Positions 1 to 64,000 of a stretch of DNA of 64,000 nucleotides are shown one piece after another. The stretch's first letter is position 1. Every line of letters begins with the position of its first letter. A program made the translations under genes and the position numbers. Under the pieces are notes generated by a model, which was not told the origin of the DNA, made no database searches, and was given only the letters and a program-made list of their open reading frames with translations. The DNA comes from Merdibacter massiliensis (GTDB lineage: Bacteria; Bacillota_I; Bacilli_A; Erysipelotrichales; Erysipelotrichaceae). Location: assembly GCF_900155395.1 (NCBI RefSeq), contig NZ_LT699709.1:62001-126000 (forward strand), given 5' to 3'.

Positions 1-2755
1 ACTTTGTTTCAAAATCGGCATCTGTCGATGTCGTTTTGATCAAGAAAGTCGTATCATTTTGACGTTCTTCAAACACCTGGCGGAAATAAGTTGGTGATAA
101 ATATAGATAATGTCCTACATAATTTTCTACGATTGCAGTGATCTTGATTTCTCTTTCCACCCCGTCTCCATCTTTGATCGTAATGCTGTCCCCTGCTTTT
201 AATCCTAAATTCATGGCCAGCTTTTCCGTAATCAACGCCCCGTCATCACGCAAAGGAATCGTTTCTGTAGTGCCGCGATGACGCAAAGTAGTGAAGTCTG
301 CAAATGCGTTCACATCATTTGGTACGACGATGGTAACTGAACTGTCTTCTCCATCATCAGAAACAGTGACTGCTAATTGTTCTACTCCGATGATTTCTTT
401 TATGCGCTCGTCCTGTTTCAATTCCTGCAGATAGTCATCTTTTTCCAGCATGGTCGCATTATTATCCAGCGTGATCGTCGCATCATAATTAAATATTTCA
501 TCATATTGCTTGGACACGATATCGGAAATACTGTCTTGAATGCCAAAACCAGCTACCAATAACGCACTGCAGCCGGCAATGCCAATAACAGTCATCAAGA
601 AACGTTTTTTATAACGGAAAATATTGCGTGCAGTTACTTTCCAAGTAAAGGAGAAACGAGACCAGATAAACGGAATGCGTTCCAGCAAAATCTTTTTGCC
701 TACTTTTGGTGCTTTCGGACGCATCAATTGGCTTGGCACTTCCATCAATTCCTTATAAACTGCTCCTAGTGCTGCCAGCATCGTTACGCCAATGACCAGG
801 CCGCTGGCCAACAACATCAGACCCGGCTGGAATACAAACTGCAGAGAAGGTAAATTGTACATTAAATTCCAAGCATTGAAGATCACAGTAGGGAAGATCC
901 ACATGCCCAGTGCACAACCTACGATCGAACCGATCACCCCGGCAATAAATGCATATAATAAATATTTCAGCGCAATAGAGCCTTTGCCGTATCCTAACGC
1001 TTTCATCGTACCGATATTGCTGCGCTGTTCATCGACCATGCGCGTCATGGTCGTCAAACAAACCAGGGCTGCCACCAAAAAGAAGAATACCGGGAACACG
1101 CTGGCGATTCCTTCCATTCGATCGGCCACGCTTCCATAATCCATATAAGCATACTGTGATTCCCGATCCAACACATACCATTGCGGATCACTGATGGCAT
1201 CAATTTGTTCCTTTGCTTTATCCAAACGTTCTTTTGCAAGTTCTAATTGGGCTTCTCCTAACGCTTTCTGACGAGCCAATTCTGCTTTCCCTTGTGCTAA
1301 TTGTTCCCAGCCGTCATCGATCTGCTGCTGTCCTTCCTCCATCTGCTGGTCTGCCGCTGCCTTGGCCTGCACTAGCTGTTCTCTTTGCTGTGCAAGCATA
1401 TTTTCCAACTGTATGATATAACTGTCGCTTTGATCCAGCTGTGTCTGCAAATCAGCAAGCTGTGTTTGCAAGGTCGTGACCGTCGTTTCCAAATATTGAC
1501 TAGTCAACTCTGTATTTTCCTTTAAAGACTCCCTCCAAGCAATTTCCGTTTGGATCTTTTCTTGTTCCTGCAAATCGCTCTCATTAGCCAGCTTCTCTTT
1601 CAGCTGCGCCAGACGCTCATCATTTTCTGCCAGCAATGCAGCATATTCATCTTGCTGATCTTGCAAAGAATCCAACTGTGCATTCACCGAATCGATTTGT
1701 GCCTGCAGCTGGCTTTTCACTTCTATTTGTTTCTGCTTTGCTTCTTCTAACAAATTTTCCAGTGTGTTGATCTGTGTTTCCCCGCTGGTCACTTCCTGCT
1801 GTGCATACAATTGTGAAGAATTTAACGTGGCTTGCGAAATGATCAGTTCATTTTCTCCATCATCCAGTTTTTGCTGTGCCGCCTCCAATTGTGTGTTTAA
1901 TTCTTCTACTCCCTGTTCATACTCCGCTAACCCTTTTTCATACTCTTCCATAGCCGCATCCCGTATTTCTTCCAAGCGGAGGTCAGCTCTTTCCAGCCCT
2001 AAGCTTTCCAAAGAACTTTTTACAGGATCAATCACATCAAAATAGGCATCTTCATAGGAATTCAGCGCTTTTGCACCGTCTATCACCACATCCACTTCCG
2101 TGTAATAATCCATTGCAAAATCTTCATCCAGGATCATGATAAAGCTGTCGATCGATCCGCTGCCAATGGTCGTGCTGCCTTTTTCATAAGAAAGATAGAT
2201 CGGTGTATACATCGTTCCCACGATCGTATACGTATCCCGATTCAATGAATCGCTGATAGGATCTTGTGTACCGCTGGTTAACGTAATGGTATCTCCAATT
2301 TCCAGATCACTTTCGATCAGGTGTGAATTTTCAACTAAACATTCTCCGCTGTTTTCTGGCATTCTGCCATCCACCAGACGTACCTGATTGATATAATTTG
2401 GATCGTCACGATCCGGATCTAAAGACGGCATTGCCAATACTTTCAACGTAATCTGCTTGGATCCTTTTGTTGTCAAGGCATCCATCGAATACGTAGCATG
2501 CACACCTTTGACTCCTTCTATCTGCCGAATGGCATCTACATCTTCATCGGTAAAGCCGACCGTAGAGATCAGCTGGATATCCTGCATATTATATTCATCA
2601 AAATAGGCATCCGCCGTGTACTTCATGTCTGGGACACTTGCTTTAACGCCGGCAAAGAAAGCAACCCCCAGTGCGACGATCAATAAGATGGATAAGAAGC
2701 GTCCTAGACTCTTGCGTATCTCACGCAAGATATCTTTTAACAATGCACTTCTCAT
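1..2755 (-). CDS. FtsX/MacB-type ABC permease with coiled-coil ectodomain (partial)
   Basis: Membrane permease of an ABC export or envelope-acting system; the 3' end lies outside the window and 918 codons are visible. It begins [20 protein letters not shown] and has one membrane helix near residues 18-36, a large outer domain whose central part (about 255-520) is a long Gln/Glu/Leu-rich coiled coil, and a three-helix FtsX block from about 545. A second half starts near 705 with another helix followed by a second outer domain. That is the duplicated FtsX layout, with the last helices missing here. The start overlaps the stop of the upstream ATPase gene (TGATG), so the two are translationally coupled. 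Substrate unknown. Related Firmicute permeases with coiled coils are often annotated only as FtsX-like. Confidence 0.88.
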   Translation of the reverse strand, partial: MRSALLKDILREIRKSLGRFLSILLIVALGVAFFAGVKASVPDMKYTADAYFDEYNMQDIQLISTVGFTDEDVDAIRQIEGVKGVHATYSMDALTTKGSKQITLKVLAMPSLDPDRDDPNYINQVRLVDGRMPENSGECLVENSHLIESDLEIGDTITLTSGTQDPISDSLNRDTYTIVGTMYTPIYLSYEKGSTTIGSGSIDSFIMILDEDFAMDYYTEVDVVIDGAKALNSYEDAYFDVIDPVKSSLESLGLERADLRLEEIRDAAMEEYEKGLAEYEQGVEELNTQLEAAQQKLDDGENELIISQATLNSSQLYAQQEVTSGETQINTLENLLEEAKQKQIEVKSQLQAQIDSVNAQLDSLQDQQDEYAALLAENDERLAQLKEKLANESDLQEQEKIQTEIAWRESLKENTELTSQYLETTVTTLQTQLADLQTQLDQSDSYIIQLENMLAQQREQLVQAKAAADQQMEEGQQQIDDGWEQLAQGKAELARQKALGEAQLELAKERLDKAKEQIDAISDPQWYVLDRESQYAYMDYGSVADRMEGIASVFPVFFFLVAALVCLTTMTRMVDEQRSNIGTMKALGYGKGSIALKYLLYAFIAGVIGSIVGCALGMWIFPTVIFNAWNLMYNLPSLQFVFQPGLMLLASGLVIGVTMLAALGAVYKELMEVPSQLMRPKAPKVGKKILLERIPFIWSRFSFTWKVTARNIFRYKKRFLMTVIGIAGCSALLVAGFGIQDSISDIVSKQYDEIFNYDATITLDNNATMLEKDDYLQELKQDERIKEIIGVEQLAVTVSDDGEDSSVTIVVPNDVNAFADFTTLRHRGTTETIPLRDDGALITEKLAMNLGLKAGDSITIKDGDGVEREIKITAIVENYVGHYLYLSPTYFRQVFEERQNDTTFLIKTTSTDADFETK

Positions 2756-3459
2756 CAATACTCGATCCTTTCTACCGGCAAAGGATCGGCATTGATCTCA
2801 ATGCTTTCAATACGGCCGTTACGCACTTTGATGACCTTATCCCCCATTGCTGTCAAAGCCAGATTATGCGTAATGACGATCACACAGACTCCCCGCTCTC
2901 TGCAAGTATCCTGCAGCAATTTTAAGATCTGTTTTCCTGTTTGATAATCCAATGCTCCTGTCGGCTCATCGCAAAGCAGCAGTTTAGGATTTTTTGCCAA
3001 TGCACGCGCTATGGCAACACGCTGCTGCTCCCCTCCAGACAACTGTGCCGGAAAATTGCGTGCACGATCGCTCAATCCAACAGCCGCAATCGTTTCATCA
3101 ATATCCAATGGATGTTTGCAGATCTGTGTCGCTAATTCCACGTTTTCCTTTACGGTCAAATTCTGCACCAAATTATAAAATTGAAAAACAAAGCCAATAT
3201 CATAACGCCGATACGTCGTTAACTGCTTTGGTGTATAATCACTGACACGATTTCCATCGACGATGATCGTGCCGCTTGTAGCACTGTCCATGCCGCCTAA
3301 AATATTCAAGATCGTACTTTTGCCTGCGCCGCTCGCTCCGGCGATCACTACAAATTCGCCCTGGTCAATGGTAAAATTCACGCCAGCCAATGCTTCAATG
3401 GAAACCTCTCCCATCTGATATACTTTTTTGACATCCTGAAATTCAATGTATGCACTCAT
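2755..3459 (-). CDS. ABC transporter ATP-binding protein (MacB/LolD-like)
   Basis: Cytoplasmic ATPase partner of the FtsX permease that follows it. Walker A (GASGAGKS), the Q-loop region (FVFQFYNL), signature (LSGGEQQR) and Walker B ([12 protein letters not shown]) are all intact and in the usual spacing for the MacB/LolD subfamily. The chosen start is the second of two adjacent ATGs (MSAYIEF), which sits 6 nt from an AGGTG ribosome binding site; the ATG at 3462 is only 3 nt away. Reading further upstream adds unconserved residues that overlap the promoter region. The gene is divergent from the tetR-like gene at 3620, which probably controls it. Substrate cannot be told from sequence. Confidence 0.92.
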
Positions 3460-3492
3460 CATTTTCACCTCGCCGTCATAATAATCAACACG

Positions 3493-3522
3493 TTGTCTAT
3501 TATTATCTACTTGTATTATAAT
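3493..3522 (+). promoter_or_regulatory. Promoter of the TetR-like gene
   Basis: TTGTCT (3493-3498) and a perfect TATAAT (3517-3522) are 18 bp apart, about 100 bp before the tetR-like start. The region lies between divergent genes, so it probably also holds the ABC operon promoter and the TetR operator; no clean palindrome stands out. Confidence 0.55.
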
Positions 3523-3619
3523 AAGGGTGGAAACCGTTTTCAATCATCACATCTGTGTGGTTTGTCATAAAATCAACAGAAACTCAAAAAGTGTTCATTT
3601 ACAAGAAAAGAGGCATCCT

Positions 3620-4195
3620 ATGAAAGAAATTGACAACCGTGTACGGGTAACAAAAATGTTTATACGTCAGGCTTTACTGACATTATTAAAAGAGAAGCCG
3701 CTTCAAAACATCACCGTTCGTGAACTATGCCAGGCTGCCGGCATCAATCGAGGTACTTTTTATACCCATTATCGAGATATCTATGATCTGATGGAACAGA
3801 TCGAAGAAGAACTGACAGAGGAATTCCAAAAAAAGATGACCCCGTTATTATCAGGAAATAAAAATATCGATTTGGTCGATATGATCACCGAAATTTTTTC
3901 TTTGATTCAAAATAATGCGGAACTATGTTTGGTCACCCTCAGTCCCTATGGAGATAAAAGTTTTCTATTTCGCTTAGTTGCTATCGGAAAAGAAGCCGGG
4001 ATGCGGGCATATGCTTCTTTATATCCGGATTGCGATCCGAAAGTCATGGACTATTTTTACACCTTTATCAGCTCCGGCTGTATCGCTATATTGGAACAGT
4101 GGCTCAAAGAAGGAATGAAAGTACCAGTCGAAGAACTAGCACTCATTGTCAAAGGGTTCATTGCCGGAGGTGCTCCTTTTTCGCAAAGTAATTGA
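3620..4195 (+). CDS. TetR/AcrR-family transcriptional regulator
   Basis: DNA-binding repressor of 191 residues. An N-terminal HTH (about residues 15-50; core AAGINRGTFYTHYRDIYDL) is typical of TetR proteins, followed by an all-helical ligand or dimer domain resembling the Firmicutes-type TetR C-terminal domain. The start MKEIDNRV is chosen because an AGAGG box lies 8 nt upstream; longer in-frame readings lack one. It is divergent from the ATPase/FtsX operon, the classic arrangement for local control of an export system. It has no terminator of its own: a second promoter begins about 10 bp after its stop codon. Confidence 0.9.
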   Translation: MKEIDNRVRVTKMFIRQALLTLLKEKPLQNITVRELCQAAGINRGTFYTHYRDIYDLMEQIEEELTEEFQKKMTPLLSGNKNIDLVDMITEIFSLIQNNAELCLVTLSPYGDKSFLFRLVAIGKEAGMRAYASLYPDCDPKVMDYFYTFISSGCIAILEQWLKEGMKVPVEELALIVKGFIAGGAPFSQSN

Positions 4196-4204
4196 GCAGT
4201 GCGC

Positions 4205-4232
4205 TTGTAATCTGGCAACCTGTGTTTATAAT
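4205..4232 (+). promoter_or_regulatory. Promoter of the DUF2156-GNAT gene
   Basis: TTGTAA (4205-4210) and TATAAT (4227-4232) with a 16-bp spacer. A GCAACC / GGTTGC inverted repeat (about 4215-4240) straddles the -10 box and could be an operator. The -10 and following AAGG resemble those in front of the neighbouring tetR gene. Confidence 0.5.
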
Positions 4233-4252
4233 AAGGTTGCGAGGAAATCAAT

Positions 4253-5971
4253 ATGAAAAAATTATCGATCGAAAATTATCAGGAATTACAACCATGGATC
4301 CAGTCAGCTGGATATGAAGACTGCAATGCGAATATCGTCACGATGCTGATGTGGCAATACCCTTATCCTTTTTTCTTTCAAATATATGACCATTTTGCAT
4401 TGGCTTATTTCAAGATTGAAAAAACAGGCGACATTTATTGGTATATGCCTTTCTGTACCTTGGAATATCGAAAAGAAGCAATAGAAGCAATGCTGGCTTA
4501 CAGTAAAGAACATAACATTTTGCCGCGTATGACCAGCGTATCCAAAGACTGGCGAAATTGGCTGCAAAAAGAGTACCATGGAAAGATCTTATTTCATAAA
4601 GAATGGGATGGAAAAGACTATATCTATGACCGGAAACAACAGGAAACACTGGTTGGAAAAAAGATGCAGAAACGCCGTAATCATTTCAATGCTTTCATAA
4701 AAGAATATGGCGACCGTTATGCTTATCATGCCTTATCAAGAGCTGATTTTTCCGAAGTGTTTGAATGTCTGAAACGCTGGCAAACAAGCCATGAAGCCAT
4801 CTTTGGCATTGAAGAAGAAGAACAAGGCATTCGTTTCTTATTTGATCATTTCGAAGAGCTGGGATTGAGCGGCGGTGTCATCACGATCGACGGTAAAATA
4901 GAAGCTTTTTCCATCGTTTCTCCGATCACAGACTATATGCTGGACATTCATGTTGAAAAAGCAAACAGATCAATACGAGGCCTATATGTGGCTATCTTAA
5001 AGCTTTATCTGGAACATGCAGATCCCAAATATACATTGTTAAACCGTGAAGATGACATGGGGCTAGAAGCACTTGCCAAAGCGAAACATGACATGCGCCC
5101 CATTCGTGTTCCATTAAAATACAGCGCACGTTTTGAAGAGTGGGAAATCCGTCATCCCCATACAGAGGATATGGAAGCCGTTCACTCCTTATGGCTCAAC
5201 AGTTTCCAGGATGAATCAAAAGAAACTGCCGACTTTTACTTCTCCCATCTCTTTGACCCTGCAGACTGTTATATCATCGCATCCAAAGAAAATTTGATCG
5301 CTATGTGCATGGTTCCCAAATGGAATATGTCCATTCAGGGAAAGGCCCAGCAGATTCGTTTCTTAGAAGGAGTAGCGGTCGATCCTGGTTTTCGCACCTG
5401 TGGTTATCTGCGATTATTGATGGAACACTTGGATCAAGAATTTCCAGATGAACCTATCATGTTGCAAGCTTATAACTGGGATCTATATAAACCGTTTGGT
5501 TATACCGTTACACACTATGGGAAACAATGGACTCTCGACCCCATCTTAGATCGACAGGCAAAAGGATGTTTCACGCAAGCTGCCGCACCATCCTGTGCAA
5601 AGATCTATCAATCTTATATGCAAACGATGGATGGCTGGCGCATCCGTGACGAGCAATACTACGAAACATTCTGGCTGCCTTATCAGCACTGCTGTCAAAA
5701 TCAGACATGGCAATATGAAAAAGATGGCGATGCATGTGGATATGTAAGTTTTCACAAAGAAGAAGCGCAGATCCAGATAGAGGAAATTTTCTATCAGAAT
5801 GAAGAAGTTTTGCTGGACATGCTCTCTCTTTTACAAAAAGACAATGTACAGCTGACTGTTACCACCTGTTTAGATGCTCCGCTGAAAGGCAAGGCAGCCC
5901 GTATTCCTTTATTGATGATGAAACATGCACCAGAGATGGAAGAGAGACGTTTTATCAGTGAATGCATTTAA
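4253..5971 (+). CDS. DUF2156 / GNAT acetyltransferase fusion protein
   Basis: A 572-residue protein with two acyl-transfer folds. Residues 1 to about 295 resemble DUF2156 (the C-terminal domain of phosphatidylglycerol lysyltransferase-like proteins, a tandem GNAT fold). Residues about 300-430 look like a GNAT domain, with the acetyl-CoA loop region around FLEGVAVDPGFRTCGYLRLL; the rest (430-572) resembles the C-terminal part of Eis-like acetyltransferases. No signal peptide or membrane helices are seen, so it should act in the cytoplasm. Substrate unknown. A GAGG box precedes the ATG, and a strong hairpin terminator overlaps the stop. Single-gene transcription unit. Confidence 0.75.
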   Translation: MKKLSIENYQELQPWIQSAGYEDCNANIVTMLMWQYPYPFFFQIYDHFALAYFKIEKTGDIYWYMPFCTLEYRKEAIEAMLAYSKEHNILPRMTSVSKDWRNWLQKEYHGKILFHKEWDGKDYIYDRKQQETLVGKKMQKRRNHFNAFIKEYGDRYAYHALSRADFSEVFECLKRWQTSHEAIFGIEEEEQGIRFLFDHFEELGLSGGVITIDGKIEAFSIVSPITDYMLDIHVEKANRSIRGLYVAILKLYLEHADPKYTLLNREDDMGLEALAKAKHDMRPIRVPLKYSARFEEWEIRHPHTEDMEAVHSLWLNSFQDESKETADFYFSHLFDPADCYIIASKENLIAMCMVPKWNMSIQGKAQQIRFLEGVAVDPGFRTCGYLRLLMEHLDQEFPDEPIMLQAYNWDLYKPFGYTVTHYGKQWTLDPILDRQAKGCFTQAAAPSCAKIYQSYMQTMDGWRIRDEQYYETFWLPYQHCCQNQTWQYEKDGDACGYVSFHKEEAQIQIEEIFYQNEEVLLDMLSLLQKDNVQLTVTTCLDAPLKGKAARIPLLMMKHAPEMEERRFISECI

Positions 5972-5997
5972 AAAGATTGGATTTCCAATCTTTTTTT
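5970..5997 (+). terminator. Rho-independent terminator after the DUF2156-GNAT gene
   Basis: Perfect stem AAAAAGATTGG / CCAATCTTTTT with loop ATTT followed by a T run; it overlaps the stop codon of the preceding gene. Confidence 0.85.
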
Positions 5998-6060
5998 CTT
6001 ACAGTTCTATCACTTTTCAAAAAGCGAACTATGTTATACTGAACATAATGAGGTGATTTC

Positions 6061-6741
6061 ATGCGCATATTGCTGGTGGAAGATGATACTGCGATCACGA
6101 TCGGCTTACAATATTCTCTGGAAAGAGAAGGATATGATGTCCTAATAGCCAAAAATGTAAACGAAGCATTGCAGCTCCTGCAATCGCATTCTTTTCATTT
6201 TGTGATCATAGACATCGGCCTTCCTGACGGAAATGGATTTCAAGTTTGCCTAGAAGCAAAAAAACGGCACTTGCCTGTATTATTTTTAAGCGCTCAAGAC
6301 GAAGAAGCGACCATTGTAAAAGGATTGGATCTGGGCGGCGATGACTATGTCACCAAACCTTTTCGATTACAAGAGCTGCTCAGCCGTATCCGCAGCATCC
6401 TTCGCCGTTACCAGACATCCCGGCAAGAAGATATTTTGGTCGGCGATCTGATCATTAATCAGAAACAAGGAAAAGTATTTCGCGGACAACAGGAAATTTA
6501 TCTTTCCGCTTTGGAATACCAATTGCTGCTCATCTTTATCCACCATCCGAATCAAATCATGACACGCATGCAATTATTAGACGCATTATGGGATCAAAAA
6601 GGACAATATGTAGAAGATAATACACTGTCGGTCACCATTCGCCGTTTACGAGAAAAAATTGAAAAAGACGATAAAGACCCGCAGCTGTTAAAAACAATAC
6701 GCGGATTAGGCTACCGCATGGAGGGATTTCATGAATCATAA
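6061..6741 (+). CDS. OmpR/PhoB-family response regulator
   Basis: 226-residue two-component response regulator. The receiver domain (1-115) has the acidic pocket VEDD near the N-terminus, the phospho-acceptor Asp51 (in DIGLPDG) and the conserved Lys of TKPF. The C-terminal winged helix (130-222) ends with the usual IRGLGYRME. An AGGTGA ribosome binding site precedes the ATG, and the gene overlaps the kinase gene by 11 nt. Three direct repeats of TGTCAT with an 11-bp period in front of the following ABC genes (7738-7765) have the geometry of PhoB/OmpR-class binding sites and are its likely target. Confidence 0.95.
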   Translation: MRILLVEDDTAITIGLQYSLEREGYDVLIAKNVNEALQLLQSHSFHFVIIDIGLPDGNGFQVCLEAKKRHLPVLFLSAQDEEATIVKGLDLGGDDYVTKPFRLQELLSRIRSILRRYQTSRQEDILVGDLIINQKQGKVFRGQQEIYLSALEYQLLLIFIHHPNQIMTRMQLLDALWDQKGQYVEDNTLSVTIRRLREKIEKDDKDPQLLKTIRGLGYRMEGFHES

Positions 6742-7720
6742 ACATTTATTCTATTGGGGCATGATCGTTTCTTCGATTTTTCTCTTTCTTGTTCTTTTTT
6801 GCATGTGGAAATATCCGCAATATCTTTATTTTACACTTTTTCTTTCCCTCTTTTGGAATCTGTTATTCGGCTGCATGCTCTATTTTATTCACCATACGAT
6901 CGTTCGCTTAAGCAGACAATTGCTGCACTTATATACGGGAAATAAAGAAATACCCATCACCAGCGAAGAAGAAGGAGTCCTCAGCATATTAGAAAACGAT
7001 ATGTATAAATTGATACGCACCTATCGCGAACAAAATGAACGATCCGCAAAAGATCGTCTGTTTTTAGTTCAAATGCTCAATGATATTTCTCATCAATTAA
7101 AAACACCGATCACGTCTATGCAAATGATGAGCGAATTGCTTACCAGCGAGCTTCCTGGCGAAAAAAGGATCCAGTTTGGAACGCTTTTGCAAAAGCAAAT
7201 CGAGCGGCTTCAATGGTTAGTATCCTCGTTATTAAAGCTTTCCCAATTGGATGTCTGTGCAATTGTCTTTCATAAAGAACGAATCGCTCTTGAGCAGTTG
7301 ATCCGATCCTCCATAGAACCGATCAGACAGATCATTCAGCAAAAAAATTTGCAGATCACAATCAAAATTCCTGATTGTTACATCACTACGGATCCTAAAT
7401 GGAGCAAAGAAGCCATCTTGAATATAATCAAAAATGCTGCGGAACATACAGGCATGAACGGACATATCCATATCAGTGCGACAACATCTCCGCTGTTTAC
7501 CTCTCTTACGATCAAAGATGATGGCGAAGGCATGGATCTGGAAGATCAGGCACACATTTTCGAACGTTTTTACCGCGGAAAAAATGCATCCTCCGATTCT
7601 GCAGGAATAGGCATGGCGATGGCAAAAGCAATACTCAATGCTCAGCAAACGGATATTCAAGTTGCTAGCCAGATAAAGGAAGGAACTTGCTTTACGATCT
7701 TATTCCCCGTTTCAGCATAA
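6731..7720 (+). CDS. Membrane sensor histidine kinase
   Basis: 329-residue kinase. Two transmembrane helices (about 8-27 and 32-55) are joined by a very short outside loop, so there is no sizeable extracellular sensor domain; this resembles intramembrane-sensing kinases that work with ABC transporters. The H-box DISHQLKTPIT carries the phospho-accepting His121; the N-box (NIIKNAAEH), G1 (DDGEGMD), F-box (FERFYRG) and G2 (GIGMAMAKAI) are present. It is paired with the response regulator upstream and with the ABC transporter genes downstream, so it probably senses transporter state or an envelope-active compound. That role is inferred from layout. Confidence 0.92.
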   Translation: MNHKHLFYWGMIVSSIFLFLVLFCMWKYPQYLYFTLFLSLFWNLLFGCMLYFIHHTIVRLSRQLLHLYTGNKEIPITSEEEGVLSILENDMYKLIRTYREQNERSAKDRLFLVQMLNDISHQLKTPITSMQMMSELLTSELPGEKRIQFGTLLQKQIERLQWLVSSLLKLSQLDVCAIVFHKERIALEQLIRSSIEPIRQIIQQKNLQITIKIPDCYITTDPKWSKEAILNIIKNAAEHTGMNGHIHISATTSPLFTSLTIKDDGEGMDLEDQAHIFERFYRGKNASSDSAGIGMAMAKAILNAQQTDIQVASQIKEGTCFTILFPVSA

Positions 7721-7737
7721 TCGTCAGATGACAGATG

Positions 7738-7765
7738 TGTCATTTCTGTGTCATCTGATTGTCAT
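7738..7765 (+). promoter_or_regulatory. Direct-repeat operator for the OmpR-family regulator
   Basis: TGTCAT occurs at 7738, 7749 and 7760, exactly 11 bp apart, followed at 7771 by a degenerate fourth copy (TCTGAC). CATACT at 7776-7781 could be the -10 box. No good -35 lies at the right distance, which fits an activator-dependent promoter for the ABC genes at 7807. Confidence 0.65.
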
Positions 7766-7806
7766 CCTGATCTGACATACTGAAAAAAAACAGGAGGCAG
7801 GATACG

Positions 7807-8490
7807 ATGGAAACATTAAGAGTCGAACATGTATCAAAATATTACGGACAACAAGAGAATCGCGTGATTGCTTTAAATGATGTCAGCTTTTCCGTTACAC
7901 AGGGGGAGTTCATCGCAATCGTCGGACCCAGCGGTTCAGGCAAAAGCACACTGCTTCATTTGCTGGGCGGTGTGGATGTACCTAGTGCAGGAAGAATCAT
8001 TGTTGATGGACAGGATCTTTCTAAAATGAAAGAATCGCAGTTAGCTATATTTCGCAGACGGCAGATAGGCTTAATTTATCAGTTTTATAACCTTATTCCT
8101 ATTTTAAATGTCAAAGAAAACATCATGCTCCCTTTATTATTAGACGGACGGCAAGGTAATTCTTCCTATTTCCGATCTTTGGTTGATACCCTCGGTCTGC
8201 AAGATCGATTGCAGCATCTGCCAAATCAACTTTCAGGAGGGCAACAACAGCGGGTATCCATTGCTCGCGCATTCATTAACAAACCTTCCATCATCCTTGC
8301 GGATGAACCGACCGGAAATCTGGATTCGAAAAACAGTGCAGAAATATTATCGCTGTTCCATCATTTTCACAGAGAATATCATCAGACATTGATCTTGATC
8401 ACACATGACCACAACATTGCATTACAAGCAGACCGTATTTTGTCCATGCAGGATGGAAGCATCGTCAAAGACGAGGTGATCCGCAGATGA
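7807..8490 (+). CDS. ABC transporter ATP-binding protein (MacB/Bce-like)
   Basis: 227-residue ATPase with Walker A GPSGSGKS (40-47), signature LSGGQQQR, Walker [13 protein letters not shown] and the H-loop ITHD. It belongs to the MacB/LolD/Bce class that energises FtsX-type permeases. A GGAGG ribosome binding site lies upstream, and its stop overlaps the permease start (ATGA). With the adjoining kinase and regulator it forms a four-gene module of the kind that detects and resists peptide antibiotics in Firmicutes; the specific compound cannot be inferred. Confidence 0.93.
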
Positions 8491-11024
8491 AACTAATTGC
8501 CAAAATCACTTTACGCTCCTTAAAAATGAACCGGTGGCGTACCATTGCCAGCATACTGGCCATCTTTTTGTCAACCGTTATACTGGTCAGCGTCACTACA
8601 CTGGCCAGCAGCACCCTCATTACTTTAAAAGAACGGGAAATTCGCTCCAGCGGCAATTGGCATGTTCTTTATCAGGGAGTAAACGGGAACTCCATTTCAG
8701 CCATCCAAAATGATACACGAAGCAAAACGACAGCCATTACGCAGTCCATTGGTTATTTGCAAGGTACAGTGTACAATACACGGCAGCCTTATTTCTATCT
8801 TAGCGCAGTGAATAAAGAGGGATTTGATATTCTTCCATATAAGCTGACGGAAGGTCGCTATCCAAAAAACAGCAATGAAATCTTGATTCCTTTGTCCCTT
8901 ACAAAAAACAAGCAGTTTCATCAGCAGATCAATGACAGGATCAGCGCAACCTATGGTCATCGTTTGAGCAATGAGTCCGATGAATCCCTTTATCAAAACA
9001 CTTCCTATGATCCAACAAAAGAATATTTTCAACCGTTGCAGGAAGAAAGTTTTCAAATTGTCGGCATCTACGATGATTCGTATACTGCCCACTACACAAC
9101 TGCCGGTTATGCAATCATCAGTGCCTTGGATCATTTGGCCCCGAATGCGGCTTATGATGTCTATGTACAAGACACAGAGATCAATCAGAGCATCTATACG
9201 CATGCACAACAGCTATATGCGAAGATAAAGTGCCCTTCACTAAGCTACAACAAATATCTTCTCTTATATGAAGGAGTTGCCGGTGATACACAACTTGTCT
9301 TCATGATTCGCATGCTGACCATTGTTGTCTGTTTGATCGTTGCCCTCTCTTCCATTATTGTCATACACAACTCTTTTTCCATCTCTCTTAGTCAGCGCAG
9401 CCGTTATTTAGGCATGATGGCAAGCATCGGCGCAACCAGAAAACAAAAAGAATTAAGTGTATTTTTAGAAGCTTTCTTTCTTTCAGTACCCACCATTGCA
9501 GTCGCAACGCTCATCAGCTTGATTGCAACTGCTGGCGCACTTCATTATATTGAAGTTTCATTTGCACAATTACTAGATAACCTGTCTTTTCTATTTGCTG
9601 TTGATCCGCTCCTTTTATGTACCAGTATTTGCATTTCTTTTTTTACAGTATGGATCAGTGCATGGATGGCGGCCAGACATGCAGGCAAGATCTCCATCAT
9701 CGATGCGATCCATCAAAACAAAGATATTCAGATCAAACAGCATTCAGTGAAAACATCCCAACTGGTTTATAAAATCTTTGGTATCTGTGCAAGTTTAGGC
9801 ATTAAAAATCAAAAGCGGTTTTGTTCGCGCTATTTGTCTGTACTCACGTCTTTAACATTATCCTTTGTTCTGTTTGTCTCCGTCTTTTCACTATCCTCTT
9901 ATTTCACAAAAAGTGCGGAAATGGTCAATGACCAGATCCCCTACGATGTCGCAATACAATACGATAAAAGAGTCCCAGACCAGATCAAAGATACAGATGA
10001 TCTCTTATTCATGCAATATGCAAAACAAGCTGTCCGGACGCAAACGATCCATGTTTCCTATACAGAAACAACAAATTATACTCCACAGTTACTTGCATAT
10101 CTCAAAGCAAGCGGTCAAGCTGGTATCTCCGTTTCTATCGTTTCACTCGATAAACAGGCACTCGAAAGTATCTACAAACAAAATGGAAGCTCATTAGGAA
10201 TACTGGATACAGATACCGCCATTGCAGTCAATACCGCTCATATGCAAGTTGACAGCAATCAACACACATATGCACAATTCTCTTATTTAAAAGACAATGT
10301 GCAGGAAATTACATTGGAAACTGGGGAAGATTCTTCTATTTCGATTCCTATTGCAAACAAAATCAAAAAAAGTCATCCCCTTGATGCTGCAGCAGGAAAA
10401 GATTTTTCTCTTACACTCTATGTGAATGAAGATTATTTCGCAAAAATACAGAGGCAACTGGAAACAATACCAACAGTCGAAATTTATTACAGCTGTGATG
10501 ATCACACACAACTCATTCAAGAAATAAATACATATCTTGATTCACATGACAATATGATAAATTATGCTTCTATTCAGGACACAACGGCAGAATTATCAAA
10601 GACTGCCTCATTATTAGCGCTGCTTCACTTCCTGTTATATATCTTTCTATTTTTGATTTGCGCCATCGCCATTACCAACGTATGCAACACACTTGTAAAC
10701 AGTTTTGCATTACGCTCACAAGAAAATGCTGTTTACTTTTCGATTGGCATGGAAAAACGACAGTTTTATAAGATGCTTTTCTTTGAAACCATGTTATACG
10801 CATGTAAAAGCATTTTATATGGCTTATTGATTTCCATCCCTCTTTGTTACATTTTCTATCAAATCTTAGGAATGAAATTTCAATTTGCTTTCTACATGCC
10901 AATTGAAGTCATATTTATAGCAGCTTTTGCTTTGTTTCTGTTGTCTGCAGTAATGTTGCTCTATCATTTCCTTCTTACAGCAAAACAAAACATCATTGAT
11001 ACCATTCGTCGTGAAAGCATATAA
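8487..11024 (+). CDS. FtsX-family ABC permease (845 aa, two ectodomains)
   Basis: Integral membrane partner of the preceding ATPase. The layout is a duplicated FtsX permease: helix near 20-44, first outer domain (about 48-268), three helices (about 272-300, 325-352, 373-395), a fourth opening the second half (about 440-462), second outer domain (about 465-690) and three C-terminal helices (about 695-720, 755-780, 800-830). Two ectodomains with eight helices differ from the ten-helix, single-ectodomain BceB type, so the module is Bce-like in gene order but not a strict BceAB. It ends at a bidirectional terminator shared with the convergent DJ-1 gene. Confidence 0.88.
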   Translation: MKLIAKITLRSLKMNRWRTIASILAIFLSTVILVSVTTLASSTLITLKEREIRSSGNWHVLYQGVNGNSISAIQNDTRSKTTAITQSIGYLQGTVYNTRQPYFYLSAVNKEGFDILPYKLTEGRYPKNSNEILIPLSLTKNKQFHQQINDRISATYGHRLSNESDESLYQNTSYDPTKEYFQPLQEESFQIVGIYDDSYTAHYTTAGYAIISALDHLAPNAAYDVYVQDTEINQSIYTHAQQLYAKIKCPSLSYNKYLLLYEGVAGDTQLVFMIRMLTIVVCLIVALSSIIVIHNSFSISLSQRSRYLGMMASIGATRKQKELSVFLEAFFLSVPTIAVATLISLIATAGALHYIEVSFAQLLDNLSFLFAVDPLLLCTSICISFFTVWISAWMAARHAGKISIIDAIHQNKDIQIKQHSVKTSQLVYKIFGICASLGIKNQKRFCSRYLSVLTSLTLSFVLFVSVFSLSSYFTKSAEMVNDQIPYDVAIQYDKRVPDQIKDTDDLLFMQYAKQAVRTQTIHVSYTETTNYTPQLLAYLKASGQAGISVSIVSLDKQALESIYKQNGSSLGILDTDTAIAVNTAHMQVDSNQHTYAQFSYLKDNVQEITLETGEDSSISIPIANKIKKSHPLDAAAGKDFSLTLYVNEDYFAKIQRQLETIPTVEIYYSCDDHTQLIQEINTYLDSHDNMINYASIQDTTAELSKTASLLALLHFLLYIFLFLICAIAITNVCNTLVNSFALRSQENAVYFSIGMEKRQFYKMLFFETMLYACKSILYGLLISIPLCYIFYQILGMKFQFAFYMPIEVIFIAAFALFLLSAVMLLYHFLLTAKQNIIDTIRRESI

Positions 11025-11072
11025 AAATATCCATTGTGATACCTGAAAACAGGCATTACAATGGATGTTTTT
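11025..11072. terminator. Bidirectional terminator between convergent genes
   Basis: Long stem pairing TATCCATTGT with ACAATGGAT, extended by CTG/CAG around loop AAAA and flanked by A and T runs, so it can serve both the ABC permease (plus) and the DJ-1 gene (minus), whose stop codon it overlaps. Confidence 0.8.
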
Positions 11073-11607
11073 AATAATAGTACACTGAGTTTTTAACTTG
11101 TTCACAAGCATCTTTTCCATTGACATAAGCAATGATGGCAAATGCCATATCAATGCTTGCTGCAGCAGAACGGCCAGTAATCAAGTTTCCATCTACAACA
11201 ACATATTGGTCTACATATGTACCGCCGAAATCTTCATTCATGCTTGTGAAGCATGTATAGTTCTTCCCTTTCAATATGCCAAGATGTCCCAGCACTGTTG
11301 GTCCTGCACAAATGGCTGCAGTTAGTTTTCCTTTTTCAAAAAATGATTTTAAAATACCTTTTACTTTATCATTTTGCTCAATTTTTTGATAATGCGGACC
11401 ACCTGGTAGGAAAACCCCTTCATAAGCGTCTACATCCACTTCATCCAATGATTTTAAATTTGAGAAAGTTAATTCGAAACGACCTGTTGCTTCATGTCCA
11501 TGTACTGCCGCTACATCGATCGTAATTCCTGCTCTACGTAAAAGAGCAATCGTTCCAACAGCTTCCAATTCTTCGAAACCATTATCCATGATACATAATA
11601 TACTCAT
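11071..11607 (-). CDS. DJ-1/PfpI family protein
   Basis: 178-residue cytoplasmic protein of the DJ-1/ThiJ/PfpI superfamily. The conserved Glu near the N-terminus (GFEELEA) and the nucleophile-elbow Cys (TAAICAGPTVLG) that define the active centre are present, followed by GRSAAASIDMAFAII, which matches the YajL/DJ-1 branch. These proteins act as glyoxalase/deglycase-like or redox-protective enzymes; the exact reaction is not decided by sequence. The start MSILCIMD is chosen for an AGGTG box 6 nt upstream; a longer reading would begin inside the promoter. Monocistronic. Confidence 0.88.
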   Translation of the reverse strand: MSILCIMDNGFEELEAVGTIALLRRAGITIDVAAVHGHEATGRFELTFSNLKSLDEVDVDAYEGVFLPGGPHYQKIEQNDKVKGILKSFFEKGKLTAAICAGPTVLGHLGILKGKNYTCFTSMNEDFGGTYVDQYVVVDGNLITGRSAAASIDMAFAIIAYVNGKDACEQVKNSVYYY

Positions 11608-11625
11608 CTTATTCACCTCGTCCTC

Positions 11626-11654
11626 AGTATAACGCACTGCATTTTATTTTGCAA
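11626..11654 (-). promoter_or_regulatory. Promoter of the DJ-1 gene
   Basis: On the minus strand TTGCAA (11654-11649) and TATACT (11631-11626) are separated by exactly 17 bp, just upstream of the ribosome binding site. Confidence 0.75.
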
Positions 11655-11742
11655 TTATCATCTCTTTCTGTCATGCCCATTCCTCATTCCTTTGAAAATA
11701 TGCTAAACTGATATTATCTATTCAATCCAAAGGGGTCTTAAC

Positions 11743-12102
11743 ATGAATAATAAGCATACATTTTCATATCAAAAGTTTTTCTTATTTTCCTTTATCTTAC
11801 TGATCAATGATTTTTTGATGCCGTTTTCGGTTTCCGACAGCGATTCAGGAATGGTCATCTTTTTATTTTTAATGCCCTTATTAACTATTCTCACTTGTTT
11901 TATTTATGGATGCACACGGCATTCCACTCCGCTCATTCTGCTTATATCCATGCTGCTGTTCTTCTTATCTGCCACTCTATTTTTCTCTGCAGGTATAATC
12001 AATTTCACTTTATTATATGGCATCCTGTCCAGTGTTGGTTATCTAAGTGGATGCTATATACGAAAAAAAGCAGATTCAGAAGATACAAGGAGAAATGTAT
12101 GA
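11743..12102 (+). CDS. Small four-helix membrane protein of unknown function
   Basis: 119 residues, not recognised. Four hydrophobic segments (about 12-30, 38-56, 62-82, 86-104) with a charged C-terminal tail (RKKADSEDTRRNV) predict an integral membrane protein. An AGGGG-like ribosome binding site precedes the ATG, and its stop overlaps the start of the MerR-family gene (ATGA), so the two are co-expressed. Small membrane proteins paired with MerR regulators in Firmicutes are often part of multidrug or stress responses, but nothing here proves that. Confidence 0.6.
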   Translation: MNNKHTFSYQKFFLFSFILLINDFLMPFSVSDSDSGMVIFLFLMPLLTILTCFIYGCTRHSTPLILLISMLLFFLSATLFFSAGIINFTLLYGILSSVGYLSGCYIRKKADSEDTRRNV

Positions 12103-12914
12103 AAGAATTATTTTCTATTGGCGAGGTTGCTCATTTTCAGCATATATCCAAGCAGACACTCATTTATTATGATCAGATCGGATTATTTCGACCCGCCTAT
12201 GTGGATCCGCAGAACGGCTATCGTTATTATGCAGCAAACCAATTAGATTTATTAGATACCATCCTGATTTTAAAAAGATGCGGATTGTCATTAAAAGAAA
12301 TCCAGCAGCAATTGAAAGAACGCAATCTGCAAAACAGCTGTGATCTTCTTTTGCAGCAGCAGAACCTGCTTACAAAAAAAATAGAGGAACTTACTTCACT
12401 GCGTAAACAAATTCAACAAAAAAGAAACACATTGCAAAATTTAACAAAAGAGCTGTGCAAAGAACAGATCTATGTTACAACTATTGAAGAATGTCCTTTG
12501 CTTTGCGAACCGGTTCTTTCTCCTTATCAAACTGCTGATATCAGCATTGCAACTAAAAAATGCTTTACGCGTGCCTTCCAAAATGCCATCACGATTTATT
12601 TTCAGATTGGTGTCCGGGTTCCTTTACAAAAATTAAAGAAAAAAGAATATGAACAGGCGGATATGGTCTTCTTGCCAGTGGATGATCCATCCAAGACACA
12701 GCATGATCAATTACTTCCTCGCGGGAAATGTGTCATTGGCATCCATCATGGACGATATGAGGATATTGGGACTACTTATGAAAAGATTTTTTCATTCTGC
12801 CATAATCAGGGGTTGCAGATTCTTTCCGATTCTTATGAATTTTGCATCCATGATCATTTAACAAGCAATGATACAAACGATTATATTACAAAAATTCATT
12901 TTTATGTATGTTAA
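12099..12914 (+). CDS. MerR-family regulator with GyrI-like effector domain
   Basis: 271 residues. An N-terminal MerR HTH (residues 3-70; FSIGEVAHF, TLIYYDQIGLF, NGYRYY) is followed by a Gln/Leu-rich coiled-coil dimerisation helix (about 75-125) and a C-terminal effector-binding (GyrI/BmrR-like) domain that would bind a lipophilic ligand. It should act as a ligand-dependent activator. A GGAG box sits 6 nt before the ATG at 12099, and the start overlaps the upstream membrane-protein stop. Longer readings extend into that gene and are rejected. Confidence 0.88.
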   Translation: MKELFSIGEVAHFQHISKQTLIYYDQIGLFRPAYVDPQNGYRYYAANQLDLLDTILILKRCGLSLKEIQQQLKERNLQNSCDLLLQQQNLLTKKIEELTSLRKQIQQKRNTLQNLTKELCKEQIYVTTIEECPLLCEPVLSPYQTADISIATKKCFTRAFQNAITIYFQIGVRVPLQKLKKKEYEQADMVFLPVDDPSKTQHDQLLPRGKCVIGIHHGRYEDIGTTYEKIFSFCHNQGLQILSDSYEFCIHDHLTSNDTNDYITKIHFYVC

Positions 12915-12936
12915 CAAATCTTCTCCTGCAGCTGCA

Positions 12937-12965
12937 TTGCATTTCGATGCTCGTGTCGATATAAT
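12937..12965 (+). promoter_or_regulatory. Promoter of the HdeD-like gene
   Basis: TTGCAT (12937-12942) and TATAAT (12960-12965) with a 17-bp spacer. The predicted transcript begins around 12972, which rules out the in-frame ATG at 12968 and supports the start at 12989. Confidence 0.75.
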
Positions 12966-12988
12966 GAATGCAGAAAGCTGGTGGAATC

Positions 12989-13531
12989 ATGCATATTTTC
13001 TTTTCAAATATTAAAAGAGATATGATCTTGAATGCAATTTTATTTCTCTTAATAGGATTCGTTTTATTGTTATTTCCTGAAAAAGTATCCATGATTGCTT
13101 GTTATGCGCTTGGCATCATTTTGCTGTTTTATGCATTTCAATTATTGCATCAATACTTTGTTACGGAACTGCATTCTTCGATCACTTTATTTCTTGCCAT
13201 TCTCTTATTATTGGCAGGCATCTTTGTCATCATTCGTTATGACATCATCATTTCAACGATCCCCTTCTTGATGGGAGTCGTCTTCTTGTTTTATGGATTA
13301 CGCGAATGCAGCTATGCCCTTGCTTTGAAACAGTCTGACTATCCGAAATGGAGCGTCAATCTATTGCTTGCGCTTGTGCTGATCCTGGCTGCCTGCATTT
13401 TATTGTTTTATCCATTTGAAGCAGCTTCCTTTGCGATCCGTATCATTGGATTTCTGTTGATTTACAGCGCAGTATCGCAAATCTGGACCATCCATTGTCT
13501 ATCTGTTTATCGAAAGGAGTTTTTCAAATGA
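12989..13531 (+). CDS. HdeD/DUF308 family membrane protein
   Basis: 180-residue integral membrane protein with six predicted helices arranged as three hairpins, the DUF308/HdeD pattern (for example GIILLFYAFQLLHQYF and GFLLIYSAVSQIW). HdeD is linked to acid resistance in enterobacteria, but the Firmicute members have no firm function. The start MHIFFSN follows GGTGG and lies downstream of the predicted transcription start. It overlaps the next gene by 4 nt, so the two form an operon. Confidence 0.78.
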   Translation: MHIFFSNIKRDMILNAILFLLIGFVLLLFPEKVSMIACYALGIILLFYAFQLLHQYFVTELHSSITLFLAILLLLAGIFVIIRYDIIISTIPFLMGVVFLFYGLRECSYALALKQSDYPKWSVNLLLALVLILAACILLFYPFEAASFAIRIIGFLLIYSAVSQIWTIHCLSVYRKEFFK

Positions 13532-13845
13532 TACCGATTCGCGTACAAGCCAGAATAGAAGAACTGGCACAGCAATATTTTCCCTCTCTTTCCATTACTG
13601 ACATCTCGCTTTATGACGAAGAATTTGATGATTATGATGTGTATATAGTGGAAATGGAAGATGGAAGGGAATACTGGGCATTTGATGACCAACGGGATAT
13701 TTACTTATTGAACAAAAACGGTATTTATGCAGATCTGGAAAATGCTTATGACGCCTTATTACAAATGATTGAAAACAGTAAAGAACTGCAGGAAGAATTG
13801 CAACAAGATCGTATGGAACTTTATGGAAATGGGTATAGCCGTTAA
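13528..13845 (+). CDS. Hypothetical acidic protein
   Basis: 105 residues, not recognised. Soluble and strongly acidic in the middle (YDEEFDDYDVYIVEMEDG), with a probable small alpha/beta fold ending in a charged helix. A strong AAAGGAG box precedes the ATG at 13528, which overlaps the HdeD-like stop; this indicates translational coupling and a genuine gene. Its last codons form the 5' arm of a terminator hairpin. Confidence 0.7.
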   Translation: MIPIRVQARIEELAQQYFPSLSITDISLYDEEFDDYDVYIVEMEDGREYWAFDDQRDIYLLNKNGIYADLENAYDALLQMIENSKELQEELQQDRMELYGNGYSR

Positions 13846-13861
13846 CGCTGTACCCATTTTT
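13828..13861. terminator. Terminator between the hypothetical gene and hppA
   Basis: AATGGGTA...TACCCATT stem with an inner AGC/GCT pair and a TTTTT tail on the plus strand; it overlaps the end of the preceding gene and reaches the stop codon of the convergent pyrophosphatase gene. Confidence 0.7.
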
Positions 13862-15950
13862 AATAGAACAGAAAACTTAAGATCGGTGTTAGTTGCAGCA
13901 ATACAGGAGCCAGGATCAATGAGATGACCGACATCAGTTTGATCAAGATATCCATTGCCGGACCTGCAGTATCTTTAAACGGATCTCCTACGGTATCACC
14001 CGTCACAGCTGCTTTGTGTGCTTCACTACCTTTTCCTCCGCAATTGCCGCTTTCAATATATTTCTTTGCATTATCCCATGCACCGCCTGCATTCGCCATA
14101 AACACCGCCAACATGATGGCAGACAACAAAGCCCCTAACAACATGCCTCCTAACCCCTTTGTTCCTAACAACAAACCAATCAGGATTGGTGAACAGACGG
14201 CAATCAATCCCGGAATGATCATTTCATGCAGAGCTGCCTGTGTTGAAATATCCACACACTGTGCATAATCCGGTTTGCTCTTTCCTTCCATGATTCCCGG
14301 ATCGGCTTTAAATTGACGGCGAACCTCATCTATCATATGATTCGCTGCAGTTCCTACCGAACGAATGGTCAACGCAGTAAATAGATAAGGCAGCATTGCC
14401 CCGATCATCAATCCGATGATGACCCCTGGTTCCAACAATGAAATAGAATCCAGACCGGCTGCTTGTGCATAAGCAACGATCATGGCCAATGCGGTAAATG
14501 CAGCACTGCCGATGCAAAATCCTTTGCCTACTGCCGCTGTTGTGTTACCAACTGAATCCAATCGGTCTGTGATGCCGCGTACACGCTCATCTAGATCGGC
14601 CATTTCCGCAATTCCGCCTGCATTATCCGCAATGGGGCCGTACGCATCGACCGATACAGTAATGCCTGTCGTCGACAGCATGCCTACCGCTCCTAAAGCA
14701 ATACCGTACATACCGAAGAACAGATAGCTGAATACGATACCGGCTGCCAATAACAACACAGTCAACATGGTCGACTTCATACCGATACTGAAACCGGAAA
14801 TGATATTGGTCGCATGGCCTGTCAGACTTTGCTGGGCAATCTCCTTTACGTGATGATGTGCATCACTGGTATAATATTCAGCGATTTGACCGATCAGCAC
14901 ACCAACGATCAAACCGGATACAACGGCAAGGAAAGGAGACAATGTATGAAAAATGATCGAAGAACTTGCAAATGCACCAATCAATACGATTGCAGTTGCA
15001 ACATAAGTAGCAATGCTCAATGCCTTCTGCGGATTGTTCCAATTACGGACGCGGATAAATGACTGTCCGATAATCGCTGCTATGATACCAACGGCAGCTA
15101 TGATAAATGGAAAAATAGCAGCCTGCAGACTCGCATCTTTTCCGCCAATGCTGACAACCAGGCCAAGAGAAACTGCAGATACTAAAGCTCCGACATAAGA
15201 TTCACATAGATCCGATCCCATACCAGCGATATCGCCTACATTGTCTCCTACATTATCAGCGATAACGGCGGGATTTCTCGGATCATCTTCGGGAATGCCC
15301 GCTTCTACTTTTCCTACCAGATCTGCACCGACATCAGCTGCTTTTGTGTAAATGCCGCCGCCGACACGGGCAAACAAAGCAATAAAGGAACATCCTAAAC
15401 TATATCCTGCTACGACAGGAATGGCTGCATGCACATCTTTTAATACAACAATAAATAACAAGAACATTAACGCAAGACCCAGCAAGCCGAAGCCGACGAC
15501 ACAAAGTCCCAATACAGAACCGCCATTAAATGCAATATGCAGTGCTTTCCCCATACCACTTGTATTGGCTCCCTGTGCAACACGTGCATTGGCAGCTGTT
15601 GCTGCTTTCATACCGATAAACCCTGCTGCACCGCTGCAAACTGTACCAACCACAAAACAAAGTGCTCCGTTGATTCCTACACCGTCGATCCCATGCAAAG
15701 AAGGAATCATTCCTAATGACCCTAGCAGGATAGCAACAGCGACGATAAAAAAGATAATGATCTTATATTCACGTTTTAAAAAAGCCATTGCACCTTCGTA
15801 AATAAAGGAAGACAGCTCTTTCAACTTTGCACTTCCTGCATCTTCTTTTTTTACATGATGGTACAGCATACAGGCATACAACAACGCGATCATTGAAATC
15901 ACAATGACAACGAAAAGAAAAATAATCAAACTGCTTTGATTCATTTCCAT
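13860..15950 (-). CDS. hppA: Membrane-bound ion-pumping pyrophosphatase
   Basis: 696-residue integral enzyme that couples hydrolysis of pyrophosphate to export of H+ and/or Na+. The catalytic loop DVGADLVGKVEAGIPEDDPR and the following DNVGDNVGD motif are intact, as is the C-terminal GDTVGDPFKDTAGP motif. The segment GNTTAAVGKGF has Ala where K+-independent enzymes have Lys, so by family knowledge this is a K+-dependent type, some of which pump Na+. The start MEMNQSS lies 7 nt from AAGGGG; a longer reading would begin with TTG. Monocistronic with a near-consensus promoter. Na+ versus H+ specificity cannot be settled here. Confidence 0.95.
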   Translation of the reverse strand: MEMNQSSLIIFLFVVIVISMIALLYACMLYHHVKKEDAGSAKLKELSSFIYEGAMAFLKREYKIIIFFIVAVAILLGSLGMIPSLHGIDGVGINGALCFVVGTVCSGAAGFIGMKAATAANARVAQGANTSGMGKALHIAFNGGSVLGLCVVGFGLLGLALMFLLFIVVLKDVHAAIPVVAGYSLGCSFIALFARVGGGIYTKAADVGADLVGKVEAGIPEDDPRNPAVIADNVGDNVGDIAGMGSDLCESYVGALVSAVSLGLVVSIGGKDASLQAAIFPFIIAAVGIIAAIIGQSFIRVRNWNNPQKALSIATYVATAIVLIGAFASSSIIFHTLSPFLAVVSGLIVGVLIGQIAEYYTSDAHHHVKEIAQQSLTGHATNIISGFSIGMKSTMLTVLLLAAGIVFSYLFFGMYGIALGAVGMLSTTGITVSVDAYGPIADNAGGIAEMADLDERVRGITDRLDSVGNTTAAVGKGFCIGSAAFTALAMIVAYAQAAGLDSISLLEPGVIIGLMIGAMLPYLFTALTIRSVGTAANHMIDEVRRQFKADPGIMEGKSKPDYAQCVDISTQAALHEMIIPGLIAVCSPILIGLLLGTKGLGGMLLGALLSAIMLAVFMANAGGAWDNAKKYIESGNCGGKGSEAHKAAVTGDTVGDPFKDTAGPAMDILIKLMSVISLILAPVLLQLTPILSFLFY

Positions 15951-15992
15951 ATGATATTCCCCTTCTTTCAATAATATGTAAGCGTTATCATC

Positions 15993-16021
15993 ATTATAAT
16001 ATCAATTGTGAGTTTTTTCAA
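15993..16021 (-). promoter_or_regulatory. Promoter of hppA
   Basis: Minus-strand TTGAAA (16021-16016) and TATAAT (15998-15993) with a 17-bp spacer: a strong vegetative promoter, in keeping with high pyrophosphatase demand. Confidence 0.8.
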
Positions 16022-16055
16022 TGTATTGCATCTGCATTCATTCTATGAATATCAC

Positions 16056-16081
16056 AAAAAAAAGATGCACCGCATCTTTTT
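16056..16081 (-). terminator. Terminator of the metal-GTPase/kinase operon
   Basis: Stem AAAAAGATGC / GCATCTTTTT around a 3-nt loop with T run on the minus strand, directly after the PfkB kinase stop. Confidence 0.85.
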
Positions 16082-16082
16082 A

Positions 16083-16976
16083 CTACTGATGAAGAGAACC
16101 ATGTCGACCTAAAGCTAGCGCTGCAATCGAATTGGCAAAAAACAACATCTCTTTTATACTTGTTCCTTTATTTAACATAGCAAGACAGGCACCTGCATGG
16201 GCATCTCCCGCACCCACACAGTCTACGACCTTGCATGGAGATGCTGGAACATACACCAGCTGTTTGCCATCATATGCCATACTGCCATCCGCCCCCAGTG
16301 TAACAATTACTAATTGCTGAGTCAGAGCAAAGATCTTTTGAATAGCTTCTTCCCTTTGCCGACAACCGCTGAGCTCAAACGCTTCCTTTTCATTTATATG
16401 CAAGATAGGATGCAGCGCATAAAGCGAATTCCAGACAGCAGCCTGCAGAAGAATACCACGAGGCCCAGGCGCGAAAAATAAAGTTGCACTCACACCATCC
16501 AGCCAAGACAAGATTGCTGTATTTTCTGCTTGTTCAAGATCGATACCGCATAGATAAACATAGGCAAATGATTTTTCTCTCACCTGCTGCAATTTTTTTA
16601 AGGGATAGTGATATTCTGCACCATGCACCGATAAAAATGTTCGCTCTCCGCCTTCTTCGATCAAACAATAACAGCAGCCATTTTCTGCATCTTTTTCTTC
16701 AAAAATGATATTTGGGTCTTCTTGGACCAGTTCTTTTAGCTGCTGTGAATAGATACCTGTTCCCATTGAAGAAAGCAGAAGTGCCGATTGTCCGCAATAA
16801 CGCATGCTTTGAAATACGTTATAAGCACAGCCGCCGATTTGAAAATGCTGTTCTTCCACATTGACATCCGCCATCGTCGCAGGCAGTTTTTGCATATACA
16901 GCAAAACATCCAAAGTCATGGATCCTATGATCAACGTATGCATATGATCAAGTGAAATAGACATATTCATCTGCAT
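16083..16976 (-). CDS. PfkB-family carbohydrate or nucleoside kinase
   Basis: About 297 residues. The ribokinase fold is recognisable from the N-terminal LIIGSMTLDVLLY strand and the C-terminal PfkB signature DCVGAGDAHAGACLAML with the catalytic Asp of GAGD. The GG motif near residue 48 (QIGGCAYNVF) also fits. Substrate cannot be assigned; family members act on sugars and nucleosides. The start is uncertain: ATGs at 16976, 16970, 16964 and 16943 are in frame and none has a strong ribosome binding site. The family alignment favours 16943, just 2 nt after the upstream stop, suggesting coupling. Last gene of a three-gene operon with two metal GTPases, a combination I cannot explain. Confidence 0.82.
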   Translation of the reverse strand: MQMNMSISLDHMHTLIIGSMTLDVLLYMQKLPATMADVNVEEQHFQIGGCAYNVFQSMRYCGQSALLLSSMGTGIYSQQLKELVQEDPNIIFEEKDAENGCCYCLIEEGGERTFLSVHGAEYHYPLKKLQQVREKSFAYVYLCGIDLEQAENTAILSWLDGVSATLFFAPGPRGILLQAAVWNSLYALHPILHINEKEAFELSGCRQREEAIQKIFALTQQLVIVTLGADGSMAYDGKQLVYVPASPCKVVDCVGAGDAHAGACLAMLNKGTSIKEMLFFANSIAALALGRHGSLHQ

Positions 16977-17892
16977 GGTCTTTCAATTCTTCTCTTTTGA
17001 TTTCATCTAAAGCGCATACGTCCCCGCCATAACCTTCATCAAACTCTACACGGATCTTTCCGGTGATCCTTTGCCAGGTGAGCGGTTTGGGCTTCCACTG
17101 TTTTGTATATACCCACAGTCCGATCAAAGAAGTATCATCACTGCAGCATACCATCGCTTCTCTGCCTAATACATAAGCATTTGCTTTATTTTCATCTACA
17201 GGATAAACTTTCGCATTATAAGTGATCGTTTTTCCCTCATATTTTCGCGGATGTTCCAAAGCATCCATATACCAGATACCATAGTCATAATCTTCCAATA
17301 TGATCGTATCTGCACTGGCATCAAAAGGCAATTCCTCTTCAGCTTTTGCACGAATCGTTCCATCCGCATTTTCATAGATCAGCTGTGCGCGTTTGTTCAT
17401 CGCTTTGATATTATTACGCAAATACAGAGTTCTCGTAGAAGCATCACAACGATTAAATATGATCGTTTCACTATGACGTAATTGTTCATAGAGGATACTG
17501 CGCATATTGTTTAAATACAATTGAAAAGTGGAGGCATCCACAGTGGACAAGATCTGAACCAGTATCCAGCGCAGCGGCATTTCAACATCCAGGAATTGAT
17601 CTACGCTCCACATTCCGTTAAATTCGATCATCACACGATCCGGATGAAACAGCTGTTCGCATTTTGCTAAAAAAGGTGCATTCAGTTTTTCCAATGCATT
17701 GACAGAAACAATTGTTGCGTGTACTTGCTCAGCCAATGCTTTGGTATAGCGTTCGCTCCCCTCTTCACACAATAAGACCAGCGTCTTTTCATCTCCCGTA
17801 TTAAATCCGGGATCTTTTAATGTTTCCTGGATCAGGGTCGTCTTTCCACTTTCCAGAAACCCAGTGAACAGATATACCAAACATTCTGCCAT
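16948..17892 (-). CDS. COG0523 (CobW-like) GTPase fused to a YcgQ/DUF1980-like domain
   Basis: 314 residues. The N-terminal G3E GTPase domain has Walker A GFLESGKT (11-18) and a G4-like NRCD (147-150), but it lacks the CxCC metal motif of its class. The C-terminal part (about 220-305; GKTITYNAKVYPVDENKAN, then GREAMVCCSDD) looks like the C-terminal DUF1980 domain of YcgQ-type proteins, a family linked in Bacillus to zinc-responsive loci. It starts 1 nt after the His-rich paralogue, so the pair is co-translated. Likely a metal-homeostasis protein delivering or sensing metal. The fusion call is from recognised motifs, not an alignment. Confidence 0.75.
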   Translation of the reverse strand: MAECLVYLFTGFLESGKTTLIQETLKDPGFNTGDEKTLVLLCEEGSERYTKALAEQVHATIVSVNALEKLNAPFLAKCEQLFHPDRVMIEFNGMWSVDQFLDVEMPLRWILVQILSTVDASTFQLYLNNMRSILYEQLRHSETIIFNRCDASTRTLYLRNNIKAMNKRAQLIYENADGTIRAKAEEELPFDASADTIILEDYDYGIWYMDALEHPRKYEGKTITYNAKVYPVDENKANAYVLGREAMVCCSDDTSLIGLWVYTKQWKPKPLTWQRITGKIRVEFDEGYGGDVCALDEIKREELKDHADEYVYFT

Positions 17893-17893
17893 T

Positions 17894-18982
17894 TCAGTCT
17901 ACCTCAACGGTAAAGGATGCATCTGCATCTTCACGATCTGCTTTCTTTTCGCCTTCAAACAAAGTCAGCAATGCATCTTCCTTCAATTTAGAACCGATGA
18001 CACAATAACGTCCCGCATAGGTTGCTTCCCCTTCACGAATTTCATATTCCTGCGGCGTTACATCAAAGTAATACCACGTATTCTCTCCCTGTACGATTCC
18101 TTTTGCACGCAATACGACTCCATAACGATCATCTTTTGCTAGTTCTTTTACGATAGTTTCCAACTGTTCTTTTGTATATTTCTGCACGGTTTCTTTACCC
18201 CAGCTGGTAAAGACCTCATCTGCATCGTGATCATGATGGTGGTGATGATGATGTTCATGATCATGATGACAGCAGCATTCTTCTTCCTGCGCATGATCAT
18301 GGTCATGTTCATGGTTATGGTCATGTATGTGACCGCATACTTCACAAACATCTTCTTCCTCCATCAATTCCTTGCCAAGATCTTGGCTGTTTTCCAATGC
18401 CTGTGCAATCGCTGCTCCGCTGAGTTCTTCCCAAGGCGTTGTCACGATAGGCGCATTTGCATTCAATGTACGCAACAAGGCAACGCTCTCCTCAATCTGT
18501 TGAGCATCTGCATTTTGTGTGCGGCTCAATAACAATGCATCTGCATATTCGATCTGATTATTAAAGAATTCACCAAAATTTTTCTGATACATCTGACATT
18601 TCAACACATCCACAACTGTCGCGCTGCTTCCCAGTTGCAAAACATCGGACACATTCAATACGGCACGTTTTACATCCGATAATTTACCGACTCCGCTTGG
18701 TTCGATGATGATACGATCTGGATGAAACTGTTCGATTACTTTATGCAATGCTTTCGTAAAATCTCCAGATAAAGAACAACAGATACAGCCGCTGTTCATC
18801 TCCGTGATTTCCACGCCCGCATCTTTTAGGAAACCGCCGTCAATTCCAATCTCCCCAAATTCATTTTCGATCAATACGACCTGTTCCTGATCATATACTT
18901 CTTTGATCAGTTTTTTGATCAGCGTTGTTTTTCCAGCTCCTAAAAAACCAGAAATGATATTTACTTTTGTCACCTTAACCAT
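17894..18982 (-). CDS. COG0523 (CobW-like) metal chaperone GTPase with His-rich loop
   Basis: 362-residue G3E GTPase. Walker A GFLGAGKT (12-19), a switch region (ENEFGEIGID) and the metal-binding CICC (66-69) are intact. The usual base-recognition NKxD is replaced by SRTQ (153-156). Between the GTPase and C-terminal CobW domains lies a 43-residue loop (about 212-254) with 18 His, three consecutive Cys and a CxxC; such loops bind Zn, Ni or Co. The start is set by a GGAAAGG box just upstream. It leads the operon with a second COG0523 protein. Zinc is the commonest cargo for such pairs, but the hyp/ech nickel enzymes elsewhere in the window make nickel worth considering. Confidence 0.85.
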   Translation of the reverse strand: MVKVTKVNIISGFLGAGKTTLIKKLIKEVYDQEQVVLIENEFGEIGIDGGFLKDAGVEITEMNSGCICCSLSGDFTKALHKVIEQFHPDRIIIEPSGVGKLSDVKRAVLNVSDVLQLGSSATVVDVLKCQMYQKNFGEFFNNQIEYADALLLSRTQNADAQQIEESVALLRTLNANAPIVTTPWEELSGAAIAQALENSQDLGKELMEEEDVCEVCGHIHDHNHEHDHDHAQEEECCCHHDHEHHHHHHHDHDADEVFTSWGKETVQKYTKEQLETIVKELAKDDRYGVVLRAKGIVQGENTWYYFDVTPQEYEIREGEATYAGRYCVIGSKLKEDALLTLFEGEKKADREDADASFTVEVD

Positions 18983-19010
18983 CGTCCTTTCCTGATTGAT
19001 TCCAGTGCTT

Positions 19011-19039
19011 ATTATACCACGATTCCCTTATTTTGAAGA
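19011..19039 (-). promoter_or_regulatory. Promoter of the metal-GTPase operon
   Basis: Minus-strand extended -10 TGG-TATAAT (TATAAT at 19016-19011) with a poor -35 (TCTTCA) 17 bp upstream. No Zur-like palindrome was seen around it. Confidence 0.55.
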
Positions 19040-19048
19040 TTCGTTTGC

Positions 19049-19083
19049 AAAGGAAAAAAGCAGAGATCTTCTGCTTTTTCCTT
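19049..19083. terminator. Terminator of the 59-residue gene
   Basis: AAGGAAAAAGCAGA / TCTGCTTTTTTCC stem with T runs on both strands, directly downstream of the small minus-strand gene and upstream of the metal-GTPase promoter. Confidence 0.75.
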
Positions 19084-19085
19084 CA

Positions 19086-19265
19086 TCATTCTAAATAGAT
19101 GATATTACGGATCACGATTCGCTGACAATTTGTTTCTTCTTGCAGCTGTTGTATCCATTCTTGCAAATAAGCACCATTTAGTGGCATTTGTTTTATGCAA
19201 TAGTCCTCCTTTTCTTGATCACCTTGATAGCACACATAGTAGATCAATGCTTCCCCTTTTTTCAT
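19086..19265 (-). CDS. Small hypothetical protein (59 aa)
   Basis: Not recognised. MKKGEALIYYVCYQGDQ... then a short helix (YLQEWIQQLQEE) and a C-terminal beta strand; soluble. The GGAGGCGATAGT spacing before the ATG is an excellent ribosome binding site, and a terminator follows directly, so it is probably a real small gene despite its size. Confidence 0.55.
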   Translation of the reverse strand: MKKGEALIYYVCYQGDQEKEDYCIKQMPLNGAYLQEWIQQLQEETNCQRIVIRNIIYLE

Positions 19266-19423
19266 ACTATCGCCTCCCGCGGCTACTATAACAGAACGAT
19301 TTTGCATATTTTGTCGAATAATGTCGAATATCCAAATTTATCTACTACAGATTTACTAATTTCCTCCTATTCTGGATTTTACTGGCATCAGAAAATATTA
19401 AATATAAAAAATGCATTTTTTTA

Positions 19424-19452
19424 TTGACATAACACAAACACAGTGATATTAT
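19424..19452 (+). promoter_or_regulatory. Strong promoter of the tRNA pair
   Basis: Consensus TTGACA (19424-19429), 17-bp spacer and TATTAT (19447-19452), ending 22 bp before tRNA-Ile. Confidence 0.88.
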
Positions 19453-19474
19453 AAATGAGCAATTCGATGGAAAC

Positions 19475-19551
<77 letters not shown>

Positions 19552-19571
19552 TTGAATTTTTATATACAGAT

Positions 19572-19647
19572 GGGGTGTTAGCTCAGCTGGGAGAGCACCT
19601 GCTTTGCACGCAGGGGGTCAGGAGTTCGATCCTCCTACGCTCCACCA
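19572..19647 (+). tRNA. tRNA-Ala (TGC anticodon)
   Basis: Acceptor GGGGTGT pairs with ACGCTCC and includes the G3-U70 wobble that identifies alanine tRNAs; anticodon TGC in CTTTGCACG; T-arm GAGTTCGATCCTC; encoded CCA. It lies 20 nt after tRNA-Ile in the same transcript. Confidence 0.95.
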
Positions 19648-19657
19648 TTTAGTTTCT

Positions 19658-19684
19658 AACTCGAACGTGGTTCGGGTTTTTTTA
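19658..19684 (+). terminator. Terminator of the tRNA operon
   Basis: AACTCGAAC / GTTCGGGTT hairpin (one G-T pair) around GTG, followed by seven T. Confidence 0.82.
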
Positions 19685-19705
19685 TTTTGTCAAATCAGCA
19701 ATCAG

Positions 19706-19750
19706 AAAAGTGGTCTCTTCAGTCATTTATACTGCTTGAGACCACTTTTT
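19706..19750. terminator. Terminator of the atp operon
   Basis: AAAAGTGGTCTC / GAGACCACTTTT stem with an internal CAGT/ACTG stem, placed exactly at the atpC stop codon; T runs on both strands, so it also insulates against transcription from the tRNA side. Confidence 0.8.
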
Positions 19751-20151
19751 TACATAGGCATATTTTCTTTGATATGAATTCGATTGATTGCTTTCTGCAA
19801 CGCAATCTCTGCCCGTTTCATATTCATATCACTTTCTTGTGAAGCCAAACGTCTTTCAGCACGCTCTTTCGCTTTTTTTGCACGTTCCAGATCGATTTCA
19901 TCCTCACTTTCAATGGAATCTGTCAAGATACGCAATTCATTGTTTTGAAAATAGAGCATACCGCCAGCTATTGCATAACGGTTGCGTTCATTTTCTTTCA
20001 CAAGTTCTAATTTACTGATTGCTAGCATCGCTACCATCGGCATGTGATTCGACAATAAGCCAAATTCACCTTCCACGCTGCGTGCATTTACTTGCGCTGC
20101 TTCTCCAGTGAAATATAAACCTTTCGGTGTGATGATTTTTACATTGATCAT
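19750..20151 (-). CDS. atpC: ATP synthase epsilon subunit
   Basis: 133 residues, normal length for the F1 epsilon subunit of the central stalk. The N-terminal beta sandwich starts MINVKIITPKGLYFTGEA and contains EGEFGLLSNHMPM; the C-terminal helical hairpin (about 90-133, KAKERAERRLASQ) is present. Last gene of the atp operon, 2 nt after atpD, with its ribosome binding site inside the atpD end. The IS110 element upstream of atpD separates atpD and atpC from the operon promoter. Confidence 0.95.
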   Translation of the reverse strand: MINVKIITPKGLYFTGEAAQVNARSVEGEFGLLSNHMPMVAMLAISKLELVKENERNRYAIAGGMLYFQNNELRILTDSIESEDEIDLERAKKAKERAERRLASQESDMNMKRAEIALQKAINRIHIKENMPM

Positions 20152-20153
20152 CG

Positions 20154-21602
<1,449 letters not shown>

Positions 21603-21637
21603 TCACTTTTCCTTTCCAACCTTTTATATAATGTAGA

Positions 21638-21812
21638 TAGAACCTTAGTACTCTTATATATTTATGTGGTTTATCTACTCAAAGGAGAGTGAATCTATAG
21701 GATCTTATTACATCTGTTTATAGCTGGATAGGTTTTGATATCTTCATGTCACGCAAGTTTACACTAGTAAGACCACTATAGAATGACAAGGTTCTAGAAA
21801 GGTGGTCTTTTT
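21638..21812 (+). ncRNA. Candidate IS110 bridge RNA (atp copy)
   Basis: Non-coding region between the element end and its recombinase. A TATAAT at 21627-21632 would start RNA near 21639. TAGAACC (21638-21644) can pair with GGTTCTA (21790-21796), closing the RNA. CAAAGGAG (21680-21687) is the exact complement of CTCCTTTG at the right junction (core plus target). ATAGCTGG (21720-21727) is identical to the right end next to the core (23140-23147). GTACTCT (21648-21654) matches left target plus core at 6 of 7. The order target loop then donor loop fits known IS110 bridge RNAs. The donor right guide is not resolved. A hairpin 21769-21809 with T5 would end the RNA at the start codon. Confidence 0.65.
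21769..21812 (+). promoter_or_regulatory. Terminator-like hairpin hiding the recombinase ribosome binding site
   Basis: AAGACCAC (21769-21776) pairs with GTGGTCTT (21802-21809); the inner TAGAA/TTCTA pair extends it. The recombinase Shine-Dalgarno AAGGTGG lies in the 3' arm and TTTTT runs directly into the ATG at 21813. The inner TTCTA can instead pair with the 5' end of the RNA, giving two alternative folds. Confidence 0.65.
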
Positions 21813-22982
21813 ATGTCTAAACTGTTTTGTGGTATCGACGTTGCTAAATTTGAACACGTCGCAAGTATCTATGATCCTTCTACTGGTGAAATGATTCTTG
21901 ATTCACTTCATTTTGATAATAACGATAAAGGTTTTAAAACATTATTATCTTCTCTTTCTAAATTGAACAAACGTTGCGAAATACTGATTGGTTTTGAATC
22001 AACCGGTCACTATCATCAGGTCTTATTCAATTTTCTAACTTCCAAGAAATATAAGTGTTTTTTAATCAACCCTTATATGACCAGTAAGTTTAGATCTATT
22101 TCTTTGCGTGATGCCAAGAATGACGATATCGATTCCAGAGCCATCGCAAAGTTCTTATCGTTTGAATATAAATCTTTGATTGAACAAGAATTCTTAAGCA
22201 GCGAATTGAAAGAGCTGGTTAATCAAAGACATTTCTTAATAATCGAGTCTTCAAAAATGAAAATCAAGCTAAAATCATATCTCGATAGAACATTTCCTGA
22301 ACTTGAATCCATTGTTGATATCAACACAGCTGCTATTCGAGCTATTTTAAAGGAGTATCCAACCGCTAATTCTATATCTGAAGCTAGAATAGATAAACTA
22401 AAGAATCTAGCTAAAAAGGCTTCTAAAGGTAAATATTCTCTATCAAAAGTTGAAGCTGTTAAAGAAGCAGCTAAGACTTCAATCGGAATTCACTCTTTAA
22501 GCATTGGTTTGAATATCATTCAATGTATTGAAACTTTAGAACTAAAAGAAAGGCAGATTGATAGAATCGAAAAAGAAATCAAAGAACATCCTACTGTGCT
22601 TGATTCTCCTTTACATCAGTTAATTGGGATTAACGATATAGAAATCGGTTATATCATGTCTGCCATTATTAGTATAACTCGTTTTAGCTCTCCAGAAAAG
22701 ATAGTAGCTTATGCAGGTTTAGATCCAAAGGTTAGACAATCCGGTACATGGAAGGCAAATACGACTAGAATGTCCAAAAGAGGAAACAAACTATTAAGAT
22801 ATGCTTTGATATGGACAGCTTTCAATATGACCAGAAGACCTGGACCTATGAAAAACTATTTTGCGCTAAAGAAGTCTCAAGGAAAGTCTCACTACAACGC
22901 CTTAGGACACTGTGCAACAAAACTTTGTCGTTACATTTTCTGGATACTTAATCATCCTGATTCAAACTTTGAATACCAATAA
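21813..22982 (+). CDS. IS110-family recombinase (DEDD transposase)
   Basis: 389 residues. The N-terminal RuvC-like DEDD domain has the first Asp in GIDVAKFEH, Glu in GFESTGHYH, and DAKNDDIDSRAIAKFL carrying the later acidic residues. A coiled coil spans the middle, and the C-terminal transposase_20 domain (about 265-350; LIGINDIEIGYIMSAII, then AYAGLDPKVRQSGTW) holds the serine region proposed as nucleophile (KANTTRMSKRGNKLLR). Length and domains look intact. IS110 recombinases use a bridge RNA to choose target and donor; the RNA candidate lies immediately upstream on the same strand. Confidence 0.93.
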   Translation: MSKLFCGIDVAKFEHVASIYDPSTGEMILDSLHFDNNDKGFKTLLSSLSKLNKRCEILIGFESTGHYHQVLFNFLTSKKYKCFLINPYMTSKFRSISLRDAKNDDIDSRAIAKFLSFEYKSLIEQEFLSSELKELVNQRHFLIIESSKMKIKLKSYLDRTFPELESIVDINTAAIRAILKEYPTANSISEARIDKLKNLAKKASKGKYSLSKVEAVKEAAKTSIGIHSLSIGLNIIQCIETLELKERQIDRIEKEIKEHPTVLDSPLHQLIGINDIEIGYIMSAIISITRFSSPEKIVAYAGLDPKVRQSGTWKANTTRMSKRGNKLLRYALIWTAFNMTRRPGPMKNYFALKKSQGKSHYNALGHCATKLCRYIFWILNHPDSNFEYQ

Positions 22983-23156
22983 TTTCAAACAATATTTTCA
23001 TAAAACAAACTTTTTTATATAAATATATCATTTATAGCTATTCGTTATTTAAGACTACTTATATAACTGAGCTTTCGTATACCCTAAATATACTTTATTG
23101 AATTTTGACAATTCTTATCTTTTTTTACTTGACAGATTCATAGCTGGTCTCCTTTG

Positions 23157-23993
23157 CTACAAAGCATTCGCTCCGCCTACGATCTCTGTGATTTCTTGTG
23201 TGATCGCAGCTTGACGAGCCTGATTAAACGATAACTCTAACTGCTCTTTTAGATCCTGTGCATTGTCCGTTGCATTTTCCATCGCATTTTGTCTGGAACC
23301 TTGTTCACTGGCTTTTGTTTCCAGCCAATAACTATACAACATCGACTTTAGAAACATCGGAATCAAAGTATCCAAGATTGCATCCCCTGCGGGTTCGAAA
23401 ATCATGGACTGCCGGTTAGAAGTCATCTCTTCTTTTTTATCTACAGGAAGCAGTCTTTCCAAACGTGGTTCAAATGTCATAGAATTGACAAAGTTCGTAT
23501 ATAACACCTGAATGCTTCCAATCTCTTTGTTCACATACAGCTGCAAAGCTTCCTGGGCTATAGCCGCAATTTCTTCATATCCTTCTTCATTGATCCCTTG
23601 CAGTGATCGTATCACATGATACCCATGCCGTCTTACCCAAGCATTGCCCCGGCTGCCTACGATGATGATCGGATCTTCTTTTTTCACATTCTCTTCCAGA
23701 ATGCGAAATGTATTGGCATTATAACCGCCGCATAGCCCCATATCGCTGGTATATACAATGGTCAATGCCGGTTTTTGTGCATCATGGACCAAATAAGGAT
23801 GTGTACTGTCAAAAAGATTTGCCAATATATCATCAATGCTTTCTTTCAGATACTTGGCATATTCTCTATTTTCTTCCATGCGGGATTTGCACTTTTTTAA
23901 TTTGCTGGCAGCAACCAGCTGCATGGCACGCGTGATCTTCATCGTCGAATCTACCGAACGGATCCGACTCTTGATCTCTAACTTACTAGCCAT
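23157..23993 (-). CDS. atpG: ATP synthase gamma subunit
   Basis: 278 residues, full length for the F1 rotor shaft. The N-terminal helix (MASKLEIKSRIRSVDSTMKITRAM) and the C-terminal helix ending in ITQEITEIVGGANAL are conserved. It lies 4 nt after atpA. Its stop codon is immediately followed by CAAAGGAG, the remnant of the atpD ribosome binding site and right target half of the IS110 insertion. The coding sequence itself is not damaged. Confidence 0.96.
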   Translation of the reverse strand: MASKLEIKSRIRSVDSTMKITRAMQLVAASKLKKCKSRMEENREYAKYLKESIDDILANLFDSTHPYLVHDAQKPALTIVYTSDMGLCGGYNANTFRILEENVKKEDPIIIVGSRGNAWVRRHGYHVIRSLQGINEEGYEEIAAIAQEALQLYVNKEIGSIQVLYTNFVNSMTFEPRLERLLPVDKKEEMTSNRQSMIFEPAGDAILDTLIPMFLKSMLYSYWLETKASEQGSRQNAMENATDNAQDLKEQLELSFNQARQAAITQEITEIVGGANAL

Positions 23994-23997
23994 AAGA

Positions 23998-25515
23998 CTA
24001 ACCCTTCAAAGAAACGAATACGTCTTTGAATGCTTCCAACGCAGTTTTGATCTTCTCCTCCAATTCTGGAGAAATTGCTTCTTTTTCATCTAATTCGGCG
24101 ATGATGTCCGCATGTTGTTCATGCATGTATGCATGCATCTTCTTTTCATAATCTGCAATATCTTTCACTTCGATATCACGCAAGAATTTATATTTTGCTG
24201 CAAACAATGAGAGCACTTGCTCACTTACGGTCAACGGTGAATACTGCGCCTGTTTCAATAATTCGACCAAACGCTCACCATGATCTAAAGTTGCTTTTGT
24301 TGCCGGATCCAGATCACTTCCAAATTGTGCAAATGCCTGTAATTCGCGATACTGTGCCAGCTCCAGTTTCAAACTTCCTGACACCTGTTTCATTGCTTTT
24401 ACTTGTGCACTGCTGCCAACACGGGATACTGATAGACCGCTGTCTACGGCAGGACGGACACCAGAGTTGAATAATTCAGTCTGCAAGAAGATCTGTCCAT
24501 CCGTAATGGAAATGACATTTGTCGGAATATAGGCAGCGATATCCCCCGCCTGCGTTTCGATGATTGGCAATGCAGTCAACGAACCTGCACCCAGTTCGTC
24601 ATTTAATTTTGCTGCTCTTTCCAATAATCTGGAATGCAAATAGAAGACATCGCCTGGATACGCTTCTCGTCCAGGAGGACGACGCAGCAATAAAGACATT
24701 GTACGATATGCCACTGCATGCTTGCTGAGATCATCATATACGATCAGCACATCTTCCCCGTTTTCCATCCATTCTTCACCGATCGCACAACCTGCATAAG
24801 GCGCGATGTATTGTAACGGGGCAGCCTCGCTGGCTGTAGAAGAAACGATCGTTGTGTATTCCAATGCGCCATTTGCACGAAGCTTTTCAACGATCTGAGC
24901 AACCGTACTTGCTTTCTGTCCGATTGCCACATAAATACATTTTACATTTTTTCCTTTTTGATTCAGGATCGTGTCAACAGCAATTGCCGTCTTTCCTGTC
25001 TGTCGGTCGCCAATGATCAGCTCACGCTGTCCTTTGCCGATCGGAATCATCGAATCGATACACTTCAGCCCCGTCTGCAACGGTTGATGTACCGATTTTC
25101 TTGTCATGACACCAGGTGCCACGCGCTCTACTGGACGGTACTTGTCTGATTGGATCGGATCGCCTCCATCAATGGCTTGTCCTAATGCATTCACGACACG
25201 TCCAAGCATACAATCTCCAACAGGAACCTCCACAATGCGTCCTGTTCGTTTTACTTCATCGCCTTCTTTGATATTGGCGTCAGAACCCATGATAACAGCA
25301 CCAACGTGCTCTTCTTCTAAGTTCAACGCCATTCCATATACATTGCCAGGGAAAAGCAGCAGCTCTCCGGCCATGGCATTTTCTAGTCCATAGATCAAGG
25401 CAATTCCATCACCAACTGTGATGATCGTACCGGTTTCACTGACTTCGAGTGTATCATCATAGCGTTTGATCTGCTCTTTGATGATCTTGCTGATTTCTTC
25501 CGGTCTTAAATTCAC
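23998..25515 (-). CDS. atpA: ATP synthase alpha subunit
   Basis: 505 residues, the non-catalytic nucleotide-binding F1 subunit. P-loop [15 protein letters not shown], the [11 protein letters not shown] segment and [23 protein letters not shown] are intact. The start is a GTG at 25515 (then [15 protein letters not shown]), 6 nt after GAGGTGG and matching the family's N-terminus; the longer GTG reading at 25530 would place the start inside the ribosome binding site. Confidence 0.97.
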
Positions 25516-25534
25516 CTTTTGCCACCTCACATTT

Positions 25535-26074
25535 CTATAACGTTGTATTGATTACGCTTTCTTTCATTTTTTCCAGCCGTTTTGCGGCGCTGTTATCCAG
25601 CACCTCATCATTGATCTTGATACGTACGCCCGCAATCAACTCTTTATGTATGCTGGTCTTCATTTCAATCGTTTTGCCTGTGTGTTTTTCTAACATCTTC
25701 TGCAATGCATCTTTTTCTTCATCGCTTAACGCTCTGGCGCTTTGTACGTAAGCAACTTCAATATCATGTAATGCATTGTATTTTTTGATAAATACTTTTA
25801 CGATTTCAGAAAAATGAGCAAATCGGCTCTTATCGATCAACAATGAAATAAAATGAAGAAGATACGGATCTTCTTGTCCCATGATCTGGCACAAGACTGC
25901 CTTTTTTTCTTTTTTCTCTATTTTTGGATGTTTTAAGAACTGTTTTAATTCTTCATTGTTATTGACTGTCTCATCCAATGCGCATAAAGCTTCCTTAAAA
26001 TGGTCCGCTTTCCCACACTCATTTGCCAATTCAAACAGTGCTTCTGCATAATTTTGTGCAACTAAGCCTGCCAT
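25535..26074 (-). CDS. atpH: ATP synthase delta subunit
   Basis: 179 residues, typical for the OSCP/delta subunit that ties F1 to the peripheral stalk. N-terminal helical bundle ([20 protein letters not shown]) and C-terminal beta domain ([18 protein letters not shown], then AAKRLEKMK) match the family. Its start overlaps the atpF stop by 13 nt. Confidence 0.93.
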
Positions 26075-26583
26075 TTTTCTTCACCAGCTTCTTCGATAAA
26101 ATCTTCCACATATTTCTTATGCGTCGTTTCATCCAGTTCTTTCTCCACGATCTTCTTCGCCGCAAGAAATGCTACTTCACTGATTTCTTCTTTCAGCTGT
26201 TCTCTGACCTTTACTTTCTCGTTTTCAATATCCAGCGCTGCCTTTTCTTTGATCGCATTTGCACTTTCCTGTGCCTTTGAAACGATCGCATTTGCCTCTT
26301 TACTTGCAGCACTTTTGGCATTGGCCATCAATTGTGAAGCTTCCGCTTTCACATTTGCCATCTTTTCTTCATATTGCGCTTTCAACTGTTCGCTTTGCTC
26401 TAAATTTGCTTTTGATTCATCCAGTTGCGACTGAATGAATGCTTGGCGCTGATCCAGATATTCGTGCACATATTTCCAAAAAAACTTTTTTACGATGAAA
26501 ACGATCAAGAGGGTAGAGATCAAAACCAATACAGCATCGTATAGATTGATTCTGAGATAGTCGTCAATATTAATAATATCCAT
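26062..26583 (-). CDS. atpF: ATP synthase b subunit
   Basis: 173 residues. One N-terminal membrane helix (about 17-36, AVLVLISTLLIVFIVKKFFW) is followed by a long Ala/Glu/Lys-rich amphipathic helix (40-165) that forms the peripheral stalk dimer. It stands between atpE and atpH as usual, and its ribosome binding site GGAGGGTAATGG precedes the start closely. Confidence 0.93.
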   Translation of the reverse strand: MDIINIDDYLRINLYDAVLVLISTLLIVFIVKKFFWKYVHEYLDQRQAFIQSQLDESKANLEQSEQLKAQYEEKMANVKAEASQLMANAKSAASKEANAIVSKAQESANAIKEKAALDIENEKVKVREQLKEEISEVAFLAAKKIVEKELDETTHKKYVEDFIEEAGEEKWQA

Positions 26584-26611
26584 TGGGCCATTACCCTCCT
26601 CAATCTTGTTG

Positions 26612-26857
<246 letters not shown>

Positions 26858-26876
26858 TTATTCCTCCTATTTTCAT

Positions 26877-27578
26877 TTATATTTCTTCCCGATCGCAAAA
26901 TTCCCCAAGGAAATACGATGCTAACGTAAAGAAAATATATGTTTGCATAAATGCAGTAAAGATATCAAAATACATATGTAAAAATGGTGTCACTACATAC
27001 AACAATGCGGTAAAGGGCATAAATGCTTTTACCAGCATGTAAAGAAGTGTAACGATGATCGTGCCGCCCAGCATATTGCCGAATAAACGCAGTGTCAACG
27101 ATACCGGGAAAGCCAAATCACCAATCACATTCAGCGGAAACAGAAATGCAATCGGTTCACACCAACCTTTCAATTTTCCAATCACGCCGTGTAAACGAAT
27201 ATCTGTCCCATGAATCAGCAAGAACATCATCATGACCAAAACCAGATCCAAGGTTAGATTGGACGTAGGAGACTGCAAGCCAAGCAGTCCCAACAAATTG
27301 GAGATAACCATCATGATCATGACAGTTCCCATAAAAGGGAGATATTTCCACGTCTTGTTGGTCAAATTTGCTTTTAACACACCCATACAGATATTTACGA
27401 GCTGTTCGAATACAAGAACGACCCCTGTAGGAGCTTTGGTTGGATCTGCCTTTTTGAATTTTGTCCCTGCCCAGCAAAGCAAAATCATGACAAAAAGGCC
27501 AATGATCATCCACAAGAGAATGCTCATGTGAAGCTCAATCGATAACCCGCCAATGTGAATAATCATCTCATTGGTCAA
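26877..27578 (-). CDS. atpB: ATP synthase a subunit
   Basis: 233-residue membrane subunit forming the ion half-channels. Five to six helices are evident; the essential Arg lies in the helix SLTLRLFGNMLGGTIIV, as in all F-type a subunits. It overlaps no neighbour and lies 22 bp before atpE. With the c subunit's Na+ signature, Na+ conduction is expected. Confidence 0.95.
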   Translation of the reverse strand: MTNEMIIHIGGLSIELHMSILLWMIIGLFVMILLCWAGTKFKKADPTKAPTGVVLVFEQLVNICMGVLKANLTNKTWKYLPFMGTVMIMMVISNLLGLLGLQSPTSNLTLDLVLVMMMFLLIHGTDIRLHGVIGKLKGWCEPIAFLFPLNVIGDLAFPVSLTLRLFGNMLGGTIIVTLLYMLVKAFMPFTALLYVVTPFLHMYFDIFTAFMQTYIFFTLASYFLGEFCDREEI

Positions 27579-27580
27579 AC

Positions 27581-27940
27581 TTAAGAATCCTCCTTTCTAT
27601 TTAACAGTGTGATTCCTTTGATGCTCAGGCTGATACAAAGAAAGCCTAACAACATCAACAATATATTCAATCCAGCTTTTGCCCCTAAAAACATGCAGAC
27701 AAAATAGATCAAATAACGAAATATGTATGCATTCAGCATTTTTCTTTTTACATTGCCATAACGTTCGATATGGGCCGTCGAAAACAAAATCAGCACAAAT
27801 CCCAAGATGCTCAGGATACCGCCTAACCATATGGAACAAATATACAGGATATCTTTTCCAAGCAGAAATACAATGGCCGACATCACAAATAAAATACCAA
27901 CTGCAACACGAATAATCAAGCGGTATAACTTATCTTCCAT
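27581..27940 (-). CDS. AtpI-like ATP synthase accessory membrane protein
   Basis: 119 residues with four hydrophobic segments (about 10-28, 32-52, 70-88, 92-110). Position directly before atpB and fold class match the ATP synthase I family, which helps c-ring assembly or Mg/Ca uptake in other bacteria. It starts within the end of the preceding AtpZ-like gene (11-nt overlap) and ends 2 nt before atpB. Sequence identity of this family is low, so the call rests mostly on context. Confidence 0.7.
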   Translation of the reverse strand: MEDKLYRLIIRVAVGILFVMSAIVFLLGKDILYICSIWLGGILSILGFVLILFSTAHIERYGNVKRKMLNAYIFRYLIYFVCMFLGAKAGLNILLMLLGFLCISLSIKGITLLNRKEDS

Positions 27941-28124
27941 CGGGATCTTCCCCCGTTTCTTTGATCAATAAATAAAAACTTCCACCTATGGAGTAGATCA
28001 AAAGTGCAAACATGATCCAAGGAGTCGTTGAAAATTGCTCATCGAGCCATTTTCCTAACAATATTGAAACGATGCATCCCACTACCATACGGGAAGTAAA
28101 TTTAGTGACTGTTTTATTTTTCAT
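27930..28124 (-). CDS. AtpZ-like small ATP synthase protein
   Basis: 64 residues with two membrane helices (about 12-28 and 34-54) joined by WLDEQFSTTPW, the hallmark of AtpZ/AtpI-like proteins (GKWLDxxFxTxPW). First gene of the atp operon. AtpZ partners are thought to act with AtpI in ion uptake or assembly. The ribosome binding site is weak (AGG about 12 nt upstream). Confidence 0.75.
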   Translation of the reverse strand: MKNKTVTKFTSRMVVGCIVSILLGKWLDEQFSTTPWIMFALLIYSIGGSFYLLIKETGEDPDGR

Positions 28125-28493
28125 TTATCTTATACCTGACTGTGATCTTAATAACATGCAGAAATGGGCACCTCTTAATTTCTTATTATAGCGGAAGCAA
28201 ATTGACATATACATGTATTTTTAAAAATGGCCTCTGTGCATGCATACAGAAGTCATCACTTCTCATGTTCCTGTAACGAAAATGGAACCTCATTTCTATT
28301 GCCTATTATATAATTGAAACCCTGTTTTGTAAATCATGACTTCCCTTCTCTTATCTTTCCAAAAGAAATCTGTCCCATATGCTATAATGAAGTTGAATTT
28401 CCTATTTTTTTCTTTTTTTGAATGGTTTATTCCCTTTCATTCGTAGTATAAGTGAAGGCGGGTAAAAAAGAAAACCGCAAAGGAGGAAATACA
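28125..28493. other. Intergenic region with atp operon and sigma-operon promoters
   Basis: 370 bp without a gene between divergent operons. For atp, a minus-strand TATAAT (28190-28185) has a poor -35. For the plus-strand operon, TATAAT at 28383-28388 also lacks a -35. GGAACC (28285-28290) and TGAAACC (28316-28322) resemble ECF -35 elements, so the sigma factor at 28966 may drive its own operon. A small ATACATGTAT palindrome (about 28209-28218) is also present. Confidence 0.45.
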
Positions 28494-28949
28494 ATGAATA
28501 AAAAAATGAAAAAAGTTGTTTTTGGAATGATCGTTGGCGCAACGACACTCTCTATTGGAACTTCCGTATTATTTGCTGCCGAGACCAGCGGGGGAAACAA
28601 TTATGTTGATGTGAACCAGGATGGTATCTGTGATTATTTACAAGATACTTCTGCTGTCATGCAGTCTGCCATTTCCAATTGTAACCAGCCATCCAACGGA
28701 TATGTAGACAATGATCAAGACGGAATCTGTGACAACTATGGCACAGGCAACAATTACGTAGATGAAGATCAGGACGGTATCTGTGATCACTTTCAACAAA
28801 ACAGTGCCCGTGGGCAAGCAGGCAGTCCAGGGGTAGGAAGAGGACAAAGTTATCAATATACAGATGAAGATCAAGACGGCATTTGTGATCATTATGCATC
28901 CAGACCATTAGATGGTTCTGGAAACCAATATCGAAGAGGCAGAAATTAG
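28494..28949 (+). CDS. Secreted protein with four Asp/Cys calcium-loop-like repeats
   Basis: 151 residues, not a family I can name. A signal peptide (about 1-28, ending VLFAAET) is followed by four repeats of Y-[VT]-D-x-[DN]-Q-D-G-I-C-D at about residues 36-46, 69-79, 87-97 and 122-132. Each repeat has the D-x-[DN]-x-D-G-x-x-D spacing of EF-hand, dockerin or thrombospondin-type Ca2+ loops, plus one Cys. The C-terminus is Gly/Arg/Ser-rich. AAAGGAGG lies before the ATG. It leads an operon with an ECF sigma factor and RsgI-like anti-sigma, hinting at a cell-surface or calcium-related signal. Function is inference only. Confidence 0.75.
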   Translation: MNKKMKKVVFGMIVGATTLSIGTSVLFAAETSGGNNYVDVNQDGICDYLQDTSAVMQSAISNCNQPSNGYVDNDQDGICDNYGTGNNYVDEDQDGICDHFQQNSARGQAGSPGVGRGQSYQYTDEDQDGICDHYASRPLDGSGNQYRRGRN

Positions 28950-28965
28950 AATGTAGGTGAGAGGT

Positions 28966-29448
28966 ATGCGAAGTGAAGCAGAAATCAATCAGGCAATCGA
29001 ACGCTATTCTGACATGGTCTGGCGCATTTGTATGCTGCATTTAAAGAATCATGCGGATACAGATGACATATTTCAAACTGTCTTTTTAAAGTACGCTTTA
29101 TACAAAGGAACTTTTGAAAATGAACAGCATGAAAAAGCCTGGCTGATCCGCGTTACGATCAATGCTTGTAAAGATCTATTAAAAAGCTTCTTTCGCAACC
29201 GTACGATCTCCTTGGAAGAGGTCATGGAACAAGCTTCAGCCTTGCAAAATGACGATAAAGGTGTTTTAGAGGCAGTTTTATCCCTTCCGCAAAAATACCG
29301 CGATGTAGTCTATCTGCATTATTATGAAGGATATACGGCACCAGAACTCAGCAAGATCTTACACAAGAATGTCAATACGATCTATACCTTATTGACGCGT
29401 TCCAAGCAACTGCTAAAAAAACAGCTTGGAGGTGATGATGATGAATAA
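28966..29448 (+). CDS. ECF-type RNA polymerase sigma factor
   Basis: 160 residues. Region 2 (about 10-75; YSDMVWRICMLHLKNHADTD, DIFQTVFLKY) and region 4 (about 100-155; LPQKYRDVVYLHYYEGY, APELSKILHKNVNTIYTLL) define a group IV sigma factor. The ATG at 28966 is preferred to the GTG at 28957 because the AGGTGA box would lie too close to the latter. It overlaps the anti-sigma gene, the usual sign of a paired regulator. Confidence 0.9.
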   Translation: MRSEAEINQAIERYSDMVWRICMLHLKNHADTDDIFQTVFLKYALYKGTFENEQHEKAWLIRVTINACKDLLKSFFRNRTISLEEVMEQASALQNDDKGVLEAVLSLPQKYRDVVYLHYYEGYTAPELSKILHKNVNTIYTLLTRSKQLLKKQLGGDDDE

Positions 29449-30196
29449 AAGAATCAAGAGAACTTTTGATCAAATACATGCAGATACACAAACCAAAACA
29501 CAGACCAAAGAATATGTGATGCAGCAGATCCAGCACCATTCCAAACATGGTTCGTCTACTAAACGTGCACTGATTCCAGCCATCGCTTGTTTGTTTCTGC
29601 TCTTCTTTGGTGGAAGATGGTTATTTTTTACACCGACCGCTACCATCAGCATGGATATCAACCCTTCCATCGAATTAAACGTTAACCGCTTCAATCAAGT
29701 GATAGGTGTTCAAAGCTACAATGATGACGGGGAAAAACTATTAGAATCCCTGGATGTTCTTTATATGGATTATGAACAGGCAGTGGATACGATCATGAAC
29801 AATGAAATGATCGCTTCTCTGCTTGAACAAGATGAAATCATGAGCATTGCAGTACTGGGAAGCAATGACACACAAACAGAAACTATTCTCAAACAGATTC
29901 GATCCTGTACCAATTCACAACACACATACTGCTACCGCGGAGATGCAGAAGAGTTGCAGGATGCACACGCTTCCGGTCTCTCCTATGGCAAATACAAAGC
30001 CTATCTGGATCTGAAAGAGGTGGATCCATCTATTCAAATAGACGATGTGAAAAATATGACCATGCGTGAAATAAGAGAACAGATCATCGCTGCTTCTCAT
30101 TCAGATTCCGATGCATTGTCAAGCATTCCCGGCATGAATGGAAATGGAAACGGAAAGAAAGATGGGAATGGATATCAAAAAGGAAAGAATTCGTGA
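29441..30196 (+). CDS. RsgI-like membrane anti-sigma factor
   Basis: 251 residues with a single membrane helix (about 45-63). The short cytoplasmic part presumably holds the sigma factor; the outside part starts with ATISMDINPSIELNVNRFNQV, the hallmark of the middle domain of RsgI-type anti-sigma factors. The C-terminus is Gly/Asn/Lys-rich and unstructured. Three adjacent ATGs follow GGAGG; the third (29441) has the best spacing. In Clostridium thermocellum RsgI outer domains sense polysaccharides; here no carbohydrate-binding domain is attached, so the signal is unknown, and the co-operonic repeat protein is a candidate partner. Confidence 0.82.
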   Translation: MNKRIKRTFDQIHADTQTKTQTKEYVMQQIQHHSKHGSSTKRALIPAIACLFLLFFGGRWLFFTPTATISMDINPSIELNVNRFNQVIGVQSYNDDGEKLLESLDVLYMDYEQAVDTIMNNEMIASLLEQDEIMSIAVLGSNDTQTETILKQIRSCTNSQHTYCYRGDAEELQDAHASGLSYGKYKAYLDLKEVDPSIQIDDVKNMTMREIREQIIAASHSDSDALSSIPGMNGNGNGKKDGNGYQKGKNS

Positions 30197-30238
30197 AAGA
30201 AAACGGATTGTCATTGTACAATCCGTCTTTTTCTTTCA
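30195..30238. terminator. Bidirectional terminator between the sigma operon and the U32 gene
   Basis: GAAAGAAAA...CGGATTGT paired with ACAATCCG...CTTTTTCTTTC around a 6-nt loop; T run on the plus strand and pyrimidine tail on the minus strand. Confidence 0.8.
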
Positions 30239-32515
30239 TTGATCCATCTGTTCCTGCGTTCTTTGCAGGATCTTTTTTGTCTCTTCTTTCGATTCGATCG
30301 TAAAGCGAAGATAGAAAGAAGAGATTCCAAGTGCCTGATATTGTTTCATTTGCTCAATATGATCATCAGGACAAGTATGCAGGATACGCATATTGCAACA
30401 TTCATCGTTATGGAAAGGAAAGATCCTTCCCTTTTCATCTTTAAGGTAATAGGTATGTTTCCTGCATAAAGAACATCCTTGTTTGCGGCCATCTTTGCAA
30501 TAGGTATTGATCAAACAAGTCCTAGAAGTCATCAAGTCACGATAGCCATAAATCATGAGCGCCAAATCCGGAAGGCATTTTCCTTCTTTTGCAAAAGAAG
30601 CACATAATTGTTGAATGCTTTCCATGTCATGTTCTAAAGATAAAACGATCGTCTGGACGCCTTGTGCACTGGCAAAGGCAGCTGCAGCTTTATTTGTAAT
30701 GTTCAATGTTGCATCCACGATCTGCCGCCCCATGGACAATGCTCCATTCTCTCCGCCCATACAGGCTTCCTGCTTTCCTTTTACGATATTTCCTTCATGA
30801 AAAGCAATTGTTTCTCCTTTTTCATATAGAGCATTATACAATTGTCTGCTTGTTGTCAACACGTTGGCAATGCCCGCTTCTTTACATGCCTGATACTGTT
30901 CCAGCGACTGTACACAGGCAAACAGCTTTAAAGGATCGGTTGCAGGATGCCAACTACGTTCATAGTGAGCAAAACGGCGCTCTGGATGCCGGTGTTCCCT
31001 TTTCGACAACAGCTGTGCGACTGCTGTTCGGCGTACTTGCTTGATTTGTCCAACGCTCATAAAGCATTGCCCGCTGATCGTACACTGAAACGTATCCAGC
31101 TGAAATGGCGTATCTCCTAATTGTGCAAATGCTGTTTGAAAAGCTTCTTCTTTCATCGGGGCATTTTTGGCTTGCTGTACTGCTTGTTCACTTTGTACTT
31201 CTACATGGAATCCTTCTTCATCTGTTATTTGACAAGATAACGGTTTTCCTGCTTCCACCTGCACTTGCACCGTCACTTTCACATGACGCGCATCCGCATA
31301 TGTTTGACGGATCCGATTTTGCAATTCTGCATTTGTCGTCTTTCTCACTTGTGCCCCTTTGCAAGCTTCGATCTTATGATCGATCTCAACAGTTTCTCCT
31401 GCGTGGGCAGCCGCAACCAGTTTTCCATTATGATATAAACGATTAACGATGCATCCTTCATCTTCCGCTTTGCCTATGATGCGGATGCCGTCGCCTTGAT
31501 GCAAATTCTCTGTTAACTGGATCTTGATCCGCTGTTTACTGACCGATACTACTTTTCCCAGCAGGATTCCCTGATGATTCGGCCGAAACGGGTTCATCAT
31601 CGCTGTTCCAGGTGCATGAAAAGCATATCCATCTGTAAAGCCGCGGCTGAACAACTGCCGCAAATCATCTGTTTCTTGCTTGCTTATCGAGAAATGATGA
31701 TGGGATGCCCATGCATCGATTGCCTTGCGATACATAGAGACGACCTGAGCCACATATTCCGGTTTTTTCATCCTTCCTTCAATCTTCAATGATCGAATAC
31801 CGCTATCTAACAAACTTGGCAGTTCCTGCAGTGTAAACAGATCTTTTGGACTTAACAAATAATTTCCTTTTGTTTCGATACGCCGATCTCCATTTTGTCC
31901 TTTCTCCCACAGCGAATAGCGCATTCGGCAAGGTTGTGCACATTCTCCGCGATTACCGGATCTACCCAAAAGCGTAGAGCTCATCAAACACTGTCCCGAA
32001 TAACAAAGACAAAGAGCCCCATGTACAAAGGCTTCAATATCCACATCGTATTTTGTCATCGCTGCAATTTCTTCTATCGTACTTTCACGGGGAACGACGA
32101 CACGGGAAATACCCAGTTTTTTTGCTGTTTCCACGCCTTGTGCGTTGTGGATATGCATTTGTGTAGAAGCATGCAATTCGAGATCCGGCATTTCTTGATG
32201 TATTCGATCACAGAGACCGATATCCTGGATCAGCAATGCATCCACATCATGTGTATAAAGAAACCGGGCATATTGTACAGCTTCTTCCATCTCATCATCA
32301 TAAATCAATGTATTCATCGTCACATAGACTTTCACGCCATAACGATGTGCATATCGAATAGCTTCCTGTATCTGCTGACGGTCAAAATTTGAGGCAAACG
32401 CACGTGCACCGAACATTTCGCCGCCCAGATACACCGCATCGCAGCCGGCCTGTATGGCAGCTTGCAAAGAATCCATACCACCAGCAGGCGCTAATAATTC
32501 CACCTGTTTCATCAT
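30236..32515 (-). CDS. U32-family peptidase (with DUF3656-like C-terminus)
   Basis: 759 residues. The N-terminal TIM-barrel starts VELLAPAGGMDSLQAAI and carries the U32 signature region ALCLCYSGQCLMSS with GNRGECAQPCR, whose Cys residues are typical Fe-S/catalytic positions of the RlhA/TrhP group. The C-terminal half contains the beta-barrel and DUF3656-type domains of long U32 proteins, ending with another Cys-rich patch (KQGCSLCRKHTYYLKDEKG). Members hydroxylate rRNA or tRNA with prephenate; others were first described as collagenases. RNA modification is the more likely role but is not proven. GGAGGGG lies before the ATG pair. Confidence 0.88.
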   Translation of the reverse strand: MMKQVELLAPAGGMDSLQAAIQAGCDAVYLGGEMFGARAFASNFDRQQIQEAIRYAHRYGVKVYVTMNTLIYDDEMEEAVQYARFLYTHDVDALLIQDIGLCDRIHQEMPDLELHASTQMHIHNAQGVETAKKLGISRVVVPRESTIEEIAAMTKYDVDIEAFVHGALCLCYSGQCLMSSTLLGRSGNRGECAQPCRMRYSLWEKGQNGDRRIETKGNYLLSPKDLFTLQELPSLLDSGIRSLKIEGRMKKPEYVAQVVSMYRKAIDAWASHHHFSISKQETDDLRQLFSRGFTDGYAFHAPGTAMMNPFRPNHQGILLGKVVSVSKQRIKIQLTENLHQGDGIRIIGKAEDEGCIVNRLYHNGKLVAAAHAGETVEIDHKIEACKGAQVRKTTNAELQNRIRQTYADARHVKVTVQVQVEAGKPLSCQITDEEGFHVEVQSEQAVQQAKNAPMKEEAFQTAFAQLGDTPFQLDTFQCTISGQCFMSVGQIKQVRRTAVAQLLSKREHRHPERRFAHYERSWHPATDPLKLFACVQSLEQYQACKEAGIANVLTTSRQLYNALYEKGETIAFHEGNIVKGKQEACMGGENGALSMGRQIVDATLNITNKAAAAFASAQGVQTIVLSLEHDMESIQQLCASFAKEGKCLPDLALMIYGYRDLMTSRTCLINTYCKDGRKQGCSLCRKHTYYLKDEKGRIFPFHNDECCNMRILHTCPDDHIEQMKQYQALGISSFYLRFTIESKEETKKILQRTQEQMDQ

Positions 32516-32537
32516 TTCCCCTCCATTCTTAAAGATG

Positions 32538-32583
32538 ATATCATAAGAAGGTTTGATTCACAAATGAAACCTTCTTATGATAT
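32538..32583. repeat. 17-bp perfect inverted repeat without T run
   Basis: Arms 32538-32554 and 32567-32583 are perfectly complementary (starting ATATCATAAGAAGG) with a 12-nt loop. It covers the lipoprotein stop codon but is not followed by a T run on either strand, so it is more a transcript-end stabiliser or weak bidirectional terminator. Confidence 0.7.
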
Positions 32584-33672
32584 AGGTTCATAATAAAATT
32601 CCAAAGATCCCAATGCCTCTATAGCAGCATAGCCCAATGTATCGACATAGATTCCATTTTGTGCAAGCAGCTGAAAAATACGGTTATCTTTTAATAATTC
32701 CGCTTTTAATCTTTCACTGCCGTATGCTTCTGTACGAAGCTCCAAAACACCGTCTCCCTGTCGTTTCATTTCATCGATTGCTAGCTGCAGCACTTGTTCA
32801 TCGTAGCTTTCCAGATAAAGATGACGGCTTTGAAAATAGCTTTGCGTCGGATCTTTGGTTTGTGGGACAAGATCGGTAGGAGCATACATCATACTGGCTT
32901 CTTGCGTGGATAATTTAAAAAACTGATAACAGGTGTGAGGACCATAATCAACGATATCTCCGCTTGTCACATCCACATAAAACCAATCATCCTGTAAAGA
33001 GATCAAATTCCACGCATGTCCTTCGCTGGTATCAAGACTGGTTTCACCTTCGTCGATCCATTCTCCGCTGATTGTTGTACAAGGAATACCTGCCTTCTGC
33101 ATCAAATACTGATAGGCTTTCGCATACCCCGCACAAACGCTTTCTCCTTGTAAGAAGACGCTGTCCATCTGCTGATCATGTTCATTTTTCTGATATGCCG
33201 TATGTTCGATGAGATATCGGTATATGTAGGCAGCAACCTCCTCTTCATCTGCCTGCGATGAAATTTGATCAAGTATATCTGTACATTGTTCATCGATTGT
33301 TGCCAGTCGTTCCTTATATGTTTTTTCATCGTAATCATATGTAGGATAAAATGCAACTGAGTGATCTGCATATAGTTCATAATGATATTGTGTATTGACA
33401 TAGAACAGCTCTGGATGATCTTCTAATATACACCGAAAGGTCGTTAATAATTGTTCTTCTGTTGCATCCGACAGCACGATTTTTGATTCAAAAGAACAAA
33501 TTCCTGTATACATCGTTTCATAAAGCGATTTCATTTCTTCATCTAATTGTGCATAGTGAAAATTCCATTCTTTAGGAACAAATTCTGTTTTTTGTTCTGC
33601 TTGTTGTTCCTGCTGCTGTACAGGCATGCAGCCGCAAAGAAAAAGCAAAAGTAAGAAAACAAGCTTTTTCAT
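32575..33672 (-). CDS. Lipoprotein with transglutaminase-like domain
   Basis: 365 residues. A lipoprotein signal (MKKLVFLLLLFLCGC) with lipobox Cys puts it on the outer face of the membrane. The transglutaminase-like domain has the Cys-His-Asp triad in SVCAGYAKAYQYL, EGHAWNLI and FYVDVTSGD. Such proteins act as peptidases or cross-linkers at the cell surface; the substrate is unknown. AGAGAGG stands 9 nt before the ATG; the longer reading lacks the signal peptide at its start and is rejected. Confidence 0.83.
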   Translation of the reverse strand: MKKLVFLLLLFLCGCMPVQQQEQQAEQKTEFVPKEWNFHYAQLDEEMKSLYETMYTGICSFESKIVLSDATEEQLLTTFRCILEDHPELFYVNTQYHYELYADHSVAFYPTYDYDEKTYKERLATIDEQCTDILDQISSQADEEEVAAYIYRYLIEHTAYQKNEHDQQMDSVFLQGESVCAGYAKAYQYLMQKAGIPCTTISGEWIDEGETSLDTSEGHAWNLISLQDDWFYVDVTSGDIVDYGPHTCYQFFKLSTQEASMMYAPTDLVPQTKDPTQSYFQSRHLYLESYDEQVLQLAIDEMKRQGDGVLELRTEAYGSERLKAELLKDNRIFQLLAQNGIYVDTLGYAAIEALGSLEFYYEPIS

Positions 33673-33740
33673 CGGATCACCTCTCTTTATTATATTCGCC
33701 AAATGAACAAAAAAGATGCCAAAATATTCCATTACGTTAT

Positions 33741-33782
33741 AAAACACCTCTATAAACCAGATTCGTTTATAGAGGTGTTTTT
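33741..33782. terminator. Terminator of the patatin gene
   Basis: AAAACACCTCTATAAAC / GTTTATAGAGGTGTTTT perfect 17-bp stem with a 7-nt loop, T and A runs on both sides. Confidence 0.88.
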
Positions 33783-33783
33783 C

Positions 33784-34644
33784 CTACTGTGCAAGAAATG
33801 AATGCAAAGAGCGATAAGCAAATTCCATATCTTCTCTGCCATCTTGATAAAGTGCAGTCAGTTTTTCTACATCCTTTTCAATCCGTGAAACACTGACCGG
33901 TTTTTTTGGCTGGATCACAAATACTTTTCCTTCCTTTTCTAGCTGCTCGATCTCATCTAATTTTTCGTTATAGCGAAGCGGTGCAGTCACCAAACGATCG
34001 ATCATTCCCGGTGCATTTTTAAAATGATGACGATAAAATTTTTGCAAAGGTTCCGGAACGCTGCTTTTACGATAGCCTTTATGCCGTGTCAATACCAATA
34101 CCAAGCGGTCTGCATGAAATGGCAGATCTTCAAACAAAGGAATCGCACATGCCACGCCGCCGTCTACATAATATTGACCATCAATTTCTACTGGAGAACA
34201 TAAGATGGGGATACTGCTGCTAGCACGGCATACATTTAAAAAATCATCCTGCTGCCGCTTTTCGATAAATTCGATCTTTCCTGTTGCACAGTTTGTGACG
34301 CCTGCCCAGAATTGAATATCTGAGCGTTGAAAGGCATCAAAATCAAACGGGATCAATTCATTAAAGATGTCTTGAAAAACAAAATCAAAGTTAAAAAAGC
34401 TTTTTTCTTTTGCCAGATGGGACATTCCCATATAACGGGAATCGCGTACATAATTCAGATTAAGTTCGGCGGCTTTTCCAATTTGATTGGATACATAGTA
34501 CAATCCATTTAAAGAGCCTGCAGAGATCCCGACCACATGATCGATCTTCAAATGATGCAACATCATCACATCCAGTACTCCGCTCGTATAAACGCCTCTT
34601 AAAGCTCCGCCTTCTAAAATTAATGCGGTTGTCTTTTCTGCCAT
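33784..34644 (-). CDS. Patatin-like phospholipase family protein
   Basis: 286 residues. The oxyanion loop (LEGGALRGVYTSGVLD), the nucleophile Ser of GISAGS and the Asp of the catalytic dyad (YYVDGGVACAIP) are all present, as in bacterial YjjU/RssA-like patatins. It should hydrolyse phospholipids or related acyl esters. No signal peptide is seen. The start MAEKTTAL lies 7 nt from GGAAGGGAG; other in-frame ATGs are too close to it. Monocistronic. Confidence 0.88.
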   Translation of the reverse strand: MAEKTTALILEGGALRGVYTSGVLDVMMLHHLKIDHVVGISAGSLNGLYYVSNQIGKAAELNLNYVRDSRYMGMSHLAKEKSFFNFDFVFQDIFNELIPFDFDAFQRSDIQFWAGVTNCATGKIEFIEKRQQDDFLNVCRASSSIPILCSPVEIDGQYYVDGGVACAIPLFEDLPFHADRLVLVLTRHKGYRKSSVPEPLQKFYRHHFKNAPGMIDRLVTAPLRYNEKLDEIEQLEKEGKVFVIQPKKPVSVSRIEKDVEKLTALYQDGREDMEFAYRSLHSFLAQ

Positions 34645-34713
34645 ATACATGCTCCCTTCCAAATTTTCTTTCTTCTAATCATACGCAAGGAGCTGTTAAA
34701 ATGCAAGAACGTT

Positions 34714-34959
34714 TTATACCGGTCTGCAGTTTCCTAAAAAATGAATGCACTCTTTGGCATCCATGATCCGACGGCGTTCTTCTCCTTCAAATGCAAATAA
34801 AACATCTTGGGTCGGCGAACAACAATTCTGATCATATAAGATTTCTATCGTTCCTATGATGCCATGATAATACAGATCTTCCCCTGTATAACATAAACGC
34901 TGTTTTTCTAATTGTTTGCAAAGCACAATGGCCTGTTGTACATATTGTTCCTGATCCAC
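34714..34959 (-). CDS. Hypothetical protein (81 aa)
   Basis: Not recognised. A small, Cys-containing soluble protein (CYTGEDLYYHGIIGTIEILY, NCCSPTQ). The start is a GTG at 34959 with GAGGTG 5-6 nt upstream and an extended -10 promoter just before it, which supports a real gene. The divergent P1-peptidase gene begins about 110 bp away. Confidence 0.6.
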   Translation of the reverse strand: MDQEQYVQQAIVLCKQLEKQRLCYTGEDLYYHGIIGTIEILYDQNCCSPTQDVLFAFEGEERRRIMDAKECIHFLGNCRPV

Positions 34960-34977
34960 TGTATCACCTCTATGCAG

Positions 34978-34983
34978 ATTATA
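34978..34983 (-). promoter_or_regulatory. Extended -10 promoter of the 81-aa gene
   Basis: Minus-strand TGC-TATAAT; no good -35, but the TGn extension compensates in typical vegetative promoters. Confidence 0.55.
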
Positions 34984-35072
34984 GCATGCCTGTTTTTACC
35001 CTTCTATTTTTTTGCTTATTTTCAGATATGCACTTTTCTGCTATGCTGAAAGAAAAGAAATGGAGCATACAA

Positions 35073-36074
35073 ATGAAAAAAGGAAAACAGAATACAATTT
35101 GTGATATTGCAGGGATCCGTGTAGGGCATAAGACCTGCAGTCACGAAAACATCCAGACCGGTGTCAGCATCCTCATACCCAGGGAGGATATCTTTATGCA
35201 CAAATGTCCCGCAGCCGTGCATGTGATCAATGGATATGGCAAAACAACAGGTTTGCTGCAAATCGAAGAACTTGGTACATTAGAAAGTCCGATTGCACTG
35301 ACCAATACGCTCAGTGTAGGAATCGTGCAGCAAGCCTTGGTAAAATACATGTTGAAACAAAATAAAGAAATCGGACTTTCTGCCGGGACGATCAATGTTG
35401 TTGTAGGCGAATGCAACGATAGTTACTTAAATGATATTCGTGCTTGTGCTGTATGCGAACAGGATGTCTATGATGCCATACAGAATGCATCTGCAGATTT
35501 TGCACTTGGCAGCGCAGGAGCCGGAAGAGGAATGAGCTGCTTTGAAATGAAAGGCGGTATCGGCTCTTCCTCACGTATTGTTTCCATTGGCAGACAAAAC
35601 TATACGATTGGTGCATTGGTTTTGACAAACTTCGGCAGAAAGCAAGATTTTTCCTTCTCATCTTATGATTTTTCCACTTTTACGGATTCATCAGTCGAAC
35701 AAGGATCGATCATCATCCTTTTGGCCACGGATATTCCTCTCTCTTCCAGACAATTAAAAAGGCTTTGTAAACGCATGCCGATTGCGTTGGCAAAAACCGG
35801 TTCCTGGATGGGAAACGGCAGCGGGGATATCGTTATTGCTTTTTCTACCGGTGTGGATATACCGCATTTTGATGCTGCTCCTTTTCAAGAGCGAACGATC
35901 TTAAATGAGTCTTACATCGATCTCGTCTTTCGTGCCGGTATCGAAGCCTGTGAAGAAGCTATCTACTCCTCCTTGTTACAGGCACAGACAACCATAGGCA
36001 GAGATGGACATATTCGTTACAGTTTGCAGGATACATTGAAAAAAATGCAGAAAACAACTGATCAGAAAAGATAA
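35073..36074 (+). CDS. P1-family peptidase (DmpA/BapA-like)
   Basis: 333 residues. The N-terminal NTICDIAGIRVGHKT and the P1 signature around GRGMSCFEMKGGIGSSSR match self-processing Ntn-type aminopeptidases (L-aminopeptidase/D-esterase DmpA); the autocleavage site precedes the Ser in MGNGSGDIVIAF, which becomes the nucleophile. Predicted to release N-terminal residues or beta-amino acids. GGAG lies before the ATG at 35073. Cytoplasmic, monocistronic, no nearby pathway partner. Confidence 0.88.
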   Translation: MKKGKQNTICDIAGIRVGHKTCSHENIQTGVSILIPREDIFMHKCPAAVHVINGYGKTTGLLQIEELGTLESPIALTNTLSVGIVQQALVKYMLKQNKEIGLSAGTINVVVGECNDSYLNDIRACAVCEQDVYDAIQNASADFALGSAGAGRGMSCFEMKGGIGSSSRIVSIGRQNYTIGALVLTNFGRKQDFSFSSYDFSTFTDSSVEQGSIIILLATDIPLSSRQLKRLCKRMPIALAKTGSWMGNGSGDIVIAFSTGVDIPHFDAAPFQERTILNESYIDLVFRAGIEACEEAIYSSLLQAQTTIGRDGHIRYSLQDTLKKMQKTTDQKR

Positions 36075-36143
36075 CCGGTATCTCTTGATTCTAAACTGAA
36101 CACATGATACAGTTTTTTCATCGCGGATAAAGGGGGAGATGCA

Positions 36144-37520
36144 ATGAGCAAGTATATCAATTTGTTAGAGGGGCCGATCCTGCCATCCTTAGGAGCATTG
36201 GCAATCCCGATCATGGCTGCCAGTCTGATTCAAATGGCATATAATCTCACAGATATGATCTGGATCGGACGCATTGGCGCAGATGCTGTTGCTGCTGTAG
36301 GAGCTGCCGGCATGTTCATGTGGTTTTCTAACGGATTAGCTACTTTGGCCAAAATGGGATCGCAAATTAAAGTGGCGCATGCATTAGGTGATCATGATAC
36401 AGCAACAGCTAGTCAATATGCACACGGCGCAATGATCCTTGCCATTTTATTTGCTTGTTGTTTTTCCTTGTTTTGTCTGTTCTTTTCTTCTGCAATGATC
36501 AGTTTCTTTCAACTGCATTCGCCGCAAGTGATCCAAGATGCGCATAATTACCTGCTCATCACCTGTGGTCTGGTGATTTTTTCTTTTCTCAATCAGATCT
36601 TTACTGGTATCTTCACTGCCATGGGCAACAGCAGGACCACCTTTACGGCCACTGCTATCGGTTTGGTACTCAATATTGTTTTAGATCCATTGTTTATCTT
36701 CGGATTTGGCCCCCTTCCCGCTCTAGGAGTGACCGGAGCTGCGATCGCCACTATTCTTGCACAGGCAATTGTTACATTGCTATTCTTATACGCAGCTAAA
36801 AAAGACAGCGTATTATTTCCTTTCATCCATTTATTTTCAAAGCCGGAATCTGACGCAATCAAAGATATTCTGCGTTTAGGTTTACCGACTGCACTGCAAA
36901 GTATGTTATTTTCCTGTATTTCCATGGTCATTGCCCGCATGATCACTTCCTGGGGCGACGGGGCAATTGCAGTACAAAAAGTCGGATCTCAGATCGAATC
37001 GATCTCCTGGATGAGTGCAGAAGGATATGGCGCAGCTTTGAATTCCTTTATTGCTCAAAACTATGGTGCCAATAATCCGAAACGAATTGAACAAGGGTTT
37101 TATGTTTCTTTAAAAGTAATGCTGCTATGGGGTGCATTTACTTCCTTATTACTGTTGGTTTTCCCGGGAATGATCTTTCAGATCTTCATCAGTGAAAAAG
37201 ACTTGCTGCCCCTTGGGATAGATTACCTCCGCATCTTGGGATTATCGCAGGCCTTTATGTGTCTGGAATATGTTGCGGCCAGTTCTTTCAATGGCCTAGG
37301 CCATACCCTGCCGCCTTCCATCGTCAGCATTACCCTGACTGCTTCCCGTATTCCCCTTGCCTATGTCCTGTCAATGTTTCTTGGCCTCAATGGTGTATGG
37401 TGGGCATTAACAATCACCTCTTTTGCAAAAGGGACCAGTTTGCTTCTCTGGTATCTTCATAAGAAAAAAGAACCTAATTTCCTGCTTAAGAAAAAAGATC
37501 CTTCTCTTTTGGTAAAATAA
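36144..37520 (+). CDS. MATE-family efflux transporter
   Basis: 458 residues with twelve predicted membrane helices in two homologous halves, as in MatE (NorM/DinF-like) Na+- or H+-coupled drug exporters. Start segment PILPSLGALAIPIMAASLIQ and the LNIVLDPLFIFGFGPLPALGV signature are conserved. A GGGGGAG box precedes the ATG. Substrate unknown. Convergent with the transaldolase-like gene, with only 4 bp between stops and no clear terminator. Confidence 0.92.
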   Translation: MSKYINLLEGPILPSLGALAIPIMAASLIQMAYNLTDMIWIGRIGADAVAAVGAAGMFMWFSNGLATLAKMGSQIKVAHALGDHDTATASQYAHGAMILAILFACCFSLFCLFFSSAMISFFQLHSPQVIQDAHNYLLITCGLVIFSFLNQIFTGIFTAMGNSRTTFTATAIGLVLNIVLDPLFIFGFGPLPALGVTGAAIATILAQAIVTLLFLYAAKKDSVLFPFIHLFSKPESDAIKDILRLGLPTALQSMLFSCISMVIARMITSWGDGAIAVQKVGSQIESISWMSAEGYGAALNSFIAQNYGANNPKRIEQGFYVSLKVMLLWGAFTSLLLLVFPGMIFQIFISEKDLLPLGIDYLRILGLSQAFMCLEYVAASSFNGLGHTLPPSIVSITLTASRIPLAYVLSMFLGLNGVWWALTITSFAKGTSLLLWYLHKKKEPNFLLKKKDPSLLVK

Positions 37521-37524
37521 GATA

Positions 37525-38172
37525 TTATTTGTGATTCATCTCATTTTCCTGATAATCTTTTTGAAACGTAAAAGCACCGCTTTCTGTCAGCGGATGCTGC
37601 AGTGAACGCATATAGAGTGCATATGGAACTGCTGCATAAGCGATAGGACAACGTGCTAATTTTTCTAATTGATACAGATTTTTGATTGAAGCAGCTACTA
37701 CTTTTGCATGATACTTTCTATGATCGATGATCTCCTGTAAAGCAGCAATCGCCTCCATGCCATCCCATCCCTGTTCTTCATTTCTTCCGATGAAGAAAAA
37801 TAAATAGTCACAACCAGCCTGGATGGCAGCGATCCCCTGTGTTACTGTAAATAACAAAGTCATTGCCGTCTGCACACCTTTTTCATGCAAATAGGAAGCC
37901 AAACGCAATCCATCTTTTGAAAAATTGATCTTGATGACAGTTTGCGGATAGATCTTTAATAACTGCTCAGCTTGTTCCAGCATCTCTTCATACGTTCCGA
38001 TCACTTCTCCGCTTAAAAAAGCAGGTTTCTTCTGGCTCCATTCTCTTACAAAGTCTTGTACGCCGATGTGTTCCTTTCGATACATTGTCGTATTGGCTGT
38101 AATGCCCTTGATGCCATATTGCAGCACTTCCTGGATTTCTTGTTTATTTGCACTATCAATAAAATATTGCAT
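37525..38172 (-). CDS. Transaldolase-like protein (fructose-6-phosphate aldolase family)
   Basis: 215 residues, the short TalC/FSA form of the transaldolase fold. The Schiff-base Lys is in TVIKINFSKDGL. N-terminal FIDSANKQEIQEVLQYGIKGITANTTM aligns with the usual LFLDTANVEEI...TTNPSL motif but with TANTT in place of TTNPS. The change in this phosphate-loop region suggests a different aldol substrate or diverged role. AGGAGG lies before the ATG. Monocistronic. Confidence 0.83.
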   Translation of the reverse strand: MQYFIDSANKQEIQEVLQYGIKGITANTTMYRKEHIGVQDFVREWSQKKPAFLSGEVIGTYEEMLEQAEQLLKIYPQTVIKINFSKDGLRLASYLHEKGVQTAMTLLFTVTQGIAAIQAGCDYLFFFIGRNEEQGWDGMEAIAALQEIIDHRKYHAKVVAASIKNLYQLEKLARCPIAYAAVPYALYMRSLQHPLTESGAFTFQKDYQENEMNHK

Positions 38173-38333
38173 AAATGAACCTCCTTTCTTTTAGTATAAC
38201 AAAAGCATCCTTTTGCAAATGTCCGGCAACATCGATTTTTTTCCTTAACATTGCGGTAGAAAATACGTACAGTCCGTACCTTTTTATCCACTTTCTATGT
38301 TTATAATGAATAATAGTAAAGGAGGATTCTCTT

Positions 38334-39455
38334 ATGTTTCAATATTATCAACCTACACGCATACATTTTGGAGCAGGTTCTTTAGATCAATTACCAGAAA
38401 TCTGCAAACGATACGGCAATCGCTGTTTTATGGTCACCACCCCGGATGAGCCATTGCAGCCTTTATATACGCGTATCAAAGAAAGTTTGACAAATGCAGG
38501 CATTTCAGTCATTCATTTTGATGAAGTAATGCCAAATCCCGATGCGCAGATGGTAGAACGCGGTTTTGCCCGTTTGCAAAAAGACCCGTGTGATTTTGTT
38601 TTAGCGGTTGGCGGCGGCAGTTCCATCGATACAGCAAAATCGATTGCATTTTGCAATGGTCTAGAACAAATTGACTGGGACCATATCTTTTCTGCCTATG
38701 GTTCCCCTTTTGAGGTATATCCCTCTTACAGCAGACAGCACCTGCCGATCATCAGTGTGCCTACAACTTCCGGCACCGGATCACAAGTCACACAGGCCGC
38801 TGTCATTACGCGCGGAAAAGAAAAAATTACATTCTATCATACAGATAACTTTTCAAAGGAATGCATCTTAGATCCCGAGCTGATGCTGACATTACCAAAG
38901 CGAATGAGCGCAGCTACCGGATTTGATGCTTTTACCCATGCATTTGAAGCCTATATCAATCCACGTGCATCCCATTACAGCAAAATGGATGCATTGGAAG
39001 CAATGCGTCTGGTCGTAGAAAATTTGCCAAAGGTGATGGAAGATCCAAAAGAGCTGCATTACCGTGAAGCAATGAGCTTAGCCGATACACTTGCCGGACG
39101 TGCTTTAGCAAATTCTGGCGCGGATGCACCACACCCGTTATCAGAGATCATCGGCGGTATCGTACATATGACGCACGGAGAAGCTCTGGCAGTTGTATTT
39201 CCACCGTTTATCCAACACAATTTGGAGAAAAAGAAGGCGGTATTTACTGAAATAGCAAACGCTATCTTCCATAGTGAAGATCTGCTCCAGCCTTTTACAT
39301 CTTTTATGGAAAGCATCTCTTTGAATAAGAAATTGAAAGACTTTGGTATTACACCAGAACAATTTGCAGAAATCAAAGCAAGTCCGATCCTCGATCATTT
39401 ACCTTTTGGCACCCGTGAAGAATTAGAAGCCATCTTACAGGATGCTTATGAATAA
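38334..39455 (+). CDS. Iron-containing (group III) alcohol dehydrogenase
   Basis: 373 residues. The NAD(P) loop GGGSSIDTAKSIA, the phosphate-binding PTTSGTGSQVT and metal ligands (Asp in FDAFTHAFEAYI, its two His and a later His in PHPLSEIIGG/ MTHGEAL) define the Fe-ADH family. Likely reduces an aldehyde or oxidises a polyol or alcohol with NAD(P)H. AAAGGAGG precedes the ATG by 8 nt. Its end overlaps the phosphatase gene, so the two are an operon. The promoter area has TATAAT at about 38301 with GTAC...GTAC inverted elements upstream. Confidence 0.92.
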   Translation: MFQYYQPTRIHFGAGSLDQLPEICKRYGNRCFMVTTPDEPLQPLYTRIKESLTNAGISVIHFDEVMPNPDAQMVERGFARLQKDPCDFVLAVGGGSSIDTAKSIAFCNGLEQIDWDHIFSAYGSPFEVYPSYSRQHLPIISVPTTSGTGSQVTQAAVITRGKEKITFYHTDNFSKECILDPELMLTLPKRMSAATGFDAFTHAFEAYINPRASHYSKMDALEAMRLVVENLPKVMEDPKELHYREAMSLADTLAGRALANSGADAPHPLSEIIGGIVHMTHGEALAVVFPPFIQHNLEKKKAVFTEIANAIFHSEDLLQPFTSFMESISLNKKLKDFGITPEQFAEIKASPILDHLPFGTREELEAILQDAYE

Positions 39456-40260
39456 CATTCATCTTCTTGCAACAGACATCGATGGTACTTTGATGCAGGC
39501 GGATGGTTCGATCGCTGCTGCCAATATAGAAGCTATCCGGCGCTGTCTAAAAAAGGGCGTCTTCGTCTATTTAGTGACGGGACGCCCTTATAGCTTTGCG
39601 CGGATGATTGCCGACCGCATCCATCCGGATGTACAAGTAGTGGCTGCAAATGGGGGTATTTATGAATGCAATGGTACCTGCATCGAACAGCCAATCGATC
39701 CTTCAGCGATAGCATTTCTTGTTACGCGGGCAGAGAACTGCGGTGTATCTCTATTTCTAAAAGGAAAGCATGATTATTATGCAAATGTTCCGTATGATCC
39801 TCGTTTTCTGTACGATGATCTGAATCCATTCTTTCGCAAAGACCTGCAGGTTCGCTCCTTTCCAGATCTTTCTGCTCAGCAGTTAATAGAACAAGCGCAT
39901 GATATATTAAAAATATTGACCTTTCATGAAGACGGTGCTGTCATGCAGAAATACCGCCGGCTCATCGAAAATGCCGATCTTGTCACAGTGACGGATTATC
40001 GTCCGATCAGCTTTGACATCACTGCCAAAGGTGTAGATAAAGGAAGCACCTTGCAAACCATCTGCCAAATGCTTCATCTCAGCAAAGATCAAGTGATTGC
40101 TTGCGGGGATGCCAATAATGATCAAGCGATGTTTGCCTGTGCTGGCTGGCGAGTCGCCATGAGCAATGCTTCTTCCGCTATACAAGAAATGTGTGACGCT
40201 GTCGTAGATAACCAAGATGGTGCAGGTGTTGCACGTGCGATCCAGCAATGTGGAATCTAA
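39448..40260 (+). CDS. Cof-type HAD phosphatase
   Basis: 270 residues. Motif I (ATDIDGTLM) holds the nucleophilic and acid-base Asp, motif II is TGRP, and the C-terminal GDANNDQAMF with VDKGSTL identify the Cof subfamily of HAD phosphatases acting on sugar phosphates or related metabolites. It overlaps the Fe-ADH end by 8 nt; the ATG at 39448 has better spacing from AGGA than the ATG at 39442. Substrate unknown. Confidence 0.92.
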   Translation: MNNIHLLATDIDGTLMQADGSIAAANIEAIRRCLKKGVFVYLVTGRPYSFARMIADRIHPDVQVVAANGGIYECNGTCIEQPIDPSAIAFLVTRAENCGVSLFLKGKHDYYANVPYDPRFLYDDLNPFFRKDLQVRSFPDLSAQQLIEQAHDILKILTFHEDGAVMQKYRRLIENADLVTVTDYRPISFDITAKGVDKGSTLQTICQMLHLSKDQVIACGDANNDQAMFACAGWRVAMSNASSAIQEMCDAVVDNQDGAGVARAIQQCGI

Positions 40261-40295
40261 AAAAACCGAAGGCTGATTACCTTCGGTTTTCTTTT
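40258..40295 (+). terminator. Terminator of the Fe-ADH/phosphatase operon
   Basis: AAAACCGAAGG / CCTTCGGTTTT hairpin with tail TTCTTTT, starting at the stop codon. Confidence 0.85.
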
Positions 40296-40343
40296 GTCAT
40301 GGCACTTTTCTTGCCAGATCTGCAATTATACAAAGCTACTCTC

Positions 40344-40859
40344 TCAACCTCGAATCGCAAAGAATAAAGCAAAGACGAGAGCCACAAACAACACCATTAC
40401 GACCACTGTAGTAATTAAAACCGACAGTTGCCCATCTTTTTTGATTTCCTGAAGAGACCCTTTTAAAGAGAACGGCTTCCAACGGAAATATTTTACTAAA
40501 GACATGATCATTAAGATCGTAGATACAAAATTAAATAATAAGAATTGACAAACAGCTAATACGATCAGATTGATACGAATACTTTCAATATGCTCAAATG
40601 ACTGAATATCTTCATTGAAATGCTTTAAGATCCACCATGCATACAGATTTGCGGTACAGATCATAAAGCCCGTGATCACCACAGGATTTCCGCTGATCAA
40701 TTCCTCATATGTTTGGCTATATGCGCTTGACATGCCGACTACATAAATCAAAAATAATACGATGATCAAGATACAAGCATATTGTGCATACTTTAGATAG
40801 CGATAATTCTTTACCTGCTTCAATTTATTCTTTCGCCGAATCATCTCTTTTTTCTTCAT
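40344..40859 (-). CDS. Four-helix membrane protein of unknown function
   Basis: 171 residues with a basic N-terminus (MKKKEMIRRKNKLKQVKNYR) and four hydrophobic segments (about 25-45, 58-78, 95-120, 145-168). Not recognised. AGGAGG lies 7 nt before the ATG. It follows the PTS EIICB gene, from which it is separated by a terminator, so it may have its own promoter. Confidence 0.62.
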   Translation of the reverse strand: MKKKEMIRRKNKLKQVKNYRYLKYAQYACILIIVLFLIYVVGMSSAYSQTYEELISGNPVVITGFMICTANLYAWWILKHFNEDIQSFEHIESIRINLIVLAVCQFLLFNFVSTILMIMSLVKYFRWKPFSLKGSLQEIKKDGQLSVLITTVVVMVLFVALVFALFFAIRG

Positions 40860-40876
40860 ATCGATCCTCCTGTAAT

Positions 40877-40903
40877 AAAAAGGCAGAGCTCTACACTCTG
40901 CCT
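40877..40903 (-). terminator. Terminator after the PTS EIICB gene
   Basis: AGGCAGAG / CTCTGCCT hairpin with a T run on the minus strand, between the EIICB stop and the next minus-strand gene. Confidence 0.82.
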
Positions 40904-40909
40904 GTATCT

Positions 40910-42511
40910 TTAGTCAATGTGTAGAATATCCTTAACTGCAGTAGTAATGTTAACGACACGTACACCATAGATGACCTGAATTGAATTCTTTCCTCTGACA
41001 ACTCCAAGAGCTTCCAAGAAATTCTTCCATGCTTCGTCTGGAGCAACCAATGCATCATCTTTTACTGTTACACGCAAGCGGCTGGCACAACAAGTGACAG
41101 TTTCAATGTTATCTGCACCACCTAATGCTTCAATGATGCGAACTTCCAATGAATCTGCTGGTGTACCGTTTGCTTCTGCATCTTTGATTGCATTGTATTC
41201 TTTCTTGCTCATCAATTTGATCTCATCATTATCGTCACCACGGCCAGGTGTCTTCAGATCAAATTTGATGATGCAGAATTTAAATACGAAGTAATAAACA
41301 ACAAATGTCAATGGTAATAAATAGATCAAGCTCATTGCATGTACTTTATGCGGCTGGAATAAGTTTGGAATCATAAACAGCAAAGCATTTCCATTGATTG
41401 AAATCTGTGTAATTTCAGCAACCACATAGCACAAACCACAAAGAGGAGCATATACCAACCAGTAAAGTGCTGGAGCTACGAACAAGAATGTATACTCAAT
41501 TGGTTCTGAAATTCCAACCATTGCCAAAGTGAATACAGCTGGGATCAACAATGCAGCAACTTTCTTGCGATTTTCCGGTTTTGCACAGCGATACATGGCA
41601 AATGCAGCACCTGGAAGACCTGTCAGCTGGAATAATACACGTCCAGTCGTAAAGTTTCTTGTGATATAACCAGTTGCATCTGCACTAGCTGCTTGTCCAT
41701 TGATGATATTCTTAACACCTTCATAAACAACGCCATCAATCGTCATCGTTCCACCAACCGAAGTATATTCAATTGGGAAAGCAATCAAGTGGTGAATACC
41801 AAATGGCAGCAACATCTTGTCTAATGTACCGAACACGAATGTTCCCACTAAACCGCTCGTGTTGATAAATGCCGTAATGCCTTGCAATACAGCTCCTATG
41901 TACGGCCATACATAGTATACCACGATTGCCAACGGAACGGAAACCAACGTTACCATCATAATAACAAATTTTGTACCTGCAAAGAACGCGAACATCGCCG
42001 GCAGTTTTGTATCCACAAAACGATTATGCAGTGCTGCTGTGACTAATCCGGCAATGATACCTGAGAAGATACCCATATTATATGCGTAGATGCCTAAGCA
42101 GCTTGACCACAATGCATTGAAGTTCATCGCAGCTTGCTCAGTGTAGCCATTTGCCATCAATGCCTCCACTGTTGTCGTTTCAGCTGTCCAGCCTTCCAAT
42201 GCTGCCCAGCCTTCAATTCCTCTCATAAAACAGAAATACATGATCATACCGGCGAAAGCGGCCCAGCCTTTTTCTTTCTTAGCTAATGTGAATGCGATCG
42301 CCACTGCAAAGAACAGCTGTAAGTTGTTCATAAAGAAGAATCCTAAATTTGAGATCATCGTGAACAAATTATACAGAATATTTCCTTGTGGCAGGATATA
42401 ATTCGTAAATGCACTACCAATACCTACGAAGAAACCTACCAAGACAAGCAGAATGATCGGAACCATCATTGCCCCGGCAAATGTTTGAAGTTTTGCCTGA
42501 ATGTTTTTCAT
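40910..42511 (-). CDS. PTS EIICB transporter, glucose/alpha-glucoside class
   Basis: 533 residues. The EIIC domain (about 1-415) has ten or so helices and the sugar-site motifs FGIHHLIAFPIEYTSVGG and GISEPIEYTF typical of the glucose/maltose (MalX-like) group. The C-terminal EIIB domain (about 450-530) has the phospho-Cys region TVTCCASRLRVTV. No EIIA is fused: a free EIIA lies at 45675, 3 kb upstream, and may serve it. AAGGAGG precedes the ATG. The gene is followed by a terminator and its sugar cannot be determined from sequence. Confidence 0.9.
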   Translation of the reverse strand: MKNIQAKLQTFAGAMMVPIILLVLVGFFVGIGSAFTNYILPQGNILYNLFTMISNLGFFFMNNLQLFFAVAIAFTLAKKEKGWAAFAGMIMYFCFMRGIEGWAALEGWTAETTTVEALMANGYTEQAAMNFNALWSSCLGIYAYNMGIFSGIIAGLVTAALHNRFVDTKLPAMFAFFAGTKFVIMMVTLVSVPLAIVVYYVWPYIGAVLQGITAFINTSGLVGTFVFGTLDKMLLPFGIHHLIAFPIEYTSVGGTMTIDGVVYEGVKNIINGQAASADATGYITRNFTTGRVLFQLTGLPGAAFAMYRCAKPENRKKVAALLIPAVFTLAMVGISEPIEYTFLFVAPALYWLVYAPLCGLCYVVAEITQISINGNALLFMIPNLFQPHKVHAMSLIYLLPLTFVVYYFVFKFCIIKFDLKTPGRGDDNDEIKLMSKKEYNAIKDAEANGTPADSLEVRIIEALGGADNIETVTCCASRLRVTVKDDALVAPDEAWKNFLEALGVVRGKNSIQVIYGVRVVNITTAVKDILHID

Positions 42512-42651
42512 TGCTTGTTCCTCCTTTTTTCTACTTTCAGTTTATCAGACAATGTCAAAAGAAAATGTGATAATAAGTTAAATCATTTCTCTATTATTGT
42601 GGTAATTTTTGACAAATTGTTAACGATTTCATTGAGCTTGTAAATTTTTCT

Positions 42652-44004
42652 TTATTTTTCGACTGCTAATTCGTATAAACTCTCATAATAGATTTCGAAA
42701 GCTTTCAGCAAAGAATCAATCTTCTGGCACTCATTTTCCATATGTACATGCGTATCTTCTCCATCAAAAGTAGCTCCAAAAGCCACTCCATGATCTAACA
42801 TGCGGGCATACGATGCTCCTCCTTTTGTAAATACCTCTGCCTTTTCATGCATGACTTTTTGATACGCTTTCTGCAATGCCTGGATCAGTGGACTGTCTTC
42901 CTCCACATACAGCAGTCTTTTCTCACGGATGATCTCTGCCTGCGCATGATATCGTTTAGCCAAAGCCGTGATCTGCTGCCACAATTGTTCCTTTGTCGTG
43001 CTTTTGACATAACGAACATCGACACAGACTTCGATTCCTTCAAAGCAATCATTGATCGACATTACACAGACTGAATTTCTTCCCATTGCGGCATCTTCGG
43101 ATGCCAGATGACTCTTTTCACCATAAAAATCATCTTCGAAACACTCCTTCAGCATCCAGATCATCGATTCCAGTCCTTTTGGCAGTTGTTTGCTATCATC
43201 TATATCTTTTAGGAAAGAAAAAACAGCATTCTCCCCGCGCTGGGGATTTCTAGACAATGCTTTCTTGCCTTGATAATGCAAATAGAAACCTTGTTTTCTT
43301 TCCTCTTTTTGTTTTGCATTTGGATAATTGCCGCAGGAGGCAGGTAATATGACTTGCAGATCGTCACACACATAATTGGTACGTTGCGAACAATGAAAAC
43401 GGACCCCTTCAACTGCAGGAAAAATAAAACGAAACTGCAAGATTCCTTTCTCTCCATTGACGATCGGAAAATTTCCATCTGGAGAAAAGCCGCAGATTGG
43501 CTGCTGATTCTTTTTAAAATAATGCTGCATGCACTCCCAAGTGGTCTCTTCTGCTCCCCCAGCAATGATCCGTATCGGATATTTTAAGGAAAGCCCTTGT
43601 TTTTTTATTAAATAAGCCGCATACAAAGCAGCTAATAAAGGTCCTTTATCATCATTTACGCCTCTTCCATACAACATGTTTCCTTCTCTTTTCATTGTGA
43701 ACGGATCACTTTTCCACCCACTCTGTCCTCTGGCTTCCACCACATCAAGATGTCCTAAAACACCGACATACTCCTCTCCTTCACCGATTTGGGCATCAAC
43801 TGCATACCCTTCATCATCATGTACAGTAAATCCTAATCTTTCTGCTATGGACAAAAAGATATCGAATGCTTTCCGTACTTCTTTCCCAAAAGGAGCATTT
43901 TCACTTTTACTAGTTTCATCCATCACACTGGGAACAGCGACCAGCGCTGCAAGATCAGATAAAAGCTCTTCTTTCATTTGTATGATTTCTTCTTGTATAT
44001 TCAT
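42652..44004 (-). CDS. PepV-like M20 dipeptidase
   Basis: 450 residues. The metal and catalytic residues of the M20 family are visible: GHLDVV, RGVNDDKGP, AGGAEETTW, SPDGNFP and HMEN. Length and N-terminus (DLAALVAVPSV) match PepV (Xaa-His dipeptidase/carnosinase-like), which cleaves dipeptides in the cytoplasm with zinc. GGAAAGGA lies before the ATG. It sits between PTS EIICB and the divergent PRD regulator without obvious metabolic link. Confidence 0.9.
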   Translation of the reverse strand: MNIQEEIIQMKEELLSDLAALVAVPSVMDETSKSENAPFGKEVRKAFDIFLSIAERLGFTVHDDEGYAVDAQIGEGEEYVGVLGHLDVVEARGQSGWKSDPFTMKREGNMLYGRGVNDDKGPLLAALYAAYLIKKQGLSLKYPIRIIAGGAEETTWECMQHYFKKNQQPICGFSPDGNFPIVNGEKGILQFRFIFPAVEGVRFHCSQRTNYVCDDLQVILPASCGNYPNAKQKEERKQGFYLHYQGKKALSRNPQRGENAVFSFLKDIDDSKQLPKGLESMIWMLKECFEDDFYGEKSHLASEDAAMGRNSVCVMSINDCFEGIEVCVDVRYVKSTTKEQLWQQITALAKRYHAQAEIIREKRLLYVEEDSPLIQALQKAYQKVMHEKAEVFTKGGASYARMLDHGVAFGATFDGEDTHVHMENECQKIDSLLKAFEIYYESLYELAVEK

Positions 44005-44071
44005 CGTATCTACTTCCTTTCCAATATACTATATTTTGATGGACCGCCCGGCTTTTTCATCCTGACGAAAC

Positions 44072-44100
44072 TTGACAGATTTTCTTTTGAAACGCATAAT
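44072..44100 (+). promoter_or_regulatory. Promoter of the PRD regulator
   Basis: TTGACA (44072-44077), 17-bp spacer, CATAAT (44095-44100). Confidence 0.78.
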
Positions 44101-44123
44101 GCATATATAAAGGGGGGATGTGT

Positions 44124-45665
44124 GTGATCAACAAACGCGTACTAAAAATTGTAGAAGTCTTGCTGGAACAAGAGTCATACATTACGATCGATAAAATAAG
44201 TGAACAGCTGTCTGTCTCCAATAAGACCATCCGTAATGATCTCTTGTTAGTAGATGAATGGTTAACAGATAATCAGCTGCACTTAATAAAGAAAACGGGT
44301 ATTGGCGTATGTATCGAAGGTTCTCACAGTCAAAAACTCCGCATTCTTGAAAATGTTCGTAAAAAGAATACCTCTGTGGTCGAACATTCTCCTGCCGCCC
44401 GACAGACTTTTATCGGCATGCAACTGGCATCTTATGACAACTGTCGCATCTATGAATTAAGTGAACAGCTCTATGTCAGCCGAGCAACCATCCATAAGGA
44501 TTTATTATCTCTTTCTAAAAACATGGAATTATTCGGTATCCAGTTGCACCGCAAAAACAACAACGGGATCAGTATCGAAGGAAAAGAGAAGAATATACGC
44601 AATTTTTTATTAAAACTGATGTTGGAAGATAATGGTTACCAACTTTTCATCGACATCGTACAGAATGCCTCTTATCACTGCACCGGTGCTTTGGTCTTTG
44701 CCGGATTAGAAGCAACCGATGATGAAATAAAAGATTTTGTTCATTGCATCCTGCGCGCACACAACTCTTATATCAAAGCATTGGATTTTCATTCCATCAT
44801 CATTATCTTGCTGCGAATTTATGCTGCTTACTTAAGAATACAAGAGCATCATATCATCACTTTGTCTGATGAATTTATCCAGGAATTAAACAGTGAACCA
44901 TTTTTTAAAGAAGCGCAGGAAATTACAGACCGCTTGGCGAATCATTACCGCATACAGATCCCAACGGTGGAAACACATTATTTACAACTGTATTTTCTAT
45001 CGATGCAAGGTCCACAATTGACCAATGAGAAAGATCAAAAAGAGGCTCGGGAATTATGTGACCAGTTATTGACCTCCTGGAGCGAACAATTGGGTGTTCC
45101 ATTCATGAAAGATGAAGAATTAAAGAAGTCTATTTATGCACATCTTTGTCCTTCCATCACTCGTTTTCGTCATAACATTCCAAATGAAAATCCCTTGATG
45201 CCCGAGATCCACGACCTCTATAAACATACGCTGGCTGTTGTAAAAAACAGTATCCACTGTATTGAAGAGCGCTTCCACTGCACCGTCAGTGACGATGAGA
45301 TCAGCTATCTTGCCTTGCATCTTGCAGCTTCATTGGAAAGACTGAAAAAACCGTTGCGCACCATCCTGGTCACTCATGAAGGAACAGCTGCAGCTGCAAT
45401 CTTAAAACAAAAACTGATCCATCAGATCAATGAAATCGACATTGTGGATCAGGAAAGTTTCCTGTCCATCCATCATTGTGATATGACAGATATCGATCTG
45501 ATCATATCTACCATTGAGATCTCCTTAAAAACAGATATTCCTATTTTATTGATCAACCCGCTCTTACACAACTATGATATTCTTCGTCTGAAAGATGCAG
45601 TGAAAGAGTACTATAATCAGAAAAATGATCCAATAAGACGGAAAACGGCACTATCTCAGCAATAG
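44124..45665 (+). CDS. PRD-containing PTS regulator (BglG/LicR-like)
   Basis: 513 residues. Two N-terminal HTH domains (1-60, with LSVSNKTIRNDLLLV; and about 90-150, with LYVSRATIHKDLLSL) show it binds DNA rather than RNA. Two PRD domains follow (about 180-290 and 295-400), the second with conserved His in DEISYLALHLAA. The tail (about 405-500) resembles a degenerate EIIB-like domain; no EIIA is attached. PRD phosphorylation by the PTS would switch its activity. The GTG start at 44124 is preferred because AGGGGGG is directly abutting the ATG at 44118. Candidate targets are the neighbouring EIICB and EIIA genes. Confidence 0.88.
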   Translation: MINKRVLKIVEVLLEQESYITIDKISEQLSVSNKTIRNDLLLVDEWLTDNQLHLIKKTGIGVCIEGSHSQKLRILENVRKKNTSVVEHSPAARQTFIGMQLASYDNCRIYELSEQLYVSRATIHKDLLSLSKNMELFGIQLHRKNNNGISIEGKEKNIRNFLLKLMLEDNGYQLFIDIVQNASYHCTGALVFAGLEATDDEIKDFVHCILRAHNSYIKALDFHSIIIILLRIYAAYLRIQEHHIITLSDEFIQELNSEPFFKEAQEITDRLANHYRIQIPTVETHYLQLYFLSMQGPQLTNEKDQKEARELCDQLLTSWSEQLGVPFMKDEELKKSIYAHLCPSITRFRHNIPNENPLMPEIHDLYKHTLAVVKNSIHCIEERFHCTVSDDEISYLALHLAASLERLKKPLRTILVTHEGTAAAAILKQKLIHQINEIDIVDQESFLSIHHCDMTDIDLIISTIEISLKTDIPILLINPLLHNYDILRLKDAVKEYYNQKNDPIRRKTALSQQ

Positions 45666-45670
45666 TGCCT
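45648..45670. terminator. Hairpin between the PRD regulator and EIIA
   Basis: GGCACTAT / ATAGTGCC stem, 7-nt loop, with GTTTTCC following on the minus strand (for EIIA); it overlaps the regulator's last codons. Confidence 0.7.
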
Positions 45671-45674
45671 TCAT

Positions 45675-46157
45675 TTAATGGGTATAAGTTGCGGAAATAG
45701 TGCTGCCTGCTTTCATTGTCTTATCCTGCGCCAATTCAAATGACTTATAGGCATCAGCTTTTGTAAAGATAACGATCACTGAAAGATCATAACCTTTTCC
45801 TTCCAAATATGCGCGGTCGATCTTTACCAGATCATCGCCGGCATGTACTTTTTGTCCTTTTTTACAAAGGCAGGTAAACCCTTGTCCATTCTCATTTACC
45901 GTATCGATTCCGATATGGATCAATATTTCCATTCCATCCGCAAGCGTCAAGCCAACGGCATGTCCGCTTGGAAATACCATCGTTACTTCTCCGTCTGCAC
46001 ATGCACAGATCGTATCTCCAGTTGAAACGATCGCATATCCATCTCCCATCATCTTTTGAGAAAAAACTGGATCTTTTACTTCTTCGATTGGAATCAATGT
46101 CCCGTCAACAACTGCAACCAGTTCTTTAGGTGCCGATTTTTTCTTAAAGCCAAACAT
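45675..46157 (-). CDS. PTS glucose-family EIIA protein
   Basis: 160 residues. The Crr-type EIIA fold is recognisable from MGDGYAIVSTGDTICACADG and the phospho-His region GMEILIHIGIDTVNENG. The N-terminal KKKSAPKELVAV is a short lead without domain. It is a free-standing EIIA that can feed the EIICB at 40910, and it also belongs to the class that regulates other systems. AAAGGAGG stands just before the ATG. It is divergent from the epimerase-like gene, with two palindromic sites between them. Confidence 0.92.
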   Translation of the reverse strand: MFGFKKKSAPKELVAVVDGTLIPIEEVKDPVFSQKMMGDGYAIVSTGDTICACADGEVTMVFPSGHAVGLTLADGMEILIHIGIDTVNENGQGFTCLCKKGQKVHAGDDLVKIDRAYLEGKGYDLSVIVIFTKADAYKSFELAQDKTMKAGSTISATYTH

Positions 46158-46237
46158 GATACTGCCTCCTTTATTAACTTTTACAATCCTATTATATATC
46201 ACTTATCTTATGTAAGCGTATGATAATATTTTACTTC

Positions 46238-46259
46238 ATTGCCATTATCTTATGGCAAT
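46238..46259. promoter_or_regulatory. Palindromic operator 1 between EIIA and the epimerase-like gene
   Basis: ATTGCCAT - TATCTT - ATGGCAAT: perfect 8-bp inverted repeat, in a divergent promoter region. Confidence 0.6.
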
Positions 46260-46279
46260 TCTTCTATTAATGTTGATAA

Positions 46280-46300
46280 ATTGCCTTATCATTAGGTAAT
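46280..46300. promoter_or_regulatory. Palindromic operator 2 (related to operator 1)
   Basis: ATTGCCT - TATCATT - AGGTAAT: same half-site as operator 1 with one mismatch, 42 bp away (about four helical turns), suggesting two dimers or DNA looping. Confidence 0.55.
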
Positions 46301-46319
46301 GTGTTTCTTTCGCTGGCTA

Positions 46320-46349
46320 TTGCACAGGCTGATTCGCAAAGCGTACAAT
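46320..46349 (+). promoter_or_regulatory. Promoter of the epimerase-like gene
   Basis: TTGCAC (46320-46325), 18-bp spacer, TACAAT (46344-46349), 20 bp after operator 2. Confidence 0.6.
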
Positions 46350-46377
46350 GAAGACGTAAAGAAGGAGGAAACAGATA

Positions 46378-47094
46378 ATGAAACATATTAAAATTGCCGC
46401 TGGTCTGGCTCACGTAAATTATGGAAGAATCGCTGATTTAGTCAAAGAAGTAAGTGATGCGGGTGCAGATTACATACATTCAGATGCTGCTGATATGCAT
46501 GACTTGCAAAATATGAAATTAATGGGCGGTCATCAGATCATCGCCGGTATTCGTCCGGAAACAGACAAACCAATTGAATGTCATATTTATACAGTAAGCA
46601 TGGATGAAATGTTTATTCAACAGATTTATGAAGCTGGAGCAAACATGCTGATCATTCCTGCTGAACATTTCATCGGCGCACAATTAGCATATATCATCAA
46701 CTGGTGCCGTGAGCGTAAGTTAAAAGTCGGCTTGACTCTTGGATGTTACACACCGCTTTGCTTTGTAGATGAAAGCATCTACGATATCGATCGTCTGCAC
46801 ATAGTGACACATGGTGTAGATGAAACAGATGGAAAAGATAACTGGGGCTGGAGAAAGAGCGCAATCGATCTGGTACAGCGCGCACGAAAAATGATCGATG
46901 AAAAAAATCCAAAATGCGAACTGGCAATCGATGGCGGTTTACGAGCAGATAATATGGAAAAATTAATTGAATGCAATCCGGATGTCATCGTATTATCCTC
47001 CGCTATCTTCAAAGATCCAGATGGACCTGCTGCTGGCGTTCGTCGTTGCCGCAAAGCAATTGATGAAGCAGCCGCAAAATTCAATCTTGAATAA
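46378..47094 (+). CDS. Ribulose-phosphate 3-epimerase-like TIM-barrel protein
   Basis: 238 residues. The usual first motif (ILSADF) is replaced by IAAGLAHVNYG, yet the catalytic set of the epimerase family can be traced: His and Asp in IHSDAADMHDL, His in ECHIYTVSM, and Asp in AIDGGLRADN. The phosphate-binding region near the C-terminus (VLSSAIFKDPDG) also fits. It probably epimerises or isomerises a sugar phosphate other than ribulose-5-phosphate. GGAGG lies before the ATG. Divergent from PTS EIIA, so the sugar may enter by PTS. Confidence 0.75.
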   Translation: MKHIKIAAGLAHVNYGRIADLVKEVSDAGADYIHSDAADMHDLQNMKLMGGHQIIAGIRPETDKPIECHIYTVSMDEMFIQQIYEAGANMLIIPAEHFIGAQLAYIINWCRERKLKVGLTLGCYTPLCFVDESIYDIDRLHIVTHGVDETDGKDNWGWRKSAIDLVQRARKMIDEKNPKCELAIDGGLRADNMEKLIECNPDVIVLSSAIFKDPDGPAAGVRRCRKAIDEAAAKFNLE

Positions 47095-47120
47095 AAAAGA
47101 ACTCATTGAGTTCTTTTTAT
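47094..47120 (+). terminator. Terminator between the epimerase-like gene and the YitT gene
   Basis: AAAAAGAACTC / GAGTTCTTTTT stem with a 3-nt loop; starts at the epimerase-like stop codon. The YitT gene starts 14 nt after it, so it may act as an attenuator. Confidence 0.8.
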
Positions 47121-47133
47121 AAAGGTTTTTTGT

Positions 47134-47745
47134 ATGAAAACAATCATAAAAGATTATTTTTGGATCACGGTCGCTGCGATCATGACTGCTGTTGCTGTAA
47201 ACTTTTTCTTTTCTTCCACAGGATTAGCACCTGGAGGCATCACAGGCTTATCCATCGTCTGTTCGTCTATCTTGCATGTTGAAGTCAGTACGATGTCTTT
47301 ATGTATTTCCATTCCTTTGTTGATCTTATCCACTATCGTATTAGGAAAAAGTTTCGGAATCAAGACACTCTATATTACTTTAACATCGCCTTTATTCATG
47401 AAGATCATACCGACGATCGCCGTCACTGCTCCTTTGCAGCAAATCCATCCGATAGTTGAACTGATCGTGGCAGGGGCCATTGGCGGTATATTGGTTGGCG
47501 GTGCAATCGGTATTGCCTTAAATCATGATTGTGCAACCGGTGGAACCGATGTCATTGCTTTATTGATCCAGCATGTTTTCCAATTTCTGAAACTTAGCGT
47601 GATTTTATTTGTACTCGACGGCTCCGTTGTCATCGCTTCCGGGATCATCACCAACAGTATCTTTATTTCCATCTTTAGTTTTCTATCTTTGATGGTGATC
47701 ATACAGACGATTCGCATCGTTACTGAAAGAAAATGGACAGCATAA
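47134..47745 (+). CDS. YitT/DUF161-type membrane protein (short form)
   Basis: 203 residues with six hydrophobic segments. The DUF161 signature FFFSSTGLAPGGITGLSIV near the N-terminus and HDCATGGTDVIALLI after the fourth helix are clear. YitT proteins usually carry a C-terminal DUF2179 domain (total about 280-290 residues), which is absent here, leaving a membrane-only form. Function unknown. It uses an AAAGG box right after a terminator hairpin, so read-through or an internal promoter is needed. Confidence 0.82.
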   Translation: MKTIIKDYFWITVAAIMTAVAVNFFFSSTGLAPGGITGLSIVCSSILHVEVSTMSLCISIPLLILSTIVLGKSFGIKTLYITLTSPLFMKIIPTIAVTAPLQQIHPIVELIVAGAIGGILVGGAIGIALNHDCATGGTDVIALLIQHVFQFLKLSVILFVLDGSVVIASGIITNSIFISIFSFLSLMVIIQTIRIVTERKWTA

Positions 47746-47758
47746 AATTTATTTCTAT

Positions 47759-47798
47759 AAAAAACAATACAGAATGATGTCTGTATTGTTTTTTTTTT
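47759..47798. terminator. Terminator between YitT and the SDR gene
   Basis: AAAACAATACAGA / TCTGTATTGTTTT with ten T on the plus strand; it ends at the SDR stop codon and A/T runs make it usable on both strands. Confidence 0.88.
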
Positions 47799-48528
47799 AT
47801 TGACCGACGCTGTTAGCCCCTCCATCGATTACCAGTGCCTGTCCGGTGATCATTCTTGCCTCATCGCTTGCCAAGAAATAAACTGCATTTACAATGTCTT
47901 GGGGCTCAGACAAAGAACGCAATGGAATATTATCAAATGAAGATTGATCAAAGTTCATTTTCTTCATCGCTTCTGTCAACACACCGCCAGGTACGACTGC
48001 ATTGACACGTACTTTATATTTCCCCCATTCACAAGCTAACTGCTGCGTTAATGAAATGATAGCTGCTTTGCTTGCACCGTAATGCGGAGATGCCATAGAA
48101 CCCATGAAACCGCGGATCGCTGCCGCACTGGCAAAGTTCACGATTGCCCCGCCGTTTTCTTTCATGCATCCTTCTACCATTGCTTTTGCTAAGAAGAAAG
48201 TACCTCTTGCATTGATGTTGAACATCAGATCCCAAGAATCCGGTGTAATATGGAAGCTGTCTTCATTACGCATCAAACCAGCAACTTGAATCAAGGCATC
48301 TACTTTTCCATAATCGGCAATAATTTTTTTTGTTGTCGCTTGAATTTCTTCAATATTTGTCAAATTACAAGCATATGTTGCGTAATCTGTCGTATTTCCA
48401 ATTTCTTTTAAACGTTCGCTGGCAAGATCCAAGATGATGACCTTTGCCCCTCTTTTTTTAAATGTCTCTGCACAAGTATAGCCAATACCTCCAGCACCGC
48501 CGCTGATCACTACAATTTTATCTTTCAT
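47797..48528 (-). CDS. Short-chain dehydrogenase/reductase
   Basis: 243 residues. Rossmann motif SGGAGGIGYTCA, the catalytic Tyr/Lys of HYGASKAAIISL, the Ser within FASAAAIRG, and the FabG-like C-terminus ITGQALVIDGG are present; Asp at the end of beta 2 (ILDLASE) suggests NAD(H). Oxidoreductase of the FabG/sorbitol or gluconate dehydrogenase type; substrate unknown. The start MKDKIVVI is 6 nt from GGAGG. Upstream lies a GC-rich inverted repeat (CCGCGC...GCGCGG, 48545-48564) and then the second IS110 element, which has probably cut it from its original upstream region. Confidence 0.9.
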   Translation of the reverse strand: MKDKIVVISGGAGGIGYTCAETFKKRGAKVIILDLASERLKEIGNTTDYATYACNLTNIEEIQATTKKIIADYGKVDALIQVAGLMRNEDSFHITPDSWDLMFNINARGTFFLAKAMVEGCMKENGGAIVNFASAAAIRGFMGSMASPHYGASKAAIISLTQQLACEWGKYKVRVNAVVPGGVLTEAMKKMNFDQSSFDNIPLRSLSEPQDIVNAVYFLASDEARMITGQALVIDGGANSVGQ

Positions 48529-48621
48529 TTTTTCCTCCATTTCCCCGCGCCTAAGGTCGCGCGGACACAAATATTTCATCAATAAATCTCACACGTCTCA
48601 TTTTTTCGTGTTACCATATAA

Positions 48622-48829
48622 GAGAGGTGGTACACTACAGAGCACGTGGAGGTGAGTAGGAATTCTACTCAATTGAATATCCTGTATTTTTATAAGTTGC
48701 CGTCATCATATCAAGCACAAATAAGTAGGACTTTGAGCCTGGACACTTATGATTGTTCAATCAACTGTTGTCGATTCGCTTTGATGACAGTCAATGCCAC
48801 CTCTCCTTTTGTATGAAAGGAGCTTTTTT
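48622..48829 (+). ncRNA. Candidate IS110 bridge RNA (second copy)
   Basis: GAGAGGTGG (48622-48630) pairs perfectly with CCACCTCTC (48797-48805), closing a region of about 184 nt. Inside are a GAGTAG/CTACTC hairpin (48654-48670), a TGATTG/CAATCA hairpin (about 48750-48763), TATTTTTA (48685-48692, also present at 50099-50106 before the right core) and AAATAAGTAG (48719-48728), exact complement of core plus right flank. TATAAG (48617-48622) may be its -10. A terminator-like hairpin (48803-48822) with T6 ends just before the recombinase ATG. Loop assignment (target versus donor) is not resolved. Confidence 0.55.
48803..48829 (+). promoter_or_regulatory. Terminator-like hairpin hiding the second recombinase's ribosome binding site
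   Basis: CTCCTTT (48803-48809) pairs with AAAGGAG (48816-48822), followed by C and six T; the ATG is at 48832. AAAGGAG is the Shine-Dalgarno. The 5' arm shares three bases with the long-range closing stem, so the folds can compete. Confidence 0.65.
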
Positions 48830-48831
48830 AT

Positions 48832-50088
48832 ATGGCAATGAAAATCGTTCGTTTCAACTGCTGTGGCATGGATGTTCACAAAGATCTGGTCGTCGCTACT
48901 ATTGGTATCACCGATAGACAGTCGAACATCACAGAATATTTCCAACAATCTTTTTCCACTTTAAACTCGGACCTATATCGTTTAAAGGATTGGCTGAATT
49001 CTTATCACTGTTGTGATGTCTGCATGGAATCTACCGGTAAATACTGGATCCCTATCTTCAACATTCTTGAAGGTGAGATCAATGTCCATTTAACTCATCC
49101 CAAGTATGTCAAAGCCATCAAAGGCAAAAAAACTGATAAGAAAGATTCCAAATGGATCTGTGATCTCTTCAAACATGATCTGATCAAATTCTCGTTTATC
49201 CCTCCAAAAGAAATCCGAGAACTGCGTGAGATCGCCCGTTACCGATACAAGCTGGTCTGCATGCGTTCTTCAGAACGGAATCGTTATCAGAACTGTATGA
49301 CCGTTTCCAATATCGGATTAGCTTCTGTTGTCTCCGATCCTTTTGGCAAGACAGCTTCCAATATCATGAAAGAAGTCATGAAGCCAAACGTGATTGATGA
49401 TGACAAGATCTTAAAACTCATTCACAAAAATTGTAAGAACAAAGATAAGATACTAGACTCCCTTCACGGCTATCACATCGAAGCGGATCAACGATTCAAG
49501 ATGGAAAAATCATTGAATCATATGGAGTACTTGGATCAACTCATCAATTCATGTGAAGCAGAATTGGTCAAGCGGGCTTATCCTTTACGCGAATCTTTCC
49601 AGCATATCACACAAATAAAAGGAATTAGTTCCTTATCGGCCATTCTGATCATCTCTGAAATAGGAATCGATATGTCTCAGTTTGAATCCGACAAACAACT
49701 TGTCAGTTGGGCTGGACTTTCTCCTGCCAACAACGAAAGTGCCGGCAAGAAAAAGTCAGTTCGTATCTCCAAAGCTGGACAATATCTCAAACCACTGCTT
49801 GTCCAATGTGCTTTATCGACCATCAAAGATAAGACATCTTATTTTGGAAGAAAGTATTCCAATATCAAGAAACGACGTGGTCACAAGAAAGCCATCATTG
49901 CGATCGCACGCATGATGTTGGTCAGTATCTATCACATGATCCTAACAGGCGAAGTATTTCAACCAACGGATTATGAATCCTTCATGAATCCACGATCCGA
50001 TACCAAACAATCACTAACAGTTGAAGAAGCATTAAACTTTTTGAAACAATCCGGCATTGATATATCTTCTATTCAAATCAACTTATAA
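48832..50088 (+). CDS. IS110-family recombinase (second type)
   Basis: 418 residues. DEDD catalytic domain: first Asp in CCGMDVHKDLVVATI, Glu in CMESTGKYW, and the late acidic pair in GKKTDKKDSKWICDLF. The transposase_20 domain (about 265-350) contains ITQIKGISSLSAILIISEIG and SWAGLSPANNESAGKK, with Ser residues in SVRISKAGQYL. It is clearly a different lineage from the atp-operon recombinase (HPKYVKAIKGKKTDKKD motif). Reading frame intact, so possibly active. Confidence 0.93.
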   Translation: MAMKIVRFNCCGMDVHKDLVVATIGITDRQSNITEYFQQSFSTLNSDLYRLKDWLNSYHCCDVCMESTGKYWIPIFNILEGEINVHLTHPKYVKAIKGKKTDKKDSKWICDLFKHDLIKFSFIPPKEIRELREIARYRYKLVCMRSSERNRYQNCMTVSNIGLASVVSDPFGKTASNIMKEVMKPNVIDDDKILKLIHKNCKNKDKILDSLHGYHIEADQRFKMEKSLNHMEYLDQLINSCEAELVKRAYPLRESFQHITQIKGISSLSAILIISEIGIDMSQFESDKQLVSWAGLSPANNESAGKKKSVRISKAGQYLKPLLVQCALSTIKDKTSYFGRKYSNIKKRRGHKKAIIAIARMMLVSIYHMILTGEVFQPTDYESFMNPRSDTKQSLTVEEALNFLKQSGIDISSIQINL

Positions 50089-50116
50089 ATTTTTTCGATA
50101 TTTTTACTACTTATTT

Positions 50117-51289
50117 TTAAGTCGGCTTTTTTTTTACAGTTTTATTCACACTTCGTCCTCCTACTATATTTAAAACGATCATGATCACAAAGATCAAAAT
50201 GCAAAGCAAACAAGCAAGGTACAATCTCTGTGTCGTAAGTGTTTGATTCAATGCACCGCAAATGACTGTAAATCCTGGAGCAATCAATGTTCCTACATTA
50301 CTGGCCGACATGGCAAGGGCTGTTGCCAATGATACCGATTCTTTCTTTTCATTTAAGGAAATCAGCAGCATGCATTTTGGCATGACCAAACTGATACTGC
50401 TGCCTGCAATGAAGCAGAACAGGTAAAAAACAGACAATGCTGTTGCAATTGCCATACCGAATAAACCAATTGCCAGCAGAAGAAAACCGATCGCAATACA
50501 ATACGTTTGCAGATACTGATGTAATTTGCCAAAGCACATTGCACACAGTGTACCGCCTAACAGGAATAATGTTGAACCGGTTCCCGCTAAACTTGGATCA
50601 GAAAATCCTTTTTCTGCCAATGAAAGCGCAATGCTGGTTGGTCCAATATAGAAAAACACCATGAACAAGATGATCAAAAGACATAAGTGCAGACTATAAC
50701 CGCAGTCTTTGATCGAACCGCCTTGTTGCTGATCGACCTTTCTATCATCTAGCCAAAAATGCGTTGCAAGCAAGCCAGGCAGTGCAATAAAATAAACAAT
50801 ATAATTGCTTTGCCAGCTGATCAAAGCAAGCAATCCGCCGACAAACGTCATGATCATGCTTCCTAAATTGGAAGCGGCAGTTTGTCAGCCCATGATCTTT
50901 TGACGTTCATTTGCTGCAAAATAATCGGAAATCAAGGATATTGCGAACGAAGCGCATAACCCGGTTCCACTTCCCAATAAACCAGCTCCTACAAATAATA
51001 AAAGCAATGAATTATAACAGAAATAAGAAAGGACCCCGGCACAGCAAACGAGAAACAAACCCGCTTCAATCAATTTCTTTTTGCTGAAATAACGCAATAA
51101 ATATGCGGATATCATCGTAAATATAATGATGAACAAACTAGGAAATGTCATCAACAACTGAACCAGCGAAGTCGGCACAGTTGGAAAATGATTCTGAATA
51201 TTGACCAAGATTGCAGAAATACCATTGGTAGACATCTGCACAAAAGAAATGAGAAGAATACAAATGATAATTTTAGTCTTTTTGTTCAT
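50117..51289 (-). pseudogene. MFS transporter interrupted by one in-frame TGA
   Basis: Two adjacent same-frame open segments read as one MFS permease of about 390 residues: the N-terminal part ends ERQKIMG, then TGA at 50887-50885, then QTAASNLGSMIMTFVGG continues without frameshift. The joined motif is a normal MFS loop-helix transition, so a Trp, Leu or Arg codon was probably lost. About twelve helices are predicted over both halves. The 5' ATG (51289) overlaps the PNPOx-like gene, so they were co-transcribed. Recent decay, sequencing error, or (least likely) read-through are possible. Confidence 0.78.
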
Positions 51290-51671
51290 ATACACACTGT
51301 GCGTTGTTAAACTGACAACGATACGCTTTCACTTCATCTAATCGCAAAGCAACCAGGTTCTCCATTTGCTGCGCATAATTCTTTTTCACAAAAGGATCTC
51401 CCTCCATGATCTGCTCTTTGATCTTCTCATCATCAACTTCTGTTACCTTTGCTTCTACACGATACCAAGTCCCTTTATCAAAGGCGCAGATTTCCACATA
51501 AGGATTTTGTTGGATCTGCGCATAGAAACGTTTTTTTCTTCCTGTATTGATAAAGAAAGCACCCTGCAGGATCATTAAATTTCCAAAAGGTCGAACACGC
51601 GGTTTTCCATCTTCGATGGTCGCAATATAAAATAATCCGGTTTTCTTAAAAAAAGCTGCAATTTCTTCCAT
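51273..51671 (-). CDS. Pyridoxamine 5'-phosphate oxidase-like flavin protein
   Basis: 132 residues of the PNPOx-like split-barrel fold (FYIATIEDGKPRVRPFGNLMIL, then FINTGRKKRFYAQIQQNPYVEI), as in small FMN- or F420-binding reductases. Usually a flavin-dependent reductase or general stress protein rather than a true PdxH. AAAGGAGG lies before the ATG, and a perfect 10-bp inverted repeat sits directly upstream. Followed by the MFS pseudogene and preceded by a MarR regulator, suggesting a small redox or drug-response cluster. Confidence 0.85.
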   Translation of the reverse strand: MEEIAAFFKKTGLFYIATIEDGKPRVRPFGNLMILQGAFFINTGRKKRFYAQIQQNPYVEICAFDKGTWYRVEAKVTEVDDEKIKEQIMEGDPFVKKNYAQQMENLVALRLDEVKAYRCQFNNAQCVYEQKD

Positions 51672-51684
51672 ATTTCCTCCTTTT

Positions 51685-51707
51685 ATTAGTTCGTTTTACG
51701 AACTAAT
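51685..51707. promoter_or_regulatory. Perfect operator-like palindrome upstream of the PNPOx gene
   Basis: ATTAGTTCGT - TTT - ACGAACTAAT: 10-bp perfect inverted repeat overlapping the likely leader of the PNPOx/MFS unit. Probably a repressor site; no -35/-10 is clear beside it. Confidence 0.6.
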
Positions 51708-51718
51708 TAGGTAAAAGA

Positions 51719-51741
51719 GAAAGTCGATTTATTCGACTTTC
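51719..51741 (-). terminator. Terminator of the MarR gene
   Basis: GAAAGTCGA / TCGACTTTC stem overlapping the marR stop, followed on the minus strand by CTTTTAC. Confidence 0.65.
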
Positions 51742-52166
51742 TTCATATTTTCAATCATTTTGTCCAAAACTTCTGTGAAGGTCCTTAATTCTTCTTCAGT
51801 AATATCTTCTTTTATAATTTCGTCAATCACATTGACTTGTCGTTCTACTTTTGGTGCCAGTTCTTTCGCTTTCGGCAACAAATAGATCCTTTTTAAACGC
51901 GCATCATAACTTGTTGGAATTCTTTTGATATATTCTTTCTCTTCCAATGCCTGCAATAATTCTGTTGCAGTGGAACGTTTGATCTGAAACTCAAATTCAA
52001 TATCTTTTTGAAATACTTCGCATTCATCCTCTTGACCTAAAAGGAAATGCAAAGCACGTCCCTGCATGCCGGTAAAATCTTTTTCTGAACGGTTTCTATC
52101 AATATTATTACGTATCAATTTTGATAGATAATAAATTTTAAATCCTAGTTTTGTTTCTCTCATCAT
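51729..52166 (-). CDS. MarR-family transcriptional regulator
   Basis: 145 residues. The winged helix region (about 45-105; FQIKRSTATELLQALEEKEYI, then RIPTSYDARLKRIYLL with the basic wing) is typical; terminal helices form the dimer. GGAG lies before the ATG pair. A perfect 17-bp palindrome CAGTAATATTATTACTG sits about 10 bp upstream of the start and is the likely autoregulatory operator. The PNPOx/MFS unit downstream has a different palindrome, so either another regulator is used or the two sites are bound separately. Confidence 0.88.
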   Translation of the reverse strand: MMRETKLGFKIYYLSKLIRNNIDRNRSEKDFTGMQGRALHFLLGQEDECEVFQKDIEFEFQIKRSTATELLQALEEKEYIKRIPTSYDARLKRIYLLPKAKELAPKVERQVNVIDEIIKEDITEEELRTFTEVLDKMIENMKKVE

Positions 52167-52176
52167 TCTCCATCTC

Positions 52177-52193
52177 CAGTAATATTATTACTG
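52177..52193. promoter_or_regulatory. 17-bp perfect palindrome upstream of marR
   Basis: CAGTAATA-T-TATTACTG, centred at 52185, ten bases before the marR start codon and seven bases after the preceding gene's stop. Typical in size and position of a MarR operator. Confidence 0.68.
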
Positions 52194-52199
52194 AAAATT

Positions 52200-53998
<1,799 letters not shown>

Positions 53999-54011
53999 TT
54001 ATTTTGCTTGA

Positions 54012-55814
54012 TTATTTATCACCTAAGCAGATTACTTCATCGCCGCTGTTGACATTTCCTGTATGAGTGGAAAGAATTCCGCCTGCTGTTTTAATGACGA
54101 TGACAGGTGTTTCCACACAATATCCCTCTTCTTTTATCTTAGCGATATCTGCTTTGATGATTGGCTGATTCACTTTGACTTTATCTCCCTGTTTTGCTAA
54201 AGCCTGGAAATGTTTTCCCTGCAGGTTGACAGTATCTACACCGATATGGACTAATACTTCATCTCCAGCTGGAGTCGTAATGCCGTATGCATGCAAAGTC
54301 GGGAATAAAGTTGTTAAAGTTCCACTGACTGGTGCACAGAATGTATCGTCGGCTGGTTCTACACAAACTCCTTGTCCAAGTGTGCCTGTGGAAAAAACTT
54401 GATCATTCATTTCACTTAAAGGTTTTACATTTCCTTTAACAGGAGCTGCGATCTTTACTTCTGAATCTTTTTTATTATCTTTAAATAAGATGACTGCTAA
54501 AACGAAAGAAACGATCATCGCAATAGCGATACCGACAACAACAGAAACAATTGTCTGTGTGACATCTAATCCTTCTTTTAAGAATCCTGGAATAGCAAAT
54601 ACTCCTAAGCCGGCATTAGTCCATTGCAGCAATCCTGTGAATCCATACCAGATACCAGCTAAACCAGAACCGATGCAAGAAATGACGAACATATTGATAC
54701 GTGTCAATGTAACACCGTAAATTGCCGGTTCTGTAACTCCAAAGATACCAGAGATCCAAGCAGGAAGAGCAATGCTCTTGAGCTTCTTATCTTTTGTTTT
54801 CAGCCAAATAGCGAATACAACTGCTGTCTGGGCAAAAGAAGCACCTAAACCAAGAGAGAAAATCGGTGTTCCTTGTCCGGTAACCAGCTGCATGATTGCA
54901 ACTGCAACAAGGCCCATATGCAGACCAAAGATAACCAATACCTGCCAGAAAGCACCAACGACGAAACCTGCAACCATCGGACTTAATCCATAGATCGTCA
55001 TAATCACATTACCGATGATCTGTGCCAGCCAGTTTGCAACCGGACCAACAATAGTAAATCCAAGAGGTGCAGCGATCAACAATACGATCATCGGCACCAG
55101 GAAAGTCTTAACAACATCTGGAATGATCTTTTTGCATGCGCGCTCCAGATAAGAAGCAAAGAAGTTCGTGATCAAAATTGGAAGAACAGTAGAAGTATAC
55201 GTTACATTGATTGTTTGTCCCAGCACATTGAGGTCAACACCTTGCAGTGTCGGATATACGAAGATACAGCCAATAACTGTTCCCAGGAATGGACTCATCT
55301 TGAACTTCACAGCAGAAGTATAACCCAAAACAACCGGGAATAACAGGAAGATCGCATCTCCGGCTGCATACAGGATCTGATACAGACCGCTGTCTGCCGT
55401 AATGATATTATAGAAAGAAAGCAGTGTCATGAGACCTTTGATCATACCACTGGCACACATAACCCCCAGCAGCGGAGTAAATGTACCAGAGATGACATCA
55501 ACGACTCTTGCACCAAAACTCATTTTGACATCAGATTCTTCTCCACCAGCTGTTTCAGAAGAAGAGATCCCAGCAACTTCACATACATCTTTGAATACAT
55601 CAACGACATGATTGCCGATAACGACTTGATATTGACCAGCACTTTTTACCAAGGTAACGACACCGTCTAAATTTTTGATTGCTTCATCATTTGCTTTTGT
55701 TTCATCTTTCAACTGAAAACGTAGACGAGTAACACAGTGATTTAATACCGCGATGTTTTCTTTACCGCCAACATTTTTGACAATTTCTTTGGCGAGTGTT
55801 TCATATTTTCCCAT
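54012..55814 (-). CDS. bglP: PTS beta-glucoside transporter EIIBCA
   Basis: 600 residues with domain order B-C-A. EIIB (1-90) has its phospho-Cys in LNHCVTRLRFQL; EIIC (about 105-450) has some ten helices with GIFGVTEPAIYGVTLTR; EIIA (about 470-600) has the phospho-His in DEVLVHIGVDTVNLQGK. It imports and phosphorylates beta-glucosides such as cellobiose or salicin at the membrane. GGAGG precedes the ATG. The leader has two inverted copies of an operator-like motif and a catabolite site. Confidence 0.93.
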   Translation of the reverse strand: MGKYETLAKEIVKNVGGKENIAVLNHCVTRLRFQLKDETKANDEAIKNLDGVVTLVKSAGQYQVVIGNHVVDVFKDVCEVAGISSSETAGGEESDVKMSFGARVVDVISGTFTPLLGVMCASGMIKGLMTLLSFYNIITADSGLYQILYAAGDAIFLLFPVVLGYTSAVKFKMSPFLGTVIGCIFVYPTLQGVDLNVLGQTINVTYTSTVLPILITNFFASYLERACKKIIPDVVKTFLVPMIVLLIAAPLGFTIVGPVANWLAQIIGNVIMTIYGLSPMVAGFVVGAFWQVLVIFGLHMGLVAVAIMQLVTGQGTPIFSLGLGASFAQTAVVFAIWLKTKDKKLKSIALPAWISGIFGVTEPAIYGVTLTRINMFVISCIGSGLAGIWYGFTGLLQWTNAGLGVFAIPGFLKEGLDVTQTIVSVVVGIAIAMIVSFVLAVILFKDNKKDSEVKIAAPVKGNVKPLSEMNDQVFSTGTLGQGVCVEPADDTFCAPVSGTLTTLFPTLHAYGITTPAGDEVLVHIGVDTVNLQGKHFQALAKQGDKVKVNQPIIKADIAKIKEEGYCVETPVIVIKTAGGILSTHTGNVNSGDEVICLGDK

Positions 55815-55834
55815 AATCTTCTCCTCCAGAAATT

Positions 55835-55945
55835 AGTTAGTGAACCGAACTATTTATCGAAATAAAAACCCACACCTGTGGATATGTCCTATCTTTCCCT
55901 CTTTGCCCGATAGGAAAAGCAAAGAATTAATTCGGTTACCTAACT
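55835..55945. promoter_or_regulatory. Paired inverted operator motifs in the EIIBCA leader
   Basis: AGTTAGTGAACCGAACTATT at 55835-55854 (plus) and AGTTAGGTAACCGAATTAAT at 55945-55926 (minus) share AGTTAGnnAACCGAAyTA. They are inverted to each other about 90 bp apart and flank the likely promoter; GntR-type repressors of beta-glucoside genes use sites of this size. Confidence 0.55.
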
Positions 55946-55955
55946 ATTTTATAAC

Positions 55956-55969
55956 AGAAAGCGCTTGCG
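55956..55969. promoter_or_regulatory. Catabolite-responsive (cre) site
   Basis: AGAAAGCGCTTGCG matches the CcpA cre consensus at the AAnCGnT core, in the leader of the beta-glucoside operon. Confidence 0.55.
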
Positions 55970-56022
55970 AAGTCAATCAATATTCAAAAAATTATGTATA
56001 TTTTTTTATTTCTTTTGGTTAT

Positions 56023-57003
56023 TTAACAAATACGCGGCAATGGCTGACCGCTTAATTTTCTTAACCAGCGAGTAGTCTGCAATCTAGTATTTAACAGCAG
56101 TGTCTGCGGGTGTTCTTTAGTGATTTTTCCAATGATCCTGGCCTCTTTCCCCAACTGTTCTAACAAAAGCGGCGCATCTTGCGGAGAGATGATCGCAATC
56201 ATTCTGCCTTCACATGCCATATACAGCGGATCAAAACCAAGCAGAGAACATAGTGCAGATACATCTGCATCGACAGGAATGCCTGTTTCATCCAATTCCA
56301 TTCCCCATTTCGTATGTTCGATCAATTCGATGCAAGTTGTTGCCAGACCGCCTCTTGTCGGATCACGAAGGATGCGCAGACCTGGCAGATCCATTGCGGC
56401 AACTGCTTCCTTGCACAGCAAAGCACAGTCGCTGAACAGATTTCCTTGTAGAGGGATATCTTCTCTTGCCATATAGACAGCAGCTCCATGGCGGCCGATA
56501 CTGCCAGAGACAACGACCAGATCTCCTTCTTGATACGATGCTTGCAAGTTTCTCTTCAAAAAGCCAATGCCGCAAGTATTGATATAGATCTGATCCCCTT
56601 TTCCGTGTTCCACAACTTTGGTATCGCCGCAAACGATCTCGACTTTTGCCTGATCTGCAGTTTCTTTGACTGCCCCTATGACCTTCTTTAGATCAGATAG
56701 CAAAAAGCCTTCTTCTAATATCAAAGACAGCGTGAGATAAGAAGGAATCCCACCGCTCATCAACACATCATTGACACTTCCGCAAACGGCTAATTTACCA
56801 ATATTTCCCCCAGGGAAATTCCATGGATCTACTACAAAACTATCCGTTGAGACAACGATAGGTGCTGTCTCATTTTTTAAAACTGCGCCATCTTTGCGCT
56901 CATGCAAGGCTTTTCCCGGAAACACCTGCAGTATATAATCTTCGATCAATTGTGAAGTTTTGAATCCACCGCTTCCATGATCCAATGTGATCTTTTCTTC
57001 CAT
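56023..57003 (-). CDS. hypE: Hydrogenase maturation protein HypE
   Basis: 326 residues. Dehydrates the carbamoyl group on its C-terminal Cys to cyanide for the NiFe site. The PurM-like fold is evident (DHGSGGFKTSQLIED, then FPGGNIGKLAVCGSVNDVL), and the chain ends PRIC, keeping the terminal acceptor Cys. AGGAGGGG lies before the ATG at 57003. It starts 14 nt after hypD. Confidence 0.96.
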   Translation of the reverse strand: MEEKITLDHGSGGFKTSQLIEDYILQVFPGKALHERKDGAVLKNETAPIVVSTDSFVVDPWNFPGGNIGKLAVCGSVNDVLMSGGIPSYLTLSLILEEGFLLSDLKKVIGAVKETADQAKVEIVCGDTKVVEHGKGDQIYINTCGIGFLKRNLQASYQEGDLVVVSGSIGRHGAAVYMAREDIPLQGNLFSDCALLCKEAVAAMDLPGLRILRDPTRGGLATTCIELIEHTKWGMELDETGIPVDADVSALCSLLGFDPLYMACEGRMIAIISPQDAPLLLEQLGKEARIIGKITKEHPQTLLLNTRLQTTRWLRKLSGQPLPRIC

Positions 57004-57017
57004 ATTTTCCCCTCCTA

Positions 57018-58052
57018 TCATTCATATCGATCAGCTGCTGCACAAGTTCCTTCGCTGGACACCATGCAAGGGCCGATCGGGTTTTGTGCATGGCAGGTAC
57101 GATGAAACAATGGGCAGTCTTGCGGTCGTTTTTTCCCGCGGATGACTTCACCGCAGCAACATCCTGCCGGCTCTTGATCTGTGAAAGATGGCAAATGAAA
57201 TTTTTTTACTGCATCCCATCTCTCATATTCTTTGCGAAATCCAAATGCACTGCGTTCGATATTGCCTAATCCTCTCCAGACACTGTCCGTCTCTTCAAAC
57301 ACTTCTTCCAATAATGCAAGTGCATGCGGATTTCCGTTTTTTTGCACTAAACGTGTATATGTATTTTTAAGAATGATCCGATCCTGTTGATGTGCTTCAC
57401 ATAAGAGCTGGATCGCATATAAGATGTCCTCTGGTTCAAACCCCGCAACAACAGCACTTTTATGATAGTTTTTTGGCAGGAACGAGAACCCTGTTTCTCC
57501 GATGATCGCCGCCACATGTCCCGGACACAAAAAAGCATCAATCTGACATTGCGGATCATCTAATATAGCTGTAATTGCCGGTGCACTGCGTTTTAACAAA
57601 TTAAAGATCGAAAAATTTCGACATCCTTCTTCCTTTGCTATTTTTGCACTAACTGCTGTTCCCGGTGCCGTTGTTTCAAATCCAACACCTAAAAAGATCA
57701 CTTCTTTTTCTGGAAACCGTTTTGCCAATTGCAGAGCATCCATCGCTGATAAACAGATGTGCACATCGGCTCCGGCTGCTTTTTTTTGCAATAATGTTTC
57801 CTGCCGGCTCCCAGGTACACGAAGCATATCGCCATAACTGCAGATCATGATGTTTTTTTCCTCCGCTAACTGCAAGGCTGTATCAATGGCCCCGCTTGGC
57901 GTCACACAGACAGGACAGCCCGGTCCGCTTACCAAATGAACATGGGACGGCAAGCATTGACGTATCCCGGCTCTAGCGATGGCCATCGTATGGGTCCCGC
58001 AAAACTCCATGATATACAGATCTTTTCCAGGGTCTTTAATTTGATACGGCAT
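57018..58052 (-). CDS. hypD: Hydrogenase maturation protein HypD
   Basis: 344 residues. Scaffold for assembly of the Fe(CN)2CO unit with HypC. Conserved FCGTHTMAIARAG, SGPGCPVCVTP, LGVGFETTAPGTA, and the [4Fe-4S] ligands in the C-terminal EPAGCCCGEVIRG...CPLF are all seen. The N-terminus is about 20 residues shorter than most HypD. The start at 58052 has GAGGAG 8 nt upstream and lies inside the hypC end; longer readings run over hypC. Confidence 0.95.
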   Translation of the reverse strand: MPYQIKDPGKDLYIMEFCGTHTMAIARAGIRQCLPSHVHLVSGPGCPVCVTPSGAIDTALQLAEEKNIMICSYGDMLRVPGSRQETLLQKKAAGADVHICLSAMDALQLAKRFPEKEVIFLGVGFETTAPGTAVSAKIAKEEGCRNFSIFNLLKRSAPAITAILDDPQCQIDAFLCPGHVAAIIGETGFSFLPKNYHKSAVVAGFEPEDILYAIQLLCEAHQQDRIILKNTYTRLVQKNGNPHALALLEEVFEETDSVWRGLGNIERSAFGFRKEYERWDAVKKFHLPSFTDQEPAGCCCGEVIRGKKRPQDCPLFHRTCHAQNPIGPCMVSSEGTCAAADRYE

Positions 58053-58260
58053 GGAAGATCTCCTCATACAATTGCTGTGTTTTCTCTGCTTCGATCGGGT
58101 CGATGATCTCAATGGCAAAACCGGCATGCACCATCACATGATCGCCAATTTTTGCATTCGGCAAAAAGTCGATTCGAAATGACTGTGATAAGCCGCCGGC
58201 TTCCCCGACCGCTGTTTTTTCATGAATTTCTGTAATTTTTAATGGTATGGCTAAACACAT
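58036..58260 (-). CDS. hypC: Hydrogenase maturation chaperone HypC
   Basis: 74 residues. The essential N-terminal Cys2 is present (MCLAIPLKITEI), chosen as start because it must be position 2 after Met; AGGAAG lies just upstream. The core VHAGFAIEIIDPIEAE is conserved. It overlaps hypD by 17 nt. Confidence 0.95.
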   Translation of the reverse strand: MCLAIPLKITEIHEKTAVGEAGGLSQSFRIDFLPNAKIGDHVMVHAGFAIEIIDPIEAEKTQQLYEEIFHAVSN

Positions 58261-58265
58261 TTTAT

Positions 58266-60458
58266 TCACTTCCTTTGTGCTGCAATGGCAAGTTGACCAA
58301 AGGCAATCCCCTCATCATTGCATGCTGTCTGCTGATGCCAATAGACCCTATATTGCTCTTTCTCTAAGCGTGCGACGATCTTATGCAGCAACCACTGGTT
58401 TAAAAAACTGCCTCCGCTTAATACGATCGGCAAACGAGACGGATTCAAAGCACGGCATTGTGCAACCGCCATATGACAGATCGTATTCATGAATCTTGCG
58501 CTGATCCGCGCATTGTCCATTCCTTGTTGCAGATCACGAAGGATCTCGCCGATCATCTTTCGCCAGTCAAAATAGCGAACCCCGCTGGCGTTATAAAAGC
58601 TTAGAGAATATTCACCTTCTTCTTTACGATCCGCCATGCTCTCCAATAACATCGGTGCCTGTCCATCATAAGACTGCCAACACGTGTTCGTCAACAAAGC
58701 ATAAACACCGTCAAACAAACGTCCCATGCTGCTGGCAGCGACACATAGAGAAGGATGCTGACAAAGAGAGACAATTTCTTGTTCCACACAGGCAGATGGA
58801 AACGGATGCCGGCTCATCACGCAAAGAGAGATGGCAATTCGTTTGATCTCATGAATAGCCAATTCTCCTCCTGGCAGCAAAATCGGATGAATGGAACCCA
58901 CACGCTGATAACTCTGCAGATCGCCGATCAAACATTCCGCTCCCCATATGGTGTGATCTTCTCCATAACCGCTGCCGTCAAAAATGATTCCAAATACCTT
59001 TGATGACAATTGATGTTCAGCCATACATGCAGCCATATGGGCATGATGATGCTGTACCTGCAAGATCGGCAGATGCAGTGTATTGGCGAATTGCGTCGAT
59101 GTATAATCCGGATGCAGATCGCAAACTACTTTTTCCGGATGAATGGCAAACAGATGCTCATACGTCTGCAACGCTTGCTGATAATGTTCCATATTTTTCC
59201 AATGTTCCAAATTTCCAATATAAGGACTCAGGAATACATAATGATGCTTTCCCAATGCAAAAGAACCTTTTTGGTGTGCTCCCAGTGCCAATATGCCGTC
59301 ACATTCTTCCTGGATCGTCAATGGGGCAGGCACATAGCCTCTGCTCCTGCGTACAAAATACGGCTTTCCGCGGAAGGCATACAGCAAGGAGTCATCACAG
59401 CGATTGGCAATGGGACGATCATGCAGCAAAAACACATCCGCGATCCCGCACAGATCCTGCAAGGCCGCCTGATTATCAATGTACACCGGCTCATCGTGTC
59501 GATTCGCACTCGTCAATACAACAGCCGGCAGTTGCTGCATCAATAAAACATGCAGAGGCGAATAAGGCAACAAGAGCCCGATATACTGATTTTCTGATAT
59601 CGCAAGAAATTGTTTAGGATCTTTTTTGCGGCACAGCACAATAGGACGCTCTTTGCCTTGCAAGAGATCGCTTTCTTCCCTGCTGATCACCGCAAACTTC
59701 TTTGCTTCTTCTATACTTTGCACCATAATGGCAAACGGTTTTTGTTCCCGCATCTTTCGTTTGCGCAAACGTTGAATTGCTTGTTTGTTCCATGCATCGC
59801 AGGCAAGATGAATGCCGCCGATTCCTTTGATTGCAACGATCTTTCCTTGTTTTAAAGCCTGGATCGTCCCTGATAATGGTTCGGCTGTACTGTCAGGATA
59901 CAATAGCAGCTTCGGTCCGCATCGAGCACAGGCATCCGGCTGTGCATGATAACGGCGGTCGCGTATATCTTGGTATTCCTTTTGACAGGCATCGCACATA
60001 ACAAAACGAGACATTGTTGTATATTTGCGATCATACGGTACATCTTGAATGATCGAATAACGCGGACCGCAATTCGTACAGTTGATAAATGGATAATGAT
60101 ACCGCCGATCATTTGGATCATTCAATTCCCGCAAACAATCTGCACATGGGGCAATATCTGGAGAAATCAAGGTATCATGCTCCCCCACATGGCTGTCGAT
60201 AATTTGAAATGAACGAAATGCCTGCAAAGGCATTTCCTTTATTTGTATCTCTTCAATTTTTGATAAATCGGGAGGAGAGTGCAGACCATGCAAAAAATTA
60301 TTTATATTTTCCTCTTTTCCTTCAACCTCTATGATCACTCCTTGCCCATCATTATATACCGATCCTTTCAGTTGATTGTTGTCTGCAAGCCGATGTATAA
60401 ATGGACGGAAACCAACACCTTGCACGATGCCGCGAACCTGTAATTTCAAATGTTTCAT
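58266..60458 (-). CDS. hypF: Carbamoyltransferase HypF
   Basis: 730 residues. Domains in order: acylphosphatase (1-90; GIVQGVGFRPFIHRLAD), two Cys4 zinc motifs (CADCLREL...CTNCGPR and CDACQKEY...CARCGPK, about 105-185), YrdC-like (about 195-380; KQGKIVAIKGIGGIHLACDA), and Kae1-like with the metal His set VQHHHAHMAACMAEH. It makes carbamoyl-AMP and passes carbamoyl to HypE. It overlaps the hypB stop by 4 nt. Confidence 0.97.
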   Translation of the reverse strand: MKHLKLQVRGIVQGVGFRPFIHRLADNNQLKGSVYNDGQGVIIEVEGKEENINNFLHGLHSPPDLSKIEEIQIKEMPLQAFRSFQIIDSHVGEHDTLISPDIAPCADCLRELNDPNDRRYHYPFINCTNCGPRYSIIQDVPYDRKYTTMSRFVMCDACQKEYQDIRDRRYHAQPDACARCGPKLLLYPDSTAEPLSGTIQALKQGKIVAIKGIGGIHLACDAWNKQAIQRLRKRKMREQKPFAIMVQSIEEAKKFAVISREESDLLQGKERPIVLCRKKDPKQFLAISENQYIGLLLPYSPLHVLLMQQLPAVVLTSANRHDEPVYIDNQAALQDLCGIADVFLLHDRPIANRCDDSLLYAFRGKPYFVRRSRGYVPAPLTIQEECDGILALGAHQKGSFALGKHHYVFLSPYIGNLEHWKNMEHYQQALQTYEHLFAIHPEKVVCDLHPDYTSTQFANTLHLPILQVQHHHAHMAACMAEHQLSSKVFGIIFDGSGYGEDHTIWGAECLIGDLQSYQRVGSIHPILLPGGELAIHEIKRIAISLCVMSRHPFPSACVEQEIVSLCQHPSLCVAASSMGRLFDGVYALLTNTCWQSYDGQAPMLLESMADRKEEGEYSLSFYNASGVRYFDWRKMIGEILRDLQQGMDNARISARFMNTICHMAVAQCRALNPSRLPIVLSGGSFLNQWLLHKIVARLEKEQYRVYWHQQTACNDEGIAFGQLAIAAQRK

Positions 60459-61117
60459 TTTAAATATTCAGCGATCCGTCTTGACAAATGTGCACTCAAT
60501 GCATCCAAACCCTCTTGATTTTTCGTGCTGATCCAAAATAAAGGTGCATCCGGATTCACGCCATGATAGTTTTCTTCGATCCGTTCCTTGTTAAAATCAA
60601 AATAAGGAAGTACATCGCTCTTATTGATGACCAAACAATCCGTCTCTGTAAACATCAATGGATATTTTTCGATCTTGTCATCTCCTTCTGGAACGCTTAA
60701 GATCGTAATACGCATCGTTTCTCCGATATCAAATTCGGCAGGGCAGACCAAATTCCCGATATTTTCGACAAATATGACATCGATTGAGTTTAAATCAAAA
60801 GCCGGCAGCATCTTCTGAATGCTCATCGCTTCAATATGGCAGGCTCCATCTGTATTGAGTTCCACACTTGGTATGCCCAGAGAAGCGATCTTTGCGGCAT
60901 CATAAGAAGTCGTGATATCCCCTTCAATGACCGCAATCTTCCATTGTGTTCGAAGCCGTTGGATCAATGCAGTGATCAGGCTCGTTTTACCAGCTCCAGG
61001 AGAACCCATGATATTGATCAATATCGTGTGGTGTTCTCTTAATGTCTCTTTTACTTGCGCGGATACATCTTCATTCCACTCCATGATCTGATGATATACT
61101 TTGATTTCCATCTTCAT
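60455..61117 (-). CDS. hypB: Nickel-insertion GTPase HypB
   Basis: 220 residues. Walker A GSPGAGKTS, the switch and metal region CHIEAMSIQKML (here Cys-His retained) and the NKSD guanine motif are present. The N-terminus has no His-rich nickel store and no CxxCGC site, so storage is limited. With HypA it delivers nickel to the hydrogenase large subunit. GGAGG precedes two in-frame ATGs (61117 and 61111). Confidence 0.95.
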   Translation of the reverse strand: MKMEIKVYHQIMEWNEDVSAQVKETLREHHTILINIMGSPGAGKTSLITALIQRLRTQWKIAVIEGDITTSYDAAKIASLGIPSVELNTDGACHIEAMSIQKMLPAFDLNSIDVIFVENIGNLVCPAEFDIGETMRITILSVPEGDDKIEKYPLMFTETDCLVINKSDVLPYFDFNKERIEENYHGVNPDAPLFWISTKNQEGLDALSAHLSRRIAEYLK

Positions 61118-61454
61118 CGACCTCCAAACTTTCGATCATACATTCTCCACCAGATAACCGCTTTAAATGCAAGCCATGGCATTTAGGGCATTCAATATGA
61201 TGGCGGTCAATTTCAGCAATCGTATGGCAATCTAAACACTCTACGCGCAAAGGAATCGTGCGTACACAAATTTCTGCACCTTCTGCTATCGTATCCTTTG
61301 CCAAGACATCCAGATACATTTGGATACACTCCGGTACAAAACCTGAAAAAGGTCCAAGTGCTAAATGTATTTTTGTAATCTTTTGTGCATGATGTACTTT
61401 TGCCTCTTGGATGCTGACATCTAAAATATGTTTTGTAATTTCTAATTCATGCAT
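61071..61454 (-). CDS. hypA: Nickel chaperone HypA
   Basis: 127 residues. The start is fixed by the nickel-ligand His2 (MHELEITKHILD). The zinc site is CLDC...CPKC. The C-terminus runs about ten residues past the usual end (after GGECMIESLEVDED) and its last 47 nt overlap hypB. GAGGAG lies 12 nt upstream, longer than ideal, and a TATAAT lies between it and the ATG (61466-61461). First gene of the hyp operon, divergent from ech. Confidence 0.92.
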   Translation of the reverse strand: MHELEITKHILDVSIQEAKVHHAQKITKIHLALGPFSGFVPECIQMYLDVLAKDTIAEGAEICVRTIPLRVECLDCHTIAEIDRHHIECPKCHGLHLKRLSGGECMIESLEVDEDGNQSISSDHGVE

Positions 61455-61489
61455 GCCTGTATTATACTCCTCAAACTGTAAAAAAGAAA

Positions 61490-61518
61490 TGGAAACCACT
61501 TACAAATAGATATATAAT
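61490..61518 (+). promoter_or_regulatory. Promoter of the ech operon
   Basis: TGGAAA (61490-61495), 17-bp spacer, TATAAT (61513-61518), 33 bp before the echA start. Confidence 0.6.
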
Positions 61519-61551
61519 ATACGTAAATCATTACATGAATGGAGGGTGTAT

Positions 61552-63447
61552 ATGGCATTGGTACCTTTGATGATCATTCTGCCTCTCATCAGTGCAGCTT
61601 TGATCTATGTGATTCATGATGCAAGAATACGGGGTTATCTGATTTATACCAGTGTCGCTTTGTTAGTTCTATGCACGACGGCACTGATTACATCCTGGAT
61701 AATGGACGGACAAACAACCTGGTATTTATATACCGAAACAAAGATCTTGGATCTTTTGATGCAATTGATTGAAATTCTTTTGATGGTCTTTATTATTTAC
61801 AAATGCATCATTTATAAAAAGCTGTGGATCTCCTGCTTATCGATTTTTCAAACATTGCTGGTTTTATGGGTAGAACATTCGATTCCTTTATTGGAGTCCA
61901 CACATACACAGATTGATTCTTTAGCACTGCTGATGTGCGTAATTTGTTCATTAGTAGGCGGTCTAATTGCCATCTACGCTGTCGGCTACATGAAAAGTTA
62001 CCACCAGCATCATAAAGAATACTTAGACCGCAGCTCTTTATTTCTGTCAATGTTGTTTTTATTTATGAGCGCCATGTTTGGTTTGGTCTTGTCTTCGAAT
62101 TTAATTTGGATCTATTTCTTTTGGGAGATCACCAGTGTGATATCTTTTATCATGATCGGCTATACAAGAAGCGAAGAAGCAATGGAAAACAGTTTTCGTG
62201 CCCTATGGATGAATTTATTAGGCGGGGTTGGTTTCGCTGTCAGTATCTGGCTATGCGCGATCTATTCGCACAGCGTCCAGCTTTCTGATGTCATTGAGAA
62301 TGGAAATGCTTTGATCATCGGCTGTTTGGCGTTAGCCGGGCTTACAAAATCCGCACAGCTGCCCTTCTCTTCTTGGTTATATGGCGCCATGGTCGCCCCG
62401 ACTCCATCCAGTGCTTTACTGCACAGTGCAACAATGGTCAAAGCCGGCGTTTACCTGTTGATCCGCTTAGCTCCTGCCTTGCATGGAAATATGTGCGGCA
62501 CGATGGTATCTTTCATCGGCGGTTTTACTTTCATCACAGCCAGCATGATGGCGATCGCTCAAAATGATGCAAAGAAAGTATTAGCTTTCTCTACGATTTC
62601 GAATCTCGGTTTGATCGTTGCCTGTGCCGGCATCGGTGCACAAGAAACCGTATGGGCTGCCATCTTATTGATGATCTTCCACTCTGTCAGTAAATCCATG
62701 CTGTTTGAAGCGGTGGGCGCCACTGAAAACTGTATCGGATCAAGAGATATCGAGCATATGCATGGATTGATCTTACGATTGCCAGCACTTGCTTATATCA
62801 TGGGAATTGGCATTGCCGGCATGTATCTGGCGCCTTTCGGCATGTTGATCAGCAAATGGGTTGCTTTAAAATCATTTGTCGACAGCGGGAATGTCTTGTT
62901 AGTGATCTTCATTGCATTCGGCAGTTCGACGACCATGTTTTATTGGACCAAATGGTTATGCAAATTGATTGCGATGCATAAGCCAAAGCACACAGAAACA
63001 GATTGTACCAGAAAAGATGAATATTTCTCCATGTTCATCTTAGGCGGGATCATGATCTTGCTGTGTCTGCTATTCCCATTCTTAGCACGGCAGATCGTCA
63101 ATCCGATCGTCTTATCTTTATTTGGTCAAACAACAGAAGTATTGTCCATGAGCGAACTGGCAACGATGGTCATCATGGTTGTCAGCATCTTGATCGTTCC
63201 ATCTTTGATGTTCCTGATCTCGCGTTCTGCTCATCGCGATTACGTTCCGACTTATATGTGCGGAATCAATGTTGGCGACAACTCGCATTTTATCGACAGC
63301 ATGGGAGAAAGCCATCAGTTATATTTAAGCAACTGGTATCTTCGTTTTGAAATGGGACGGCGCCGTCTGTTGAAACCATCCGAAATCATTGCGTCCAGTG
63401 TGCTGATAGTCGTGTTTGCATTGCTGTTGGGAGGTGTACTGCGATGA
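61552..63447 (+). CDS. echA: Ech-type hydrogenase membrane subunit A (NuoL/MrpA-like)
   Basis: 631 residues with about sixteen membrane helices. The antiporter-like core is shown by LIWIYFFWEITSVISFIMIG, SSALLHSATMVKAGVYLLIRL and the Lys within LAGLTKSAQLPFSSWLYGAM. Antiporter-like subunits of energy-converting hydrogenases (Ech) and formate hydrogenlyase have this shape; it should carry H+ or Na+ across the membrane. GGAGG precedes the ATG. It overlaps the next gene (ATGA). No large hydrogenase subunit is visible before the window edge, so assignment to Ech rests on the neighbour and the hyp operon. Confidence 0.85.
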   Translation: MALVPLMIILPLISAALIYVIHDARIRGYLIYTSVALLVLCTTALITSWIMDGQTTWYLYTETKILDLLMQLIEILLMVFIIYKCIIYKKLWISCLSIFQTLLVLWVEHSIPLLESTHTQIDSLALLMCVICSLVGGLIAIYAVGYMKSYHQHHKEYLDRSSLFLSMLFLFMSAMFGLVLSSNLIWIYFFWEITSVISFIMIGYTRSEEAMENSFRALWMNLLGGVGFAVSIWLCAIYSHSVQLSDVIENGNALIIGCLALAGLTKSAQLPFSSWLYGAMVAPTPSSALLHSATMVKAGVYLLIRLAPALHGNMCGTMVSFIGGFTFITASMMAIAQNDAKKVLAFSTISNLGLIVACAGIGAQETVWAAILLMIFHSVSKSMLFEAVGATENCIGSRDIEHMHGLILRLPALAYIMGIGIAGMYLAPFGMLISKWVALKSFVDSGNVLLVIFIAFGSSTTMFYWTKWLCKLIAMHKPKHTETDCTRKDEYFSMFILGGIMILLCLLFPFLARQIVNPIVLSLFGQTTEVLSMSELATMVIMVVSILIVPSLMFLISRSAHRDYVPTYMCGINVGDNSHFIDSMGESHQLYLSNWYLRFEMGRRRLLKPSEIIASSVLIVVFALLLGGVLR

Positions 63448-64000
63448 TCAAGATTCTGTCTTTGATTGGCTATCTGTTTCTATCCCCTATCATCGGCGCC
63501 TTGCTAGACGGGGTGGATCGAAAAGTCACTGCCCGCATGCAGGGAAGAAAAGGGCCTAGTTTGTTACAGCCGTTTTATGATTTGATCAAATTGTTTTCAA
63601 AACAGATGATTGCCGTCAATAGCGTGCAACTGCTGTTAAATCTAAGTTATCTGGCATTTCTGTCAATTGCCGGAGGTATCGTATTTTTTGGTTCCGATAT
63701 CTTGATGTCTTTGTTCATCTTATCGACGGCAGACATGTTTCTGATCTTGGCTGCCAGCAGCGATTCTTCTCCTTTCTCCAATATGGGCGCAAGCAGAGAA
63801 ATGCTGCAGATGATGTCTTATGAACCCATGACACTGTTGATTGCCGTTGGCTTTTATCTAACAACCGGCTCTTTCCGCGTTGACGAGATCATCGCTTGCC
63901 CTACCAGTGCCTTTTGGCTGATGCCTGGATTGTTTGTCGGCTATATCCTGATCATGGCAGTCAAACTGAGAAAATCGCCATTTGATCTGTCTACATCTCA
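63444..64000 (+). CDS. echB: Ech-type hydrogenase membrane subunit B (NuoH-like, partial)
   Basis: 185 residues visible, continuing past the window. RMQGRKGPSLLQPFYDLIKL and the later REMLQMMSYEPMT with the quinone/piston-type Glu are typical of the EchB/HycD/NuoH family, which anchors the hydrogenase to the membrane arm. Starts with ATGATC overlapping the echA stop, so both belong to one operon. Confidence 0.88.
   Translation, partial: MIKILSLIGYLFLSPIIGALLDGVDRKVTARMQGRKGPSLLQPFYDLIKLFSKQMIAVNSVQLLLNLSYLAFLSIAGGIVFFGSDILMSLFILSTADMFLILAASSDSSPFSNMGASREMLQMMSYEPMTLLIAVGFYLTTGSFRVDEIIACPTSAFWLMPGLFVGYILIMAVKLRKSPFDLSTS

Follow-up and report, generated by a model that had tools for sequence, protein, structure and literature searches.

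A secreted Asp/Cys repeat protein in one operon with an ECF sigma factor and a SEAL-type RsgI-like anti-sigma factor: a possible autoregulated extracellular loop in gut Firmicutes

Within the 64-kb stretch of DNA analyzed here (the window), a gene for a small secreted repeat protein (REP), an ECF sigma factor gene and a gene for a single-pass anti-sigma factor with an RsgI_M domain form one operon, all on the + strand. The three parts had been described in an earlier note made from the sequence alone, and ORF and Pfam analysis found each of them where the note had placed it. The rsgI start overlaps the sigma stop codon. For the sigma gene, the listed start (GTG 28957) is probably wrong and ATG 28966 the better choice, since the relatives all start MRSE. 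As read from translations, an F1Fo-ATP synthase-like gene cluster lies upstream on the minus strand (window 23157-28124) and a probable U32-type peptidase gene downstream (window 30236-32515). The operon has the following features:

28419..28445, + strand: ECF-type promoter TGAATG-N15-TTCGTA, preceding the operon; sole exact match within the 64-kb window
28494..28949, + strand: REP, 151 aa; ORF from ATG 28494 to TAG 28949, backed by relatives
28494..28580, + strand: REP signal peptide MNKKMKK...VLFAA, predicted from composition by eye and with a custom detector
28608..28634, + strand: REP repeat unit 1, DVNQDGICD
28707..28733, + strand: REP repeat unit 2, DNDQDGICD
28761..28787, + strand: REP repeat unit 3, DEDQDGICD
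28863..28889, + strand: REP repeat unit 4, DEDQDGICD
28966..29448, + strand: ECF sigma factor, MRSE..., with Sigma70_r2 and r4_2 above cut-off
29441..30196, + strand: RsgI-like anti-sigma factor, 251 aa, from ATG 29441; Pfam, AlphaFold2 pLDDT 89.5
about 29576-29629, + strand: single transmembrane segment of the RsgI-like protein
29639..30007, + strand: RsgI_M/SEAL-type extracytoplasmic domain (PF23750, E=3e-28; Foldseek)
29660..29665, + strand: Asn74-Pro75 in DINPS, the predicted autocleavage bond, from alignment to 8hep_B
29930..29932, + strand: Cys164 of the RsgI-like protein, in strand 162-166
29966-29968, + strand: His176 of the RsgI-like protein
30203..30226, + strand: terminator-like hairpin at the 3' end of the operon

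REP begins with a Lys-rich and hydrophobic stretch ending ..VLFAA, predicted by eye to be a signal peptide, and the ORF and its motif positions confirm the four DGICD repeats behind it, each of the form Y-[VT]-D-x-[DN]-Q-D-G-I-C-D; a fifth Cys lies outside the units. The protein is Asp/Cys-rich and His-poor. Membership in a known family was ruled out, as Pfam and NCBIfam yielded no matching family and PDB no convincing relative; the AlphaFold2 model (pLDDT 61) was too poor for a structure search. Three pairs of relatives gave dN/dS values of about 0.17-0.23, which places REP under purifying selection. A degenerate codon pattern of one unit was matched in 20/195 Erysipelotrichaceae and 22/200 Lachnospiraceae genomes, and the unit is not a chance pattern, because the reversed codon pattern gave only 0 and 3 matches, respectively. 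We found no paper on the common but unannotated secreted repeat YVDxDGDGICD in the literature searched, which was thin on subscription journals.

The earlier note had also seen the oxygen-ligand spacing of Ca2+ loops in these units. This stands for positions 1, 3, 5 and 9, where the ligands are nearly invariant across 63 units, but not for position 12, which is acidic in canonical EF-hands and dockerins and variable in the four units of the window. Each loop carries one Cys, invariant at position 8, and some units contain CxxC. Pfam returned no EF-hand or dockerin match for the window REP, although weak Dockerin_1 and EF-hand matches occurred in 4/24 REP relatives each; judged by profile and ligand set (positions 1, 3, 5, 7, 9 and 12), the window protein does not belong to either group.

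The sigma factor matched Sigma70_r2/r4_2 and TIGR02937, and its sigma2 and sigma4 domains without others, its adjacent anti-sigma factor and its own promoter class place it among the ECF sigma factors; its match to SigV (E=3e-18) was below the cut-off. The RsgI-like protein matched PF23750 with 99 bits (cut-off, 25.3; E=3e-28) and contained no C-terminal sensor domain in Pfam, which agrees with the earlier description of a single-pass anti-sigma factor with an RsgI middle domain. Foldseek related its ectodomain to Bacillus subtilis RsgI (8t9n, E=1.5e-8) and to Clostridium thermocellum RsgI1/2/6/9, so that both profile and fold, together with an Asn-Pro scissile bond in DxNPS, identify it as an RsgI_M/SEAL protein. 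The bond N74-P75 is the predicted site of autocleavage, because the first residue of the solved cleaved chain 8hep_B aligns with Pro75. Only RsgI_M was matched: searches of Pfam and NCBIfam revealed no RsgI_N cytosolic domain, and with an ECF rather than a SigI-family sigma factor the pair falls outside SigI-RsgI proper. The same genome encodes a site-2 protease family, and RsgI autocleavage initiates intramembrane proteolysis (PMC12203970). The NP motif is kept in 51/55 partner-bearing RsgI relatives. Four partner-bearing RsgI-like proteins (L004, L032, L043 and L099) have lost Asn-Pro while keeping the partner gene.

Across 395 Erysipelotrichaceae and Lachnospiraceae genomes, with family assignments derived from named relatives at these loci, 29/36 small REP genes adjoin an RsgI_M gene. 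The repeat is thus strongly and conservedly linked to RsgI/ECF genes, and it does not occur mostly without the sigma/anti-sigma pair, the outcome that the earlier note had named as a refutation. By family, 15/18 small REP genes in Erysipelotrichaceae (195 genomes) have an RsgI_M gene beside them or, where the contig breaks off, the sigma gene that goes with it, and 14/18 in Lachnospiraceae (200 genomes; motif match G747 left out) lie beside an RsgI_M gene; the remaining motif matches were unrelated large proteins or other ORFs. The order REP-sigma-rsgI is kept in Erysipelotrichaceae, Lachnospiraceae and Oscillospiraceae, whereas the outer neighbors vary between genera, and there is therefore no single conserved chromosomal block. 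No such linkage holds for seven REP genes. Among their genomes, three (G086, G562 and G048) yielded no short RsgI of the partner-bearing clade in our search, two others (G166, L037/L033; G684, L076/L069) hold a sigma-rsgI pair with no neighboring partner and, in G598 (L077/L068), a separate partner of the His type accompanies the pair. The standalone DGICD protein at L077 is followed by an in-frame repeat resembling the Listeria-Bacteroides type and preceded by a diverged version of the REP promoter.

Further observations concern the setting of individual REP genes. Two of them, at L018 and L019, are nearly identical (dS 0.03) beside strongly diverged rsgI genes (dN 0.44), a contrast suggesting that REP recombines or is moved among operons. 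Upstream of REP at L013 and L014, two loci in different families, translations indicated a permease gene and a regulator of ArsR type, possibly a metal(loid) hint; the L013 region also contains a thioredoxin-like gene.

Short RsgI proteins without a DGICD protein proved, on reading of their upstream regions, nearly all to adjoin another small secreted Cys/His-rich protein, and in many orthologous operons this His/Cys-rich partner has no DxDxDG loop at all. With a detector for a signal-like start, a ribosome-binding site and a hydrophilic mature part with Cys/His, applied to loci chosen by RsgI ORF length rather than at random, we found a partner near 42/58 short-RsgI loci and 0/16 long-RsgI loci, although two of the latter (L002 and L088) do carry a REP that was missed. 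Manual reading added about ten short-RsgI partners (for example, L009, L018, L019, L030, L031, L063, L067, L085, L089 and L090); L029, L033, L053 and L054 are short RsgI loci with no adjacent partner. Across the 64-kb window the detector was positive once, at REP itself. At L061, L062 and L064, the sigma factor is non-ECF (SigI-like by reading) and a small secreted Cys/His-rich partner is encoded divergently from the short RsgI, and at L067 and L068 the partner gene lies downstream of rsgI, so that the association follows RsgI and not the sigma type or gene order. At L094, a thioredoxin-like protein containing CxxC is encoded ahead of the sigma/RsgI pair.

A common promoter, TGAAWG-N15-WTCGTA, occurs upstream of REP genes. 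Allowing at most one mismatch, it precedes 31/35 DGICD loci (2/175 shuffled sequences) and 9/16 loci with other partners (1/80 shuffled sequences), but only 1/17 loci with no partner, the exception being the short RsgI at L033, whose genome (G166) has an unlinked REP; there, both copies of the promoter, one before the unlinked REP and one before the sigma-rsgI pair, are exact. Chance linkage was ruled out by this promoter evidence and the detector counts for short versus long RsgI. Exact matches numbered 28 in 15 genomes. An off-register control scan with a 16-base spacer gave 7 exact matches, none of which preceded the window operon. Beyond REP/sigma operons, exact matches were nearly all inside ORFs, at about the reversed-control rate, leaving a few intergenic ones (L151, L154 and L158). 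As judged from these matches, the recognizable sigma regulon would be REP and the switch itself, that is, the operon, although weaker promoters may have escaped the search. The secreted protein would then be the main recognizable sigma target, an output and not simply an input.

The partner and the RsgI ectodomain also resemble each other. Within an operon their C-terminal tails are alike, either both His/Gly-rich or, as in the window (few or no His), both Arg/Lys/Gly/Asn-rich. We compared His counts in 30-residue tails by independent contrasts on the RsgI tree: His in the partner tail covaried with His in the RsgI tail (r=0.53, sign-flip p=0.0002) and in the remaining RsgI ectodomain (r=0.38, p=0.008), whereas His in the cytosolic segment of RsgI (0.04) and in the sigma factor (0.05) showed no such link. 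Cys counts of partner and RsgI did not covary in the same test (r=-0.05). Matching of whole tail composition was significant, but so was that of internal control segments, and this measure was set aside. In the RsgI tree, partner-bearing proteins make up approximately one supported group (97/91), in which DGICD partners are intermixed with other partner types; the only disturbances are a trio on long branches and a few members lacking a partner. An ectodomain Cys occurs in 53/55 partner-bearing RsgI proteins versus 6/28 others, three of these six in the same clade, and a His at the H176 column in 40/55 versus 0/28. Since the partner-bearing proteins are approximately one clade, this Cys/His marker reflects one origin that was retained, not many independent gains. 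Together, the covarying His of the exposed tails and the confinement of Cys/His to partner-bearing RsgI favor an extracellular functional coupling of REP and RsgI, although the His link may instead reflect a genome-wide tendency of secreted proteins to carry His.

We tentatively favor, at slightly less than even confidence, an autoregulated three-gene ECF/SEAL module with a secreted main output that shares ligand chemistry with the RsgI ectodomain and feeds back on it. The RsgI-like protein would receive an extracellular stimulus at its short ectodomain, the two halves left by cleavage would then separate and a site-2 protease would free the sigma factor, which would mainly transcribe the secreted-partner gene and itself. 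Both the RsgI ectodomain and the partner, which has four DxDxDGICD loops here and is His/Cys-rich elsewhere, would recognize the same kind of ligand through Cys, His and Asp, and the partner would handle that ligand outside the cell and feed back on RsgI. A soft or transition metal ion or a thiol-reactive compound is a likelier ligand than Ca2+, because all partners have Cys/His and DxDxDG loops are one version among them. In the window, with its His-poor tails, a metal role would depend on Asp and Cys.

The earlier note had proposed the secreted protein as sensor or ligand of the anti-sigma factor. Behind it stand the conserved linkage and, for an extracellular coupling, the covarying His and the Cys/His confined to partner-bearing RsgI; the note did not foresee that REP lies behind an ECF-type promoter as the main recognizable sigma target. 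A strict form of that idea, in which REP is an obligatory detached sensor or ligand replacing in trans the C-terminal sensor of long RsgI proteins, would explain why the detector found partners with short RsgI and none with long RsgI (the two missed REP genes aside) and also fits the covariation of the tails. We nonetheless regard it as unlikely, since the main sigma target would be scarce before induction, unless basal expression suffices, and short RsgI proteins with no adjacent partner exist. The reverse, that REP is output only, a secreted stress protein of the ECF regulon whose linkage is co-regulation and which neither contacts nor feeds back on the anti-sigma factor, is somewhat more plausible, although still improbable. 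It agrees with the position of REP first behind the sigma promoter, as the main recognizable target, and with the promoter retained by the unlinked REP of G166. It does not predict that partner His counts follow those of exposed RsgI segments but not those of cytosolic ones, or that the partner remains a neighbor of rsgI whether the sigma factor is ECF or non-ECF SigI-like and wherever the partner gene is placed.

Two readings name a specific chemistry. A thiol/disulfide switch between REP cysteines and the exposed RsgI Cys could draw on the near-universal ectodomain Cys of partner-bearing RsgI, the single Cys per loop and the CxxC of some units; we consider it quite unlikely, as Cys counts do not covary, the His-rich tails are left unexplained and obligate anaerobes offer a reducing setting. 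Sensing of Ca2+ through the DxDxDG loops is less probable again. The near-invariant ligands and the weak profile matches in relatives point toward it, but the window REP has neither a profile match nor a constant position-12 ligand, and the many loop-free partners at the same place in orthologous operons led us to reject a Ca2+-dependent signal, one example the earlier note had offered, as a general theme; the window REP itself may still bind Ca2+.

Returning to the autoregulated module, we suggest more guardedly still that it may represent an undescribed, widespread three-component class in gut Firmicutes, in which the fused RsgI sensor is replaced by a fast-evolving secreted Cys/His/Asp protein, both main sigma target and co-evolving ectodomain partner, in a closed extracellular homeostatic loop. 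In dozens of genera from the gut, the SEAL-type domain is wired to ECF sigma factors and a dedicated secreted protein, which also gives a context to the YVDxDGDGICD repeat. Because the promoter is specific enough for the regulon to look like the switch and a single output gene, the stimulus should be findable with three genes and a reporter, and the module could serve as a small orthogonal sensor.

Anti-sigma factors of the autocleaving RsgI/SEAL type have chiefly been known together with SigI and fused carbohydrate sensors. The SigI-RsgI systems of B. subtilis and C. thermocellum (RsgI1-9) share with the operon the RsgI_M/SEAL ectodomain, the DxNPS autocleavage motif and the fold match, and their regulated intramembrane proteolysis has been described (PMC12203970). 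The operon differs in its ECF sigma factor, the lack of an RsgI_N match and of a carbohydrate-binding or other fused sensor, and its dedicated secreted partner gene. SigV-RsiV likewise combines an ECF sigma factor with a single-pass anti-sigma factor destroyed by intramembrane proteolysis, but RsiV is not an RsgI_M protein and we know of no secreted partner gene. RsiV senses an external enzyme, lysozyme, via its own domain (PMC4183432). A comparable layout is that of CnrYXH (Cupriavidus metallidurans; nickel/cobalt), also an ECF sigma factor, a membrane anti-sigma factor and an exported metal-ligand-type protein in one operon, with CnrX as the sensor (PMC4598750). However, CnrX is folded and acts on CnrY, whereas here the anti-sigma factor is of RsgI type and the partner low-complexity and fast-changing; we claim no sequence relation. 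Composition and the His covariation are the observations that bear on a possible CnrX-like metal role of the partner.

CpxP and ZraP, the latter a zinc-binding protein, are exported, strongly induced outputs thought to feed back on their own sensor kinases. The proposed feedback by an exported output is alike, but the regulators are two-component systems and no relation between the sequences is known. REP shares the DxDxDG core and the Asp at position 9 with the calcium loops of EF-hand, dockerin and thrombospondin type-3 proteins, but it has an invariant Cys at position 8 and no constant position-12 ligand, and Pfam misses the window protein. The literature searched, thin on subscription journals, did not contain the combination of an ECF sigma factor, a sensorless SEAL-type RsgI and a secreted partner. 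Each part is of a known kind, and their combination, an ECF sigma factor and a SEAL-type RsgI with no fused sensor and with a secreted partner as main output, appears to be undescribed.
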